Shown here: positions 1 to 56,594 of the stretch, one piece after another
Layout: each line of letters starts with the position of its first letter
How positions within the stretch are numbered: position 1 is the stretch's first letter
DNA from: Chloroflexota bacterium
GTDB lineage: Bacteria > Chloroflexota > UBA6077 > CF-72
Length of the DNA: 56,594 bases
NCBI GenBank assembly: GCA_019247515.1
Contig: JAFAOS010000182.1
Coordinates: 1 to 56,594 of the forward strand
Direction: 5' to 3'
Program-made: the position numbers and the translations under genes
The notes under the pieces: generated by a model
The model's database searches: none
Told to the model about the DNA's origin: nothing
The model's input: the letters and a program-made list of their open reading frames with translations, nothing else

Positions 1-1
1 G

Positions 2-436
2 ACCGCGGTCGTGCACACTGATGACATCGCCTGGTGGCACTCGCGGTTCGGCTGGGCCGATCTCGCGCGGCACGTGCTGGAAACCGTCCGCAGCGGCGCA
101 GCGTTGGCGTACCGACCACCAGCATGGATCGAGCGAGGTCGCGAAGGCGCCATCCTGGTGCCACCCGGAATCGGGCTGCTGTTGTTCGAGGGCGTCGGCG
201 CGTCCCGCGAGGAGCTCGCCGACCTGCTCGACGCCAGGCTGTGGGTACAAACCGCTCGCGCGACCATTGATCGTCGCAACGCGGGCCGCGGCGCGGATAA
301 TGGCTGGTTAGCGGAGGAGCTGCCGTGGGTAGCTGCTCGCCGACCCTGGGAGCACGCCGACCTCATTGTCGACGGTACGCCGCTGCGTGTGTACAACCCG
401 AGCATCGAGCTCGTGACCAGCGACGGGCCGCTCTGA
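2..436 (+). CDS. P-loop (uridine kinase-like) protein, 3' part
   Basis: The reading frame is open from the first bases, so the gene begins outside the window and only about 144 C-terminal residues are visible. The visible part has an aspartate-rich DDIAWWHSRFGW stretch, a GAILVPPGIGLLLFEGVG segment and a LWVQT strand. As I recall, this order is typical of the C-terminal half of uridine kinase-like NTPases, where the LLFEGVG strand follows the acceptor site. The P-loop itself would lie upstream. The GTG at 11 is unlikely to be the real start, because homologous-looking sequence continues to the edge. The next gene begins 14 bases downstream on the same strand. The family call is from memory and moderately sure. 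Confidence 0.5.
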   Translation, partial: TAVVHTDDIAWWHSRFGWADLARHVLETVRSGAALAYRPPAWIERGREGAILVPPGIGLLLFEGVGASREELADLLDARLWVQTARATIDRRNAGRGADNGWLAEELPWVAARRPWEHADLIVDGTPLRVYNPSIELVTSDGPL

Positions 437-450
437 GAAGGCGGCCGGAA

Positions 451-1200
451 ATGCGTTGCACCTCCGACGCTGCAGTACCATCGCTACGTACCTGGATGTC
501 TGCTGATCGGGCGGGTTCCGCGGATCGTGCCGCGTGGCTGTCGGACAGACGAGCGGCTGTGGTCGCCACGTACGACGCCCTGGCAAGCTCGTACGACGAG
601 CATGAATACCCGTCAGATTCCCAGCGCGAATGGGTAGCGGGCGTGCTGCAGCGCTTGCCGCCCAACTCGATCATCCTGGACGCGCCATGCGGCACGGGTA
701 AGTACTTCCCGCTGGTCGCCGCCGCGGGGCAGCGAGTGGTTGGCATCGATCAGTCGGCAGGCATGCTTGCCTGCGCACGCGCGCGAGGGACCGCGGTTGC
801 GGTCGAGCAGGTGTCGCTCCAGGAGCTGCGGTATGTGCGTGAGTTCGACGCTGTGTTGACGATCGATGCCCTGGAAAATGTCCCGCCGGAGGAATGGCCA
901 CTGGTGCTGTCGAACCTGCATCGCGCGCTGCGCGGCGGAGGCGAACTGTATGTGACCGTCGAAGAGGTGGACGAGGCCCTCATCGAGCGTGCCTTCGCCG
1001 AGCTGACGCGTCAGGGTTATCCGGCGGTGCGCGGCGAAGTGATCGAAGGTGACGTCGCCGGCTACCACTATTATCCGGGCCGCGCCCGAGTCCTTGACTG
1101 GCTGACCGCCGAAGGCCTGGTCATCGAGCATGAGATGTACAAGCAGGAGGATGGGTGGGGCTACCGCCACCTGCTGCTGCGCGACCGGACGAACGGCTAG
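451..1200 (+). CDS. class I SAM-dependent methyltransferase
   Basis: A 249-residue methyltransferase. Motif I is clear (ILDAPCGTGKYFPLVA), followed by the acidic motif II region (VVGIDQSAGML) and a motif IV-like strand (FDAVLTIDALENVPPEEW). These mark the Rossmann-fold class I family, and the EW-P segment recalls the ubiquinone/menaquinone-type subgroup. The frame is open further upstream, but that part overlaps the preceding gene and has shadow-like composition. I therefore chose ATG 451; ATG 496 is an alternative. The N-terminal helix YDALASSYDEHEYP is the usual pre-motif I segment of small-molecule methyltransferases. The substrate cannot be inferred. Confidence 0.8.
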   Translation: MRCTSDAAVPSLRTWMSADRAGSADRAAWLSDRRAAVVATYDALASSYDEHEYPSDSQREWVAGVLQRLPPNSIILDAPCGTGKYFPLVAAAGQRVVGIDQSAGMLACARARGTAVAVEQVSLQELRYVREFDAVLTIDALENVPPEEWPLVLSNLHRALRGGGELYVTVEEVDEALIERAFAELTRQGYPAVRGEVIEGDVAGYHYYPGRARVLDWLTAEGLVIEHEMYKQEDGWGYRHLLLRDRTNG

Positions 1201-1239
1201 CTCCAGCCCATTCGCGGGAGTTCGCGGGTTCCCTCACGG

Positions 1240-1435
1240 TACGCACATCCTGGAGTACCTGCGCCGTCGCCGGTAGTCCTTCAGCCACCTGGCTTGCCGA
1301 CGCGACGTGGACATACTTGATCGTCTGTCCCACGAGTGGATCGCTCAGCGCGTCAGCCAGAGTCGTTTTGCCCGCCGCAGATGGACCGTCGACATCGACC
1401 CTGGCCGGATGCCCGAGCGTCTTTGCCGCGACCAT
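1240..1435 (-). pseudogene. P-loop kinase fragment (uridine kinase-like N-terminus)
   Basis: On the reverse strand, an ATG at 1435 opens a frame with a strand leading into a Walker A motif (RVDVDGPSAAGKTTLADAL, GxxxxGKT). That resembles the N-terminus of uridine kinase-like NTPases. The family resemblance fades within about 30 residues, and the frame then runs into the 3' end of the methyltransferase on the other strand. No kinase body follows, so I read it as a truncated relic. It is the complementary half of the same kind of protein whose C-terminus opens the window. A chance P-loop match cannot be excluded. Confidence 0.4.
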
Positions 1436-1523
1436 TCCTGCCTGCCCGCAGTTCAAGCAGCAAGCGCATCAGGCACGTATCAGGTGTCGCCCACATCGGC
1501 GCGGCCGGCGTCGCTGCCGCTGC

Positions 1524-2258
1524 TCAGACCGCTCGAACTTCGGCAAGCCGCTTGACGGCGTACTCGTCATCCCAGCACACGGCGGCGGCCCATGCGGCCG
1601 ACGCTTGCGCGGCGATGTCGTACGCGCTGTCGTGGAGACCGGCGGCGTTGTGGGGCAGCACCAGGTCGAGGTCGGGGACGTCGACGTGCGACTCGTCCCA
1701 GTCGATCAGCGCGACACGGTCCGCGGTCATGCGGATGTTGCCCGGGTTGGGGTCGCCGTGGACGACGCACGTCTGACGTCCGGCGAGGCGCGCCCACGCC
1801 GCTCGACATCGAGCAACGCCCTCGGCCGGCATCGCCGCGAGGTCGACCTTCGTCCCGGTCTCGGCATGCAGGAGGTCGGTCGACGACCGCCAGCCCGGAC
1901 GCTGTGGCCAGCCCTGCGTCAACTGATGCAACTGGCGGAGCGTGTCGGCGACACGATGCCAGTCGGCCTCCGTCTCCGGCGGTCCGCCCTCCACGTAGGT
2001 CATCACCACCAGACCTTGGGCGAACAGCCGGCCTGCCCTCGTCGGGATGGGCACAGGCACAGTCAGCCCTTTGCGGTCGAGGTGTCGCAGCAGCTCCGTC
2101 TCCCACCGGAGGTCAGCGTCGCTGCGGGCGCCGAGACGACCGACCGCGAGATGCCCGTTGACGCGCACGCTCCACACCTGGTTGATGCCAACTCCGCCAG
2201 TGAGCGGTTCGAGACGAGCGACGCCGTCGCCCCAATGCTCGAGTGCCTCCCATCCCAC
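1524..2258 (-). CDS. APH-family phosphotransferase
   Basis: A 244-residue protein of the aminoglycoside phosphotransferase / choline kinase fold. The Brenner-type catalytic loop is VVHGDPNPGNI, with catalytic Asp and the following Asn. It is followed by the metal-binding motif ALIDWDES and the acidic segment DVPDLDLVLP. The N-terminal lobe has a glycine-rich GGVGINQVW turn and a hinge (VVMTYVEGG) like that of protein kinases. Such proteins phosphorylate small hydroxylated molecules, sometimes antibiotics, but substrate cannot be read from sequence. The gene stands alone on the reverse strand between a kinase relic and the M41-like gene. Confidence 0.8.
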   Translation of the reverse strand: MGWEALEHWGDGVARLEPLTGGVGINQVWSVRVNGHLAVGRLGARSDADLRWETELLRHLDRKGLTVPVPIPTRAGRLFAQGLVVMTYVEGGPPETEADWHRVADTLRQLHQLTQGWPQRPGWRSSTDLLHAETGTKVDLAAMPAEGVARCRAAWARLAGRQTCVVHGDPNPGNIRMTADRVALIDWDESHVDVPDLDLVLPHNAAGLHDSAYDIAAQASAAWAAAVCWDDEYAVKRLAEVRAV

Positions 2259-2493
2259 TGGCTACCTCTCCGCGCTTGGGAACATACAGACTATCCGGCT
2301 GGAGGGTAGCTGAAGCCGCCGTTTTAAGATGGGCGATTGCGAGCCCGCAATCTGGTGACCAGCCCCCGTTGCTCATTCTTCGCTCTAGCTCGGCACAGCC
2401 CGAGCAAGATCCCGCGACAGATCGATCAAAGTTGGACGCGGCCTATGCCAACGGAGCGGGTAACCCAGGCGCCGGTTCAGGTGACTCCTTCAC

Positions 2494-2510
2494 AGAAGGA
2501 GATCACCTTG
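2494..2510 (+). promoter_or_regulatory. strong Shine-Dalgarno deciding a TTG start
   Basis: The sequence AGAAGGAG (2494-2501) is followed by six bases and an in-frame TTG at 2508. No upstream ATG or GTG in this frame has a comparable site (ATG 2445 has none). Starting at 2508 also puts the HEAGH helix near residue 21, which fits an isolated M41-like domain better than the longer frame, whose extra residues look non-coding. Confidence 0.6.
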
Positions 2511-3005
2511 GTTACCCAAGAGCGCCTCGGCCACCTGGCCCAGTTCACCGACGAGCACCTGGCCTACCACGAGGCGGGCCACGCCGTTGTCCATCACCTG
2601 CAGGGCGGCACCATCGTCCGCTTGAGCATCGAGCGGACCGATCCAAAGGAAGGAATGCAACCTGCGGAACAGCTCACGGCGACAGGGAGTGCCGACCAGC
2701 TGAAGGCGTTGCGCGATCTGGTTGCGCTCCTGGTTGCGGGCGAGGTCGCCGCCACGATCCAGGGTGCGCCCGAGAGCGTCGTCAAGGCCGGCGGCAGAGT
2801 CGACCGAGAGCACGCCATCCGCCGCGCCGCCGAGACCGGCCTGGACGAAACCGCGGCGCATGCGATGATCGAAGCCGAGTGGCCCCATGTGCGCGACCGC
2901 CTGGAAGAGCCCGCCAACTGGAAGCTCGTCGACTCGCTCGCGCAACAGCTCGTGCGCCAGAAGGTGCTCGACGCCGACCAGATTCGGGCCACGCTCAATC
3001 CATGA
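2508..3005 (+). CDS. stand-alone M41-like zinc peptidase domain protein
   Basis: A 165-residue protein starting at TTG 2508. It carries the metallopeptidase signature AYHEAGHAVVHHLQGG (His21, Glu22, His25 from this start), then a strand and LVALLVAGEVAA. Further on is a short VDREHAIRRAA helix whose Asp99 sits where FtsH-type M41 peptidases place the third zinc ligand (GASNDxxRA in FtsH). There is no AAA ATPase domain and no membrane segment, unlike FtsH, so it is only the protease domain. The next gene, 22 bases downstream on the same strand, is an ECF sigma factor with a second copy of this domain fused at its C-terminus, so the two probably work together. Peptidase activity is inferred from the ligand set only. 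Confidence 0.75.
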   Translation: MVTQERLGHLAQFTDEHLAYHEAGHAVVHHLQGGTIVRLSIERTDPKEGMQPAEQLTATGSADQLKALRDLVALLVAGEVAATIQGAPESVVKAGGRVDREHAIRRAAETGLDETAAHAMIEAEWPHVRDRLEEPANWKLVDSLAQQLVRQKVLDADQIRATLNP

Positions 3006-3027
3006 GCAAACTGGCGCGTCAGCAAAC

Positions 3028-4041
3028 GTGAGCGGAGCGAGCGGCGACGAGTTGCTCGTACGACTCGCCCTCAGCGGTGACCGGGCGGCGTTCGGTGCAC
3101 TCGTCGCGCCGCACCTCACGGACCTGACGCGGCTGTGCCGACGCGTCGCCGGCCCGGAACTGGCGGAAGATTGCGTCCAGGACACGCTGCTGCTCGCGCT
3201 ACTGCGGCTGCCGAGCCTGCGCGATGCGGGTCTGTTCGAGCACTGGCTGCGTGGGATCGCGATCCGCGTCTGCCGCCGGACGCGGGCGCGCCTCGCACCG
3301 CACGCGCCGCTGCCATCCGAGGACGAGCAACTCGGCACCTGGCTCCTGGGACCCGGTCTGGCGCCGTCGCTCGACGAGATGCTCGTCGGCACCGACCTCG
3401 TGCGCAGCGTGCGCTCGGCGGTGGTCGACTTGCCTGCCGGCCAGCGACGCGCGGTCGAGCTGTTCTACCTGCGCGGTTTGTCGTATGAAGAGGCATCTGA
3501 CGCGCTCGGCATCCCGGTCGGCGCGCTGAAGACACGACTTCACAAGGCGCGCGCCACGCTCGCCGGCCACTACCGGCTGGACGACGGCCCGCGACCGTTG
3601 CGATTGGACGACCGCACGCTCTCGGTCCACGAGGCCGCGCACGCCGTGCTGGGCTGGCAGCAGGGAGATCGGGTGATGCGCGTTTCCATCACGCCGCACG
3701 CCGAAGCGAACCTTGGCATGGTTCATCTGGCGGACTCCCGCGGCATCGCCCCGGCGGCACGCCTTATCGCAGTCATGGCCGGTGAGGCCGGCGTAGCGCG
3801 CGCGTTGCCGCGCCGTTCGCGATCCGATTCTGGCGACCGTGCCGCCGCGGCCCGCATAGCCCGGGCGGCGACCGGCGGCGACGACGTGGAAAGCGCGCTC
3901 GCAATCACCAGCGGACTCGATGCTGCACGGCGCCGCCTGGAGGACCCAACGACGTGGTCGCTGCTTGAGCGGGTCGCCGGGGCGCTCGTCATCCGCCGGA
4001 CGCTCGACGCTGACGAGTTCCGTACGCTCGTTGCACGCTGA
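3028..4041 (+). CDS. ECF sigma factor fused to M41-like metallopeptidase domain
   Basis: A 337-residue protein from GTG 3028. Residues about 8-90 are sigma region 2 (LVRLALSGDRAAFGALV, then AEDCVQDTLLLALLRLP). Residues about 130-180 are region 4 (LPAGQRRAVELFYLRGLSYE, then IPVGALKTRLHKARATL), the usual ECF helix-turn-helix. From about residue 195 the chain continues with SVHEAAHAVLGWQQGDRVM (His201, Glu202, His205), the strand VSITP, MAGEAGVARAL and SGDRAAAARIARAA, where Asp270 matches the third ligand of M41 peptidases. This domain matches the neighbouring small protein in order and motifs. Known ECF extensions include SnoaL-like (ECF41) and TPR (ECF42) domains; an M41-like extension is not one I know. 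It could self-process, sense or release the sigma domain, or be a degenerate binding domain. No anti-sigma gene is adjacent. Confidence 0.8.
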   Translation: MSGASGDELLVRLALSGDRAAFGALVAPHLTDLTRLCRRVAGPELAEDCVQDTLLLALLRLPSLRDAGLFEHWLRGIAIRVCRRTRARLAPHAPLPSEDEQLGTWLLGPGLAPSLDEMLVGTDLVRSVRSAVVDLPAGQRRAVELFYLRGLSYEEASDALGIPVGALKTRLHKARATLAGHYRLDDGPRPLRLDDRTLSVHEAAHAVLGWQQGDRVMRVSITPHAEANLGMVHLADSRGIAPAARLIAVMAGEAGVARALPRRSRSDSGDRAAAARIARAATGGDDVESALAITSGLDAARRRLEDPTTWSLLERVAGALVIRRTLDADEFRTLVAR

Positions 4042-4291
4042 CTGCGCACGGACGCGTCGGTGCAGCCGTCTGCGAACACTGCGCCTGTGGCGACGCCGCC
4101 AGGCCATCGTCCGCGCCCCGCAAGCGGGCCTGGGCTGAACGATACTGTCTGCGCGCGCGTCTCTGCGTGATCGCGCTTGATCTACTCGCGGCTACGCCTC
4201 TCACTATCGACCCGATTCTGCGCCGGCGCTCAGGGCTCCGCTCGAGACAAAGGTCTTAAACTCGGATCCCCGAATTGAGTAGCTTCAGGAT

Positions 4292-4990
4292 GTGAACGCT
4301 GCAGGCGCAAGTCGCAGGTGGGAGTTCCAGGCTCGCTTTCGACGCCACGCATTCGGCTGGCGCTCGCAACCGGCTATTCTGAGGGTCAAGCAAGCGATGA
4401 GCGAGATCATCAGAGCGGAGCGGCGGGATCCCGTGCTCGCAGCCGAAGGAGCCGTACTGCTGTTCGAGCGCATCTCGCCGGCTCTGGACAATGTGGACAG
4501 GTCATCGGGTGGCATCGGAACCGCGGTCAATCATGCGATAGCTCGATTGGTCCCCATCATTGCTAACGCACCGGTGGGCATCAGGACACGCGAGAAGTGG
4601 CTCGAACGGCTGTGGGAGGCTTACCGGCGCGACGAGATTCCGTGCATCGAACAGCTCGGTGATTACTGGGGCGAATTGTGCAGCTCAAAAGAAGTTGCGA
4701 GGGCGTGGGCCGACCGGCTGGTCGGCGTCACCCGAATGGCGCCCAGCCCGGAGAGGGCCTGCGCGGCTACTGTTGCGGCACAACCGCCTGCCTGAGCGCG
4801 CTCTATCGTGCGGAGCGGTACCAGGACATTATCGATCTTGTGAGTGCTGAGAAGTGCTGGGGGACGTCATGGGGCCTGCCGCTGGCAGATTTCGCGCGCA
4901 CCAATCCGCATCTGGCGGAGGAGGTCTGCTCCAGAATGCTGGAGGGAATCGCCCAGGTTTGCGACGCGCCCACCACCCAGGGGCAGTTGA
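4292..4990 (+). pseudogene. broken hypothetical gene (frameshift and internal deletion)
   Basis: The frame from GTG 4292 encodes a convincing helical protein (ILRVKQAMSEIIRAERRDP; AVNHAIARLVPIIANAP; EKWLERLWEAYRRDEIPCIE; YWGELCSSKEVARAWADRL). It then loses coherence near 4740. The continuation is in another frame (LRGYCCGTTACLSALYRAER, YQDIIDLV), followed directly by a segment near the normal C-terminus (DFARTNPHLAEEVCSRMLEG). From memory, intact relatives are uncharacterised proteins of about 400 residues in which those two blocks are separated by some 150 residues. So I infer one frameshift plus an internal deletion. Function unknown. Confidence 0.55.
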
Positions 4991-4999
4991 TCATTGGTC

Positions 5000-5279
5000 T
5001 CCGAGCGGTTCCAGGGCATCGAGTGCGCTGGCCTGGTCGTCGTGAACCTCCGCGATCCTGCCGAACGACCGGCAGCCGAGCAGTTGCTGGTCGAGCTGGG
5101 CGCGGCTCCGCAAGGACGACGCGCTCTTCAAGGACATCGTTGGTTTGCGCGGCAAGCGCGTGCCGATCACGGCGGTGGTATCGAATCTCGCCGATCCTCG
5201 CGACGGCGGGCGAAAAAAGGCTGTCGCCCGGGTGCGCCGAACAGTACGCACGGCGGTGCAGCCACTTCGCAACCGGTGA
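5000..5279 (+). pseudogene. fragmentary coding remnant, unrecognised
   Basis: Two reading frames here have protein-like composition and join near 5100. One gives ECAGLVVVNLRDPAERPAAE and EQLLVELG. The other, ending at the TGA of 5277-5279, gives DDALFKDIVGLRGKRVPITA, VVSNLADPRDGGRKKAVARV and a basic tail. A single indel would join them into a coherent C-terminal segment. I do not recognise the family. It lies between the broken hypothetical gene and the intact UPF0158 gene. Confidence 0.3.
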
Positions 5280-5328
5280 TGAAGAGTTGTGCTTCGGCAT
5301 CGCTTGCGGGCCATACAGGAGTTCGGAT

Positions 5329-5781
5329 GTGAACGATCAGCAGTCCAGGCCTACCGTCCGAGTCGATTTTGAGGAGCTCCGCTTCGCGATGGAGGATGCT
5401 TCGTACGAACACCAGTATTTCCTGGATACTGAAACAGGCGAAGTCATCCTGATCTCCGAATACGATGACGATGAGGAATCGACTCAGCGTCTCGAGGCGA
5501 TCGACGAAGCGGAGCCCGGCCGCTATCCGCAGGTTCCACGTGCCGAATCGAGCGACGGCTATCAGGACATGCGAGAGTTCATCGATACAGTCGGCGACAA
5601 ACAGTTCCAACAATTGCTCGAGGTAGCCATTCACGGCAAGGGCGTGTTGCGCCGCTTCAAGAATGTACTGGCACGTGATCCGGCCGAGCAGCATCGCTGG
5701 TTCGCGTTCCAAATGGAGCGACTGGACACGCCGGTGCGAGAGTGGCTGGCTGACGAGGGTGTGCGGTCTGAGCCGAAGTGA
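5329..5781 (+). CDS. UPF0158 family protein
   Basis: A 150-residue acidic protein starting at GTG 5329, which has an AGGAG seven bases upstream (5317-5321). The frame is open far upstream but only across decayed sequence. It has the UPF0158 layout: an N-terminal DFEELRFAMED helix, a YFLDTETGEVILISEY strand pair, an acidic DDDEES linker, the segment MREFIDTVGDKQFQQLLEVA, and the C-terminal HRWFAFQMERLDTPVREWL block. Family members are small cytoplasmic proteins of unknown function. Both neighbours are pseudogenes, so this is the only intact gene between 4.3 and 7.1 kb. Confidence 0.75.
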   Translation: MNDQQSRPTVRVDFEELRFAMEDASYEHQYFLDTETGEVILISEYDDDEESTQRLEAIDEAEPGRYPQVPRAESSDGYQDMREFIDTVGDKQFQQLLEVAIHGKGVLRRFKNVLARDPAEQHRWFAFQMERLDTPVREWLADEGVRSEPK

Positions 5782-5841
5782 GCCGACTTGACGAATCTCT
5801 CATTGCGGTGCAGCGCATCGCACCTGTGAGTTGCCACAGGA

Positions 5842-6997
5842 CTATGCAAGCTGGGCACGATCGAGGCGGTCGAGCAGGCTGATTTTTTTCGCATGCCGCG
5901 CCCGAAGCTGCTGCAGCCGAGGCATGAACGTATCGAGCTGTCGTTGTCGCGCCGATACGTCGTACAGGTCCTGAACCAGCTTTACGGCGGCCGTGTAATC
6001 GCCTTGACGTTTGGTCGCGACGAGTGCTTCGACTTGCTGCCATAGTTCGTCGGTATGCCCGATGAGTCCTTCCAGATACCGGGCACGGGCCGCTGCCTGG
6101 GCGCGGGCGAGTTGCTGGCGCTCGCGCTCGGTTTTCTCGCGCGCCGCGCGTGCGCGCGCCTCCGCCCGGCGTGCAGCGGCAGCTAACAGGAAGTGCGCCG
6201 TCCGTCTGGCGCGGGTACTTCCGGGTACCAGCTCGTCCGGCTGCGCGAGGGCTCGTTTAGCACTCTGGATGAGCTCGGCACGCAAATGGTGCGGATCGCC
6301 CTCTTCCAATAGTCGGACCAGCAAGCTTAGTCTTTCGGACTCTTTGAGACCGCGCAGCCAGGCTTCGATAGACTGTCGTGAAAGCGCTGGCTCGGGCGGC
6401 GGGCTTGCCTCGGACGCAACGTGGAGGAGATCAGGGTCAAGACGCAGGAACGAGGCGAGCATCTGTTGCGCGGCTGAGAGAGCGCCCAGCCCGCTCGGCA
6501 CGGTCGGCTCGAGAGCGTCGTCTTCGAGCTCGCGAGCCTGGGCGCTGCAAAGCCATCCGAGATACAAGCCTCGCTGATCACCGCTTGCAAGCTCGGCGCG
6601 TTATGTGAGAGCCGACATCCAGCCGTCGGCATCGTCCTCGTCCAGGTCGGCGCCCTCCGCATCCTGGGAGCAATAGTCAATAATTACGTGGTCGCCTGTG
6701 TACCGCGCGCCGAGGCTCTCACCACTGCAGTACGCATCGGTGATCGCCCGGTTGAGCAATCCGCGCGGCAGCCGAAGCATCAGTTCGTGGGTGCCCCAGT
6801 TTGTCACGTACACGAATACGTCGAAATACTCCTCCATGAGCGCCGCCGGATCACCCTTGAAGTCGCCGTACGTGTAGAAGTTGCAAAACCGCGGCGGAGT
6901 GATGCTGGCGCGAGGAAAGCGCGCGCAGGCGAGTCATTTGCGCAGTCGTCAGCGGTCGATCAATAGCGGCAAATTCATAGTACTGGTACTCGCTCAC
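5842..6997 (-). pseudogene. broken hypothetical gene (2-bp frameshift plus in-frame stop)
   Basis: Reading the reverse strand from GTG 6997 gives SEYQYYEFAAIDRPLTTAQM and LRALSSR, then the frame is lost near 6915. Restoring two bases gives ASITPPRFCNFYTYGDFKGD, PAALMEEYFDVFVYVTNWGT and HELMLRLPRGLL, which runs to a TAA at 6601. The same frame resumes after the stop (RAELASGDQRGLYLGWL) and continues to 5842 with an Arg/Ala/Glu-rich coiled coil. As I recall, intact relatives are uncharacterised proteins of roughly 350-400 residues with exactly this N-terminus. So one gene has a 2-bp deletion and a nonsense or indel site near 6601. Function unknown. Confidence 0.7.
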
Positions 6998-7120
6998 GGC
7001 TGGGGTCCGGCCAACTGCTCGAGTGTATCGTCCTCGTCGTCTGCAGGCCTGGCTCAGCCTCGACAAGCTGCGGCGACCCGAGCGCGCCAACCCACGCAGC
7101 AAGGTCACACGCCAGCCGGC

Positions 7121-8236
7121 TCAGAACGGAATTGGCTGGGCAAGGTAGTCGGCGCGCAGCTCGTGACCCAGACCCGGCCGGTTGGACACGTTGAAGAATC
7201 CGTTTGCGACGTCGAACGGCGGGTCCATGATCCGCTGGTAGACCTCCAGCTCGGAATAGGCAACCTCCAGTCGGAAGAAGTTCGGCGTGGACAGCATCGC
7301 GTGCGCACCCGCGATGAGCGTGATCGGTCCGGTTGCATCGTGGGGGGTGATGGGCACGAAGAAGGCCTCGGCCATGCTGGCGATCTTCTTCATTTCGGAG
7401 ATGCCGCCGGTGCGGATGATGTCCGGCATGATGTACTCGGCGAGCTTCTGCTCCAGCACGGGACGGAATTGCCAGCGCGTGTACAGCCGCTCGCCAACGC
7501 ACACGGGCACGTCCGATCGATCGCGAAACTGGCGCAGGGCATCCCAGTTCTCGGGTGGCACGGGCTCCTCGAACCAGCCGATCCGATACGGGGCGAGTCG
7601 ATTTGCCAGGCGCACGGCGGTGGGCACGTCAAAGCGTCCGTGAGCGTCGATGTAAATCTCCACGCCATCGCCGATTGCCTCGCGGATCTGAGCGACGATC
7701 GCCACGGCTTCGTCGTCATCGCCCGGTGGATAGCTGGCGGCGTAACGCGACAGGTACGCGTGGCCACCTCGGAAGGGGTCGAGCTTGAGCGCCGAGTGCC
7801 CGTCGGCGACGGTTTTCGCCGCCGCGCGGGCGAACTCCTGCGGCGTCGAGCAGCCCGTGAACCAGCCGTTGCTGTATAGCTGCAAGCGGTCGTGGAATTG
7901 GCCGCCGAGGAGCGCGTAGATCGGCAGTCCGAGGGCCTTGCCGCGAATATCCCAGAGTGCAATGTCGACGCCGCTGATCAGCGCCGAGACGAATCCGTGC
8001 GAGCCCAGGGAGTTGAAACCCGCGTACAGCTTGTGCCAGATGTACTCGATCCGCGACGGATCCTCGCCGATCAACAGCGGAGCCAGTCGGCTCGCCGCGG
8101 CGGCAACCAGTGCGCTGTTCGGGCCGCTCGAGACCTGGCCGAGCCCGCGAATGCCCGCGTCCGTCTCGACGTGCAGAAAGACCCACGCGTAGCGCGTGCC
8201 GGCCAGGTGCGAGGCCGAAACGTTGGTGATCTTCAC
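7121..8236 (-). CDS. mandelate racemase/muconate lactonizing enzyme family protein
   Basis: A 371-residue enolase-superfamily enzyme from GTG 8236; longer starts give non-homologous sequence. The N-terminal capping domain is followed by a barrel with ALKLDPFRGG (catalytic Lys at the end of strand 2), IDAHGRFD (first metal Asp), GWFEEPVPPEN (second metal ligand), CVGERLYTRW (third ligand) and PITPHDATGP (catalytic His). Together these suggest a sugar-acid dehydratase or racemase of the MR subgroup. It lies 58 bases downstream of an FAD oxidoreductase on the same strand, divergent from a gamma-glutamyltransferase, so the locus probably handles a small acid or amino-acid derivative. Substrate not assignable. 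Confidence 0.8.
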   Translation of the reverse strand: MKITNVSASHLAGTRYAWVFLHVETDAGIRGLGQVSSGPNSALVAAAASRLAPLLIGEDPSRIEYIWHKLYAGFNSLGSHGFVSALISGVDIALWDIRGKALGLPIYALLGGQFHDRLQLYSNGWFTGCSTPQEFARAAAKTVADGHSALKLDPFRGGHAYLSRYAASYPPGDDDEAVAIVAQIREAIGDGVEIYIDAHGRFDVPTAVRLANRLAPYRIGWFEEPVPPENWDALRQFRDRSDVPVCVGERLYTRWQFRPVLEQKLAEYIMPDIIRTGGISEMKKIASMAEAFFVPITPHDATGPITLIAGAHAMLSTPNFFRLEVAYSELEVYQRIMDPPFDVANGFFNVSNRPGLGHELRADYLAQPIPF

Positions 8237-8294
8237 CCCGCGATTGTCGTCGCTAGACGCGCGCGCGCACAGGTGCCGCGTATCACGGAATGCT

Positions 8295-9473
8295 TCATTC
8301 GAGAGTAGCGACTGGGGTCGTTGGCGAGGCGTGTTTGAACGCGTCCACAATCGCCGGGTCCAGGGCGTGAATGCGTGCCGTGCTGACTGACTCCAGCTCG
8401 GACACGCGCGCGCCACCGACCAGGTCGGCCACCGCGCGGCCGACCGCCGGCGACAGCTGAAAACCGTGCCCCGAGAATCCTACGGCCACGAAGGCTCCCT
8501 CCAGGCCAGGCGCAGGACCGATGAACGGTACGCCGTCGACGGATTGCGCCTCGAGGCCGCCCCAGTGCTGGTCGATTCGCTGGTCTGCCACGCTGGGCAC
8601 GATCTCGGTCGCGACGGCCCAGCTGCCTCCGACACTGTCGGGCCGCACTCGGCAGGCAAGCGTGTTGTTGTGGGCGACGACGTCCGTCGGCCAGCCTCCG
8701 CCAATGAAGTACTCTCCGCTCGAGAGCTGCTTGAGGGACAGCGCACGGTTGACCGCCGTCAGTGTCGGGGCGAGCCGAGGCGGGCCGGGCGTCGTCAGCA
8801 GCATCTGCGGAGCGCGCACCGCGATCGGTACCTCGCACCCCAGCGGCGCGGTCAACGCATTCGTCCAGACGCCCGTCGCCAGCACAACCGTATCCGCGCT
8901 GACGAGTTCGCTGCCCACGCTGATACCCCGAATCCTGCCGTCACGGCTGACAAGCCCGTCGACACGCGTCTGATTGGAGTACTCAGCCCCGTGATGTTGC
9001 GCCGCAGCGGCAAAGGCCGCCGTCGTGCGCCGCGGATCGGCCTGACCGTCTTCGGGCGTGAACGCCGCGCCCACTACGCCGCCTTTCATGGCCGGCGCGA
9101 CCTGGTAGGCGGCACTGGGCTCGAGCAAGCTGATGTTCATGCCCGCCTGCCGCTCGCGCTGGACGCGCTGCTCCAGCGCGCCAAGGTCCGCTTCCGTTTC
9201 GACGAGGTGCAGGTGGCCGCCCTGGATGAATCCTGTTGGCGCGGCGAGCTCGTCGTCGAGATCAGGCCATCGATGCGCCGCTTCGAGCGTCAGAGGCCAT
9301 TCACGCGGATCGCGTCCTTGCTGACGGACGCCGCCAGCGCTGGCCCACGACGCACTCGGTGCAACCGCCGGAGCCGCTTGCTCGTAGACGCGGACGCGGG
9401 CACCCGAGCGTGCCAGGTGATAGGCGATGGACGACCCGATCACCCCGCCACCAACTATCACGACGTCCAGCAT
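8295..9473 (-). CDS. FAD-dependent oxidoreductase, DAO family
   Basis: A 392-residue protein from ATG 9473. The first residues form the FAD-binding Rossmann motif (MLDVVIVGGGVIGSSIAYHL), followed by VRVYEQ, the acidic end of strand 2. The C-terminal part has GLEAQSVDGVPFIGPAPGLE and AVGFSGHGFQLSPAVGRAVA, the usual D-amino-acid/glycine oxidase-like flavin-closing region. Such enzymes oxidise amines or imino acids such as sarcosine, glycine or D-amino acids. The ATG was chosen because the GGG motif normally begins within ten residues of the start. The 91-bp gap to the divergent GGT gene at 9565 probably holds both promoters. Confidence 0.82.
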   Translation of the reverse strand: MLDVVIVGGGVIGSSIAYHLARSGARVRVYEQAAPAVAPSASWASAGGVRQQGRDPREWPLTLEAAHRWPDLDDELAAPTGFIQGGHLHLVETEADLGALEQRVQRERQAGMNISLLEPSAAYQVAPAMKGGVVGAAFTPEDGQADPRRTTAAFAAAAQHHGAEYSNQTRVDGLVSRDGRIRGISVGSELVSADTVVLATGVWTNALTAPLGCEVPIAVRAPQMLLTTPGPPRLAPTLTAVNRALSLKQLSSGEYFIGGGWPTDVVAHNNTLACRVRPDSVGGSWAVATEIVPSVADQRIDQHWGGLEAQSVDGVPFIGPAPGLEGAFVAVGFSGHGFQLSPAVGRAVADLVGGARVSELESVSTARIHALDPAIVDAFKHASPTTPVATLE

Positions 9474-9564
9474 CGAGGCACGTTCTATCGAAAGAGCGCT
9501 CGGCCGCACAACCTGCCTACGCGCGGAGCCCTTGCTGTGCGGACCGCCTACACTTGGCCAGGGC

Positions 9565-11271
9565 ATGGTCGATACTGCGAACTCGAAGGTACCCAGGCCG
9601 ACGTACAAGCGTGAGGTGATCGCCTCCGAGGCGGTCGTCGCTTCGAATCACCCGCTCGCCTCAGCCGCGGGCGCGGAACTGCTCGCCGCGGGCGGCAATG
9701 CCGTGGACGCGGCAGTCGCCACGCTGTTCGCGCTGTCCGTGGTCGAGCCCATGATGGTTTCTCCATTTGGAGCCGGGTTCTTCCTCATTCGCGACGGACG
9801 CAGCGGTGACGTCGTGTTCCTCGACAACTACGCGACAGTGCCGGCTGCCGCGCAGCCCACGATGTACGAGCCCGTGCCGGATAGCCTGGAGTACGAGACG
9901 GTCGACGACGCCAACAGTGTCGGCTATCGCGCGGTTGCCACACCGGGTGCCCTCAAGGGATGGGTGCATGCCGTGGAGCACTACGGTCGGATGGCCCTGT
10001 CGAGGTTGATCGAGCCAGCCATTCGTTGTGCAACGGATGGTTTCGTCGCGAGCGCATACCTTGTCAATCTGATTCGCGACTCCGCGTCCGCGATCGAGCG
10101 CTTCCCGGCCACCGCCGAGGTATTCCTGCCGGACGGTGCGCCGCCCAGAGCAGGTCAGCTGATCCGCCGGCTCGCGTTCGCCCGCACGTTGCGGCAGATC
10201 GCCGACGAAGGCGCCGACACGCTGTACACGGGCGCGCTGGCGCGCGCCATCGTCGCGGATATGCAGGCCAATGGCGGCCTGATCACGCTCGAGGACCTGG
10301 CAGACTACCGCGTGTACGAGCGAGCACCGGTGCGCGGTGAGTACCGCGGCTACCAGATCGTTTCGGCCGCGCCACCATCATCCGGTGGGACGCACATCGT
10401 CCAGATGCTCAACTTGCTGTCGGCCTTTCCTGTGGGTGGCGAGGGACTGAAGTTCGGTGAGCCGGGGTACGTCCATTTGCTCGCGGAAAGTTTCAAGATT
10501 GCGTTCGCCGACCGGCGCGAGTACATGGCGGACCCGGACCGCGTGCACGTTCCGGTGGATGAGCTGATTTCGACGGCGTACGCCGACCGCCGGCGGGCGG
10601 AGATCGATCCAACCCGAGCATGCGGACATGTCGCCGGACAGTTCGCCGAAGTGTCGCGTTTCATGGGCGGCGAGGGATCGAACACCACGCACTGCACGGT
10701 CATTGACGCGGACGGCACAATTGTGAGCGCGACCCAGACCCTTCAGAGCGCGTTCGGCTCGAAAGTGACTGCCGCCGGCACCGGCATGCTCCTGAACAAC
10801 CATATGAGTTTGATGGATCCGCTGCCCGGTAACACGAATTCCATCGCGCCAGGCAAGCGGGTGCTCTCGAGCATGGCCCCGACGATCGTGCTGCGCGCAG
10901 GCCGACCGTTTGCCGCGTTGGGGACACCGGGCGGTAAGCGCATCTTCGGGGCGGTCGCGCAAGCGTTGCTCAACATCATCGACCACGGTATGTCGCTCCA
11001 GGCAGCGGTCGAAGCGCCGCGCGTGTGGACCGAGGGCGCGCAACTCGAGATCGAGCGCGGGTTTTCTGACGTACACGCGTTGCGCAGCGCACTGGAAGCG
11101 TTGGGACACCACGTTACGATTGTCGACAAGGTCGCCGGAGGGATGAACGGAGTGCTGGTCGACGCCGACGGATGGCTGCATGGCGCAGCGTGCTGGCGAG
11201 CCGACGGCGTGCCGATCGGCATCAGCGGTGGAGCTGCGAAACCGTCACTGGAGTCCGGAGTTCCGCGCTGA
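9565..11271 (+). CDS. gamma-glutamyltransferase family protein
   Basis: A 568-residue Ntn-hydrolase of the GGT family, normal full length. The N-terminal half has ASNHPLASAAGAELLAAGGN and AVDAAVATLFALSVVEP. Autocleavage should occur before Thr374 in SNTTHCTVIDADG, giving the small subunit, which keeps the LLNNHMSLMDP and LSSMAPTIVLRAGRP blocks and the GTPGGKRIFGAVAQALLNII segment. I see no signal peptide, so it is probably cytoplasmic, like the DUF-type GGT homologues that act on acyl or amide substrates rather than extracellular glutathione. The frame is open upstream of ATG 9565 but overlaps the divergent FAD gene. Neighbours suggest catabolism of a gamma-glutamyl or related amino compound. 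Confidence 0.9.
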   Translation: MVDTANSKVPRPTYKREVIASEAVVASNHPLASAAGAELLAAGGNAVDAAVATLFALSVVEPMMVSPFGAGFFLIRDGRSGDVVFLDNYATVPAAAQPTMYEPVPDSLEYETVDDANSVGYRAVATPGALKGWVHAVEHYGRMALSRLIEPAIRCATDGFVASAYLVNLIRDSASAIERFPATAEVFLPDGAPPRAGQLIRRLAFARTLRQIADEGADTLYTGALARAIVADMQANGGLITLEDLADYRVYERAPVRGEYRGYQIVSAAPPSSGGTHIVQMLNLLSAFPVGGEGLKFGEPGYVHLLAESFKIAFADRREYMADPDRVHVPVDELISTAYADRRRAEIDPTRACGHVAGQFAEVSRFMGGEGSNTTHCTVIDADGTIVSATQTLQSAFGSKVTAAGTGMLLNNHMSLMDPLPGNTNSIAPGKRVLSSMAPTIVLRAGRPFAALGTPGGKRIFGAVAQALLNIIDHGMSLQAAVEAPRVWTEGAQLEIERGFSDVHALRSALEALGHHVTIVDKVAGGMNGVLVDADGWLHGAACWRADGVPIGISGGAAKPSLESGVPR

Positions 11272-11392
11272 GCCAGTCGCGAAACACGCGACGGGAAGCA
11301 GAACTCGACGAATACGAGCTCGCGCGGCGGACGTTTGGACTCTCGGACCGAGCGCTGGCCCGAATCGCGGAAGCGTCAATTCGCAATAGTGG

Positions 11393-12166
11393 TCAGAACG
11401 CGGATGGGCGGCCCTGTGCGCCGTCGACGGGGATGTTGGCGCCGTTGATCCACGCCGCTCGATCGGACAGGACGAATGCGACCGCGTCCGCGACTTCGTC
11501 TGGACTGCCCAACCGTCCCCACGGGAATTCACGCCGCTCGAACTCGGCGAAGCGATCCGGTTGAGCGGCACGAAAGCGCTCCCAGGCACCGTCGACGAAC
11601 ATAATCGAGCCGGGGCTGACGGTGTTGACCCGAATGCGATACGGCGCCAGTTCCCAGGCCAGCGCGCTCGCCAGAAAGATCTCGCCAGCCTTGGCCGCGC
11701 CGTACTGCGCTCGCGGAGCGGGTTTCCACCCCGAAATCGAGGCGATCGAAACCGCGCTGCCGCCGCCCCGCGCGCGCATGTGCGGCACGCTGGCCCGAAT
11801 TGTCCGAACGGCGTGGAACAGGTTCAACTCGAAGGTTCGCGCCCAATCTTCCGCTGAAGACGCGAGTAGTTCGCCACCCGACGAACCGCCGACATTCGCC
11901 ACCGCGAGATCCACTCCTCCGAGTTCGGCGGCGACCTCGTCCACGAAGCGCTCGACTTCTCCAGTCAGCCTCACATCGGTGACGACCGCGTGCGCTCGCA
12001 CGTTCCTGGATCTGAGCTCCGTGAGCGTCTGCTCAAGGGTATCCGCTGTCCGACCACAAATACCGACATGTGCACCTTCCGCTGCAAGCCGCAATGCAAT
12101 CGAGCGGCCAATCCCGCGGCTTGCGCCGGTCACCACCGCGACTTTTCCGCCGAGGCCAAGGTCCAA
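11393..12166 (-). CDS. short-chain dehydrogenase/reductase
   Basis: A 257-residue classical SDR from TTG 12166. It has the cofactor loop VTGASRGIGRSIAL, an Arg after strand 2 (GICGRTAD, suggesting NADP), the NVGG variant of the NAG motif, and the catalytic Ser-Tyr-Lys set (ASISGW, QYGAAKAGE). The C-terminus has NTVSPGSIMF and the ING-NIPVDGAQG ending of FabG-like enzymes. The frame stays open another 145 codons upstream, but that part does not resemble an SDR. A TATACT hexamer (12176-12181, reverse strand) sits only nine bases before the TTG, so the message may have little or no leader. Substrate unknown. Confidence 0.85.
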   Translation of the reverse strand: MDLGLGGKVAVVTGASRGIGRSIALRLAAEGAHVGICGRTADTLEQTLTELRSRNVRAHAVVTDVRLTGEVERFVDEVAAELGGVDLAVANVGGSSGGELLASSAEDWARTFELNLFHAVRTIRASVPHMRARGGGSAVSIASISGWKPAPRAQYGAAKAGEIFLASALAWELAPYRIRVNTVSPGSIMFVDGAWERFRAAQPDRFAEFERREFPWGRLGSPDEVADAVAFVLSDRAAWINGANIPVDGAQGRPSAF

Positions 12167-12668
12167 AGCCGCGCCAGTATACAGCGGCTCAGCCGCGGCT
12201 GGTCGAGGTAACGTGTTCTTCGAGCTCGGACCTGACGTGGGCACCCCGACGTACGGCTTGAGCGACAACGAGAAAACACTCACCTGCAGCATCACTGCCA
12301 AGATTGCCCACCGACGCTTAGTCGCAGCATCTCCTGTAATTTCCTTGTCTAGAACGACCCGGCGCCAACGTCCAGGCCACTGTCTGCGGACCATCACACC
12401 ACCCAACGCCGGCGAATGCCTCCGCCAGTCGGTTCTGGCCGTTGGAGATTTCCTCGTGGCGGTGTTCACCGCTCGCACCGGCTCCGTCCGCGAGACTCTG
12501 AAGTTGCTTCTTGGGAAGCAGCTTGGTTCTCGGCTCGCGCAAACAGCACAGGCGATTGCGAAGCGTGCACCGCACGCGAGTGTGCCGCCTGCGGCGTTCA
12601 CCCCGAGGTGTGCTACAGTGCAAAACCAGCGCGATGGCGGTCGCGCCCGTCTGTGGAGAGGACTGAAG
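12167..12668. other. 500-bp non-coding stretch with possible MFS N-terminal relic
   Basis: No intact gene. On the reverse strand, 12322-12260 encodes TKRRWAILAVMLQVSVFSLS, which resembles the first membrane helix of DHA2-type MFS exporters. It is followed by no further transporter sequence and is fused in frame to the SDR by chance or decay. The rest shows no convincing reading frame on either strand. Confidence 0.3.
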
Positions 12669-13304
12669 GTGTACGTCGAGTCTCGGCCGTTCGTGCGACG
12701 ACCCCGCGGACCCAGGACATTGCCCAGCTTCAGTCGACTCGAGGAGCTCTACGCGTACACGCTCGGGCTCGTTGCTCGAGGTGATCCGGCGGCCCTTGCC
12801 ATTGAGATGCCGCCCGGTGGCTGGTACGGTCGCACAACGGCGGTACTCCTGCGAGAGATGTTGCTCGAGCGCGGCACCCTGGATGCCGTCACCGCTCTGA
12901 TCGTGAAGGGCCTGGATCACCCGAATGCAAAAGTGCGCTACGAGTGCGCGCACCTCCTGGACTCGTTTGGTGACGATCGCTGTGTACAGACGTTGACCAG
13001 GCTGCTGGAAGATCCCGTGCCGCGGGTGCGCGCCATCGCCCTGCATGCGCTTGTCTGTGACACGTGCAAGCTCACTCCACTGCAGAGCCGGCCTGATCTT
13101 CTGCCGCTCACGATCGATTGGGCCAGGAACGATCCACATCGACGCGTCAAGCAGGAGGCAATGCGCGTGCTCGCCGAATCGAATCGGCCGGAGGCAATCA
13201 CGGCTTTGCGCGCGCTCGGTGTGAGGCCACGCGCTTCGCCGGTGCGTCGGACTATTGCGCGACGTTTCCCAGCTGCGCGTGGAACTCCACAACCAGCCGG
13301 TTGA
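12669..13304 (+). CDS. HEAT-repeat protein
   Basis: A 211-residue protein from GTG 12669, which has GAGAGG six bases upstream (12657-12662). The middle carries HEAT-type helical repeats: ALIVKGLDHPNAKVRYECAH, LLDSFGDDRCVQTLTRLLED, PVPRVRAIALHALV, and later DPHRRVKQEAMRVLAESN. Such repeats form a curved scaffold for protein or cofactor binding (as in phycobilin lyase-like or PBS-lyase HEAT proteins). There is no catalytic motif. The C-terminal tail is basic (ARRFPAARGTPQPAG). It ends 88 bases before the GNAT-SET gene on the same strand and might be its partner. Confidence 0.65.
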   Translation: MYVESRPFVRRPRGPRTLPSFSRLEELYAYTLGLVARGDPAALAIEMPPGGWYGRTTAVLLREMLLERGTLDAVTALIVKGLDHPNAKVRYECAHLLDSFGDDRCVQTLTRLLEDPVPRVRAIALHALVCDTCKLTPLQSRPDLLPLTIDWARNDPHRRVKQEAMRVLAESNRPEAITALRALGVRPRASPVRRTIARRFPAARGTPQPAG

Positions 13305-13392
13305 GCTCGGGATCGTTGGGTGCGAGCCGAGCCGCGGTGCATGCAAAGTAACCGACCGCCCGTGCGGTAGGCTCATACTTGAGTTCGGGCTC

Positions 13393-14634
13393 ATGGATGT
13401 CCAGACAGCGCGCGCGCTCAGCGACCTGGACCTGCTGGAGATCGAGATGGATCTGCTGTGGGGATCTGAAGGAGGTCCGGAGCTCGTCCTCGCCTGCGCG
13501 CGAGACGGCATGCGCGCGCGCATAAGCAACCGCGTTCGCCCGGAAGTTGCACTGACGTTGGCGGCGGAGATCGAGCACGGCGCACCACCGGGTGGGGACT
13601 CGGGGGCTCCGCCAGTCCGACTCGAACGCTGGCGCGTGGCGCTGGAGGATGAGCTGGATGCGGCCGTCCGGCTCACGCCTGGATCTGGGCCGAGCTACCT
13701 GATCGGAACTGCTGTGAGCATTCGAACAAACGCGGAGCTGATCAGATCCGATAGTGGTGATCCTGCGCGGCTGCGAGCGGCCAACCCGGGCAACTGGGGC
13801 GCTGACGAGTGGTATGACCTGCTCGACAGCCGCCTTGGACCGTGGGTTATGGCCATGCACGGCGAGCGAGTTATTTCGATCTGTCACACGCCCGTGGCAA
13901 ATACCAGTGCTGCTGAGGCGGGTGTCTGGACGCATCCAGACTTTCGGGGCCACGGTCACGCGGCGGCTGTAACGGCCGAATGGGCGGCCCTGATGCGCGC
14001 ATCCGGAAGACTGCTGTTCTACAGCACCTCGCGAAAGAATAGATCTTCCCAGGGAGTTGCGGCCCGGCTCGGTCTGCGCCGGATGGGGTACCTGTGGCAA
14101 CTGCAATCCACGAACCGTGGCGTTGGCAGGACCGATCCGCGCGTACGAGCCGGACCATCAACGATTGAGGGGAACGCGTTGTACGCGTCGGCGCCGATTC
14201 GGGCGGGTGAAATGGTCTTCGTCTGGGGTGGTGGAAGCATTATCTCAGATGCGGAGTTGCGGGCAGTTGCCGCGTCGGGCCGACGCTACTGTAGCGTCGG
14301 CATCGACGAAAACCAGTACATCTTGTGGGGCGCCGACGACCCAGACGCCGGCGGACGTGGCGCCGTCAATCACTCCTGTGATTCGAATCTGTGGATGTTG
14401 GACGCGCGAACCGTCTGCGCGCGCCGCGACATTGCCGTGGGCCAGGAGCTGACGCTCGACTACGCCTTGTTCAGCGTTGCGCCCGAATTGTGCATGGAGT
14501 GTCACTGCGGCAGCAGCCTGTGCCGTGGCGTCGTGACCGGCAATGACTGGCGCTTACGGGAACTCCAGGAGCGGTATGCGGGGCATTTCTCGCCCTTTAT
14601 CAATGCGCGTATTGCGAAGCTGTATCGGCCGTAG
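13393..14634 (+). CDS. GNAT acetyltransferase-SET methyltransferase fusion
   Basis: A 413-residue protein from ATG 13393. Residues about 130-235 look like a GNAT domain: the acetyl-CoA loop is GVWTHPDFRGHGHAAAVTAE (Arg185-x-x-Gly188 region), then RLLFYSTSRKNRSSQGVAAR and LGLRRMGYLWQL. Residues about 255-400 are a SET domain: ALYASAPIRAGEMVFVWGG, RGAVNHSCDSNLWM (Asn326-His327), ELTLDYALF (Tyr357), and a post-SET cysteine cluster (CMECHCGSSLCRG). SET proteins methylate protein lysines; GNATs acetylate amines, including protein lysines. Both catalytic signatures look complete, so one chain could place two competing marks. I know of no characterised bacterial enzyme with this pairing. The target is unknown. 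Confidence 0.75.
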   Translation: MDVQTARALSDLDLLEIEMDLLWGSEGGPELVLACARDGMRARISNRVRPEVALTLAAEIEHGAPPGGDSGAPPVRLERWRVALEDELDAAVRLTPGSGPSYLIGTAVSIRTNAELIRSDSGDPARLRAANPGNWGADEWYDLLDSRLGPWVMAMHGERVISICHTPVANTSAAEAGVWTHPDFRGHGHAAAVTAEWAALMRASGRLLFYSTSRKNRSSQGVAARLGLRRMGYLWQLQSTNRGVGRTDPRVRAGPSTIEGNALYASAPIRAGEMVFVWGGGSIISDAELRAVAASGRRYCSVGIDENQYILWGADDPDAGGRGAVNHSCDSNLWMLDARTVCARRDIAVGQELTLDYALFSVAPELCMECHCGSSLCRGVVTGNDWRLRELQERYAGHFSPFINARIAKLYRP

Positions 14635-14686
14635 TCAACGGTCTTCACGCCGCTTGTAGCAGCCACGGCGCGGGAGGGTCAGCCAT

Positions 14687-14942
14687 ATGTCTGGGCTCAC
14701 GTTGGCCCCCGGAGCGAACGGCGCCCGAGCTTCTCGCGCGCCTGAAAGCCGAAGCCCTTCAGCGCGCACGCGAGCTCAGCGAGCAGCAAGGCGTGCTCGA
14801 GTTGACGTGGGACGACGTGGTCCAGGTTGCAAACCGCTACGAGCCGTGGATCGACGCGGGACTCGTCCTCGATGCGATCGACCCACTGGAGGTCAATCTG
14901 CGTCGACGGCGCGCTCACCTGGTCGCTTTTGAAGCAGCGTGA
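14687..14942 (+). pseudogene. small frameshifted gene
   Basis: ATG 14687 has a good GGAGGG site eight bases upstream, but its frame soon becomes Arg/Ala-rich nonsense. From about 14703 another frame has clear protein character (APELLARLKAEALQRARELS, LTWDDVVQVANRYEPWIDAG, LVLDAIDPLEVNLRRRRAHL) and stops at 14940. That frame has no start codon of its own. A single indel between 14695 and 14725 would restore a product of about 84 residues. The family is unrecognised. A sequence error would explain it equally well. Confidence 0.35.
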
Positions 14943-15056
14943 GTGACGGTACTCTCCCCGTCGTGTCGCCAAGGTGTGGTCGGCGTGCTGGGCGACAGCA
15001 CGTAGCGAGACCCCAGCCGTGGCAGACTTTGAATCAGAGCTCTCGCGCTACCTGGC

Positions 15057-16301
15057 TCAGCCTGGCAACTCATGGAGGTTGCGCAACGGACTGAATAGCA
15101 AACAGATGAAGCTCGTCAGACCACCGAGCACGCCTACGACAATGGCCGCGGCCGGACTCACTGCGGTGCCGAGTAGACCGCCGAATGTCAGGCCCAGAAT
15201 CCCCGCTACCGCGTGAAATACACTGCGACTGGACTGGATACGGCCGCGCATGTCCGGTGGCGATAGCGCTTGCTCGACGCTTGTGCGATTCACCATGTAG
15301 ACAGCGTTCACAGCCAGTTGGAGGAATTCGCTGGCAAACACCAGAGCAGCAGCGTAGCGAGGACTGAACGAGGACAACGCCAGTGGGAGTCCCAGGAGGC
15401 CAAAGAGCAGGTGTGCCGCGATCATGCTCCTACCCGTCCCAAAAGCGCGCGCGACCGGTGCTGCCAGCAACGAGCCAACGAGCACGCCAGCTCCGCCGCC
15501 AAACCCGAAGATAAGGCCAACCGTCGCGGCGGAAAGACCGAGATCACGCGTTAGGTACAACACGTACACCGCCATAATCACGCGATAAAAGAAGTTTGCG
15601 GTGAATGCTGTCGCGGCGAATGCGCGCAGCGTCGGCTCTCTCAGCAGCGCATGCCAGCCTTGTAGTATCGCCTCGACCGGCGACGTAACGCTGAGCTGTG
15701 GATGTCGTCGAGACTCGGTCGTGCGCACAGACGCCAGCGCGACCACTGACGCCAGGAAAGACAGGCCGTCGCTGGCGATTGCCGCGGGCGCGCCAACAAT
15801 CGAAATCAGCGCACCTGCGAGTGCGGGGCCAAGCACACTCGCGGCGGCACTCGAGCTTGCCCGGGCGCCATTTGCTGCGGTGAGCATTGTCATCGGCACC
15901 AGCGTCGGCACGTAGGCGGCGAATGTACTGGCGAACAGAACATCCAGACCCGCCATCAGTATCGCGACGATGTACAGGTGCTCGACAGTCAAAACTTGTT
16001 GCCAGGCGGCGAACGCAACGAGACTGAGGGCAATAAACCGCGCGAGATTGCTGCCAATGAGCACTGGACGACGCCGCACTCGGTCGATCCAACCCGCTGC
16101 GGCCAACCCGATAACAATGCGCGGAACGTACTCCGCGCTCAGCAGGCTCGCCATTTGACCCGCACTTGCATCGAGTGCGGTCGCGGCGAAGATCGGCAAG
16201 GCAAGATCGCCAATTTGCGAGCCGAAATCTGAGATCAGCTCGCCCGTCAAGACTCTTCCCAAATCGGAATTGCGCCAGAAGATGATCGACGTCTGGGACA
16301 C
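15057..16301 (-). CDS. MFS exporter (MFS_3/enterobactin-exporter-like)
   Basis: A 414-residue membrane protein from GTG 16301, with CAGGAG five bases upstream. It has about 12 hydrophobic segments, an N-terminal LTGELISDFGSQIGDLALPI helix typical of the MFS_3 group, the MFS motif A-like DRVRRRP loop between helices 2 and 3, and the matching second-half loop VEQALSPPDMRGRIQS. Members of this group export siderophores, macrolides and other drugs. It stands alone, so substrate is open. The 114 bases downstream separate it from the frameshifted small gene on the other strand. Confidence 0.85.
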   Translation of the reverse strand: MSQTSIIFWRNSDLGRVLTGELISDFGSQIGDLALPIFAATALDASAGQMASLLSAEYVPRIVIGLAAAGWIDRVRRRPVLIGSNLARFIALSLVAFAAWQQVLTVEHLYIVAILMAGLDVLFASTFAAYVPTLVPMTMLTAANGARASSSAAASVLGPALAGALISIVGAPAAIASDGLSFLASVVALASVRTTESRRHPQLSVTSPVEAILQGWHALLREPTLRAFAATAFTANFFYRVIMAVYVLYLTRDLGLSAATVGLIFGFGGGAGVLVGSLLAAPVARAFGTGRSMIAAHLLFGLLGLPLALSSFSPRYAAALVFASEFLQLAVNAVYMVNRTSVEQALSPPDMRGRIQSSRSVFHAVAGILGLTFGGLLGTAVSPAAAIVVGVLGGLTSFICLLFSPLRNLHELPG

Positions 16302-16630
16302 GAATACTCCTGAGAAGCGGTGACGCGAACGGTTAGCGCGGGCAGAAGGCAGGCGCGCAGCGTCGATCAGAGGCGCGCCGGAGCTTTTTGGCGTCTTATT
16401 CGGTGATCAAAGAGTTTCGGCCACGCCGCCACGGGTGCTCCGTGGCGTCAGCACTTGGGCGCGGAGTCAGCCCTTCAAGGGGCGCTGTACCGGGCGTGCG
16501 AGTTCTCAGACGCGAACGTTAGCAGGTGATGCTGACGAAGCGAGCGCTACCTGTCGACACGCGACGTTGCCTTCGACCCACGTTGTGACTGTTCATTGCA
16601 ACGCCCCTTTCGTCAATCAGCGTAGCAGTC
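16302..16630. other. intergenic stretch, no gene seen
   Basis: About 330 bases upstream of the MFS gene, which reads away from here. I see a ribosome binding site for that gene at its edge and no coherent frame on either strand. The reverse-strand promoter of the exporter must lie here, but no convincing -35/-10 pair stands out. Confidence 0.4.
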
Positions 16631-16960
16631 ATGGTATCGCCTCACGGCAAAGAGATGAAGGAAGCGCCGCGAGGATTCGCCGTCGACCGATTGCACGCCA
16701 CGCTCCTGGATCTCTGGGGCATTCGAGCTCGCGAACTGGATTACCTGCCGGTCGGGTTTGGCGCGCATCATTGGCGCGCCACCGAGGGCTCGAGGCGTGC
16801 GTATTTCCTGGCGCTGCACCATCTTGGACCCGACACGAAGTTGGATTCAACAAGCTCACGCGGGCATTGCGCACCGCATACTGGCTTCGCAATTTTCGGG
16901 ACCTGGAATTTGTCGTCTCGGCGCTGCCCAACCATGCGGGCGGCTTACACGCTCGAGCCT
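16631..16960 (+). pseudogene. APH-type phosphotransferase N-terminal relic
   Basis: The frame from ATG 16631 reads LHATLLDLWGIRARELDYLP, VGFGAHHWRAT and RRAYFLALHHLGPD. This is the N-lobe of an aminoglycoside phosphotransferase-like family from Actinobacteria and Chloroflexi, as I recall it. Near 16835 coherence jumps to another frame (GFNKLTRALRTAYWLRNFRD, LEFVVSALPNHAGGL) and is lost again by about 16960. The catalytic HGD loop is absent, so both frameshift and truncation have removed function. Confidence 0.6.
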
Positions 16961-17022
16961 GTCGTCTCCGCATACTGGCACGACAACGTGCCACTTTGCG
17001 GCGCAGTACGATAGCCATGTAA

Positions 17023-17236
17023 TGGCCGCCTTCCTCGTGACAGGCAATCGGGGTTCGGGAAAGTCGACGCTGGCGCAGGAGCTCGTCCGTAGGGACTGTC
17101 AGCGATTGACCCCGACTGTGACCCGGAGCTGTCGTATGGGCAGACGACGCCGGCAGCCATTTAGCCAACAGAGAGGGTCCAGCCCGGCCCGACGAGCAAT
17201 GGCTCGAGGCGTGCCGAAGTCGTGAGAGCGCCTGAT
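17023..17236 (+). pseudogene. P-loop nucleotide-kinase relic
   Basis: ATG 17023 begins MAAFLVTGNRGSGKSTLAQE, a clear Walker A N-terminus. The rest is spread over two other frames: GLSAIDPDCDPELS, then WADDAGSHLANREGPARPDE and QWLEAC. Two single-base indels would reconnect them into the first 75 or so residues of an AAA_18/shikimate-kinase-like small ATP-binding protein. The remaining body is missing. It directly follows the APH relic, making a double graveyard. Confidence 0.55.
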
Positions 17237-17304
17237 CCTGACTGGGCGTGGGCGCTGGGCCGGGATCCCGCGCACGTCAGTCGGAAGCAGGCCACCATAG
17301 CTGT

Positions 17305-17829
17305 ATGTCACATCCAAACGGCGGGGTGCGCCCGCTGCCCGGGCAGCACTTCCTGGACCTGGAGCTCGCGGATCAATACGCGAACGCTCGCCTTCTCTCT
17401 GAGCTGGTTGGCGGTGATCCCGTCATGTTGCAGTTCTATCGAGGCTTCTGGTGTCCGAAGGAGCAAGCGTTCTTTCGCATGCTCGTTCGCCTGCAGGATG
17501 AGGCGGAGGTCGCCTATACCCGCTTCGTTTCGGTGAGTGTGGACCCACCAGAGACTGAGGCGGCTTTCCGCGCTGGGCTCGGTGCGCGCTGGACATTTCT
17601 GTCGGATACCGAGCGGCGGTACGTGGATCAACTCGGCCTTCTAGAGACGACCGATACGCTGCACCGGCCGTACGCGCCAACGGTGTTCACCCTGTATCCA
17701 GATTTGACGATCCATGCGGCGTACAACGGGTACTGGTTCTGGGGTCGACCCACCGCCGAGGAGCTGCGCCAGGATTTCCGCGAGATTACGCGCCGCACCA
17801 GACCTGACTGGGAAGTGCCGCGCTCATGA
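17305..17829 (+). CDS. peroxiredoxin (AhpC/TSA family)
   Basis: A 174-residue thioredoxin-fold peroxidase from ATG 17305. The peroxidatic site is VMLQFYRGFWCPKEQAFF. The family's second Cys (CPxC in related proteins) is replaced (CPKE), and no other Cys is apparent. It would therefore act as a 1-Cys peroxiredoxin that needs an outside thiol. The segment VSVDPPETEAAFRAGLGARW, then FLSD, and APTVFTLYPDLTIHAAYNG follow the family order. The enzyme would reduce peroxides in the cytoplasm. It sits intact between pseudogenes, and its stop overlaps a following ATG (ATGA at 17826). Confidence 0.8.
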   Translation: MSHPNGGVRPLPGQHFLDLELADQYANARLLSELVGGDPVMLQFYRGFWCPKEQAFFRMLVRLQDEAEVAYTRFVSVSVDPPETEAAFRAGLGARWTFLSDTERRYVDQLGLLETTDTLHRPYAPTVFTLYPDLTIHAAYNGYWFWGRPTAEELRQDFREITRRTRPDWEVPRS

Positions 17830-18224
17830 CCTGGCAATGGCTGGCAGTCTGTTCCCGACCACCACGAGATGCGTTCGCCGTCGGGCAGCTTCACACGCTC
17901 GACGGTAACCGGGCGGGGTTTATTGCCGCGTGGCGCGGTGAACGCCGGCGGCCGCCCGGCGCTCTTGGCGTGGATGCACGCGCGATCGATCCGGCCGGGC
18001 CGCCAGCCTGGATATCCCTGTCACTGGCGCCCACCGGCATGCGGTTTCTGTTCGATGACCCAGCCCGTGGCCGTGGAATACGTTCTGACCGCGTGTCGCT
18101 GATCCGAAATCGGATCGGCAACCCGACGGAAGGCTGGGCACGCGGTGGGTCTGATCCAGCACGCGATTCCCGCGCCGGCATTTATCGCGCTCTCCGATCT
18201 TCATCGAGAGTTGGTGGATGGTGA
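17826..18224 (+). CDS. hypothetical ORF coupled to the peroxiredoxin
   Basis: The ATG at 17826 overlaps the peroxiredoxin stop (ATGA), the classic geometry of translational coupling. The first 80 or so residues (WQWLAVCSRPPRDAFAVGQL; PPAWISLSLAPTGMRFLFDD) are moderately protein-like. The rest is Arg/Gly-rich and overlaps an M1 peptidase relic in another frame. No domain is recognised. It may be a decayed gene or chance. Confidence 0.25.
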   Translation: MTWQWLAVCSRPPRDAFAVGQLHTLDGNRAGFIAAWRGERRRPPGALGVDARAIDPAGPPAWISLSLAPTGMRFLFDDPARGRGIRSDRVSLIRNRIGNPTEGWARGGSDPARDSRAGIYRALRSSSRVGGW

Positions 18225-18665
18225 TCGCCACTACTTCGACTACCGCATGCAGGTCCAGAACGGTGAGGTTGCGCTGGAGGACTTCTATGATGCGGACCAT
18301 CCCTTCAACCTCGACGATCAACTGAATGCGATCGGCACCGCGCCGGATGTTGACAACGCCGCGTTTGGTCCCTACCAGCAGCCCCGGCTGCGGCTGATCG
18401 AGATTCCGAACTACAACACGTCCGAAAGCTTCGACGTGCCGGCGTACGTCGTCGCGCATGAAACCGGCCACCAGTGCTGGCGGCAGCGGGTCGTTCCCGC
18501 CCCGCGATTCGCCTTCCGCCTGATCGCCGAGACAATGGCGCAATACTCCGCGCTGTTGACCATCGAACGGCTGCACCGTCCTGCGGCGGTGCGTACGTTG
18601 CTCCGCAAAGAACTGGACAGGTACCTCCATTCGCGCCGCGGCGCCGGCCGACCAGCAGCAGCTCA
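18145..18665 (+). pseudogene. M1-family peptidase relic
   Basis: The segment reads HYFDYRMQVQNGEVALEDFY, HPFNLDDQLNAIG, AFGPYQQPRLRLIEIPNYNT, then FDVPAYVVAHETGHQCWRQR, LIAETMAQYSALLTIERL and LRKELDRYLHSRRGAG. This is the HEXXH...E core of the M1 aminopeptidase type found fused to ABC-transporter membrane regions. HExxH and the downstream Glu are kept. The N-terminal membrane part and beta domains and everything beyond about 170 residues are missing, and blocks around GPY and NT seem shortened. The continued frame after 18665 is nonsense. It is probably inactive. Confidence 0.6.
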
Positions 18666-18753
18666 TCTCGGACCTGTGGACTGCGTCACACTGTGGACGA
18701 CAGCACCCAGTCACGGGCGCGAGCGTGAGCGTCGGCGACCTCACTACGTCGAG

Positions 18754-18784
18754 ACGAAACGAGGGCCAAACGAGGGGTATTGTC
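18754..18784 (+). promoter_or_regulatory. 31-bp element, copy 1 (upstream of cupin-MFS)
   Basis: ACGAAACGAGGGCCAAACGA at its left end and GGGGTATTGTC at its right end. It matches 26 of 31 bases of 23456-23486 with no gaps, in the same orientation toward the downstream genes. It ends 97 bases before the strong-RBS ATG at 18882. It is likely a regulator site or a special promoter shared by the two gene groups flanking the XRE-NB-ARC regulator. Confidence 0.45.
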
Positions 18785-18881
18785 CGTGGCATGCAAGGGT
18801 CGAGCCTGACAAGGTGGGGCAAGTGGAGCCGAGGCGAGGAGCTCGCCGACCGAGCCCAGCCCCCAGGAGAAGGAGCAACTC

Positions 18882-18947
18882 ATGACCCCATCCATCCCAG
18901 CGCCCGTACCGGTCTTCACTGACAGCACCGAACAGCTGGCGTTTTAG
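18882..18947 (+). other. 21-codon ORF with strong RBS, in frame with the cupin gene
   Basis: GGAGAAGGAG (18865-18874) precedes ATG 18882 by seven bases. The frame encodes MTPSIPAPVPVFTDSTEQLA plus Phe and stops at TAG 18945. After that stop the same frame continues without interruption into the cupin gene at 18966, whose own ATG has no evident ribosome site. I therefore read 18882 as the ancestral cupin start interrupted by an amber codon. Alternatives are a leader peptide, reinitiation, or a base-call error. Confidence 0.45.
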
Positions 18948-18965
18948 GCCACCACAAAGACCGCG

Positions 18966-19448
18966 ATGCACTACGCTCCGCAGCCAGGGGGCAGCCTGCG
19001 CCTGGCCCGAGCCACGCTGAGCAATTCGTGCTGGTTCCTCAATCAGTTGATCACCTTCCTGGCCGTCGGGGCTGACACGGAGGGGCGGTTTGCCCTGCTG
19101 CGCGTGATCGGCGCCAGGGGCACCGAGCTGCCTCCGCACTACCACTTGGGCGAGGACGAAACCCTCTATCTCCTTGAAGGGGAGCTGACCGTGCGGGCGC
19201 GCGACCAGGAGCTGCATCTTGGTCGCGGTGAGAGCGTCAGCATCCCCCGCGGTCTGGAGCATACCCTCAGGCACGACAGTAGCGAGGTGGCGTTCCTGCT
19301 GCAGTTCAGCCCAGCGGGTTTCGAGCGCTACTTCCATGAAATGAGCGAGCCGGCGGAGTACCTGGGCCGGCCCCTGGACCCGGCACCGCCCGATCAGGCC
19401 CGGCTGATGGCGACAGCGGCCCGCTATGGCTGCGTGTTCACCAGATGA
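18966..19448 (+). CDS. cupin-domain protein
   Basis: A 160-residue single-cupin protein. Motif 1 is ELPPHYHLGEDETLYLLEGE (metal-binding His, His, Glu) and motif 2 is ESVSIPRGLEHTLRH (His). It resembles quercetinase-like or regulatory cupins that bind small aromatic or flavonoid ligands. ATG 18966 is the first start after an in-frame TAG; the better ribosome site lies 84 bases upstream at 18882. It precedes the MFS permease by about 80 bases on the same strand. Both follow the 31-bp element shared with the UbiD-UbiX operon, so a role in aromatic-acid metabolism is plausible but unproved. Confidence 0.78.
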   Translation: MHYAPQPGGSLRLARATLSNSCWFLNQLITFLAVGADTEGRFALLRVIGARGTELPPHYHLGEDETLYLLEGELTVRARDQELHLGRGESVSIPRGLEHTLRHDSSEVAFLLQFSPAGFERYFHEMSEPAEYLGRPLDPAPPDQARLMATAARYGCVFTR

Positions 19449-19530
19449 GACCCGTAGCGGCGGCAGCGGTTGCGGCCGGGCTTCCTGCCGAAATGTGCCT
19501 ACAATGACCGCCGCACCGGAGGGCATGCGC

Positions 19531-20877
19531 ATGACGCCCGGCATCACCATCGCGGCTGGCGAGGGCTCCCAACTGCGCGCGGTGGCGGCCGGCTCGGCAG
19601 GTCGGGCGCTGCTCGCGTCGTTTCTGGGCTGGCTGTTCGACGGGTACGAGACATACGCGCTGGTGCTGGTAGCGGGGGTTGCCGTCCCGCAGCTCCTGAC
19701 GCCTGCGCAGGCGCCCCAGACGTCGGTGTATATCGGCGGACTTCTGGCGGTAACTCTGTTCGGCTGGGCCACGGGCGGCCTGGTGGCAGGCGTGCTCGCC
19801 GACTATCTGGGCCGCAGACGCATGCTGATGGCCTCGATTCTGACCTACGCAGCGTTCACCGGCCTGACGGCACTTGCCCCCACGTATCTCCTTTTACTCG
19901 TGTTTCGCTTTTTGACTGGGCTCGGCCTGGGAGCCGAGTGGGCGCCCGGCGCCGCGCTCGTCGGCGAGCTCTGGCCGCCATCCCACCGCGGCCGGGCGGC
20001 GGCCATCCTGCAGTCGGCGCTGGGCTTCGGGTTCTTTTTCGCCTCGGCCCTCTGGCTTGCGCTGAGTCCACTCGGACCTTCGGCGTGGCGCTTCATGTTC
20101 CTGATCGGCGTCCTACCCGCGTTGCTCGTGCTCGCCATCCGCAAGGGCTTGGCTGACCCGGAGCTGTGGGCGGCGGCTGTCGAGCGTCGGCAAGCCGCCC
20201 GGGTGCGTGCCCGCGACGGAAGGCCGCTGAGTGCCGAGGACCACGCGCTGGTGCGCTTCACGCTCACGCAGCTCTGGATGGCCCCCGCGTTGCGCCGCAG
20301 GCTGCTCGTGCTGCTGGCGATGTCGACGAGCACGCTGATCGCCTGGTGGGGGGTCTCGACCTGGATCCCGCTGTACGCCGGCCAGTTGGCCGGGCGCGCC
20401 GGTCTCGGTGCTCAACAGTGGGCCTCGCTCGGCGGCCTCGTTTACAACGCCGGCGGTATCGTCGGCTACGTCCTGTTCGGCATCCTGGCGGATGGCGTTG
20501 GCCGCAAGCCGACCATCTTTTTCTACTACCTCGGCTCGCTGCCGCTGGTCGTCGCCCTGTTCCTGCTCGTCCAGCAGCCGGCGCTCTTCTTGTTCGTGGC
20601 GGCGATCAACGGCTTCTTCACGCTGGGTCAATTCTCGTGGCTGCCGGTCTATCTCCCCGAGCTGTTCCCCACCAGCGTCCGCGGCTCAGCGATCGCCATC
20701 GTCTTCAACACTTCGCGCTACGTGGCCGGTTTCGGGCCGCTACTGGCAGGAGTGCTGATTGCCCAGTTGGGCGGCATCGCCAGTGCCGCCTCGATCTTTG
20801 GCCTTTTCTACGTGGTTGGCCTGGTCGCAACGCCGTTCGCCGGCCCCGAAACCAGGGGCCAGCCGCTGCCCGAATAG
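19531..20877 (+). CDS. MFS transporter, AAHS/metabolite:H+ symporter type
   Basis: A 448-residue, 12-helix permease. GGAGGG at 19518-19523 sits seven bases from ATG 19531, so I prefer this start over ATG 19504 or 19525. Helix 1 has FLGWLFDGYETYALVL, with the acidic D-YE signature of aromatic-acid and organic-anion symporters. The helix 2-3 loop is ADYLGRRRM (motif A). Helix 4 has FRFLTGLGLGAEWAPGAALV, and the central repeat is ADGVGRKPT. Relatives import nicotinate, benzoates or other carboxylates with protons. Its position near UbiD-UbiX fits aromatic-acid uptake. It converges on the regulator gene with only 25 bases between. Confidence 0.85.
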   Translation: MTPGITIAAGEGSQLRAVAAGSAGRALLASFLGWLFDGYETYALVLVAGVAVPQLLTPAQAPQTSVYIGGLLAVTLFGWATGGLVAGVLADYLGRRRMLMASILTYAAFTGLTALAPTYLLLLVFRFLTGLGLGAEWAPGAALVGELWPPSHRGRAAAILQSALGFGFFFASALWLALSPLGPSAWRFMFLIGVLPALLVLAIRKGLADPELWAAAVERRQAARVRARDGRPLSAEDHALVRFTLTQLWMAPALRRRLLVLLAMSTSTLIAWWGVSTWIPLYAGQLAGRAGLGAQQWASLGGLVYNAGGIVGYVLFGILADGVGRKPTIFFYYLGSLPLVVALFLLVQQPALFLFVAAINGFFTLGQFSWLPVYLPELFPTSVRGSAIAIVFNTSRYVAGFGPLLAGVLIAQLGGIASAASIFGLFYVVGLVATPFAGPETRGQPLPE

Positions 20878-20902
20878 GCTGCCCAGCGACTGGTGGAGGC
20901 GG

Positions 20903-23374
20903 TCACCCGGCACGGTTAGCGGCCTGCCCGAGAGTCTCCCCGGCCCAGCTATCCCGCCCGAGCGCGTACGCCGCGGCCTGCTCGCGTGTCATGGTCCGCC
21001 CCTCGCGCCAGGCCGCCTCGAATGTCGCGGTACCCAATGCGCCGCGCACGCGCTCCACCGCGGGGTCGTACAGCGTCCGCCGCGCTGGCCAGAAGTCGCC
21101 GCCGGTAGCCTCACGGAGCGCGGCCGCGGCCCCGAACTCGCGGGCGGCGCGCACCGGATCCTGGCGCGCCGCAGCTACGGCCAGCCCCATAAGCCCGTTG
21201 GCGACCACGTCGGCGTGGCCGACCGTGAGTGCCACCGGAATTGCCTCGTCGAGCACGGCGGCGACACGTTCGAAGTCCTGTCGCATGAGCGCCACCACCG
21301 CGATGCAGTCCGCGGCCCGGGCCACACAAATGGCGTCCTGGATGCGGTGCGCCAGAGCGGCGTACTCTTCCGCGCAGCGCTCGGCCTCGTCCAGCCGGCC
21401 CAGCAGCACGGACAAGGACGAGATGTTGCCCAGGCAGAACCCCACCGCCCACTCACAACCGATCTCCTGGAAAAGGTGCTGGCCTTGCCGCACCAGCGCG
21501 ATCGCGCCCGCGACATCGCCGCGGACCGGCCCCAGCATCCCCTGCACGAGCAGACTCCAGCCCTCAACGTAGCGGTCGCTTTGAGCGCGGGCGAGCGTGC
21601 ACGCTTCGTCCAGGAGCACCAGCGCCTCTGCCGCGTCCGCGTCGTACAACATGGCGGCGCTGCCAGCCAACAAGCTTGCGCGGGCCCGCGCAAGCGGCGG
21701 CGGGTCCCCGGCGAGCAGCGCATCAGCCCACCGCCGCGCCTCCATCATCTGGCCGCGCACCCACCAGAAGCGAATCAGGCTCCGCAACAGCCGGCCAACC
21801 CCGTCGGACTCGCCCACCTCGAGCAGCCACCCGAGCGCCGCCCGGATATTGGGCTGCTCGGTCGCCAGACGGGTCAGCATCGGTACTTGCTCCGGCCCGG
21901 ATAGGCGGGGTTCGATCTCTTCGACGGCCGCGACCATCCAGCGCGCGTGCAGCGTGCGCACGGCGGTCTCCTCGCCGCTGGCCTCCAGCTCCTCGTAGGC
22001 AAACTCGCGGATGGTTTCCAGCATCCCGACGCGGGCCTCGCCGGCTTGCTCCCGCACGTGCAGCAGGCTCTTGTCCACCAATGATCCGAGGCATTCCAGC
22101 ACGTCCACAGCGTCGCTCTCGAGCCCAGCACCCATGTCTTCGGCGGCAGCCACGGTGCAGTCGCCCGCGAATACGGCCAGCCGACGGAACAACGCTTGCT
22201 CCTTCGAGTCGAGCAGCCCGTAACTCCAGGCAAGGGTGGCACGCAGCGTCTGCTGACGGGCAGGCACGTCGCGGGCCCCACCGGTCAGCAGCGGCAATGC
22301 GCGATGCAGGCGCGTGAGGAGCGCGCTGGCGGGCAGGAGCTTGAGCCGAGGCGCGGCGAGCTCCAGGGCCAGCGGCAGCCCATCCAGCCGGCCGCAGATG
22401 GCCGCCACCGCAGACACATTCGCGGCGCTGAGCGCGAACCCCGGACTCGCCGCCCGCGCCCGTTCGGCAAATAGCCGCACCGCTGGGGAGCGGGTCGCCT
22501 CCTCCAGGCTCACCACCTGGCCGAATGCCGGCAGCGCCAGGGGCGACACGACGTACTCGTGCTCGCCGCGCACCCGCAGCGGCGACCGACCGGTCGCCAG
22601 TATCACCAGGCCAGGGCAGCCCTCCAGCAGGCCTGTAACCTCGGTGACCCCGGCCAGCACGTGCTCGCAGTTGTCGAGGACCAGCAGCAGGTGCCGGTCG
22701 CGCAGCGCGCGCCGGAGCAGCTCTGTCAGGGGATGGCCGCCCGTCTCACGCAGCCCGAGTACCTGGGCAACCGTGGGCTGCACCAGCTTTGCATCGGCCA
22801 ACGACGCCAGGGGCACAAACGCCACGCCGTCGGCGAAATGCCCGCGCAGCACGACCGCGACCTGCAGGGCCAGGCGTGTCTTGCCCACCCCGCCTGGTCC
22901 GGTCAGCGTCAGCAATCGTACCCCTTGCTGCAGCAGATCCGTCGTTCGGGCCACATCTCCCTCACGGCCGACCAGCGGGGTCAGCGGAGCGGGCAGGTCA
23001 GGGTAGCCGGGCGCGGTGGATTCCAGCGGCTCACTGATGACGCTCTCTACGGGCAACTCCGGCGCCTGGACGCGCGGCGGCATGCCAGCCACCAGCGCCG
23101 CGCGCTCGTCGGGTGAGAGGTCGAGCGCGTCGGCCAGGGCGGCAAGCGTGTTGAGGTGGGGACGCCGCCGTCGGCCCTCCTCCAGCGCGCCGATCGTCGC
23201 CACCCCCACGCCGGCGCGCTCGGCCAGGACTTCCTGCGTCATGCACGCCCGCACCCGGAGTTGCCGCAAGAGGCTGCCGAAGGTGTGCGACTCGCTTGCC
23301 AACTCGGGTGAGGGCCGACGGCCGCTGGCGCGGTTGAGCGGCGGGTCGTCGCCCGCTGAGGGGGGCGCCTCCAC
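20903..23374 (-). CDS. XRE-NB-ARC-TPR transcriptional regulator
   Basis: An 823-residue AfsR/MalT-like STAND protein. Residues about 32-90 form an XRE helix-turn-helix (LLRQLRVRACMTQEVLAERA, GVGVATIGALEEG). Then comes the NB-ARC-type ATPase: LVGREGDVARTTDLL, Walker A LTGPGGVGKTRLALQ, Walker B LLLVLDNCEHV and the sensor TGRSPLRVRGE. It is followed by the winged-helix segment LRATLAWSYGLLDSKEQALF and a C-terminal TPR-like array of about 350 residues. ATP and ligand binding would switch DNA binding. It lies between the cupin-MFS genes and the divergent SRPBCC-UbiD-UbiX operon. A repeated 31-bp element on both sides makes it the obvious candidate regulator. Confidence 0.87.
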   Translation of the reverse strand: MEAPPSAGDDPPLNRASGRRPSPELASESHTFGSLLRQLRVRACMTQEVLAERAGVGVATIGALEEGRRRRPHLNTLAALADALDLSPDERAALVAGMPPRVQAPELPVESVISEPLESTAPGYPDLPAPLTPLVGREGDVARTTDLLQQGVRLLTLTGPGGVGKTRLALQVAVVLRGHFADGVAFVPLASLADAKLVQPTVAQVLGLRETGGHPLTELLRRALRDRHLLLVLDNCEHVLAGVTEVTGLLEGCPGLVILATGRSPLRVRGEHEYVVSPLALPAFGQVVSLEEATRSPAVRLFAERARAASPGFALSAANVSAVAAICGRLDGLPLALELAAPRLKLLPASALLTRLHRALPLLTGGARDVPARQQTLRATLAWSYGLLDSKEQALFRRLAVFAGDCTVAAAEDMGAGLESDAVDVLECLGSLVDKSLLHVREQAGEARVGMLETIREFAYEELEASGEETAVRTLHARWMVAAVEEIEPRLSGPEQVPMLTRLATEQPNIRAALGWLLEVGESDGVGRLLRSLIRFWWVRGQMMEARRWADALLAGDPPPLARARASLLAGSAAMLYDADAAEALVLLDEACTLARAQSDRYVEGWSLLVQGMLGPVRGDVAGAIALVRQGQHLFQEIGCEWAVGFCLGNISSLSVLLGRLDEAERCAEEYAALAHRIQDAICVARAADCIAVVALMRQDFERVAAVLDEAIPVALTVGHADVVANGLMGLAVAAARQDPVRAAREFGAAAALREATGGDFWPARRTLYDPAVERVRGALGTATFEAAWREGRTMTREQAAAYALGRDSWAGETLGQAANRAG

Positions 23375-23455
23375 GCGCCGCAGTGTAGCAGGCGGCCAGC
23401 TCGCCCCCGCGTCACGGCGAGCTCATCGCTCCCAAAAACGAGGAGCAAATGTGCG

Positions 23456-23486
23456 ACGAAACGATGGCGATCCGAGGGGCATTGTC
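23456..23486 (+). promoter_or_regulatory. 31-bp element, copy 2 (upstream of SRPBCC-UbiD-UbiX)
   Basis: ACGAAACGATGGCGATCCGA followed by GGGGCATTGTC. It is 26/31 identical to the copy at 18754-18784, with mismatches only at element positions 10, 14, 16, 17 and 25. It lies in the divergent gap between the regulator start (23374) and the SRPBCC start (23556), ending 69 bases before the latter. The conserved ends (ACGAAACGA and CGAGGGG-ATTGTC) look like two half-sites or a -35/-10-like pair. Confidence 0.45.
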
Positions 23487-23555
23487 GAGGTGGCGTCGCT
23501 GGTCGCGGTGTCCCGTCTGCCGCAGGCTGGAGTTCGAACTCGAAAGGAGTGCTGC

Positions 23556-23978
23556 ATGACGAACACGATCGACCACGAGATCAAGCTCGCCGCTCCAGCG
23601 GCGGCCTGCCTGCGGGCCCTCACGGCGACTGACGCGCTGCGGACCTGGTATACGCCGGATACCGACGGGGATGCGTCGGTGGGTGGCACCCTCCGCTTCG
23701 CGTTCGATGGACGGCCGACCTTCCGCTGGTTGGTGCTCGACGCGGGACCGCGGCGCGTCCATTGGCGCTGCACGGAGGGGCCGGGGGCGTCGGTCGGCAC
23801 TGAGGTGGTCTTCGTTCTGACGCCGACCGCCGACGACCGCACGTTGCTCGAGTTCGTCCACTCGGGCTGGCCGGAGCAAGCCGCCAACTTCCGCAAGTGC
23901 AACACGCTCTGGGCCCTGCTGCTGGGCAGCCTGAAGACGTACGTCGAGAGTGGCGTCGCCGCGCCGGCGCTCGCCTGA
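23556..23978 (+). CDS. SRPBCC (AHSA1-like) family protein
   Basis: A 140-residue START-like fold protein from ATG 23556, with AAAGGAG six bases upstream. It has IDHEIKLAAPAAACLRALTA, ALRTWYTPDTDGDASVGGTL, RFAFDG, WRCTEGP, TLLEFVHSGWPE and the closing helix NTLWALLLGSLKTYVESG, the order expected of AHSA1/polyketide-cyclase-like proteins. These have a hydrophobic cavity for small ligands. It is 19 bases from ubiD and transcribed with it, so it may bind or shuttle the aromatic substrate or product. It has no catalytic motif of its own. Confidence 0.8.
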   Translation: MTNTIDHEIKLAAPAAACLRALTATDALRTWYTPDTDGDASVGGTLRFAFDGRPTFRWLVLDAGPRRVHWRCTEGPGASVGTEVVFVLTPTADDRTLLEFVHSGWPEQAANFRKCNTLWALLLGSLKTYVESGVAAPALA

Positions 23979-23997
23979 ACCCAACGGAGGTATTCAC

Positions 23998-25692
23998 ATG
24001 ACCATGACCCGTACTGCCCCGCCGTCTCCGAATGGCGTCACCAGCCCCAGCGCGCGCGGCCAGCAGTCGCTGTCCGACTTCGCGCAGGCACTCGAGCGCG
24101 CCGGAATGTTGAAGCGGATCAGCGAACCGACTCGTGTCGACCAGCTCGCGCCGTTGCTGCGCGCCAACCCGCGCCAGGCGGTGCTCGTCGAGCAGGTCGT
24201 CGACTCGGAGTTCCAGTTCCTGGCCAACGCCTATTCCAACCAGGACCAGTACGCCTGGGCGTTGGGCTGCACCAAGGCCGAGACCGGTCGGCGTCTGAGC
24301 CAGCTCGCGCAGGGCCGTGTGAAGTGGGAGGTCGTCGACTCCGCGCCCTGCAAGGACGTCGTCCTCAAGGGGGACGAGGTCGATCTCACCCGCTTGCCCC
24401 AGTTCCTGTATCACGAGCGCGACGGCCACGCATATACGACCGACAACTTCGTGATCAGCAAGGATCCGGACACCGGCATCTACGACTGGGGCATCTATCG
24501 GAGCATGTTCCGGACGTGCACCGAAAAGAACTTCGACATGACCTGCACGTCGCACCGCCAGCGGCTGCACGGTCTTGCGGCGCGGGCCAAGGGCCAGAAC
24601 CTGCCGGTGGCGGTGGTGATCGGCGTCCCGCTGCTCGACCACCTGGCCGGGCTGCAGGGTGTGCCCGACACGACCGACGACTTCGAGGTGCTCGGCTCCT
24701 TCTACGGCCACGCGGCCCAGATGGTGAAGTGCGAGACGGTCGACCTGGTGGTGCCAGCCAACGCCGAGATCGTGCTCGAGGGTGAGCTCATGACGTCCGA
24801 GGGTTGGGTCCACGACGAGGGTCCCTTCGGTGAGTTCACCGGCATGTACGGCGGCGGTCTCAAGCACAACGTGCGCTTCGTCGTGCACTGCATGACCTAT
24901 CGCAAGGGTGGCATCTACCAGTACGCCACCGTCGGCGGCCAGCACCCCGGCTACACCGACAACATGATCCAGCTGCCGATGATCGAGGCGGACCTGTTCC
25001 GCGGCCTGCAAGACGCGGGCATCGACGTGGTCGAGGTCCGTGCCGATGCTCCCGGCCTGTCCAACATCGCCTACGCCAAGATCCGGCCGCGCGGCGGCGG
25101 CGACGCCAAGCAAGCGCTGGCGGTGATGTTGACCTGCTCCAAGCAGGGCCTGCCCAAGATCGCCATGGTCTTCGACGAGGACATCGACATCTGGGACGAC
25201 GACCAGGTCAAATGGGCCATGGCGTTCCGCTTCATGCCCGACCGCGACACCCTGATCATCCCGCAGTGCAACACGATGAGCGTCGACCCCAAGATCGCGG
25301 ATGTGGACCATCCGTTCTCCGCGTCGAAGATCGGTTGGGACTGCACGATTCCGCTGGTTGGCAACTGGGACCCCCACAACTTCGACCGTTGCCTGGAGGC
25401 GGACCTCGGCGCACCGCCAGCTACGGTCACGCCCATGACCGAGGCCCAGCTGAGCGCCGACATGGAGGCGTTCATCAAGGCGGCGCCGCGCGCCTGGAAG
25501 GACATCCTCGAGCGCTACCTGGGCCAGCCGTATCCAACGATTTACCGAGCCTTCGGTAGCCTGCGCCATCGGTTGGGTCGCGCCGACAACGCCCCATGGT
25601 ACGGCTACACCTTTGCTGATCACGAGTTCGCGTTTGGGGCCAAGCCGTCTCCGGCGCTCTCCAACCATGATCCGCGGCATCGAAAGGCGTAG
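23998..25692 (+). CDS. ubiD: UbiD family prFMN-dependent decarboxylase
   Basis: A 564-residue protein from ATG 23998, with CGGAGG seven bases upstream. It shows the UbiD fold: N-terminal SLSDFAQALERAGMLKRI, the PCKDVVLKGDEVDLTRLPQF block, and the central EGWVHDEGPFGEFTGMYGGG, whose Glu and Arg partners form the acid-base set in UbiD enzymes. Then come VHCMTYRKGGIYQYATVGGQ and the C-terminal DRDTLIIPQCNTMSVDPKI. Such enzymes reversibly decarboxylate aromatic or unsaturated acids using prenylated FMN. The adjacent UbiX would make that cofactor. The length is above classical UbiD (about 490). Relatives act on hydroxybenzoates, vanillate-type or phthaloyl substrates; which one is open. Confidence 0.9.
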   Translation: MTMTRTAPPSPNGVTSPSARGQQSLSDFAQALERAGMLKRISEPTRVDQLAPLLRANPRQAVLVEQVVDSEFQFLANAYSNQDQYAWALGCTKAETGRRLSQLAQGRVKWEVVDSAPCKDVVLKGDEVDLTRLPQFLYHERDGHAYTTDNFVISKDPDTGIYDWGIYRSMFRTCTEKNFDMTCTSHRQRLHGLAARAKGQNLPVAVVIGVPLLDHLAGLQGVPDTTDDFEVLGSFYGHAAQMVKCETVDLVVPANAEIVLEGELMTSEGWVHDEGPFGEFTGMYGGGLKHNVRFVVHCMTYRKGGIYQYATVGGQHPGYTDNMIQLPMIEADLFRGLQDAGIDVVEVRADAPGLSNIAYAKIRPRGGGDAKQALAVMLTCSKQGLPKIAMVFDEDIDIWDDDQVKWAMAFRFMPDRDTLIIPQCNTMSVDPKIADVDHPFSASKIGWDCTIPLVGNWDPHNFDRCLEADLGAPPATVTPMTEAQLSADMEAFIKAAPRAWKDILERYLGQPYPTIYRAFGSLRHRLGRADNAPWYGYTFADHEFAFGAKPSPALSNHDPRHRKA

Positions 25693-25705
25693 CGGAGGTG
25701 CTTCC

Positions 25706-26377
25706 ATGCTGACCCGTCCCACACGTCTGGTCGTTGGCGTCGCTGGCGCCAGCGGCAGCATCTACGCGGTACGACTCCTGGAGGCACTCCGGCCAGTGGC
25801 CGGCGTCGAGACGCACCTGGTCGTCTCGGGCGCCGGCAAGCGGACCCTCGCGTTGGAGACCAATCTATCGCTGGCCAACCTGCAGGCGCTGGCTGACCAC
25901 TGCTACCAGCAGTCGGATATTGGCGCCGCCATCGCCTCCGGCTCCTTCAGGGCCGATGGCATGGTGGTCATCCCCTGCTCTATGAAGACGGTCTCGGGCA
26001 TCGCCAGCTCGTACTCCGACAACCTGCTGCTGAGGGCCGCGGACGTGACCCTCAAGGAGCGGCGACGGCTGGTGCTGGTGGTGCGCGAGACGCCCCTGCA
26101 TCTGGGTCACCTGCGCCTGCTGACACAGGTGACCGAAATGGGGGCGGTGGTCCAACCGCCGGTGCCGGCGTTCTACACGCGGCCAACCTCGATCGACGAC
26201 ATCGTGGACCACACCGTCGCGCGGGTGCTGGACCTGCTGAGCATCGAGCTGGAGGAGGACCTGGCTCCGCGCTGGGAACCCGCGCCGATCGGCGCACGCA
26301 CCGCGCCCGACTCCGACGCGAAGCGATACGCCGTCGACGGCGCCGCGGTCGCCTCGCTCGTCGCCGCATCGCGGTAG
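25706..26377 (+). CDS. ubiX: UbiX flavin prenyltransferase
   Basis: A 223-residue flavoprotein from ATG 25706, with CGGAGG seven bases upstream. It has the FMN-binding start LVVGVAGASGSIYAVRLLEA, HLVVSGAG, the SFRADGMVVIPCSMKTVSGI and ASSYSDNLLLRAADV block, and RRRLVLVVRETPLHLGHLRL, all typical of UbiX. It transfers dimethylallyl phosphate to FMN to build prFMN for UbiD. It lies 13 bases after ubiD, in one operon with it. About 30 residues after the core (WEPAPIGARTAPDSDAKRYA onward) form an extra tail not usual for the family. Its stop codon coincides with the point where the converging hydratase gene loses homology. Confidence 0.9.
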   Translation: MLTRPTRLVVGVAGASGSIYAVRLLEALRPVAGVETHLVVSGAGKRTLALETNLSLANLQALADHCYQQSDIGAAIASGSFRADGMVVIPCSMKTVSGIASSYSDNLLLRAADVTLKERRRLVLVVRETPLHLGHLRLLTQVTEMGAVVQPPVPAFYTRPTSIDDIVDHTVARVLDLLSIELEEDLAPRWEPAPIGARTAPDSDAKRYAVDGAAVASLVAASR

Positions 26378-27145
26378 ACCGCCAATCTTGGTTGTCCACT
26401 TCTCGCCCGGGGCCAGCGGATGCGCGTCGGTGATCACTCCCGTGGTCACAACCTCTCCGACGCGCAGAGCTGCCCAGGGCTGATTGACCAGGATCTCCAC
26501 CAGGTGTCCCAGCGCCAGCAGCGGACTGCCGAGCACGTTTGCCCCGGTACCGCGGTCTACGTCCCGGTCGCCTGCACGTAAGACGACCTCCACATCCCGC
26601 AAGCGGTCCACCAGGTCCGGGATCTCTGCTACCTGATGGCGCTTGCCAACCACCAGGCGGCCGTGCAGCCCATTGACAGCCGTGCAGTCCGCCAGTCGGA
26701 ACTTCCAGTCCGGAAAGTACGACTGGACAACCTCCACTGAGTGCGCCACCCAGTCGATGCTAGTAAGGAGTTGTTCGGGGTCGTGAGCCGCTGAGGCAGG
26801 AATCTGCCGCTTCAGGCCGAAGCAGACCTCGGGCTCGATGCGTGGATTGATCAAGCCGGCCAGAGGCACGCAGGCATAGTCGCCGTCCCTGGCCTCGATC
26901 AGCGTGTGGTCGTAAACCCAGCCCCAGATTGGCTCATACACTCCGTAACGCGGCCATATGGTGCGATTGGTGAAGCCGATCTTTCGCCCGACCGGGTGCC
27001 AACCAGCGTCAACGCGATATTGGTGCAGCAGTCGAGCGGCGGCGTAGCCGTCCTCGGGCGTGAGGTCCGGACGGTGGACGGTAAACGGTGGGATCTCACG
27101 GGGAGCCCGGTGGAGGGAGACCAGCTCGTCCGGCAGAGCACGCAT
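25865..27145 (-). CDS. FAH-superfamily hydratase/decarboxylase, 3' end altered
   Basis: The first 260 or so residues are a 2-keto-4-pentenoate hydratase / 4-oxalocrotonate decarboxylase-like enzyme: PVGRKIGFTNRTIWPRYGVY, PLAGLINPRIEPEVCFGL, ADCTAVNGLHGRLVVGKRHQ, NVLGSPLLALGHLVEIL and GEVVTTGVITDAHPLAPGEK. These enzymes act in meta-cleavage pathways of aromatics. Family members end about ten residues after the TTKI segment. Here the frame instead runs on for some 170 codons antisense to ubiX down to 25865. The homology stops at about 26375, exactly at the ubiX stop. So the natural end was probably lost at a junction. ATG 27145 is the chosen start; TTG 27154 overlaps the upstream fragment's stop. 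Confidence 0.68.
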   Translation of the reverse strand: MRALPDELVSLHRAPREIPPFTVHRPDLTPEDGYAAARLLHQYRVDAGWHPVGRKIGFTNRTIWPRYGVYEPIWGWVYDHTLIEARDGDYACVPLAGLINPRIEPEVCFGLKRQIPASAAHDPEQLLTSIDWVAHSVEVVQSYFPDWKFRLADCTAVNGLHGRLVVGKRHQVAEIPDLVDRLRDVEVVLRAGDRDVDRGTGANVLGSPLLALGHLVEILVNQPWAALRVGEVVTTGVITDAHPLAPGEKWTTKIGGLPRCGDERGDRGAVDGVSLRVGVGRGACADRRGFPARSQVLLQLDAQQVQHPRDGVVHDVVDRGWPRVERRHRRLDHRPHFGHLCQQAQVTQMQGRLAHHQHQPSPLLEGHVRGPQQQVVGVRAGDARDRLHRAGDDHHAIGPEGAGGDGGANIRLLVAVVSQRLQVGQR

Positions 27146-27150
27146 GTGCG

Positions 27151-27543
27151 TCAATGCGCTCGCTCAGGGACTCCGTGTATCAGCTGCGCGTCTCGCCTCA
27201 CTGAGCGTGACCCGGTCGCCTCGGCCTGAACGCGATGCGTCGGCCCGAGGTACGGGAACTCGGTCAAGAGGTCACTGTGGCGGCCCACACCGTCGGAGAT
27301 GCGCCATTGCGTGTAGACGCTCAGGGCAATATCGAACACGTCGTCGCTGAGCGCTCGGCCGCTCTCCGGATACGCCGCGGGTCGCGCGTAGTCGTACGGC
27401 AGCATGTCCGGAAGCAGTGTTTCCGCGATTGCACCCGCTCGCGCCGGGGAGTACTGGCCCATGTGCTCCAGCGCGTGCGCGAATTTGCCGACAAACGTGA
27501 AGTCCGGACCCGAGAAGTGGTTCGACCGCAGAAGTAGCTCCAC
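27151..27543 (-). pseudogene. DUF4331-like C-terminal fragment
   Basis: The frame reads FTFVGKFAHALEHMGQYSPA, AIAETLLPDMLPYDYARPAA, YPESGRALSDDVFDIALSVY and LTEFPYLGPTH. The GR-LSDDVFDIAL and FPYLGPTH blocks recall the C-terminal end of DUF4331-type secreted proteins. The large N-terminal portion is missing: nothing homologous is visible upstream in any frame, and there is no signal peptide. It ends with a TGA overlapping the TTG of the hydratase frame. I take it as a 5'-truncated relic; the family call is tentative. Confidence 0.45.
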
Positions 27544-27872
27544 TGTGAGTGGCTCTCGCCATCAATACGCAGACAGGGACACCGTGGATCAATACTGCGA
27601 CGGCCCACGGGCGCTGTCGACGGCGTTTTGACCAGCGTTTCAGGCAACGGGGACCTTGACAATCGCGCCCAGACGCGGACACTGGTGCGGTTGCAGAAGC
27701 TCAGCGTGCCGCACGATGCCGAGCGTCAGCGACGGCTGGCCTGGCCGAGCTTCGGCGGAAGACTGCCGCCGCCAGGGAGCGGCTCACGTCAGCAGGCAAG
27801 CCAACTCGATGCCGGGCTTGCTCGCTCGCGTCCTGCTTCTGAGTCCCCAGGCGGGCCAGTTGGAGCTCCGAC
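27544..27872. other. intergenic stretch, no gene seen
   Basis: About 330 bases between the DUF4331-like relic and the membrane-protein gene. Frames here have shadow-like composition and no recognisable domain. The GGAG at 27862-27865 belongs to the next gene. The promoter of the P450 operon should lie here, but I cannot point to convincing hexamers. Confidence 0.4.
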
Positions 27873-28376
27873 GTGAAGATCGCCGATCTCTCGAACCCGC
27901 TCATCGACATCGCTGGCCTGATGCTGATCGGCATCTTGCTCCTCGGGCAGGTCCGCGCACGACGCGTGAATGTTCGACGCCTGTGGCTCGTCCCACTCCT
28001 CATCATCATCCTGACCGGGCTCGTCATCGCCGAGAACCCGCCCAGGGACCTGTCCGGCTGGGGTTGGCTCGCGCTCGCGCTGGTCATCGGGCTCATAGTC
28101 GGCGCAGTACGCGTCGCCTTCACTGACGTACGACGTGTCGATCCAAAGACACGCGTCCTGCTCGTGCAAAGCACGTTCATCGGGCTCTTGCTCTGGCTCG
28201 TCATCTGGGCAGCGCGCATCATCATTCGCCAGGTCGTCGGACACACCGAGCCGGATGCCTCGACAGCCGCCTTGCTGACGGCGATCCTGCTGATGTTCGC
28301 CGCTGGCAACATCGTCGCTACTGCGTTTTCCACCTATCGCGCATATCTCAGCACCACGAGGAGTGTCGCATGGTAG
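27873..28376 (+). CDS. CcdC-like integral membrane protein
   Basis: A 167-residue protein from GTG 27873, GGAG seven bases upstream. About five hydrophobic helices are visible: IDIAGLMLIGILLLGQV, LWLVPLLIIILTGLVIA, GWLALALVIGLIVGAVRVAF, STFIGLLLWLVIWAARIII and ALLTAILLMFAAGNIVA. The layout and the basic loop RVRARRVNVRR are like CcdC/DUF1453 proteins. Its last codons overlap the start of the first P450 gene by seven bases (ATG at 28370, stop TAG 28374-28376), so translation is probably coupled. It may anchor or supply something to the P450 pair, but that is inference. Confidence 0.68.
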   Translation: MKIADLSNPLIDIAGLMLIGILLLGQVRARRVNVRRLWLVPLLIIILTGLVIAENPPRDLSGWGWLALALVIGLIVGAVRVAFTDVRRVDPKTRVLLVQSTFIGLLLWLVIWAARIIIRQVVGHTEPDASTAALLTAILLMFAAGNIVATAFSTYRAYLSTTRSVAW

Positions 28377-29815
28377 AGCACGAGACCTCGGCAGAGCTCG
28401 AGCCGATCCCTCAGCCACCCACGAAGCCCATCGTTGGCAACTTGTTCGACGTCGATCGGGGGGCACCTCTCGAAGACATCGTGCGTTTGGCCAACGAGTA
28501 TCGACCCATCTTCAGGCTCTCTCTCGGCAGTCGTGAGGCAGTCTTTGTCTCGGGCTTCGAGCTGGTCGATGAGCTGTGCGACATGCGGCGCTTCGACAAG
28601 CTCGTCGGCAGGGGACTCACGGAGGTGCGCGCGTTCGCCGGTGACGGCCTGTTCACCAGTCACACGGAAGAGCCCAACTGGCAAAAGGCGCACCGCATCC
28701 TGCTGCCCGCCTTCAGCCAGGACGCGATGCGCCAGTACTTCCCGATGATGCTCGACATCGCCATGCAGCTTGTCAAAAAGTGGGAGCGCTTGAACCGCGG
28801 CGAGGCGACCGACGTGACGCCCGATATGACCCGCCTGACCCTGGACACGATCGGACTGTGCGGCTTCAACTACCGCTTCAACTCGTTCTACCGCGAACGA
28901 CCCCACCCGTTCGTCGAGGCAATGACACGCTGCTTGAGCGAATCGATGCAACGCGCTGGCCGGCTGCGCATCCAGGAGCGGGCCGCCGTGCGCGAGGCCC
29001 GCCAGTTCGACGCGGACGTCGCGTCGATGAACGAGCTGGTCGATCGCATTGTCAAGGAGCGACGCGCCGAGATGGAGCGCACTGGCTCGGACCCCAGGCC
29101 CGATCTGCTTGGTCGCATGCTGACCGGCGTCGACCCGCAAAGCGGCGAGAGGCTGGACGACGTCAACATCCGTTATCAGATCATCACGTTTCTGATCGCT
29201 GGACACGAAACGACGAGCGGTCTGCTTTCTTTCTCACTGTACCTGTTGCTTCACCATCCGGAGGTCCTGAGCCGCGCATACGCGGAAGTTGATAGCGTGC
29301 TTGGGACAGAATCGGATGTGACGCCCACGTATGGGCAGGTTCACCAGCTGCGCTACGTGTCCCAGATCCTGCACGAAACACTGCGCCTGTATCCGACCGC
29401 CCCGGCCTTCAGCGTTCACCCGCTGGAGGCTACGGCGGTGATCGGTGGCCGGTACCGGCTGACGCGTGAGCGCGGCGCAACTATCGTGACTGCTGCGCTG
29501 CATCGCGATCCGAGCGTGTGGGGCAGCGATGCCGGCGAGTTCAACCCCGACCACTTCAGCCCTGAGGCCGCTCAGCAACGGCCCGCGAATGCGTACAAGC
29601 CCTTCGGCAACGGCCAGCGGGCATGCATTGGTCGCCAGTTTGCGTTGCTGGAGGCGTCGCTGGTGCTGGGCCTGATCCTCCAGCGCTTGGAACTGGTCGA
29701 CCACGATCACTACGAGCTCCGGATCAAGGAAACCCTCACGATTAAACCCGACGACTTCCGCATCCAGGTGAAGAAGCGCGCGCACCTGCGAGCACTCCAG
29801 GGAGCCACGGCGTGA
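28370..29815 (+). CDS. stand-alone CYP102-like cytochrome P450 heme domain
   Basis: A 481-residue P450 closely resembling the heme half of CYP102A1 (P450 BM3). It has the I-helix AGHETTSGLLSF, the K-helix EIxR-type HETLRLYPTAPAF, and the heme loop FGNGQRACIGRQFA with Cys419 as thiolate ligand. It also has BM3-like blocks DMTRLTLDTIGLCGFNYRFN and ITFLIAGHETTSG. BM3 Phe87 and the Arg47 equivalent appear kept (GLFTSHTEEPNW; GSREAVF), while the Tyr51 position looks like Phe. No linker or reductase follows, so it needs electrons from elsewhere. The next gene, overlapping by four bases (GTGA), is a complete P450-reductase fusion that could serve as the donor. Likely fatty-acid hydroxylase-type chemistry. 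Confidence 0.9.
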   Translation: MVEHETSAELEPIPQPPTKPIVGNLFDVDRGAPLEDIVRLANEYRPIFRLSLGSREAVFVSGFELVDELCDMRRFDKLVGRGLTEVRAFAGDGLFTSHTEEPNWQKAHRILLPAFSQDAMRQYFPMMLDIAMQLVKKWERLNRGEATDVTPDMTRLTLDTIGLCGFNYRFNSFYRERPHPFVEAMTRCLSESMQRAGRLRIQERAAVREARQFDADVASMNELVDRIVKERRAEMERTGSDPRPDLLGRMLTGVDPQSGERLDDVNIRYQIITFLIAGHETTSGLLSFSLYLLLHHPEVLSRAYAEVDSVLGTESDVTPTYGQVHQLRYVSQILHETLRLYPTAPAFSVHPLEATAVIGGRYRLTRERGATIVTAALHRDPSVWGSDAGEFNPDHFSPEAAQQRPANAYKPFGNGQRACIGRQFALLEASLVLGLILQRLELVDHDHYELRIKETLTIKPDDFRIQVKKRAHLRALQGATA

Positions 29816-32800
29816 CTCTCGAAGCCATTCCGCAACCCTCCGGTCGACCGGTCCTCGGCAACCTGCTCGATCTGTTGGGCGACACGCCCGTCCAGGCGAT
29901 GATGCAGCTAGCACGCGACCAGCACGACCTTTTTCAGCTCAGGATGCCGGGCAGGACAATCGTCGTTGCCTTCGGTCCGGCGGTTGTCGACGAGATCTGT
30001 GACGACACCCGCTTCGACAAGCTCGTCCAACTTCGCCGCGGTGGGCGCACGTCGATAGCCGGCGACGGGCTGTTCACGGCCTGGACGTATGAGCCCAACT
30101 GGCAAAAGGCCCACAACATCCTGCTGCCCAACTTCAGCCAGTCGGCGATGAAGGGCTACATGCCGTTAATGGTCGACCTGGCCAGTCAGCTCATGGACAA
30201 GTGGCAGCGCCAGAACCCTGGCGAGGCGGTCAACGTGCCGGACGACATGACGCGACTCACCCTCGACACGATCGGCCTGTGCGGCTTCGGCTATCGCTTC
30301 AACTCCTTCTATCGCGAGGATCAACATCCATTTGTTCAGGCGATGGCGCGAAGCCTGGAGGAGCAGCGCGAAAGCCAGACCCGCTTGCCAGGACAGACTG
30401 CGCTGATGGTCCGGCGGCGACGCCAGTTCCACGAAGACACGAGCACCATGTATAGCCTGGTGGACGAGTTGATTCGCGAGCGCAAAGCAGACACCGCCTC
30501 GGCGGAAGTCAACGACCTGCTTGGCCACATGCTGAGCGGCGTGGACCGGCAAACGGGCGAGAAGCTGGACGACGTCAACATCCGCTACCAGATCATCACT
30601 TTCCTGGTTGCGGGCCACGAGACCACCAGCGGCCTGCTGTCGTTCGCCGTTTACTACTTGCTGCGCAACCCGATTGTCCTGGCGCGCGCCTGCGACGAAG
30701 TCGACCGTGTCCTGGGCAGCGACCTGTCAGTCATGCCAACCTACGAGCAGATTCGCAAGCTGGACTACGTCGCCCAGGTGCTCAAGGAAACCTTGCGCCT
30801 GTGGCCAACGGCGCCGGGCTTTTCACGCTATCCGCTCGAGACTACCGTCGTCAGGGGCAAGTACCAGCTCGACAAGGGACAGGAAATTCTGGTCCTGACG
30901 CCAATGCTCCATCGTGACCTCGAGACCTGGGGTCCGAGCCCGGAGGCTTTCGACCCGGACCGGTTCACGCGCGAGGCCGAGCACAACCGCCCGGCCAATG
31001 TCTACAAGCCGTTCGGCGATGGCCAACGTGCTTGCATCGGGCGCCAGTTCGCGATGCAGGAAGCCACGCTAGTCCTGGGCATGCTCCTGCAGCGATTCGA
31101 GCTCATCGATTTCAATGGCTATCAGCTCAAGATCAAGGAGACGCTGACCGTCAAACCGGACGACTTTTTCATCCAGGTCCGCCCGCGCACCAGCCGCACC
31201 GAGACGGTGGTGGCGGACTCGCCGCCGATCGTAATCCCCGAGGTCGACGCTGAACCGGAGCCGTCCCCCGTCAGGGTCCAACACAGCACGCCACTCCTCG
31301 TCCTGTTCGGGTCCAACCTCGGCTCGACCGAAGACCTGGCTCGCCAGGTAGCCGCCGATGGTTCCGCGCGCGGCTTCGATGCCACTGTTGCGCCGCTGAA
31401 TGACTACGTCGAGCGGCTCCCGACGAACGGGGCAGTGGTCATTGCCACCGCTTCGTACAATGGCAACCCGCCCGACAACGCCGCGCGTTTCCTGGACTGG
31501 GCGACTGGCTCATCATTGGCGGCCGATGCTTTGAAGGGTGTGAAATACACCGTCTTCGGGTGCGGCAGTCGCGAGTGGGCCTCCACCTATCAAAAAGTGC
31601 CGACCATCATCGACGAGGAGCTCACGGCGCACGGGGCCGAGCGGGTCTACGCCCGCGGTGAGGGCGACACCAGCGACGACTTCGACGGCCAGTTCCGGAC
31701 CTGGTATGCGCCGCTCTGGCAAGCGCTGGCTAGCGCTGTTGGCGCTCCAGTCGACGGAACGGAAGCCACGGCCGGTCACCGCTACGAGGTCGTCGTGGCA
31801 GCGCCTCAGGAGGCCTCCGTCAGCAGCCCGTTCGGGGCCGAGTACGGTGCACGCGCCTTCAAGGTCCGCGTCAACCGCGAGCTGCACCGCAAGTCGGGGA
31901 GCAATCCGTCGCCGCGCTCCACCCGTCACATCGAAGTGGTACTGACAGACGGGGTCCAGTACCAACCAGGTGACTACCTGGGGGTGCTGCCTCGCAACGG
32001 CGACGAGCAGATCCGCCGCGTTGCGTCGCACTTCAAGCTCGATCCGAGCACTCGACTGAGGATTGTCAACAATAGCACCAGCAAGACTTTTCTGCCGGTG
32101 GACCAACCGGTCGACGTGGCAACGCTGCTCGGCAGCTACGTCGATGTGCAGGAAGTGGCCAGCCGGTCCCAGATCCAGGTGCTTGCCGAATACGCCGAGT
32201 GCCCGCCGGAGCAAACACGGCTGCTGACACTGGCTGGCGACGATCCCGAGAGTACGGCGCGGTATCGGACAGAGGTCCTGGATCGGCACATCTCGGTCAT
32301 CGATTTGCTCGAGGAGTTCCAGTCCTGCGCCCTGCCATTCAACATTTACCTGGAGTTCCTGCCGCCCCTGAAACCGCGCTACTACTCGATTTCGTCGTCG
32401 CCGATGGTCGATCCGCAAATCTGCAGCGTGACGGTTGGCGTGCTCGACACTCCGGCACGCTCCGGCCACGGCCAGTATCGTGGTGTGTGCTCCTGGTACC
32501 TGGCGCACCAGGACGCTGGAGCCGAAATCGATGCCTTCACCCGGAATCCGAGCACCCAATTCCGGCTGCCGGCTGATCCGGCCGCGCCGATCATCATGGT
32601 CGGCACCGGCACTGGCCTGGCGCCCTATCGCGGCTTCTTGCAGGAGCGCGCGGCGCTGCAGGCAAATGGGCAGTCGCTTGGTCCGGCCCTGCTGTTTTTT
32701 GGCTGCCGAAATCCCGAACAGGATTATTTGTATGAAGACGAGCTGCGCGGCTTCGAGCAGTCCGGCGTTGGGCAGGTGGTCTGCGCGTTCTCCCGCCTCG

Positions 32801-33048
32801 AGGGGCGGCCACGGACGTACGTCCAGGACGCTATCCAGTCCCGCGCCGACGATGTCTGGGCGCTGCTCGAACAGGGGGCAACGATCTACGTCTGCGGTGA
32901 CGCCAGCCGCATGGCGCCGGACGTTCGCGGAGCGTTCGCGGGGCTTTATCGACAGAAGTTGGGCCTCGAGGCGGCGACCGCCGACGCCCGACTGGCCGAG
33001 CTGGACGCCCAGCACCGCTACGTCGCCGATGTCTGGCCGTCTACCTGA
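29812..33048 (+). CDS. CYP102-type bifunctional P450/NADPH-P450 reductase
   Basis: A 1078-residue self-sufficient monooxygenase of the P450 BM3 type. Heme domain (1 to about 460): AGHETTSGLLSFAVY, FGDGQRACIGRQFA with Cys408 as iron ligand. FMN domain (about 495-645): LLVLFGSNLGSTEDLARQVA, IATASYNGNPPDNA, YTVFGCGSREWASTYQKVP. FAD/NADPH domains: KPRYYSISSSPMVDP, IIMVGTGTGLAPYRGFLQER, LLFFGCRNPEQDYLYEDEL and the C-terminal VADVWPST with the aromatic residue that stacks on FAD. Such enzymes hydroxylate medium- and long-chain fatty acids using NADPH and oxygen. GTG 29812 overlaps the stop of the preceding P450. The heme domains are clearly paralogous, so a duplication made this operon. Confidence 0.95.
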   Translation: MTLEAIPQPSGRPVLGNLLDLLGDTPVQAMMQLARDQHDLFQLRMPGRTIVVAFGPAVVDEICDDTRFDKLVQLRRGGRTSIAGDGLFTAWTYEPNWQKAHNILLPNFSQSAMKGYMPLMVDLASQLMDKWQRQNPGEAVNVPDDMTRLTLDTIGLCGFGYRFNSFYREDQHPFVQAMARSLEEQRESQTRLPGQTALMVRRRRQFHEDTSTMYSLVDELIRERKADTASAEVNDLLGHMLSGVDRQTGEKLDDVNIRYQIITFLVAGHETTSGLLSFAVYYLLRNPIVLARACDEVDRVLGSDLSVMPTYEQIRKLDYVAQVLKETLRLWPTAPGFSRYPLETTVVRGKYQLDKGQEILVLTPMLHRDLETWGPSPEAFDPDRFTREAEHNRPANVYKPFGDGQRACIGRQFAMQEATLVLGMLLQRFELIDFNGYQLKIKETLTVKPDDFFIQVRPRTSRTETVVADSPPIVIPEVDAEPEPSPVRVQHSTPLLVLFGSNLGSTEDLARQVAADGSARGFDATVAPLNDYVERLPTNGAVVIATASYNGNPPDNAARFLDWATGSSLAADALKGVKYTVFGCGSREWASTYQKVPTIIDEELTAHGAERVYARGEGDTSDDFDGQFRTWYAPLWQALASAVGAPVDGTEATAGHRYEVVVAAPQEASVSSPFGAEYGARAFKVRVNRELHRKSGSNPSPRSTRHIEVVLTDGVQYQPGDYLGVLPRNGDEQIRRVASHFKLDPSTRLRIVNNSTSKTFLPVDQPVDVATLLGSYVDVQEVASRSQIQVLAEYAECPPEQTRLLTLAGDDPESTARYRTEVLDRHISVIDLLEEFQSCALPFNIYLEFLPPLKPRYYSISSSPMVDPQICSVTVGVLDTPARSGHGQYRGVCSWYLAHQDAGAEIDAFTRNPSTQFRLPADPAAPIIMVGTGTGLAPYRGFLQERAALQANGQSLGPALLFFGCRNPEQDYLYEDELRGFEQSGVGQVVCAFSRLEGRPRTYVQDAIQSRADDVWALLEQGATIYVCGDASRMAPDVRGAFAGLYRQKLGLEAATADARLAELDAQHRYVADVWPST

Positions 33049-33104
33049 CGAGATATGCATCAATCAGGGTCGCGCTCTTCCCGCGAGCCTTTACACTAGG
33101 CCGC

Positions 33105-33857
33105 GTGGACGTCGCGGAGCTGATCGCTGGCGTGCGGCGCGAGGGCGACCGCCTGTTGCGGGTGGCCGCCACCGGCGACCTGAACGCGCCCGTGCCAACT
33201 TGCCCGGGTTGGGAGCTGCGCGACCTGGTGCGGCACATCGGCGGCATCCATCGCTGGGCGCGGCAGGTCATCGCCACTCCTTTCACTCGCCCACTGGTGG
33301 GCGACCTCGAAGTTATTGCTGGCGGCTGGCCAGCCGACACGGACCTCGTCAGCTGGGCGAAAGCCGGCCACGATCGGCTCATGGAAACGCTCGAGCAGGC
33401 ATCGCCCGATCTTGCCGTGTGGAGCTTCTTGCCGGCGCCCTCGCCACTGGCGTTCTGGGCGCGCCGCCAGGCCCACGAAACGGCAATGCACCGCGCCGAC
33501 GCTGAGGCCACCGTCATCGGGCATATCGACCCCTACCCGGTCGACTTCGCGCTCGACGGACTCGACGAGATCTTGTACGGCTTTGCCAGTCGACCACGGA
33601 GCCAGCTGCGCTCAGATCCGCAAAAGACGTTCCACCTGCACGCCACCGACGGCGCGGGCGAATGGGTTGCCACGATCGGACCCGAGGGTACCCAGGTTGC
33701 GAACGGTCACGCCAAAGCTGACTGCGCAGTGTCGGGACCGGCGTCGGATCTGTTCCTGCTGGTGTGGAACCGGCGCGACACGACCGGTCTGCAAGTATTC
33801 GGCGACACCAGCGTGCTCGACCTGTGGCGCGCGCGAATGCAGGTGCGCTGGGAATAA
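33105..33857 (+). CDS. MDMPI/DinB-like maleylpyruvate isomerase family protein
   Basis: A 250-residue protein from GTG 33105. The N-terminal four-helix DinB-like domain has VPTCPGWELRDLVRHIGGIH, RWARQVI and FWARRQAHETAMHRADAEA, whose His residues form the metal site of mycothiol-dependent maleylpyruvate isomerases. The C-terminal part (FHLHATDGAGEWVATI, CAVSGPASDLFLLVWNRR) is the MDMPI_C domain. These are typical of Actinobacteria and also occur in Chloroflexota. Most are of unknown function, and thiol cofactor use is unproved here. It starts 56 bases after the P450 fusion on the same strand and might be cotranscribed. Confidence 0.75.
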   Translation: MDVAELIAGVRREGDRLLRVAATGDLNAPVPTCPGWELRDLVRHIGGIHRWARQVIATPFTRPLVGDLEVIAGGWPADTDLVSWAKAGHDRLMETLEQASPDLAVWSFLPAPSPLAFWARRQAHETAMHRADAEATVIGHIDPYPVDFALDGLDEILYGFASRPRSQLRSDPQKTFHLHATDGAGEWVATIGPEGTQVANGHAKADCAVSGPASDLFLLVWNRRDTTGLQVFGDTSVLDLWRARMQVRWE

Positions 33858-33918
33858 CACGTCGCCCGGACGACAACCCCGCGCCCGTGTGCGGATTTCT
33901 CCTCGGAAAAATCATCTG

Positions 33919-33951
33919 TTGACATTGCAAGCGTGCGGGTGTGTGTACCCT
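33919..33951 (+). promoter_or_regulatory. possible promoter of the SDR gene
   Basis: A perfect TTGACA lies at 33919-33924. A TACCCT (33946-33951) that could act as -10 is 21 bases further, longer than ideal; TGTGTA at 33942 gives a 17-base spacer but a poor match. With TACCCT, transcription would begin at or next to ATG 33961, and no Shine-Dalgarno is visible there, so a leaderless message is possible. Confidence 0.35.
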
Positions 33952-33960
33952 GCTCACTCT

Positions 33961-34719
33961 ATGGCAGCTCTTTTGGAAGGCAAAGTCGCGGTTGTCACCG
34001 GTGCTGGTCGCGGAATTGGACGCGCATTCGCGTTAGCCCTCGCGGCCGAGGGTTGTCGGGTAGCGGTTGCCGACGTCGACATCGCCGGTGCCGAAGCAAC
34101 CGTCAACGAGATTGCATCACGTGGTGGAACGGCCGCCAGCTCGCAGGTGGACGTCACCGAGCGCGGCTCGGTGGCGAACCTGATGCGCCTGGTCGTGGAT
34201 CGTTGGACGGGCCTCGACATGCTGGTCAACGATGCCGGAGTCTTTCCCCGCGCAACGGTCGTGGACATGGACGAAACGTTGTGGGACCGCGTGATCGACG
34301 TAAACCTGAAAGGCACGTTTCTGTGCTCGCAAGCCGCGGCGCGCATTCTGATCGCCCAGGGGCGTGGTGGTCGAATCGTGAATATGGTCTCGCGGGCGGC
34401 GTACACCGCTTATCCGCGTGGGGCACACTACGCCGCGAGCAAGGCCGGAATCGTCGGATTTACGCGCAGCCTGGCAAGTGAGCTCGGCTCCTATCGGATC
34501 ACCGTCAACGCGATCGCGCCCGGTACCGTCAACACCGCAATGCCGCGCGCCGGGGGTGTCACCGATGAGCAACTGTTCGCGAGTGGCCGCGCCTTTCCCC
34601 TGGGCCGCATTGCGGAGCCGGAAGACATCGTGCCGGCGCTGTTGTTCCTGTGCGGCAACGGAGGCGAGTACATGACGGGGCAGGTCCTGCACGTCAACGG
34701 CGGCTCCTTCATGCCCTGA
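33961..34719 (+). CDS. SDR family oxidoreductase (FabG-like)
   Basis: A 252-residue classical SDR from ATG 33961. It has the cofactor loop VTGAGRGIGRAFALALA, the acidic VAVADVDIAGAE after strand 2 (NAD preference), the NDAGVF variant of NNAG, the catalytic MVSRAAY...HYAASKAGIVGF triad, the NAIAPGTVNTAMPRAGG loop and the GQVLHVNGGSFMP C-terminus. It reduces or oxidises a secondary alcohol; substrate not assignable. It is followed by a MetE-C-like gene on the same strand after 134 bases. The spacer upstream has a TTGACA and no clear ribosome site. Confidence 0.88.
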   Translation: MAALLEGKVAVVTGAGRGIGRAFALALAAEGCRVAVADVDIAGAEATVNEIASRGGTAASSQVDVTERGSVANLMRLVVDRWTGLDMLVNDAGVFPRATVVDMDETLWDRVIDVNLKGTFLCSQAAARILIAQGRGGRIVNMVSRAAYTAYPRGAHYAASKAGIVGFTRSLASELGSYRITVNAIAPGTVNTAMPRAGGVTDEQLFASGRAFPLGRIAEPEDIVPALLFLCGNGGEYMTGQVLHVNGGSFMP

Positions 34720-34853
34720 GGCGGGCGACCCACTCCTACGCCGACAGGAGAGTCGACCGAGCATGCGTGAAGTCGCATCGGCCCATAGAGCGCGCTGCCA
34801 CACGGACGAGACACTGTTCATCAGCTACGCTGCGATGGAAGGAGCAGCAAATC

Positions 34854-36005
34854 GTGCAGCGGAGCACACAGCGGATTCTTACGACACATGCGGGAAGTCT
34901 GCCCCGCCCGTTCAACCTGGCTGAACTGAACGCAGCCAGGATGCGCGGCGAGGTGTATGACGACCAGGCGCGCTCGGCGCGCATTCCAGGCGCGGTGCTC
35001 GAGGTGGTGCGTCAGCAGTCGGAGCTAGGCCTGGACGTGATCAACGACGGGGAGTGCAGCAAGACCAACTTCCTCGCCTACGCGGAAGATCGCTTGAGTG
35101 GCTTCGAACGAGCGGAAAGGAGCGAGGGTTTCTTCGCTCGCCGCGATTGGCGGAACTTCGAGAGCTTTTATCGCGACAGTAGCTGGGGCCGCCGGCCGGG
35201 TGGAACACAGGCGGTCTGTACCGGCCCGATCGCTTACCGCGGCCAGGCGCAGATCAAGACCGACATCGACAACCTGCGGACCGCGGTCGCCAACGTACCC
35301 CAGCCCGCCGAACAGTTCCTGACCGCCATCGCGCCAGGAACCTTCGGTCGAGGGCAGAACCGGTACTACCCCACGGAAGAGGCGTTTCTGTATGCCATCG
35401 CAGAAGCAATGCGAGAGGAGTACCGCGCGAACGTCGAGGCTGGCCTGGTTCTGCAGATCGACGATCCGGGCTTGCCCGACACCTGGGACCTGCTCGACCC
35501 GGAGCCCAGCGTGGAGGAGTACCGCCGCTTCGCCCAGATTCGCGTCGACGCGCTCAATCACGGACTGGCCGGCCTGCCTGAGGACCGCGTCCGCTACCAC
35601 ATCTGCTGGGGCAGCTGGCCGGGGCCACACATGACCGATATCCCGCTCCGCGACATCGTGGACCTCCTGCTTCAGGTCCGTGCTGGCGCCTACTACGTTG
35701 AAGCTGCCAACCCGCGGCACGAGCACGAGTGGAGGTTGTGGCAGGATGTCAAGCTGCCCGCAGGCAAAGTGCTCATCCCGGGCGTCGTCACACACAAAAC
35801 GCCGGTCGTCGAGCATCCAGAAGTGGTCGCCGATCGTCTGGTGCGCTACGCCGAGGTGGTCGGCCGCGAAAACGTCATCGCCGGCACCGACTGTGGCATG
35901 GGTGGGCGAATTGACGCTCAGGTTGCGTGGGCCAAGCTGCGGGCTATGGTCGAAGGCGCCGCTCTGGCAAGCCGGCGGCTCTGGACAACGCTATCTTCGG
36001 TGTGA
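34854..36005 (+). CDS. cobalamin-independent methionine synthase-like (MetE C-domain) protein
   Basis: A 383-residue TIM-barrel protein from GTG 34854, GGAAGGAG nine bases upstream. It begins ILTTHAGSLPRP, then GLDVINDGECSKTNF. The zinc-ligand set of MetE-type methyltransferases can be traced: RYHICWGSWPG (His249, Cys251), YYVEAANPRHEHEW (Glu283) and AGTDCGMGGR (Cys347). It lacks the N-terminal half of MetE, as do many catabolic methyl- or alkyl-transfer paralogues, such as those related to epoxyalkane:CoM transferase. Such proteins transfer alkyl groups to thiols. Substrate unknown; a housekeeping methionine synthase is unlikely given the domain size and context. Confidence 0.8.
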   Translation: MQRSTQRILTTHAGSLPRPFNLAELNAARMRGEVYDDQARSARIPGAVLEVVRQQSELGLDVINDGECSKTNFLAYAEDRLSGFERAERSEGFFARRDWRNFESFYRDSSWGRRPGGTQAVCTGPIAYRGQAQIKTDIDNLRTAVANVPQPAEQFLTAIAPGTFGRGQNRYYPTEEAFLYAIAEAMREEYRANVEAGLVLQIDDPGLPDTWDLLDPEPSVEEYRRFAQIRVDALNHGLAGLPEDRVRYHICWGSWPGPHMTDIPLRDIVDLLLQVRAGAYYVEAANPRHEHEWRLWQDVKLPAGKVLIPGVVTHKTPVVEHPEVVADRLVRYAEVVGRENVIAGTDCGMGGRIDAQVAWAKLRAMVEGAALASRRLWTTLSSV

Positions 36006-36051
36006 CCTCGACTGGCCGCCGCGCTTGCGGACGACCCGTTACTGTGGTTGG

Positions 36052-36071
36052 AACCCTCGGTTTCCAGGGTT
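36052..36071. terminator. small inverted repeat between converging genes
   Basis: AACCCT, eight-base loop, AGGGTT, lying between the MetE-like gene (ends 36005) and the reverse-strand ORF ending at 36087. The stem is only six pairs and has no T run, so terminator function is weakly supported. Confidence 0.25.
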
Positions 36072-36086
36072 GCCACCAGGCAAGGG

Positions 36087-36332
36087 CTAGGAGTTCGGGC
36101 GTTGTCGCCGCCGCAGCTCGGCGATGATGTCGTTCGGTGTCGTCTCCGACGATACCTCAACGCCATTTTCTTTCGCGATGCGCGCCAGATTGGCCGAGGT
36201 GAACATCGGCGTGCCGCCCTGATCCGCGGCGGCAATGACCTGCAGCGCTTCCGCCGTGAGCGGCGGGTGCACGCCATCGGCCCGCGTGGCCGCGGCCATG
36301 CGCGCCTCGAGTTCAGCAAGAAAGTCGTCCAC
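36087..36332 (-). CDS. hypothetical small protein
   Basis: An 81-residue frame from GTG 36332: DDFLAELEARMAAATRADG, LTAEALQVIAAADQGGTPMF, TSANLARIAKENGVEV, PNDIIAELRRR. It is soluble and helical with good codon character, and its last third has a helix-turn-helix-like rhythm (NLARIAKENGVEV). It overlaps no better frame. The frame is open further upstream to 36422, but that part overlaps the NIPSNAP relic in a different frame. No family recognised. Confidence 0.4.
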   Translation of the reverse strand: MDDFLAELEARMAAATRADGVHPPLTAEALQVIAAADQGGTPMFTSANLARIAKENGVEVSSETTPNDIIAELRRRQRPNS

Positions 36333-36381
36333 TGGTGTATCTACGCTACCGCGTTCCGACGCGCGTGCCGCGGCGGGTTGC

Positions 36382-36534
36382 TCAGCCCGCGCTCGCGGCA
36401 ACTGGTGTTGCGACCATGCCAACGATTGGAATGCCGACCTGTTGGTGAAGCGGAAGCCTTTGTTCCGTGAAGTGCTTCAAAAAGGCGTCCATTTCACCAC
36501 GATTGATCGTGTAGACCCGAACCTGGGCGAGCAT
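36382..36534 (-). pseudogene. truncated NIPSNAP-like protein
   Basis: ATG 36534 begins MLAQVRVYTINRGEMDAFLK, then HFTEQRLPLHQQVGIPIVGM, the first 40 residues of a NIPSNAP/Dabb-like ferredoxin-fold protein. It then meets a stop after VATPVAASAG, giving 50 residues against the usual 100 or so. Either the 3' half was deleted or a frameshift cut it short. It lies directly downstream of the HypX relic. Confidence 0.5.
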
Positions 36535-36881
36535 ACGCACTCACGATAGCACTTGAGGAGCCGGTGGTGGCCAGCTTGTAGACGAAGCGGCGGCGCGCCT
36601 CGTGGTAGCTGATGTCAGGTCCGAAGAAGTTGTCGCAGGTTTCCTCGGTACGTATCGGCTGGCAGGCGGTCGTCAACTCCAGCGCGCGCTCGGCCCCGAC
36701 ACGGCGCGGCAGCGTGTACGTCCAGTACCCCGAGCGTACAGATTGCCCATGCTCCGGTAGTGCGGATTGAGCACAGTGCCGGCTCGCGCATACACGTGAT
36801 CTGCCGCGAGCGCCGAGTGAGCTCGACGAACAGCCGTTGACTCAAGCTGTTGTGCGCGGAGGTGACGAAGAGAATCTGCAT
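36494..36881 (-). pseudogene. HypX/HoxX-like gene with large internal deletion
   Basis: ATG 36881 starts MQILFVTSAHNSLSQRLFVE, the formyltransferase-like N-terminus of HypX. Within about 20 codons the sequence jumps (with a frame change) to C-terminal blocks: DHVYARAGTVLNPHYRSMGN, YWTYTLPRRVGAERALELTT and ACQPIRTEETCDNFFGPDIS. These belong to the enoyl-CoA-hydratase-like half. HypX is normally about 550 residues, so roughly 400 are gone. HypX acts in [NiFe] hydrogenase maturation, making CO from formyl-THF under aerobic conditions. No hydrogenase genes are visible in the window. This is certain decay, not a base-call artefact. Confidence 0.7.
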
Positions 36882-36930
36882 GTCGTCTTTTCTGGAGCAG
36901 CGTGAAGCAGCGAATCAGTGCGATTTCGCT

Positions 36931-37374
36931 TCAGTCACCAGCCGCCACGGGCTGGGCGCGACCGGCCGCCGCCTGCATCGTGGTCGCCAACAGCTCGTAG
37001 ACATTGGTCCAGGCGTGGCGCACGGCCGGTGTGAACGCCGGCCCGAGCCCTTGTTCCAGGGTCCACAGCAGTGCGCTGCCGACGACCGGGTAGTGCGCGG
37101 GCTGCACGCCGTAGCGGGCGTGCCGCCCGCCGAGTTGCTCGACGATGGGTACCAGTTGGTCGAGACGATCCAGCGACTCGACCGCGAACTGCAACGTGGC
37201 CATGAGTGACCGCTTCTGCTGTTGAAGGTCATCCGGGAACAAGCGGCGCAAGCTCGGTTCGAGCGTGAAAAGACGGTCGTAAAAGAGGCTCGCTGCCGCA
37301 TCGCCGAGTGGCACGACGTCGGCGAACGACGTGCGAACCAGACGGATCATTTCAGGCGTCATGGTGCGCGCCAT
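36931..37374 (-). CDS. single-domain globin (Vitreoscilla hemoglobin-like)
   Basis: A 147-residue globin from ATG 37374. LRRLFPDDLQQQKRSLMATL is the E-helix region. GGRHARYGVQPAHYPVVGSA contains the likely proximal His85, by comparison with KHCQAGV...HYPIVG of Vitreoscilla hemoglobin. A Tyr at the B10 position (SLFYDRLF, Tyr32) and Gln near E7 match oxygen- and NO-handling flavohemoglobin-type globins. No reductase domain is attached. It would bind oxygen or detoxify NO with an outside reductase. The upstream ATG at 37401 is possible but adds a basic stretch. Confidence 0.85.
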   Translation of the reverse strand: MARTMTPEMIRLVRTSFADVVPLGDAAASLFYDRLFTLEPSLRRLFPDDLQQQKRSLMATLQFAVESLDRLDQLVPIVEQLGGRHARYGVQPAHYPVVGSALLWTLEQGLGPAFTPAVRHAWTNVYELLATTMQAAAGRAQPVAAGD

Positions 37375-37489
37375 AATCCGGCGATGCAGGCGAAGGCGCA
37401 TCGGGCGCCGACCCCTAAATCAGGCGCGTGGCCGACCTAGTTTTCGCGGGAGCAAGCGTTTGCTGCTCCGTTTGCAGGCGGGCGGCCCG

Positions 37490-38938
37490 TCACGCCGCCT
37501 CCCGGGCGACGCTCACGAACTCAGGCTCGACAGGCGCCGCGACCGGGACAGCCGCCAGTCGGGGCCGGGTGACGCCGAGGGCCGTGATGGCGCCGAACAG
37601 GGACAGCAGGGCGGCCGCGGCCAGCGCCGGCTGCATACCCGCCGTGAAGGCAGCCGCGTCTGCCAGGCTGCCGCTGGCGGCGAACACGGCGGTGACGGTA
37701 GCCACCCCAAAGGCACTGCCGAAGCGCTGCAGCGTGCTGTTGACGCCCGACGCCTTGCCCATGTCGTGCGGACTCACCGCGCTGACGACAGCGGCCGGGG
37801 TCACCGGCAGTACCATGGACACGCCAATACCGGCGATGACCAACGGGGTGATCGACGCCCAGTAGCCAGTCCCGCTGCCTACCAGGGCCGCGAACCACAG
37901 GAACCCAACGCCCTGCAAGACCATCCCCGCGGCCATCAGCGGCCGGCGGCCGATGCGGTCGGACAGGGCGCCGGCGACCGGCGCGACGACGAGCGGCGTG
38001 GCGGTCCAGGGCAGCACGCGCAGTCCCGCCTGTAGCGGCGAGTTATGCAGCGCCAGCTGGAAGTACTGCGCGATGAGGAAGGCCGCCGCGAATTGTGAGC
38101 CACTCATGAAGAAGCCCGTGGCGTTGGCTGAGGAGAAAGCCAGGTTGCGGAACAGCCGCATGGGCAGCATGGGCTGCTCGGCGCGCAGCTCCCAGGCGAC
38201 GAATCCAGCCATCAGCACCACGCCGAGTCCAAGGGTGAAAATGGTCGCAGGGCTGCTCCAACCTTGATTGCCGGCATCGACCAGGCCCAGCACGATGCCA
38301 AGCGCGCCGCCGGAGACCAGCGCAACGGCGGTCAGATCGAGCCGGGTGGGGGCGCCGAAGCTCTCCCTGAGCCGAAGGGCTGAGAGTGCGGCGACGCCGA
38401 TGCCGATAGGCACGTTGACCCAGAACACCCAGTGCCAGCTGAGCGCCTCGGTGAGAGCGCCGCCGATAAAAGGACCGCTGGCGACGGCCAGGCCGGCCAC
38501 ACCACCCCAGATACCGACAACGGCGCCGCGCCGCTCGGGAGGAAACGCGGCTGTCAGGATGGTCAGGCTGATCGGCATGACCATCGCGGCCGCGGCACCC
38601 TGCAGCACCCGGGCGGCGACGAGCGTCTCAATCGTCGGCGAGACGGCGCAGGCGGCCGAAGCAGCACTGAACACCAACAAGCCGGCAATGAAGATCCGAC
38701 GTCGACCGAAGCGGTCGCCGAGTGCGGCGGCGGTCGTGATGCCGGCGGCGAAGGCCAGCGTGTAGGCGTTCACCGTCCATTGCAGGGTCGCAAGACTGGC
38801 GCCGAAGTCACGATGGATGGCCGTCAGCGCGGTGATGACGACCAGCGCATCCAGGGTGACCATGAAGAACGCCGCGGAGGTAAGCACGAGCGTCCAGCGC
38901 GAGCTGGTGCGTGGGGCTGCCGAGGGAAGCACGACCAT
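37490..38938 (-). CDS. DHA2-family MFS drug exporter
   Basis: A 482-residue, 14-helix proton antiporter of the EmrB/QacA type, ATG 38938 with GGAG seven bases upstream. It shows MVTLDALVVITALTAIHRDF (motif D1), LGDRFGRRRIFIAGLL (motif A) and ARVLQGAAAAMVMPISLTIL (motif B). It also has GPFIGGALTEALSWHWVFWV (motif C, antiporters), and DRIGRRPLMA in the second half. It would export hydrophobic drugs or metabolites. The divergent HxlR-type gene 82 bases away shares its promoter region and is probably its repressor. Confidence 0.9.
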   Translation of the reverse strand: MVVLPSAAPRTSSRWTLVLTSAAFFMVTLDALVVITALTAIHRDFGASLATLQWTVNAYTLAFAAGITTAAALGDRFGRRRIFIAGLLVFSAASAACAVSPTIETLVAARVLQGAAAAMVMPISLTILTAAFPPERRGAVVGIWGGVAGLAVASGPFIGGALTEALSWHWVFWVNVPIGIGVAALSALRLRESFGAPTRLDLTAVALVSGGALGIVLGLVDAGNQGWSSPATIFTLGLGVVLMAGFVAWELRAEQPMLPMRLFRNLAFSSANATGFFMSGSQFAAAFLIAQYFQLALHNSPLQAGLRVLPWTATPLVVAPVAGALSDRIGRRPLMAAGMVLQGVGFLWFAALVGSGTGYWASITPLVIAGIGVSMVLPVTPAAVVSAVSPHDMGKASGVNSTLQRFGSAFGVATVTAVFAASGSLADAAAFTAGMQPALAAAALLSLFGAITALGVTRPRLAAVPVAAPVEPEFVSVAREAA

Positions 38939-38960
38939 CGTTGTTCTCCTTCAGGTAGTG

Positions 38961-39020
38961 AATACTTTAGAAAGATATAGTTCATAGACAGAGATGTCAA
39001 GCGCGTGCTATATTTTGGGT
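38961..39020. promoter_or_regulatory. divergent overlapping promoters with inverted half-sites
   Basis: Reverse direction (exporter): TTGACA (complement of 38995-39000), 17-base spacer, then TATCTT. Forward direction (HxlR gene): TAGACA (38985-38990), 18-base spacer, TATATT (39009-39014), predicting a start at or next to GTG 39021, i.e. a leaderless message. AAGATATAG (38972-38980) and CTATATTTT (39008-39016) form an imperfect inverted pair overlapping both promoters, a likely operator for the HxlR protein. Confidence 0.5.
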
Positions 39021-39707
39021 GTGTCACGCGAGAAAGGGGCTGGACGCGGCCGGAGCTACCACCAGTACTGCGGCGTGGCGCGCGCGCTCGACGTCGTCGG
39101 CGAGCGCTGGACGCTGCTGATCATTCGCGACCTGTTGCTCGGTCCCCGGCGCTACAAGGACCTGCTCGAAGGTTTGCCCGGCATTGGCACCAACCTGCTG
39201 GCCGACCGGTTGCGCGAGCTCGAGACGCGCGGGATCATCCGCCGCACGGTGCTACCGCCGCCAGCCGGCTCAACCGTCTACGAGCTCACCCAGCTGGGCG
39301 AGGCGCTTGGGCCAGCTGTCTTCGAGCTCGGACTGTGGGGCGCCCGCACGCTTGGCCTGCCGAAGGACGACGACCAGGTTCCTACGGCCGCCGTCTTTGT
39401 GGCCATGCGGGTGATGTTCAAGCCCGAGAAGGCAGCTGGCATCAACGAGGCCTACGAGCTGCACGTCGACGGCCACGTATTCGAGGTGCGCGTTGAGGAC
39501 GGACAGGTCCTCACTCGCGAAGGCCTGGCCCACGCGCCGGCGGCGACCTTTACCCTCGATGGGCGAACGCTGCTCGCCCTTCTTCGCGAAGGGCTTGACC
39601 CGAAGACGGCCCTGGCGGCCAGACGCGTGCAAGGCAACGCGGACAGCCTTGAGCGCTTCGTAAGCTTTTTTGCGAAGACACCCGAAGTGGCCAACACGCC
39701 GACATAA
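39021..39707 (+). CDS. HxlR-family transcriptional regulator with SCP2-like domain
   Basis: A 228-residue protein. Residues about 10-105 are the HxlR winged helix: YCGVARALDVVGERWTLLII, RDLLLGPRRYKDLLEGLPGI, TNLLADRLRELETRGIIRR. The C-terminal part (MRVMFKPEKAAGINEAYELH, VEDGQVLTREG, AATFTLDGRTLLALLREGLD) looks like an SCP2/sterol-carrier-type ligand domain, as in many larger HxlR proteins. I chose GTG 39021 because the promoter -10 TATATT ends seven bases before it; ATG 38994 lies upstream of that -10 box. It probably represses the divergent DHA2 exporter and itself, responding to a hydrophobic ligand. Confidence 0.85.
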   Translation: MSREKGAGRGRSYHQYCGVARALDVVGERWTLLIIRDLLLGPRRYKDLLEGLPGIGTNLLADRLRELETRGIIRRTVLPPPAGSTVYELTQLGEALGPAVFELGLWGARTLGLPKDDDQVPTAAVFVAMRVMFKPEKAAGINEAYELHVDGHVFEVRVEDGQVLTREGLAHAPAATFTLDGRTLLALLREGLDPKTALAARRVQGNADSLERFVSFFAKTPEVANTPT

Positions 39708-39920
39708 CACCGGAAAATAGGAAAGAGCGGCGGCTGGTACGGCATCGCCAACGTCAAGTGTTGCAGCGAATCGACGTACTGGCTAGCCGTTACGAGAACC
39801 GTTTCATGGCACGCGACGACGTGATCCAACGCGCCGCGGTTTGCGTACAAGGGGTGTGCGTCGCCAGAGCTCTCGTTGGCGGAACGTTCGTCGACATCAT
39901 ATTCCGGGGAGATCGCTCAC

Positions 39921-40253
39921 ATGACCAGGTTCGTTATTTTCTTTTCGTTGACGGGCCAGACAATCGGCCGCTTCATCGACCAACCAAGTGACCGCGCCGC
40001 GGCCGTGCGCACCCTGCTGGAGCCGGTTGGCGGAAAGTTGGTGAGCTACGACTTCATGTTTGGCGAAGACGACGGAATGGTGATCTTCGAAGTGCCTGAC
40101 TCGCAGTCGGCCGCGGCGATCAGTCTTGCTGTCAGCAGCACAGGTGCCTTTGCCCGCATTCGTACGCACGAGCTGATTCCGGCCGAAAACCTGACGGCCC
40201 TGCTCGATCGGGCGCGTTCAGCGCGTCAGGGTTATCGGCCGCCAGGCGCCTGA
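39921..40253 (+). CDS. GYD-domain protein
   Basis: A 110-residue protein from ATG 39921, GGGGAG nine bases upstream. It matches the small GYD family: RFVIFFSLTGQTIGRFIDQP, EPVGGKLVSYDFMFGEDDGM, VIFEVPDSQSAAAISLAVSS and GAFARIRTHELIPAEN. The name motif is GED-D here rather than GYD. These ferredoxin-fold proteins are of unknown function. The 210 bases before it hold no clear gene. Confidence 0.75.
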   Translation: MTRFVIFFSLTGQTIGRFIDQPSDRAAAVRTLLEPVGGKLVSYDFMFGEDDGMVIFEVPDSQSAAAISLAVSSTGAFARIRTHELIPAENLTALLDRARSARQGYRPPGA

Positions 40254-40364
40254 TTCAACGGCGGCGGCGGCGATTGTTTCACCCACGTGCGCGGCGACCA
40301 ATGCACCGCCCCACTAGAAGCGCACGTTCCAAGTGCACATCAACAATGACGCTTCAAAGGTTGG

Positions 40365-40886
40365 CTAACCCAGGACGAAAGTAAACTCCGCAATCTTGCC
40401 TTCCGGCGTTTGTGTGATCTCCAGGAGACAATCGTCGCCATACCCGCGGTCGCGCTGATGACCGGGGCTGCCCGGAAAATAGAGCTGTGTCGTCAACGTC
40501 GCGCGCTGCGGCGCCTTGACCTTCACGTGGAGGTGCGCAGTACGGTAGACCATGCGGGTCTCGCCGTCCGCGTTGGTCAAGGGTGCGTCGTACTCACGCG
40601 GAACGATCGTTCTGTGCTCGAAGCACCCTTCGGCGTCGGTCATCTGGTGCCCGCGCAAACGGTAACCGAAGATGTCGTACGAACCTTCGCTGTCGGCCTG
40701 CCAGATGTCAATCCAGGCGTCCCCAATGGGCTTGCCGCGGATGTTGACGACCTTGCCTCGGAAAATCAGCGGTTCGCCCGGCAGCCCGGGCTCAGTGACG
40801 TCCTTACGTTCGGGTGATCCAGGGAGCCAGTAAGGACCCTCGGTCTGACTACGCGTTTTCGTGAGTTCAATCAGTGTTGTTGCCAT
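40365..40886 (-). CDS. intradiol ring-cleavage dioxygenase
   Basis: A 173-residue protein from ATG 40886. The family fold is clear: IFRGKVVNIRGKPIGDAWID, IWQADSEGSYDIFGYRLRGH, then DAEGCFEHRTIVPREYDAP, RTAHLHVKVKAP and TTQLYFPGSP. The non-heme Fe(III) ligands would be two Tyr in SYDIFGYRLRG and two His in HLH. It is shorter than catechol 1,2-dioxygenases (about 300) because it lacks the N-terminal helical dimerisation domain. It thus resembles the small intradiol group that opens hydroxylated aromatics. An MHS permease follows upstream on the same strand after about 490 bases; an aromatic-catabolic link is plausible. Confidence 0.85.
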   Translation of the reverse strand: MATTLIELTKTRSQTEGPYWLPGSPERKDVTEPGLPGEPLIFRGKVVNIRGKPIGDAWIDIWQADSEGSYDIFGYRLRGHQMTDAEGCFEHRTIVPREYDAPLTNADGETRMVYRTAHLHVKVKAPQRATLTTQLYFPGSPGHQRDRGYGDDCLLEITQTPEGKIAEFTFVLG

Positions 40887-41374
40887 TTCCACGTCTCCTC
40901 TCCCGATCTTCCCAGCCAGAACATATTGAACGCTCGGTCCCCGGCATTTTACCTCCCCCCGTCTAACGTTCACGCCGCTTACCTGCTGCCCGGTGATGCT
41001 AGCTGGTGGACTCGTTGCTGTGGTTCTCAGCAGCGCGCGCGGACTGTCCTTCGTCCACGGCCCAGTTCGCCTGCACCTCCGGTTTCAGGTAACGGCCTGA
41101 CAACGTAGTACCGGGCTCTTTTCGGTATTTGCATCCTGGGCGCACCGGCTGCATCTCGAGCCGTTGAAATGGTCCCCAGGGCCGACGGCGAGGACAACTA
41201 GAACTATTTGTTTGCGGTGTGCCAGGGGAGAGTGGCGGATCTGCGAGCGTGTTCAACATGCCGGTTTCCAAAGCTCACAACCGATCCGGCAACCCAACGA
41301 GCCGCTCCAATCAGGCGTGCGAGCCTCGCCGCCAGGTCGCTCCATGGAGTGTTGCTGGTTGCGCAAGCGCGAAC
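40887..41374. other. intergenic stretch, no gene seen
   Basis: About 490 bases between the dioxygenase and the MHS permease, both on the reverse strand. All frames have shadow-like composition (Arg/Pro/Ser-rich) and no domain is recognisable. The ribosome site of the dioxygenase (GGAGA just upstream of its ATG) lies at the left edge. I see no repeat or structured element. Confidence 0.4.
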
Positions 41375-42715
41375 TCAAGCACTCGCTGGATGGGTTACCG
41401 GGATTGGCGCTGCAACGTCAGCATCGATGTCCGCTTTCCCTCGATCGGGCATGACCGCCGCGCTGGCCAAGCTGATCAGCGCACATACGGCCATGTAGAT
41501 GGCGATGGGAAGAGAGCTGTTATATATGCTGAAGAGCGCCACGGCGATCAGGGGCGCCGGGCCCCCGGCCGTAATCGACGCCAACTGATAGCCAAGTGAC
41601 GAGCCGCTGTAGCGGACCCGAGGCGTGAACGCCTCGGCGATGAAGGCTGCCTGAGGGCCGTACTGGATATCGTGGATTGGCAGCGACAGAACCACCGCCA
41701 GCAGCACGAGGGCTGGCACCGCCGTGTCGAGCAACCCGAAATACACGAACGAATAGATGACCATGGCCGCAGCGCCGATCATGTACAGCCGCCGCCGTCC
41801 GACAAGGTCGGAAACGTAGCCCCAGAGGGGGATGGTGAACAGTGAGACGAACGAGGCGATCAGGACGTACGTCAGCATCGTCTGGTTGCTGAAGTTCAGT
41901 ACCCGCGTGCCATACACAAGAATGTATGCGGTAAAAATGTAGAAGGGTGCCTGTTGCCCCGTTCGGATGAGACACGCCAGAAGCACTTCGCGCAGGTTCT
42001 TCTGGAGCACCTCCGAGACCGGCGTCGCCGCGACCCTGCGTTCGGCCAGTAGCCGCGCGAACACAGGGCTCTCGAGGATGCCCAGCCTGATGTAGAGGCC
42101 GACGCCGACCAGGATGATGCTGAGCAGGAACGGGATCCGCCAACCCCAGTCCTGGAAGGCCGGTCCAGTAAGTGCCGCCATAATGGCAAGGATTCCGTTG
42201 GCCAGGATCAGCCCAACTGGCACACCGAACTGCGGCCATGACGCGATGAAGCCGCGTCGCCCAGTCCGCGTACCCCACTCCATCGACAGCAAGACTGAGC
42301 CGCCCCACTCACCACCAACACCGATGCCCTGGACAGTCCGTAGCAATGTCAGAAGGATCCCGCCCCAGATCCCGATCGCGGCGTACGACGGCACCAGCCC
42401 GACCAGGAACGTGCCGACGCCCATGAGAAGCAGCGTGGCAACGAGCGCGATTTTGCGACCCATCCGGTCGCCGTAATGGCCGAAGATCGCGGCCCCGACG
42501 GGCCGGGCGAGGAACCCAATGAAATAGGTGCCAAAGGCCAACAGGATTCCCGTGGTGGGATCGGCTTGCGGAAAGAAGAGCGCACCAAAGACCAGTGCTG
42601 TCGCGCTGGTGTACAGGAAGAAGTCATACCACTCGATCGATGTACCTACCGTGGAAGCCACCACGGCCCGCAGCAATTGCCGGCGTGTCGCCTGTCCAGA
42701 CGAGTTAGCATCCAT
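41375..42715 (-). CDS. MFS transporter, metabolite:H+ symporter (MHS) family
   Basis: A 446-residue permease. It has the MHS hallmarks: VVASTVGTSIEWYDFFLYTS in helix 1, ARPVGAAIFGHYGDRMGRKI with motif A, RTVQGIGVGGEWGGSVLLSM in helix 4, and the central repeat VSDLVGRRRLYM. Relatives (ProP, ShiA, PcaT-like) import osmolytes, shikimate, ketoglutarate or aromatic-derived dicarboxylates with protons. A dioxygenase downstream on the same strand suggests an aromatic acid or its ring-cleavage product. The ORF has no overlap with neighbours. Confidence 0.9.
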   Translation of the reverse strand: MDANSSGQATRRQLLRAVVASTVGTSIEWYDFFLYTSATALVFGALFFPQADPTTGILLAFGTYFIGFLARPVGAAIFGHYGDRMGRKIALVATLLLMGVGTFLVGLVPSYAAIGIWGGILLTLLRTVQGIGVGGEWGGSVLLSMEWGTRTGRRGFIASWPQFGVPVGLILANGILAIMAALTGPAFQDWGWRIPFLLSIILVGVGLYIRLGILESPVFARLLAERRVAATPVSEVLQKNLREVLLACLIRTGQQAPFYIFTAYILVYGTRVLNFSNQTMLTYVLIASFVSLFTIPLWGYVSDLVGRRRLYMIGAAAMVIYSFVYFGLLDTAVPALVLLAVVLSLPIHDIQYGPQAAFIAEAFTPRVRYSGSSLGYQLASITAGGPAPLIAVALFSIYNSSLPIAIYMAVCALISLASAAVMPDRGKADIDADVAAPIPVTHPASA

Positions 42716-42837
42716 GACCCGCTCCCTTCAGTGCAGGATAGCGCGACGGTCGTAAGCATGCTGTGAAGGCTTCGAGACCTCCCTGGCATACCGATCGGCT
42801 CGTGTCAGGTGCGGGTATGCGACGCAGCACATCCCAG

Positions 42838-43020
42838 GTCAACTGCCCAATTCTTTTGTTCAACGTGACACAAATGCTTCTTGAGGTATGGCCGCGAGCG
42901 AGTGAAGATGCTGCCCTGGTCGGTGCAGTACTCCGGCAACGGACGGTTGATCAACTCGGTGCCGCCGCTGGAGAGCATGGAACACCGTCTCGCTATGCTC
43001 GTCGCGCGGCCCGGCCGCCT
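42838..43020 (-). mobile_element. transposase relic (integrase catalytic core, ISNCY-like)
   Basis: The reverse strand reads GGTELINRPLPEYCTDQG, then IFTRSRPYLKKHLCHVEQKN and W. This is the DDE-core signature of ISNCY/IS481-like transposases (consensus GSEFIN...FTRSRPYKKND-HVEQKNW). Just upstream in another frame is RDEHSETVFHALQ, similar to the preceding helix. The stretch with the first catalytic Asp (DSDNG) between them is missing. No terminal inverted repeats or target duplications are visible. It is an inactive insertion-sequence scar. Confidence 0.55.
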
Positions 43021-43616
43021 GCGATATGGACGGGATAGGTTGTCGGTTCCCGTCAGTCTGACAGGGCCTCGAACCGAGGTTGCAGGTTGCGCGATTGAGC
43101 ACGGCTGCGTACGCTGCAATGGTCACTTCGGGCAGGTAGATATCATGCAATGTCACAGGGCGAAGTTGACAAGACAGTTTCCTTAGACGGAACGCGGACC
43201 GCCGAGGCTCCTCAGAAAGATATCCTGGCAAGGCGCGCCGCGGTTTCGCGAAGGCACCATGTCAAGGGAGGGAGTGTGGTCCGCATGCAAAGGTGGGCAT
43301 ATTGCGGATGTGTGCGGGCTCCACCCTGAGCGAGCGGGGTAGGCGATGCGATTCGCTTCATGCGGAAAGAGGCCTGTGCGTACGGGTCGCGGCACGCCAG
43401 GGCGCTGAGCACCAGAGTCAGGCGCAGGCTCGGCAGTCCACGTGACCGCGACGCCTCTGTCAGATAGAGAAAGGAGGATCAATCGCACGGATTGACGCGA
43501 CGGCCGTTCATTGCTGGCGAGCGGCGACCGGTCTCGCATCCCTGCGCGACGCGGGGAACCATCCAAGAGAGGCAAGAAAGCCACAGTCGAGTCATTCGTT
43601 CCTGGAGGTATTTCCG
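43021..43616. other. intergenic stretch upstream of the secreted propeller gene
   Basis: About 600 bases without a convincing gene. AAAGGAGG at about 43470-43478 looks like a ribosome site, but no start codon follows at a workable distance. The true ribosome site of the next gene is GGAGG at 43604-43608. The rest may be further IS debris. Confidence 0.35.
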
Positions 43617-45083
43617 ATGCGTTACGCCAGGTTGTTGGTAAACCCGATCCTGGCTGCCCTGACACTGCTGCTCGGCGCCAACCCATCCAGCGCGGCGGCG
43701 CCGACCTACCAGAACACCGTCACCATTCACTTACCGTCGACACTCAATCAGCTGACATCCTTCGATATCAGCTTCGTCGATTCAAGCCGCAGCACCTACG
43801 TTCTGGCCGATCGCAACAACGCAAGCGTTGATGTCTTCGACACCCAAGATGATCGATTCGTCCGCGCCGGCGATTCCGTGTTCACCGGCCTGGGCACCGG
43901 GCCGGGGTGTAAGACCGGCACCGGCCCGAACACCAACGCGGGTAACAGCGCTGGTCCCAACGGTGTAGTCATCATTTCCAACCGAGGCGAGGACGCGGAC
44001 CGCTCGACCAACGACTTCATGAGCGTTGTGGACACCGGTCAGGTCTGGGCGAGCGACGACAACGAGAACCGCGATCGCGGTCAGGCCTGGGCCGGCGACG
44101 GCGACAGCACGGTGAAGGTCATCGACCTGGATACGGGCCATCAGGTCGGCTCCAGTATCCCGACCGGTGGCAAGTGCCGCGCGGACGAGCTCTGGGACGA
44201 CCCCGAACACAACGAGATCATGATCGGGAACCCCAATGACGCCGTGGTCCTCCAAACGTTCATTTCGACGGTTGGAACGCCAGGCCCGAGGAGCGTCCTG
44301 GGTCAGCTCCAGTTCGATGGGCATCCCGAGTTAGGTTGCGCTGCGGGAACAATACCCGGAGTCGGCACGAGGAGGATATGCCATACCGTCGCGGCGACGG
44401 CGGGCATCGAACAGCCGATCTTTGCCCTCGGCCACTTCTGGGTCGCAATTGGGGCGACAACGCAGAATCCTGGCGGAGAGATTGCCGAAATCGACCCTGA
44501 TCCAGATAGCCCTACTGCCTTCCAGCGGATCGCCTCTATCCCGGTGACCTGCGGGCCGTCGGGGCTGACGTTCATTCCTCCCAACCATGCCGCCACCGCC
44601 TGTGGCACGGCGGGCGTCCAGTTCATCGACCTGCAGTCCAAGACGCTTATCGGGACAAATGTCCCCGAGACCGGTGGCGCCGATCAAGTCTGGTACGCCA
44701 ACGGCAACGTGTATGCGCCCGATAGCAGTGCTACTGCGGGGTGTGCCAGGACAGTCGCGATCGAGACGACGCCGAACCCACCCGGCTTCCTCGGGGATCA
44801 GAGCAACTCGTGCCTGGCGGTGATCGACGCCAGCTCCAGGACAGTGATCGCCGAAGTGCAGCTCCCCGCGTTCGCCGGATCGCATTCCGTGGCCGTCGAT
44901 TCGCGGAATCAGCAGGTGTTCGTGCCCGTCAGGGATTCGACCTGCAGTACGCCGGGCGGGTCCAACCCGTGCCCAGTGCCGCCGGCCCCGGCCGTTCCGG
45001 GCCCCATCCCGGCCTGCCCGCCACAGGAGGAGGGTGGCTGCGTACACGACCAGGGCATCGCAGTGGTCCAGTTGGTGCGATAG
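43617..45083 (+). CDS. secreted beta-propeller (YncE/SMP-30-like) protein
   Basis: A 488-residue exported protein from ATG 43617, GGAGG eight bases upstream. The N-terminus is a Sec signal (basic MRYAR, hydrophobic ILAALTLLLG, cleavage near SSAAA). The mature part has repeated blade-like units with VDVFDTQDDRF, VKVIDLDTGHQVGSSIPTGG, FIDLQSKTLIGTNVPETGG and VIDASSRTVIAEVQLPAFAG. This is the style of YncE-like seven-bladed propellers that bind metal or metabolites. Several Cys pairs and a Pro-rich C-terminal segment (PCPVPPAPAVPGPIPACPPQ) are present. Function unknown; a lactonase-like role is one option. A strong terminator follows at 45125. Confidence 0.72.
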   Translation: MRYARLLVNPILAALTLLLGANPSSAAAPTYQNTVTIHLPSTLNQLTSFDISFVDSSRSTYVLADRNNASVDVFDTQDDRFVRAGDSVFTGLGTGPGCKTGTGPNTNAGNSAGPNGVVIISNRGEDADRSTNDFMSVVDTGQVWASDDNENRDRGQAWAGDGDSTVKVIDLDTGHQVGSSIPTGGKCRADELWDDPEHNEIMIGNPNDAVVLQTFISTVGTPGPRSVLGQLQFDGHPELGCAAGTIPGVGTRRICHTVAATAGIEQPIFALGHFWVAIGATTQNPGGEIAEIDPDPDSPTAFQRIASIPVTCGPSGLTFIPPNHAATACGTAGVQFIDLQSKTLIGTNVPETGGADQVWYANGNVYAPDSSATAGCARTVAIETTPNPPGFLGDQSNSCLAVIDASSRTVIAEVQLPAFAGSHSVAVDSRNQQVFVPVRDSTCSTPGGSNPCPVPPAPAVPGPIPACPPQEEGGCVHDQGIAVVQLVR

Positions 45084-45124
45084 GGCGACACCAGAACTTC
45101 TGGTTTGGCCCGAAGAACGAACCT

Positions 45125-45160
45125 GGGCTCGGCGGCATTGGGCCGCCGAGCCCCTTTATT
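45125..45160 (+). terminator. rho-independent terminator after the propeller gene
   Basis: GGGCTCGGCGGC (45125-45136), five-base loop ATTGG, GCCGCCGAGCCC (45142-45153): a perfect 12-pair GC-rich stem followed by CTTTATT. It is 42 bases after the propeller stop and is the clearest terminator in the window. Confidence 0.78.
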
Positions 45161-45337
45161 CGCGAGCCGTTTGTGTAGAACGGTGCCGTCGATGGTTCTG
45201 ACCGGTCGGTGCTCGTGGCGAGTGGCGCTTGCTAGCACATGCACGCTGGCCTACGCTGGACTCCATACTACCCTCAGGCCATTGTGAGGCTCGCCATGTG
45301 TCTTGCCGATGCTCTGCTCGCGACCGCCAACACGTCT

Positions 45338-46303
45338 ATGTCTCGACGCCAATTGTTTGGCGTCACCGCGGCTGGTCTGTCGGCCGCGGCATTCGCACCT
45401 TCGTTAGCGTTTGCGCAGCCTTCCGGCTTGGCACCAGGCGTACTCGAAGGCGCGACGCTCGTTTCTCAGGCCGGTGGTCCCGGGTCGGCCGGAGTCAACC
45501 TGCGTTCCTTCGGTACGAACGCGTGGGAAATCACTTCTGGAAACAAGACAATCTGGATGGACCCCTGGCTGACCCGATACGACAGTGGTGCGTTCTCCGG
45601 GCGTTTCGATGGCTCGACACCAATCTCCGTAGACACCGGTGTGCTGGACACCTATATCACGAACGTCGATATCATTCTGCTCGGGCATGGGCACTTCGAC
45701 CACATCGCCGACGTGCCGTACGTGGCCAAGAAGACCGGCGCCATGGTGATCGGGTCCGAGACGCACAATAATCTGCTGCGGGGGTTTGGCGTCCCTGACA
45801 AACAACTGGTGCAGGTGAGTGGCGGCGAAAACATGCAGTTCGACGGCTTTAGCATTGAAGTCTTTCGAGGGTTGCATGGACTGGATGGCAACAAGCAGTA
45901 CGTCTTTCCACATACTCTGAACACCGTGCCAGCGGCACCGACGCGAACTGACCAGCTCTACGAGGGTGGGACCTTCGTCTACCAACTCACGCGCGACGAC
46001 GGGTTCGCCATCCTCCTCATGAGTACGGGGAACTTCGTGGAACGTGAGCTCAGCGGTTTGCACCCAGACGTGGCCATTCTGGGTGCCACCAGCACATATA
46101 CGCAAACTCACCAGTACAACGCGCGGCTGCTCAAGGCGCTCAATTACCCAGCGGTGATCCTTCCAACGCATTGGGACAATTGGGAGAAACCGCTTACTGA
46201 GCCGGCAGTTGGAAACGTCGATCCATGGGTAGCAGAGGTCAAGCAACTCTCGCCCAACAGCAAGGTGTTTGTGCTCGATCACCTGCAGTCATACGCCGCG
46301 TAG
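45338..46303 (+). CDS. Tat-exported metallo-beta-lactamase-fold hydrolase
   Basis: A 321-residue protein from ATG 45338. It opens with a twin-arginine signal (MSRRQLFGVTAAGLSAAAFA, cleavage near AFAQ). The UlaG-like metallo-beta-lactamase fold has NAWEITSGNKTIWMDPWLTR, the metal motif LLGHGHFDHIADVPYVAKKT (HxHxDH) and ILPTHWDNWEKP with a further His. Export of a folded metal enzyme fits the Tat signal. It probably hydrolyses an ester or phosphodiester outside the membrane, as UlaG-type lactonases do inside. The frame is open upstream to 45239, but the Tat start is convincing. Confidence 0.82.
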   Translation: MSRRQLFGVTAAGLSAAAFAPSLAFAQPSGLAPGVLEGATLVSQAGGPGSAGVNLRSFGTNAWEITSGNKTIWMDPWLTRYDSGAFSGRFDGSTPISVDTGVLDTYITNVDIILLGHGHFDHIADVPYVAKKTGAMVIGSETHNNLLRGFGVPDKQLVQVSGGENMQFDGFSIEVFRGLHGLDGNKQYVFPHTLNTVPAAPTRTDQLYEGGTFVYQLTRDDGFAILLMSTGNFVERELSGLHPDVAILGATSTYTQTHQYNARLLKALNYPAVILPTHWDNWEKPLTEPAVGNVDPWVAEVKQLSPNSKVFVLDHLQSYAA

Positions 46304-46420
46304 CTGCACAGATCCGGGCGTCCAGGACAGGTCGACTTTCTTCTACGGGTAGGCATGTATTCTCCACGACGCTGCTTGCGGCGCGGGACTGGAGCCCGCA
46401 CTAACGATGGCTGATCTGGT

Positions 46421-46585
46421 CTAGCCGACTCCGAACCAGGCATGGGCCAGGGACACGAGGACGACGAGAACCAGAATGCCTATGAGGAAGAAGCCGATGG
46501 CGCGCAGCCAACTCTTCAGAGAATTGTCGTCTCCCGGCGCGGCCGCTCGGAGAGAGAAGCGATTCGGATCGTGGTCGTCGGGCAT
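46421..46585 (-). CDS. 54-residue single-helix membrane protein
   Basis: ATG 46585 encodes MPDDHDPNRFSLRAAAPGDD, NSLKSWLRAIGFFLIGIL and VLVVLVSLAHAWFGVG, stopping at TAG 46421-46423. A charged soluble head of about 28 residues leads into one hydrophobic helix near the C-terminus, so it should sit in the membrane with the N-terminus most likely in the cytoplasm. The amphipathic start of the helix and the lack of a better frame support coding. No family recognised. It lies between a Tat-exported hydrolase and a divergent LLM oxidoreductase. Confidence 0.65.
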   Translation of the reverse strand: MPDDHDPNRFSLRAAAPGDDNSLKSWLRAIGFFLIGILVLVVLVSLAHAWFGVG

Positions 46586-46708
46586 GTACGCGCTTCATGG
46601 TAGCCTGAGCGGCGGTTGTCGCACCTGGCGCGGTGGTGCGGGCCGAGACCGGCGCGTGCCAGGCGGTACTACGATAGGTGGAGACCGTAGTGGCGTGGTG
46701 TGTTGGTT

Positions 46709-47593
46709 ATGAAGATTGGTATCACCGTCCCAAACAACTGGGGCGTCGAGGACGTGCGCGATGTGGTGGCTCTCGGCCAGCAGGCCGAGCAGCTTGGCTT
46801 CGACTCCATCTGGACCATGGACCACCTCCTCAACATCGGCTTCGTTCGCGACCGGCTCGACAACAAGCCGTACTTCCATCCTCTGGGGATTCTGTCGTTC
46901 CTGGCTGCCAGGACCACGACGATCACGCTTGGCACGTCTGTGATGGTGTTGCCGTACCACAACCCTTTCGAGCTGGCGAAGTACGCGGCGACGCTCGATC
47001 AGCTGTCGCGCGGGCGCTTCATCCTGGGTGTCGGCGCCGGTGGCACGCGCGAGGAGTCCGACGCGCTGGGGCTGGATTTCCATCGTCGTGGAGCTATCGC
47101 CAACGAGATGATGCAAGTCATGCGCGAGCTGTGGAGCTCTGACATGCCCGCCTTCAGCGGCGCCAACTGGCGCTTCGAAAGCCTGCGCTTCTCGCCCAAG
47201 CCGGTTCAGCGACCACTGCCGATGTGGGTTGGCGGCGCGAGCCCTGGCGCCATGAAGCGCGCTGCCACCCTGGGCGACGGGTGGCATCCCAATGGCGTCT
47301 CACCGGAGAACTACCGTGCCGCCGCGGAGCAGATCAGAGAGATGGCCGCGGCTGCGGGCCGCGACCCAGGCCAGATTTACCTCTCGGTGCGCGCCAACAT
47401 TCGGCTGAATCCACCGGCGGGCGCAACGCCGTCACCGTTCGACGGCAGTTCCCAGGACATGGTCAACGCCATCGGCGACTACGCCCGAGTGGGTGTCGAG
47501 CACGTGCTCCTGGCGCCCGACTCTGGCAACGTGGCTCTGGTGCTCGACAAGATGAAGCAGATCGCCGGCGAGGTGATTCCGAACTTCCGGTAA
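46709..47593 (+). CDS. LLM-class flavin-dependent oxidoreductase
   Basis: A 294-residue luciferase-like monooxygenase from ATG 46709; TTG 46700 is an alternative. It shows MKIGITVPNNWGVEDVRDVV, GFDSIWTMDHLLN, RTTTITLGTSVMVLPYHNPF, ATLDQLSRGRFILGVGAGGT, and RPLPMWVGGASPGAMKRAAT followed by LGDGWHP. All are standard blocks of the F420/FMN-dependent LLM barrel. The GVGAGGTREE loop binds the flavin phosphate. Such enzymes oxidise or reduce small molecules with FMN or F420. Its 3' end cuts into the antisense start of another gene at 47676. Confidence 0.9.
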   Translation: MKIGITVPNNWGVEDVRDVVALGQQAEQLGFDSIWTMDHLLNIGFVRDRLDNKPYFHPLGILSFLAARTTTITLGTSVMVLPYHNPFELAKYAATLDQLSRGRFILGVGAGGTREESDALGLDFHRRGAIANEMMQVMRELWSSDMPAFSGANWRFESLRFSPKPVQRPLPMWVGGASPGAMKRAATLGDGWHPNGVSPENYRAAAEQIREMAAAAGRDPGQIYLSVRANIRLNPPAGATPSPFDGSSQDMVNAIGDYARVGVEHVLLAPDSGNVALVLDKMKQIAGEVIPNFR

Positions 47594-47676
47594 GCCAGGC
47601 CGAGCGTCGAGACGTTTTCGACCATGAGCATGCCGTCGTCGGCGGCATAAATATGTTCGGTGAAATGGTGTCTCAT
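47590..47676 (-). pseudogene. coupled gene start, cut off after about 29 codons
   Basis: The stop of the D-threonine-aldolase-like gene overlaps an ATG at 47676 (ATGA), with GGAGG just upstream in the aldolase's last codons. The frame reads MRHHFTEHIYAADDGMLMVE, then NVSTLGLAYR, which looks like a genuine N-terminus. It then enters the antisense of the LLM gene and loses character. I infer that a last operon gene was truncated when the LLM gene or its segment came to lie here. The family is unrecognised. Confidence 0.35.
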
Positions 47677-48719
47677 CGTCCTCCACCGCGCGCGATTACC
47701 GGGAACACCTCGTCGACGCGGTTACCGCGCACGCCGAGCAGGCACTCGGCCAGGTTGGCGGTGGTGCACGCGTGATTCGGCAGCAAACGGAGCCGCTCGC
47801 CAACAGATGGGTCGGACTGGCCCTCAGCGCGCACGATGATGCCGTGGGCGCCGCGGTCGAGCGCGAAGGTCTTGCTGCCAGCGTCGATAATGACGCGGTC
47901 CGCGGCCGGGCGGCTGGTGATGGTTGCCAGCACGCTCAGGGAGCAGTCGCCTGGAGTTGCGGAGCCGAGGCCGAGTTGCATGCGGTCGTAGAACACGTAG
48001 TTGCCGGGCCGCATCTCGGTCACACCAGCCACGGCACCCGAGATCAGCGCGGTGGGCGTGGAGCCAACGCTCACCACCGGACAGGCGATGCCGCGCTGGC
48101 GCAGCAATTCGGCCGTTTCGACGACCTTCAAACCCTCTTCCCGGCCGATGCGCCGGACTTCCTCTGGCGAATGCGCGCCGTGGGCGTGACCCGCATGCGT
48201 GAACACGCCGCGCAATCGGACCCCGTCCAGAAGCGCAATGTGCTCAGCCAGGCGGAGCGCCGGCTCGCCGGGCAGCACTCCAGCGCGGTGGAGGCCCGTA
48301 TCGATTTCGATGACGACATCCACCGTTGCACCGACAGTGCGGGCGGCAGCGGCGATGCCTGCGGCCACGTCGGCGTCGTCGACGCCAACGGCCATTGTGC
48401 CGCGTTGTGCCAATCGCGCCAGGCGCTCCCACTTCTGCTTGCCGACGACCTGGTTCGCAACGAACAGGTCGGTGAAGCCCGCCTCCAGAAATGCCTCGGC
48501 CTCGTCGAGTTTGGCAACGGTCAGGCCGACGGCGCCTGCGTCCATCTGGCGTCGCCCGATGCCCGCTGATTTGTGTGATTTCGCGTGCGGCCGGAGTGCA
48601 ACACCGTGTCTTCGAGCGAAGGCCGCCATGCGCGCGATGTTGCGTTCGAGACGGTCCAGGTCCACCAGCAGCGCGGGTGTATCCAGCTGGTCGAGATCGC
48701 GGCCGATGAAGTCTGTCAT
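47673..48719 (-). CDS. D-threonine aldolase / D-serine dehydratase-like enzyme
   Basis: A 348-residue fold-III PLP enzyme. LDTPALLVDLDRLERNIARM leads to RPHAKSHKS, whose Lys binds PLP. ACPVVSVGSTPTAL and EMRPGNYVFYD contact the phosphate. The metal motif NHACTTANLAE (His and Cys) matches the D-threonine aldolase/DSD1 group. These enzymes cleave D-3-hydroxy-amino acids or dehydrate D-serine. It is the fourth downstream gene of a peptide-type ABC transporter operon, two bases after the XRE-cupin gene, so it may process an imported D-amino-acid compound. Its stop overlaps a following truncated start. Confidence 0.85.
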   Translation of the reverse strand: MTDFIGRDLDQLDTPALLVDLDRLERNIARMAAFARRHGVALRPHAKSHKSAGIGRRQMDAGAVGLTVAKLDEAEAFLEAGFTDLFVANQVVGKQKWERLARLAQRGTMAVGVDDADVAAGIAAAARTVGATVDVVIEIDTGLHRAGVLPGEPALRLAEHIALLDGVRLRGVFTHAGHAHGAHSPEEVRRIGREEGLKVVETAELLRQRGIACPVVSVGSTPTALISGAVAGVTEMRPGNYVFYDRMQLGLGSATPGDCSLSVLATITSRPAADRVIIDAGSKTFALDRGAHGIIVRAEGQSDPSVGERLRLLPNHACTTANLAECLLGVRGNRVDEVFPVIARGGGR

Positions 48720-48721
48720 CG

Positions 48722-49318
48722 TTAGAACGTATCGGGCGGGCTGATGATGGTCAGCACTTCAGCCGCAATCCGTGTGTGATTGAAGACGCGGTGCGGCAAA
48801 TTGCGTGCGATCGAAACCGCGTCGCCTTCCGCCAGCGTGTGGACCTGGCCGGCGATTTCAACTTCGACGTGGCCATGGAGTACCAGCAGGCATTCGTCGC
48901 TGTCGTGCCCGAGCGGTTCTTCTCCGCTTGCCGCGCCTGGCGCCAGCTCCAGCGCCAGGACTTCAAATGGACCGCGCAAATTCGGCGTCAGCAACTGGTA
49001 CTCCAAGGCTCGATTCGGAAAAGAGATGGTGCGTCGCTCCGCTTTGCGAACGACCGGATCTGGCGACCCCGCCTGCACCAGAAACTGGAAGAAGCCGATC
49101 CCGAGTGCGCTGGCGATGCGCCGGAGCGACGAAATCGAAGGGTCCGTGACCCCGCGCTCGATCTGACTCAACGCGCTGGGTGACAGGTCGGACCGCTCGG
49201 CGAGCTGCGTAAGGGTCAGCCCCTGCCGCTGGCGCTCCGCTCGAACTCCGGCGCCGAGCAACTGCTCCGGCGGCGAGCTGCTCGCGGGTGTCTCGGTGTA
49301 GAACCCGAGCCCGGTCAC
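48722..49318 (-). CDS. XRE-cupin transcriptional regulator
   Basis: A 198-residue protein. Residues about 22-80 form an XRE helix-turn-helix (VRAERQRQGLTLTQLAERSD, LSPSALSQIERGVTDPSISS). Residues 110-195 form a small cupin (GHDSDECLLVLHGHVEVEIA, EGDAVSIARNLPHRVFNHTR) that senses a ligand. This architecture is common for regulators of amino-acid and polyamine catabolism. It starts 79 bases after the second permease gene and ends two bases before the D-threonine-aldolase-like gene. It probably controls the operon it sits in. Confidence 0.9.
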   Translation of the reverse strand: MTGLGFYTETPASSSPPEQLLGAGVRAERQRQGLTLTQLAERSDLSPSALSQIERGVTDPSISSLRRIASALGIGFFQFLVQAGSPDPVVRKAERRTISFPNRALEYQLLTPNLRGPFEVLALELAPGAASGEEPLGHDSDECLLVLHGHVEVEIAGQVHTLAEGDAVSIARNLPHRVFNHTRIAAEVLTIISPPDTF

Positions 49319-49397
49319 TCTGCAGCCTCAGCGCGCCGGCACGTGGTTGTATGACCCACTGAGCACCTCCTCGAGATAGCCAACCATTGCATCTGAC

Positions 49398-50303
49398 CTA
49401 ACGCACTCCAGCGCGGGGATCGAAGGCGTCGCGCAGCCCATCGCCCACGAAATTCGCGCACAGCACCGTCACGCCAATCGCCAGACCCGGTGGAATCCAC
49501 AGCCACGGCTGATCTACCAGGACGGTCAGGGCCTGGGCAGAGTTCATCATGCCGCCCCAGCTGGGGATCGGCATCTGCACTCCGAGACCCAGAAAACTGA
49601 GCGCAGCTTCGGTGAGGATTGCCTGCGCCAGTGCGAGCGTACCATAGACGGCGAGATACGGCAGGACGCCGGGCAGGATGTGGCGGAACCCAAGCCAGAG
49701 CTCTGGAACTCCGAGCGCGTGCGCGGCTTCGACGTATTGCTCCTGGCGGAGCGAGAGGACCTGACCACGCACCAGGCGTGCGAGACCTGGCCACGACAGC
49801 AGCCCTATCACCAACATGACGTTGACCACGTTCGGACCCACCAGGGCGACCATGATCACCACCGCAAAAAACAGGGGAAATGTCTGGATCAGTTCGGTAA
49901 AGCGCATGAGCAGGTTGTCGACGACTCCGCCGGCCGAGCCCGCGGCGAGGCCGAGAAGAGTGCCGATGACCGTGGCGATCGCCACCGCGACCACGCCAAC
50001 GCTCATCGAGACACGACCGCCGTACACCACGCGCGACCACACGTCGCGACCGGCGGAGTCGGTGCCGAGGATGTGCTGCGGCGTCGGGGCCTTCTTGATT
50101 GCGTCCAGGTCCACTTTCGAGGGGTCGGTTGCGACGATCGGCGCGGCGAGGGCGAGGACGACGACAAGCAGCAGGAGCAGCAGCGCCAAGAGGGCCAGAC
50201 GATCGCGCCGGAACCGTCGCCACGCGGTATTGCTGCCGCGTGCTGTGGGCATGACCACCGCATCCGAGACTTCGGGTCGTGCCGCGATCGCGATTGACGT
50301 CAT
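49398..50303 (-). CDS. ABC transporter permease, DppC/OppC type
   Basis: A 301-residue inner-membrane permease. After one N-terminal helix (RLALLALLLLLLVVVLALAA) it has HILGTDSAGRDVWSRVVYGG and SMSVGVVAVAIATVIGTLLG. It also has the EAA-type loop YVEAAHALGVPELWLGFRHI with the conserved Gly for ATPase contact, and the C-terminal FLGLGVQMPIPSWGGMM. These are the OppC-family signatures. Its ATG overlaps the stop of the DppB-type gene. With that protein and the binding protein it forms the membrane part of a peptide- or opine-type importer; no ATPase genes are in the window. Confidence 0.92.
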   Translation of the reverse strand: MTSIAIAARPEVSDAVVMPTARGSNTAWRRFRRDRLALLALLLLLLVVVLALAAPIVATDPSKVDLDAIKKAPTPQHILGTDSAGRDVWSRVVYGGRVSMSVGVVAVAIATVIGTLLGLAAGSAGGVVDNLLMRFTELIQTFPLFFAVVIMVALVGPNVVNVMLVIGLLSWPGLARLVRGQVLSLRQEQYVEAAHALGVPELWLGFRHILPGVLPYLAVYGTLALAQAILTEAALSFLGLGVQMPIPSWGGMMNSAQALTVLVDQPWLWIPPGLAIGVTVLCANFVGDGLRDAFDPRAGVR

Positions 50304-50304
50304 C

Positions 50305-51255
50305 TCAGGCGTACCTGATCCGCGGATCGACGTACGCGTACAGCACGTCCGCCACCAGGTTGCTGACCAGCACCAGCGACGCGGTCATGAGCGTCAGACC
50401 CATCAGCACCGGATAGTCGCGCTGCTGGATGGACAGGATCGCCAGCGTTCCCATGCCCGGCCACTGGAACATCGACTCGATCACCACCGCGCCGCCGAGC
50501 AGCACCGGTACGCGCAGCGCAACCACCGTGATGACGGGCAGTAACGCGTTGCGAAATGCGTGGCGGAGCGTCACCAGTCGCGCCGGTAAGCCCTTGGCGC
50601 GGGCGGTGGTCACGTAGTCCTGCTGGAGGACCTCGAGCATCGCCGAGCGGGTGTAGCGCGCCGTCGCGGCGAGCGCCTCGAGCGACAGCACGCCGGCGGG
50701 CAAGATCAGGTGCAGCGCGTGGTCGAAGGGATTGGTTGAGCCCGGGGTAGCGATACCAAACGTCGGCAAGATCTGGAGTTTGAGCGAAAAGACATAGAGC
50801 CCGATCAGCGCGAAGAAGTACGCCGGCACGGATATCCAGAACATGCTCAAGATCGTGAGGCCATAATCCCAGAAGCTGTAGCGCCGCAGCGCGGAGCCGA
50901 TACCCAATGCGCACCCGACGACGGTTGAAACCACGAGCGCCACACCCATGAGCTCCACGGTGGCAGGAATGCGCTCGCCGATGCGTCGCAGCACCGGCTG
51001 GCCGGTGTTGTACGAATACCCGAAGTTCCCGCGCACCACCTCGCCCAGCCAGTTCACGTAGCGGACCGGCAGCGGCTGATTCAGCCCGAGCTTTTCACGC
51101 AGTGCCGCCGAGTCGAAGCCCGTACCTTGCTGTGGATCGATCATCGCGCTGACCGGATCGCCCGGTGCGACGTTCATGAACGTGAACGCGATGATCGAGA
51201 TCCCCAGCAGCATCGGCAGCGTGAGGAGCATGCGGCGAAGGACGTACTGAGTCAT
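50305..51255 (-). CDS. ABC transporter permease, DppB/OppB type
   Basis: A 316-residue permease starting at ATG 51255. It begins MTQYVLRRMLLTLPMLLGIS, followed by the periplasmic LREKLGLNQPLPVRYVNWLG and GNFGYSYNTGQPVLRRI. It has the EAA loop YVTTARAKGLPARLVTLRHA and ends with VLVSNLVADVLYAYVDPRIR. This is the full OppB pattern with six helices. It lies 16 bases after the binding-protein gene and overlaps the DppC-type gene, so all three are one operon. Confidence 0.92.
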   Translation of the reverse strand: MTQYVLRRMLLTLPMLLGISIIAFTFMNVAPGDPVSAMIDPQQGTGFDSAALREKLGLNQPLPVRYVNWLGEVVRGNFGYSYNTGQPVLRRIGERIPATVELMGVALVVSTVVGCALGIGSALRRYSFWDYGLTILSMFWISVPAYFFALIGLYVFSLKLQILPTFGIATPGSTNPFDHALHLILPAGVLSLEALAATARYTRSAMLEVLQQDYVTTARAKGLPARLVTLRHAFRNALLPVITVVALRVPVLLGGAVVIESMFQWPGMGTLAILSIQQRDYPVLMGLTLMTASLVLVSNLVADVLYAYVDPRIRYA

Positions 51256-51271
51256 GCGAGACCGGTCGGGA

Positions 51272-53083
51272 TCAGGCTTTGACCGTCCACTCCTCCGGGC
51301 GGTAGTACCACGTCGGCAGCGCCTGAACGCTCGGCGTGAGCGGCACGTCGCTCGCGGACGTGGGGTTGGTCGCCGGCGCGGTGATGAATGGAATGTTTAC
51401 GCGGCGATTGAACACGTACATGTCCGCCAGGCTCCACAGCCAGATCCACGGCTGATCTTCGTTGAGCTGGTCGCCGATTTGCTGGTAGACAGCGGCGCGC
51501 GCCTCCTGCGAAGGCGCACGACGACCCTTTTCGATGAGCGCGTCGAACTCCGGCGTTCCATACCCCGGCCCGTTGCGACCATCCGTCTTGTAGTGGAAGT
51601 CGAGGAACAGCGCCGGATCGATGAAATTCGTCGCGGGGATGTAGACCATGTCGTGCGTGTGGTCTTCGTAGAACTGCTTGGCCCAGACCGACGCTTCCAT
51701 CTCCTGCCAGGTAGTTTGCACGCCGACGGCTTCCAGCATCGCCTGGATGGCGGCGCGCGTCGCACGATCGGTCTCGGACGAGCTCGGCACTGAGCTGACG
51801 TTCACCGTGCGGTTGAAGTCCCAGCCGCCGTCGGTCAGCAATTGCTTGGCCTTGTCAGGATCATAGGCGTAATCATTCTTCGGCTTGTAGTTGACCCACG
51901 GATGGCGGATGGGTGAGTTGACGATTTCCGCGATCCCACCGAGCAGGCTATCGATGATCTTCTTGCGATCGATCGCGTACGCCATCGCCTGACGCACGCG
52001 TTTGTCCTGCCAGTACCCGGTGCGCAGGTTGAAGCCAAGCGTCTGCGACACGGGATTCGGCATGCGGACCATGAAGAGGCTCGGCTGGGCCAGGAAGTGG
52101 CTCAACGCGTCAGGCGCCAGGTTGATGCTGCCGGAGGGTGCCGCGTTATAGTCCACTTCGCCGCGCTCGAGCGCGATCTGCGCCGCGTCGGCCTGCTTGA
52201 CAATGCGGTAGACGATCTTGTCGATCTTCGGCTTGCCGCGGTAGAAGTCCGGGTTGGCGGCGAGCTCGGACGACTGATCGGTCAGGTTCTGGACGGCCTT
52301 GTAGGGACCGCTGCCAATCGGCGAATCGAACATAAACGGGTGCTTTTCGAGGTCCGCCGGCGCGACGCTGCCGAGGATGTGCTTCGGCAAAATCGCGAGA
52401 TCCGTTTCCACGAGGAACAGCGCGGTGGGAAACTCCATGTCGAAGCGGATCGTCTGCGGGTCCACGACGACGATGCCGGGCACGCTGTCGGTCTTCTTGG
52501 CGGAGTAGTCGGCGCCGCCCTTGATGATCGACAGGCGCGAGAGCCGGTTGGACTTGGTATCCGCATTGAGCGCCAGCATGTAGGTGAACGCCACGTCGTC
52601 GGCGGTGACGGGCTGGCCGTCGTGGAACCTGGCGTTGGGATTGAGTTTGAACGTATAGGACGAGCCGTCCGGAGCCGCGGTGACGTCGGCCAGCTCCGTA
52701 TCCATCCTGGTCTTGTCGGCAGTGGGCGTGAGCAGCGACGAGAAGACGCTGGCCTGGTACTGCCACTGGATGTTGGAGACCGACGTGAACGGGTTGGTGT
52801 GCGGGAAGGTCGCGCCCCAGAGCGGCGTGAGCGTGCCACCCGATGCCGATGCGCCGGATGGCGCGGCTGGAGCGATCGTCGGTGCCAACGCGGCGGCCGG
52901 CGCTGTAGTTGGCGCGGCTGCAGCCGGAGCCGTCGTCGGCGCCGCGGCCGGTGCGGTGGTTGGCTGGGCGGCTGGAGCGGCGGTTGGCGCGGCAGGTGCG
53001 GGCGAGGTGCATGCCGCAAGCAGCGCGGCGCTGCCTCCGAGGAGGCTCAACTCGAGAATCCGACGGCGCGTAAATTTCTCCAT
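51272..53083 (-). CDS. peptide-type ABC transporter substrate-binding lipoprotein
   Basis: A 603-residue protein from ATG 53083. It begins with MEKFTRRRILELSLLGGSAA and a lipobox LLAAC, so both Tat-like arginines and a lipoprotein site are present. Then comes a low-complexity Ala/Pro/Thr linker of about 50 residues, presumably a tether. The family 5 binding domain follows: ANPDFYRGKPKIDKIVYRIV, RQAMAYAIDRKKIIDSLLGG, DPDKAKQLLTDGGWDF and the C-terminal WIWLWSLADMYVFNRRVNIP. Such proteins bind peptides, opines, nickel or sugars. It heads the operon with two permeases, an XRE-cupin regulator and a D-threonine-aldolase-like enzyme. Confidence 0.92.
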   Translation of the reverse strand: MEKFTRRRILELSLLGGSAALLAACTSPAPAAPTAAPAAQPTTAPAAAPTTAPAAAAPTTAPAAALAPTIAPAAPSGASASGGTLTPLWGATFPHTNPFTSVSNIQWQYQASVFSSLLTPTADKTRMDTELADVTAAPDGSSYTFKLNPNARFHDGQPVTADDVAFTYMLALNADTKSNRLSRLSIIKGGADYSAKKTDSVPGIVVVDPQTIRFDMEFPTALFLVETDLAILPKHILGSVAPADLEKHPFMFDSPIGSGPYKAVQNLTDQSSELAANPDFYRGKPKIDKIVYRIVKQADAAQIALERGEVDYNAAPSGSINLAPDALSHFLAQPSLFMVRMPNPVSQTLGFNLRTGYWQDKRVRQAMAYAIDRKKIIDSLLGGIAEIVNSPIRHPWVNYKPKNDYAYDPDKAKQLLTDGGWDFNRTVNVSSVPSSSETDRATRAAIQAMLEAVGVQTTWQEMEASVWAKQFYEDHTHDMVYIPATNFIDPALFLDFHYKTDGRNGPGYGTPEFDALIEKGRRAPSQEARAAVYQQIGDQLNEDQPWIWLWSLADMYVFNRRVNIPFITAPATNPTSASDVPLTPSVQALPTWYYRPEEWTVKA

Positions 53084-53222
53084 AGCAGAACCTCTCTCAG
53101 TACGCCCAGTGGGGCGCGGGGCTAGACGCTGTTCCAGTAGCACGAGATTCAGGCTTGCTTCACGAACGGACGGAGCCTACAGTTGGGCTGCAAATAATGT
53201 CAAGCGCCGCGCGGGGATGTGG

Positions 53223-54335
53223 ATGAAACTCGCAGCCGTCGAGACACTCCTGGTACGCCACGCGCTCTCGCGACCGACTGGACCGGCAGGCGCCTACAAC
53301 AGCGAGCGCCGGACGGTGGTGCTCAGGCTCATGACCACTGATGGGCTCGTCGGCTGGGGCGAAACATACGCCGTTGCGGGCGTGCGCGAGGCGATTGACA
53401 CCACGCTGAAGCCACTCCTGCTCGAGCAGCATGATGTGGCGACTGGGCGACTGCACCAGCAGATGATGGACGCGACGTTCGGCAACGGCTTTGCCGTGGG
53501 CGGCGTGGATATCGCGCTGCACGACCTGCGTGGCAAGGCACTCGGCGTTCCGATCTGCGACCTGTACGGCGGCGCCAGACGCAGCCACGTGCGAGCCTAC
53601 GCGTCGGGCCTCTGCTACCAGCAAGGCATGGACCCAGGCGAAACCTGGCTGGACGACGCGTGTGGACTTGCCGCGCGCGGATTCACGGCAATCAAAATGC
53701 GCATCGGCGCATACGCACCGGAGCACGAGCTACCGCTGATCCAACGCGTCAAGGACGCGCTGCCGCATGCAACGCAGCTCTTCGTCGACGCGTGGGGTGC
53801 TTACACGCCGGCGACGGCTCTCCGCGTCGGGCGTGAGTTGGAGCAGATTGGCGTCGGCTGGTATGAAGAACCGCTGCCGCAAGCTGGATACACTGGTTAC
53901 GAGCACATCGCCGCGGCGCTGGACATGCCCGTTGCCGGCGGAGAAATGCTGCAGTCGCGCGCCGCGTTCAAAGAGCTGTTCGACCGACGCGCGGTGGACA
54001 TCGTGCAACCCGACATCTGCATTTGTGGTGGCATCGCCGAAGCGCGCTTCGTGGCGGACCTTGCCAGACTGTACGGCGTGCTGTGCATTCCGCACACCTG
54101 GAATGGCGCCATCATGCACGTGGCGAGTTTGCACCTTGCCGCTGTGCTGCCGGAACCGACGCGCGTGCCAGACCCCATTGCTAGCTTGCTGGAGTACGAC
54201 ACGACCGAGAATGAGCTGATCCAGCGTCTCGTCTCGCCCAACTGGGAACCCATTGGAGGCGGGTTCGAGGTCCCAACAGGCCCGGGGTTGGGCGTGCAAG
54301 TCGACGAGGAATGGATCCGCGCGCATGCCCACTAA
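53223..54335 (+). CDS. mandelate racemase/muconate lactonizing enzyme family protein (second)
   Basis: A 370-residue enolase-superfamily enzyme; ATG 53223 is preferred, and 53217 would add two residues. The capping domain is followed by GFTAIKMRIGAYAPEHELPL (KxR-type second strand), LFVDAWGAYTP (metal Asp), GVGWYEEPLPQAGY (metal Glu), PVAGGEMLQSR (third ligand) and CIPHTWNGAIMH (His). This is the mandelate racemase/glucarate-dehydratase style. It is divergent from the binding-protein gene with a 139-bp gap, so it may belong to the same pathway, acting on a sugar acid or amino-acid derivative brought in by that importer. Confidence 0.85.
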   Translation: MKLAAVETLLVRHALSRPTGPAGAYNSERRTVVLRLMTTDGLVGWGETYAVAGVREAIDTTLKPLLLEQHDVATGRLHQQMMDATFGNGFAVGGVDIALHDLRGKALGVPICDLYGGARRSHVRAYASGLCYQQGMDPGETWLDDACGLAARGFTAIKMRIGAYAPEHELPLIQRVKDALPHATQLFVDAWGAYTPATALRVGRELEQIGVGWYEEPLPQAGYTGYEHIAAALDMPVAGGEMLQSRAAFKELFDRRAVDIVQPDICICGGIAEARFVADLARLYGVLCIPHTWNGAIMHVASLHLAAVLPEPTRVPDPIASLLEYDTTENELIQRLVSPNWEPIGGGFEVPTGPGLGVQVDEEWIRAHAH

Positions 54336-54364
54336 CGCGGGTGTGCTGTTCCACGGTGTGATGG

Positions 54365-54385
54365 GCTACTCCTTGTTGGAGTAGC
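54365..54385. terminator. perfect inverted repeat between converging genes
   Basis: GCTACTCC, loop TTGTT, GGAGTAGC: an eight-pair perfect stem 30 bases after the enolase-superfamily stop and before the converging regulator gene. There is no T run on the + strand, so it may be a bidirectional structural end rather than a classic terminator. Confidence 0.45.
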
Positions 54386-54430
54386 GCAGCGAGCGGGGAG
54401 GTACCTGGGCGCCACACTGTGGCTCCCGTC

Positions 54431-56461
54431 TCAGTGCGACTCCAACTCGAGCTCCCGCAGCGCGTAGCCGATGGCCCGCGGTGTTGGTAGCGCGGCACCT
54501 TGCAGCCACAGGTCGGCGAATGTTCGTTCGTCCAGTGCGGCTCGTACCACGGCGACATCACGCGCGTATGCCGCTTCGTCGGGTTGGAAACGATGGGCTC
54601 CGCTGGTCCGCCAGTGTGTGTCGGCGGCGCCGAACAGCCGGACGGCGCGGCCCACGTTCCCCTGCATCCCCTCCAGCGCAGCCTGAAAGTCGAGGCAATC
54701 GGCCAGTGCCTGGCCCGTCAGCCGCGCCTCGCGGATCACCTCGAACGCGTGCCGCAAGCTGGCCGTAGCCCGCGGGAAATCATGCTGGAGGCTGGCCGTG
54801 CGGCCGAGGCACGACAGCGAGCGCGCCTGCGTGTAGCCGCGGAACCAGCCGCTCGGCAGGGGGTGCGCAGCGGACTCGGCGAACAACGCTGCGGCGCGCG
54901 CATAGTCGCCCTGCGAGCGCGCCACCAGGCCGAGGTTGCGCTGGCAGACCACTACGGTGTGAGCGAGGTTTGCGGCTCGGCTGCGCTCCAGAGCTTCCTG
55001 CAACAGTTCGGTTGCCTGCAGCGCGTCACCCGCCACCCACTCGGCGAGTCCCTGGTTGGCCAGGCTGACGGCCAGCGGGGGGCCGTGGCCCAGCTCGCGC
55101 CAGAGCGCCACACTGGCTCGATGGAAGGTTCGTGCCTGCTCGTTGTCGCCCTGAAAACTGGCCAGTGTTCCGGCCTCGGTGAGGGCCACCGCCCGTTCGG
55201 CCCGAAACTCGGAAGGCTGGGTCGTCCTGTCGGCGAGGTCCAGGAGGGTTTCCAGCCGGCGACGTCCTTCGGCGTACTGCCCGAGGCGCGCCCAGAAGGA
55301 ATTGAGGGTGACCGCGATCTGCAGGCCTGCCGCGATATGGCGTTCGGCGATCAACCAGTCGAGCGCCGTGTTCAGATTGTCGAAGTCACCATCGAGCCGA
55401 TCGAGCACCTGGTGCGTCGATTCCGGCGACTCGACCCAGACCCATGGCCAGGTCGTCGGCGTGGCGCCGGCCGGCGTTGCCACCGATGCGTAGAACTGCG
55501 CATGGCGCGCTCGAATGTGCTCGAACTCACCAGCGAGGAGGAGCTGCTCGCCGGCATACTCGCGCACGGTTTCCAGCATCCCGATGCGCGAGCGGCGGTC
55601 CCCCTCGCCCAACCAACGCACCAGGCTGCTGTCCATCAGCTCTTGAAGACAATCGAGCACGTCGGCGGCGGGCAGGTCTGCATCCGCGCAGACCGTTTCG
55701 GCGGCCTGGAGTGTCCAGCCCGCCGTGAAGACCGCCAGCCGACGGAAAACCACCTGGGTGACGGGATCGAGCAAGTTGTGGCTCCACGCCAGAGTCGCGC
55801 GGAGCGTCTGCTGTCGCTGAGGCAGGTCGGTGGCTCCGCCCGTTAGCAGCGGCAGGCGGCGCTCCAGGCGCGCGAGCAATGCCTCCGGACGGAGCAGAGA
55901 GACGCGGGCCGCCGCCAGTTCAATAGCCAGAGGTATCCCCTCCAGCCGTCTGCAGATGTCGGCAACAGCCCCCGCATTGTCGTCACTGAGCGCAAACTCC
56001 GCGGCCACTGCCTGTGCTCGATCGACGAACAGCTGCACTGCCGCCGAGGTGCTTACTGATTCCTCGTTAGCGTCGGAGGCGACTGCGGGCGTGGCGAGTG
56101 GCGAAACCGCGAAGCGGTGCTCCCCCTGCACGTGCAGTGGCGCGCGGCTCGTTACCAGCGCCGCGACATGCGGGCACCGCTGGAGCAGGTCGGACACCAG
56201 CGGCGCCGCCGCCAACAGGTGCTCGAAGTTGTCCAGCACGAGCAACACGCGTCGGTCGCGCAAGTAGTCAAGCAGCAGCTCACGCGCGCTGCGCCCACCA
56301 CCTTCCCGCACGCCAAGCGTCCGTCCGATGGTCGCCGGCACCAGCCGCGGGTCGCGCAGGGGTGCCAGGTCGGCGAAGGCCAACCCATCGGTGTAGTCCT
56401 CCGCCAGGGCGGCGGCCACTGCCAGCGCCAGACGGGTCTTGCCCACCCCGCCGGGCCGCAC
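54431..56461 (-). CDS. NB-ARC-TPR regulator, N-terminus missing
   Basis: A 676-codon frame whose first possible start (GTG 56461) falls inside the Walker A motif: it reads RPGGVGKTRLALAVAAALAE where the family has TGPGGVGKTR. Walker B (RRVLLVLDNFEHLL), the TSRAPLHVQGEHRFAV sensor, LRATLAWSHNLLDPVTQVVF and a long TPR array all follow. Upstream, this frame reaches a TGA about 40 bases away and no frame in 56462-56594 encodes the expected DNA-binding part or the LVGRE strand. So the 5' end was lost at a junction, or a frameshift lies right there. It is a paralogue of the regulator at 20903-23374 and is probably not a working DNA-binding protein as it stands. Confidence 0.78.
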   Translation of the reverse strand: MRPGGVGKTRLALAVAAALAEDYTDGLAFADLAPLRDPRLVPATIGRTLGVREGGGRSARELLLDYLRDRRVLLVLDNFEHLLAAAPLVSDLLQRCPHVAALVTSRAPLHVQGEHRFAVSPLATPAVASDANEESVSTSAAVQLFVDRAQAVAAEFALSDDNAGAVADICRRLEGIPLAIELAAARVSLLRPEALLARLERRLPLLTGGATDLPQRQQTLRATLAWSHNLLDPVTQVVFRRLAVFTAGWTLQAAETVCADADLPAADVLDCLQELMDSSLVRWLGEGDRRSRIGMLETVREYAGEQLLLAGEFEHIRARHAQFYASVATPAGATPTTWPWVWVESPESTHQVLDRLDGDFDNLNTALDWLIAERHIAAGLQIAVTLNSFWARLGQYAEGRRRLETLLDLADRTTQPSEFRAERAVALTEAGTLASFQGDNEQARTFHRASVALWRELGHGPPLAVSLANQGLAEWVAGDALQATELLQEALERSRAANLAHTVVVCQRNLGLVARSQGDYARAAALFAESAAHPLPSGWFRGYTQARSLSCLGRTASLQHDFPRATASLRHAFEVIREARLTGQALADCLDFQAALEGMQGNVGRAVRLFGAADTHWRTSGAHRFQPDEAAYARDVAVVRAALDERTFADLWLQGAALPTPRAIGYALRELELESH

Positions 56462-56594
56462 CGGCGGTCCGGCGCGTACGCTCCTGGCCGGGACAACGCA
56501 TCATCCGAGTTTCGTCTTGCGGCCTCCGCCGCGTACATTGGGTGTCCACTGTTGCGAAATCGGGCGGTTCGTAGCCACTGGTAATCGCGCCGCA

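Follow-up and report, generated by a model that had tools for sequence, protein, structure and literature searches.

The window, a stretch of 56,594 nucleotides from a Chloroflexota bacterium, carries a gene (gene B) coding for an ECF sigma factor whose carboxyl terminus is an M41-like peptidase domain, and directly upstream of it a gene (gene A) coding for a free copy of that domain. Read from the sequences compared, this sigma-M41 pair is real, old and recurrent, and it has a conserved putative promoter. The domain kinship, the conserved site, the pairing and the confinement of the promoter-like element to these loci are supported directly. The features of the pair are:

2458..2487, forward strand: promoter-like element GGGTAACCC-N14-GTGACTC, conserved across loci
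2496..2501, forward strand: ribosome-binding site AAGGAG of gene A, from the sequence
2508..3005, forward strand: gene A, free M41-like domain of 165 amino acids, start TTG at 2508, stop TGA at 3005
2568-2582, forward strand: codons of HEAGH (residues 21-25) in gene A
2802-2804, forward strand: codon of Asp99 in gene A
3002..3031, forward strand: A-B junction, with ATGA at the stop of A, a nine-codon frame, and GTGA over the start of B
3028..4041, forward strand: gene B, ECF sigma factor with carboxyl-terminal M41-like domain, 337 amino acids, start GTG at 3028, stop TGA at 4041
3100..3288, forward strand: sigma region 2 of gene B, residues 25-87 (Pfam PF04542, 30.7 bits)
3409..3561, forward strand: sigma region 4 of gene B, residues 128-178 (Pfam PF08281, 48.8 bits)
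3574..3597, forward strand: short linker of gene B, residues 183-190, from the structure model; candidate cut site
3598..4038, forward strand: fused M41-like domain of gene B, residues 191-337
3628-3642, forward strand: codons of HEAAH (residues 201-205) in gene B
3835-3837, forward strand: codon of Asp270 in gene B

The sigma part of gene B has the ECF layout, with regions 2 and 4 only, both above curated cut-offs (30.7 bits against 24 for PF04542 and 48.8 against 25.7 for PF08281). The protein also passes the TIGR02937 sigma70-ECF model (54.9 against 42.9), in agreement with an earlier note on this DNA that had described the two regions as intact. Among proteins of solved structure, those closest to it in sequence are SigW, RpoE and further ECF factors. 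Gene B is an ECF sigma factor with predicted sigma activity. In a 34-row alignment of B the stretch joining regions 2 and 4 varies and shows no conserved cut site, a point against the explanation favoured below.

The carboxyl-terminal domain of gene B (residues 191-337) and most of gene A match PF01434 (M41) at 17-21 bits, under the 29.9 cut-off; the M41 kinship needed other proof and the domains are named M41-like. In the PF01434 check proposed in the earlier note, the score thereby fell short of the cut-off. The note's assignment to an FtsH/M41 fold is upheld by three methods that agree: fold comparison, in which both domains match the FtsH peptidase fold, profile-profile comparison with FtsH (97.5% and 96.9%), and a profile search of the PDB. 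The profile-profile comparison aligns Asp270 of gene B and Asp99 of gene A to the same FtsH Asp, which we take to be the third zinc ligand of FtsH. The residues that had been singled out in the two genes, HEAAH 201-205 with Asp270 and HEAGH with Asp99, make up complete zinc-site residues in both copies. Fold matches other than FtsH are 5iqj, a protein of unknown function, for the domain and SpoIVFB for gene A. The M78 / IrrE-ImmA fold is absent among the fold matches listed, whose top rows are FtsH, an absence that is uninformative.

The resemblance to FtsH, AFG3L2 and YME1 comprises the fold, HExxH with a later Asp, and the carboxyl-terminal helical half. Unlike FtsH, which has an AAA+ module and a membrane anchor on one chain, gp A and gp B have no Pfam match to an AAA family and no membrane-like stretch, they lie under the Pfam cut-off, and they are fused to a sigma factor or encoded beside one.

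The site is strongly conserved. HExxH...D, the catalytic Glu included, is complete in 48 of the 52 best homologues of B (P0001-P0052); of the other four, P0033, P0037 and P0050 are too short over the site and P0046 is a chimera. The latter is likely a recombinant, with a sigma part followed by an end that by eye resembles the APH-type neighbour in the window (1524-2258). Homologues of A have the complete site in 48 of 57 cases, the remainder being seven sequences incomplete over the site, P0170, which has Thr and looks frame-shifted, and P0173, which hardly aligns. Another likely recombinant, P0140, starts like the free copy and ends like the fused one. Fused homologues of full length retain the site at identities between 88% and 42%, and His, Glu, His and Asp are invariant in the 34-row alignment together with Gly252, Glu253 and Arg271. 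The catalytic Glu would be dispensable for a scaffold and yet is conserved, which favours an enzyme; the conserved site favours both A and the fused domain as predicted enzymes.

Genes A and B are separated in the window by 22 bases, spanned by the nine-codon frame that runs from ATGA to GTGA. The sigma GTG overlaps the TGA of A directly in four other loci (L105, L106, L107, L108), and in L109 the sigma start lies a few bases past the stop of A. From this arrangement of stops and starts, translational coupling of A and B at 3002..3031 is likely.

In six of the seven loci aligned, G025 being the exception, the element upstream of A reads (C)GGGTAACCC-N14-RTGACTC at constant spacing. Its hexamers, GTAACC at 2460-2465 and TGACTC at 2482-2487, are 16 bases apart and look like a sigma-dependent promoter, from which we infer that gene B makes its own operon. 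ECF promoters have an AAC-type -35. The sigma factor of gene B would be the one reading the element at 2458..2487, which could possibly also be the site of another factor. The exact pattern has six matches over 400 genomes of the phylum, all before A and confined to the four genomes that have the fusion, and none in the reversed control. With one mismatch allowed, these four genomes give 30 matches versus 33 in the reversed control (G000 11 versus 20, G229 8 versus 3, G300 8 versus 7, G328 3 versus 3), and no wider regulon appears. A shorter pattern has a single further exact match in eight genomes scanned, at G000:C550 24502-24530; it lacks the outer bases and precedes a gene looking by eye like RNase PH. 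The exact motif is also present in eight stretches of viral contigs, none with an A- or B-like frame alongside in the stretch examined, and these occurrences are taken as chance.

The phylum was sampled with 400 genomes, which were searched with a profile of B, five candidates being scored in each. Among the matches listed, four reach the end of the M41 domain: G000 (the genome of the window), G229, G300 and G328. A profile of A (E 1e-10, nine candidates scored per genome) finds the same four of the 400 genomes and no others. These genomes fall in two families and A is directly upstream of B in 4/4, so that the pairing does recur in Chloroflexota, as the earlier note had supposed. The distances within A and within B correlate over 11 pairs, four linked directly and seven indirectly, through equal length of the longest contig (r 0.937, 0/5000 permutations); an eighth indirect pair with a partial A was left out. 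Such co-divergence is expected for partners or for plain co-inheritance alike. A tree of 72 rows separates a group of 35 fused domains, with moderate support (86/86), from one of 28 free domains (97/93). FtsH and a split copy fall outside both groups, the place of the split copy being unsure owing to long branches.

This split copy is found in G025, where an M41-like gene and a sigma gene without the domain overlap or abut, depending on which start is taken; here the pairing exists unfused. A search with the G025 domain has matches in 8/400 genomes; in G171, G284 and G359, which were new in this search, the stretches examined have no sigma factor like that of B. Stand-alone M41-like frames, with no B-like sigma in the stretch examined, are present in L110 (G089:C41, 6421-6924), L171, L172 and L173; the L110 frame passes the Pfam M41 cut-off with 48.7 bits. 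A scan of genome contigs gave at least 24 loci, of which L042 carries the fusion and L048 is a solo-A locus; each of the remaining 22 matches the domain in part only and is probably FtsH. Two further loci, L105 (G229:C30, 6920-8160) and L107 (G300:C176, 1025-1896), have the promoter-like element and an intact A followed by sigma genes that stop matching at about residue 132 or 51; each is a second locus, with an intact pair elsewhere in the same genome. The retention of promoter and A beside a broken sigma gene suggests that A may act without a linked sigma factor. Gp A may be a target as well, or act on its own, which counts partly against the explanation favoured below.

Of the eight neighbouring proteins that were scanned, three match no Pfam family; the other five are a methyltransferase, an APH-type phosphotransferase, a UPF0158 protein, a mandelate-racemase-type enzyme and an FAD oxidoreductase. 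No anti-sigma family was recognised among these eight, in line with the earlier observation that no anti-sigma gene is visible, but an unrecognised anti-sigma is possible among the three proteins without a Pfam family. The loci compared share no conserved third gene adjoining the pair, only scattered paralogues. Elsewhere in the window, 28370-33048 holds two adjoining cytochrome P450 genes, of which the second carries a fused flavodoxin/FAD/NAD reductase, and 54431-56461 (minus strand) belongs to a very large paralogue family with 31 matches in G145 and 16 in G300 at E 1e-20 or better. The bin of the window contig has 6% estimated contamination. The intact pair is absent from the two genus mates of the window genome, one of which, G145, has only a remnant (L104, G145:C417, 5951-6421), a 157-amino-acid frame that lacks HExxH and whose second half resembles the fused M41 domain in its carboxyl-terminal half; the contig could possibly have been transferred or mis-binned. 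The pair is found in three other genomes and its reality is unaffected by the origin of this contig.

The explanation we favour, to which we give not quite an even chance, is that gene B (ECF sigma factor plus M41-like domain) and gene A (free copy) would be co-made from a self-recognised promoter and that their paired M41 domains would replace an anti-sigma factor. The sigma factor of gene B would drive its own A-B operon, and gp A would dock on the M41 domain of gp B, in the way that the M41 domains of an FtsH ring lie against one another. The A-B complex would hold the sigma factor inactive until, upon a signal, the protease cuts the linker at about residues 183-190, or the sigma part itself, ending the restraint; freshly made gp A would provide feedback. 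The absence of membrane-like stretches in both proteins suggests that any signal is probably cytoplasmic. An M41-like domain without AAA motor could probably cut only a flexible peptide. In the structure model of the fusion, pLDDT is below 50 at residues 187-190 of the linker; the pTM of this model is 0.48 and its inter-domain contact is not reliable. More tentatively, the sigma factor could be its own protease: an active M41 peptidase within its own chain and a free twin made along with it would form a switch free of membrane and anti-sigma, in which M41-M41 pairing holds the sigma factor, proteolysis in cis or in trans fires the response or ends it, and the promoter is self-read.

ECF factors with known carboxyl-terminal extensions are like gp B in having an additional domain after regions 2 and 4 and no anti-sigma recognised nearby. 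What extends them, unlike gp B, is a SnoaL, TPR or Cys-rich domain and not a peptidase, and a free copy of the extension, such as gene A encodes here, is not described in the available part of PMC8999054. ECF41 and ECF42 are controlled by such domains, SnoaL in ECF41 and ECF56 and TPR in ECF42 (PMC8999054, in part). The extension of gp B has the M41 fold and no Pfam match to SnoaL or TPR. Proteolysis of the sigma chain sets the activity of IutY (ECF243), activated by removal of its extension, and of AntA (ECF282), whose sigma factor is removed by ClpXP, as in our proposal; unlike what is proposed for gp B, they are cut by proteases on other chains (Prc and RseP; ClpXP) (PMC8999054, in part). 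In ECF54, whose factors have no anti-sigma, genes for peptidases likewise lie near the ECF factor, but those peptidases are carboxypeptidase, subtilase and CHAT rather than M41, and the available part of PMC8999054 describes no fusion. In IrrE-DdrO a soluble zinc peptidase likewise serves one transcription regulator; in contrast to A and B, it belongs to another family (M78), cuts a repressor, and the two are separate proteins (PMC7593790, in part).

An alternative that we consider unlikely is that the M41 domain is an ordinary enzyme, brought to RNA polymerase by the sigma factor, and would cut a third protein such as a repressor or an unlinked inhibitor, gp A being its soluble form and an output of the sigma factor. 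The catalytic Glu retained in both copies and the intact A behind the same promoter in the two broken-sigma loci fit this possibility. It leaves the strict A-B pairing and coupling unexplained, and the loci compared offer no conserved third gene beside the pair as a substrate.

We hold it doubtful, too, that the domain is a non-cutting module binding zinc or a peptide, with gp A as binding partner, like the SnoaL and TPR extensions of ECF41 and ECF42. Known carboxyl-terminal extensions do act by shape change or protein contact (PMC8999054, in part), and no AAA motor is fused to the M41-like domain. Sigma factors related to gp B also have other domains in the same place: a bifunctional nuclease (PF02577) in L112, P0053 and P0064, ankyrin repeats after region 4 in P0061, and a DsbA/thioredoxin-like domain after region 4 in P0105, so that this type of sigma factor seems to gain carboxyl-terminal domains repeatedly. 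L112 (G225:C142, 7368-8600) is found in a genome of the window's own genus; L112 and P0053 are ECF-like factors resembling gp B in having an enzyme-type domain in this place, though of nuclease type and not M41, and the literature searched has no mention of a sigma factor combined with a bifunctional nuclease. A binding module would not need the catalytic Glu, which is retained wherever the fused site is complete (48/52, the other four having no site).

It is improbable that A and B form a self-promoting passenger, as a mobile or addictive unit that moves between lineages and transcribes mainly itself. Its spread is patchy (4/400 genomes in two families, among the matches listed), the flanks differ between loci, and the motif is seen at its own loci only, with no wider regulon. 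Phages, however, have no match to A; 260 plasmid records match but none covers 80% of B, the best eight of the 260 matching over the sigma part; no PADLOC family was found, and no mobile-element gene was recognised in the eight neighbours scanned. That the fusion is an artefact, the Pfam score under the cut-off notwithstanding, is scarcely credible: the separate grouping of fused (86/86) and free (97/93) domains, with fused homologues down to 42% identity, rejects the recent loss of a stop codon separating a sigma gene from the domain gene next to it, which the earlier note had considered, and a chance HExxH is ruled out by the FtsH fold, the profile comparison, the PDB search and the conservation of the site.

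No sigma-M41 fusion was found in the literature searched, which did not cover the group list of the ECF re-classification. As the extension of an otherwise known kind of regulator, the M41-like domain is of a new type. In the classical relay, a signal leads through a protease and an anti-sigma factor to the sigma factor, proteases and ECF sigma factors being separate parts. Here one protein unites a protease-like domain with a sigma factor and has a free partner dedicated to it, and there is a defined candidate promoter. If its working is as proposed, only two cytoplasmic proteins would be left of the relay, and control of a sigma factor by a protease of its own would be open to experiment. 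If the paired domains do replace the usual inhibitor protein, this would be a novel mode of sigma control.
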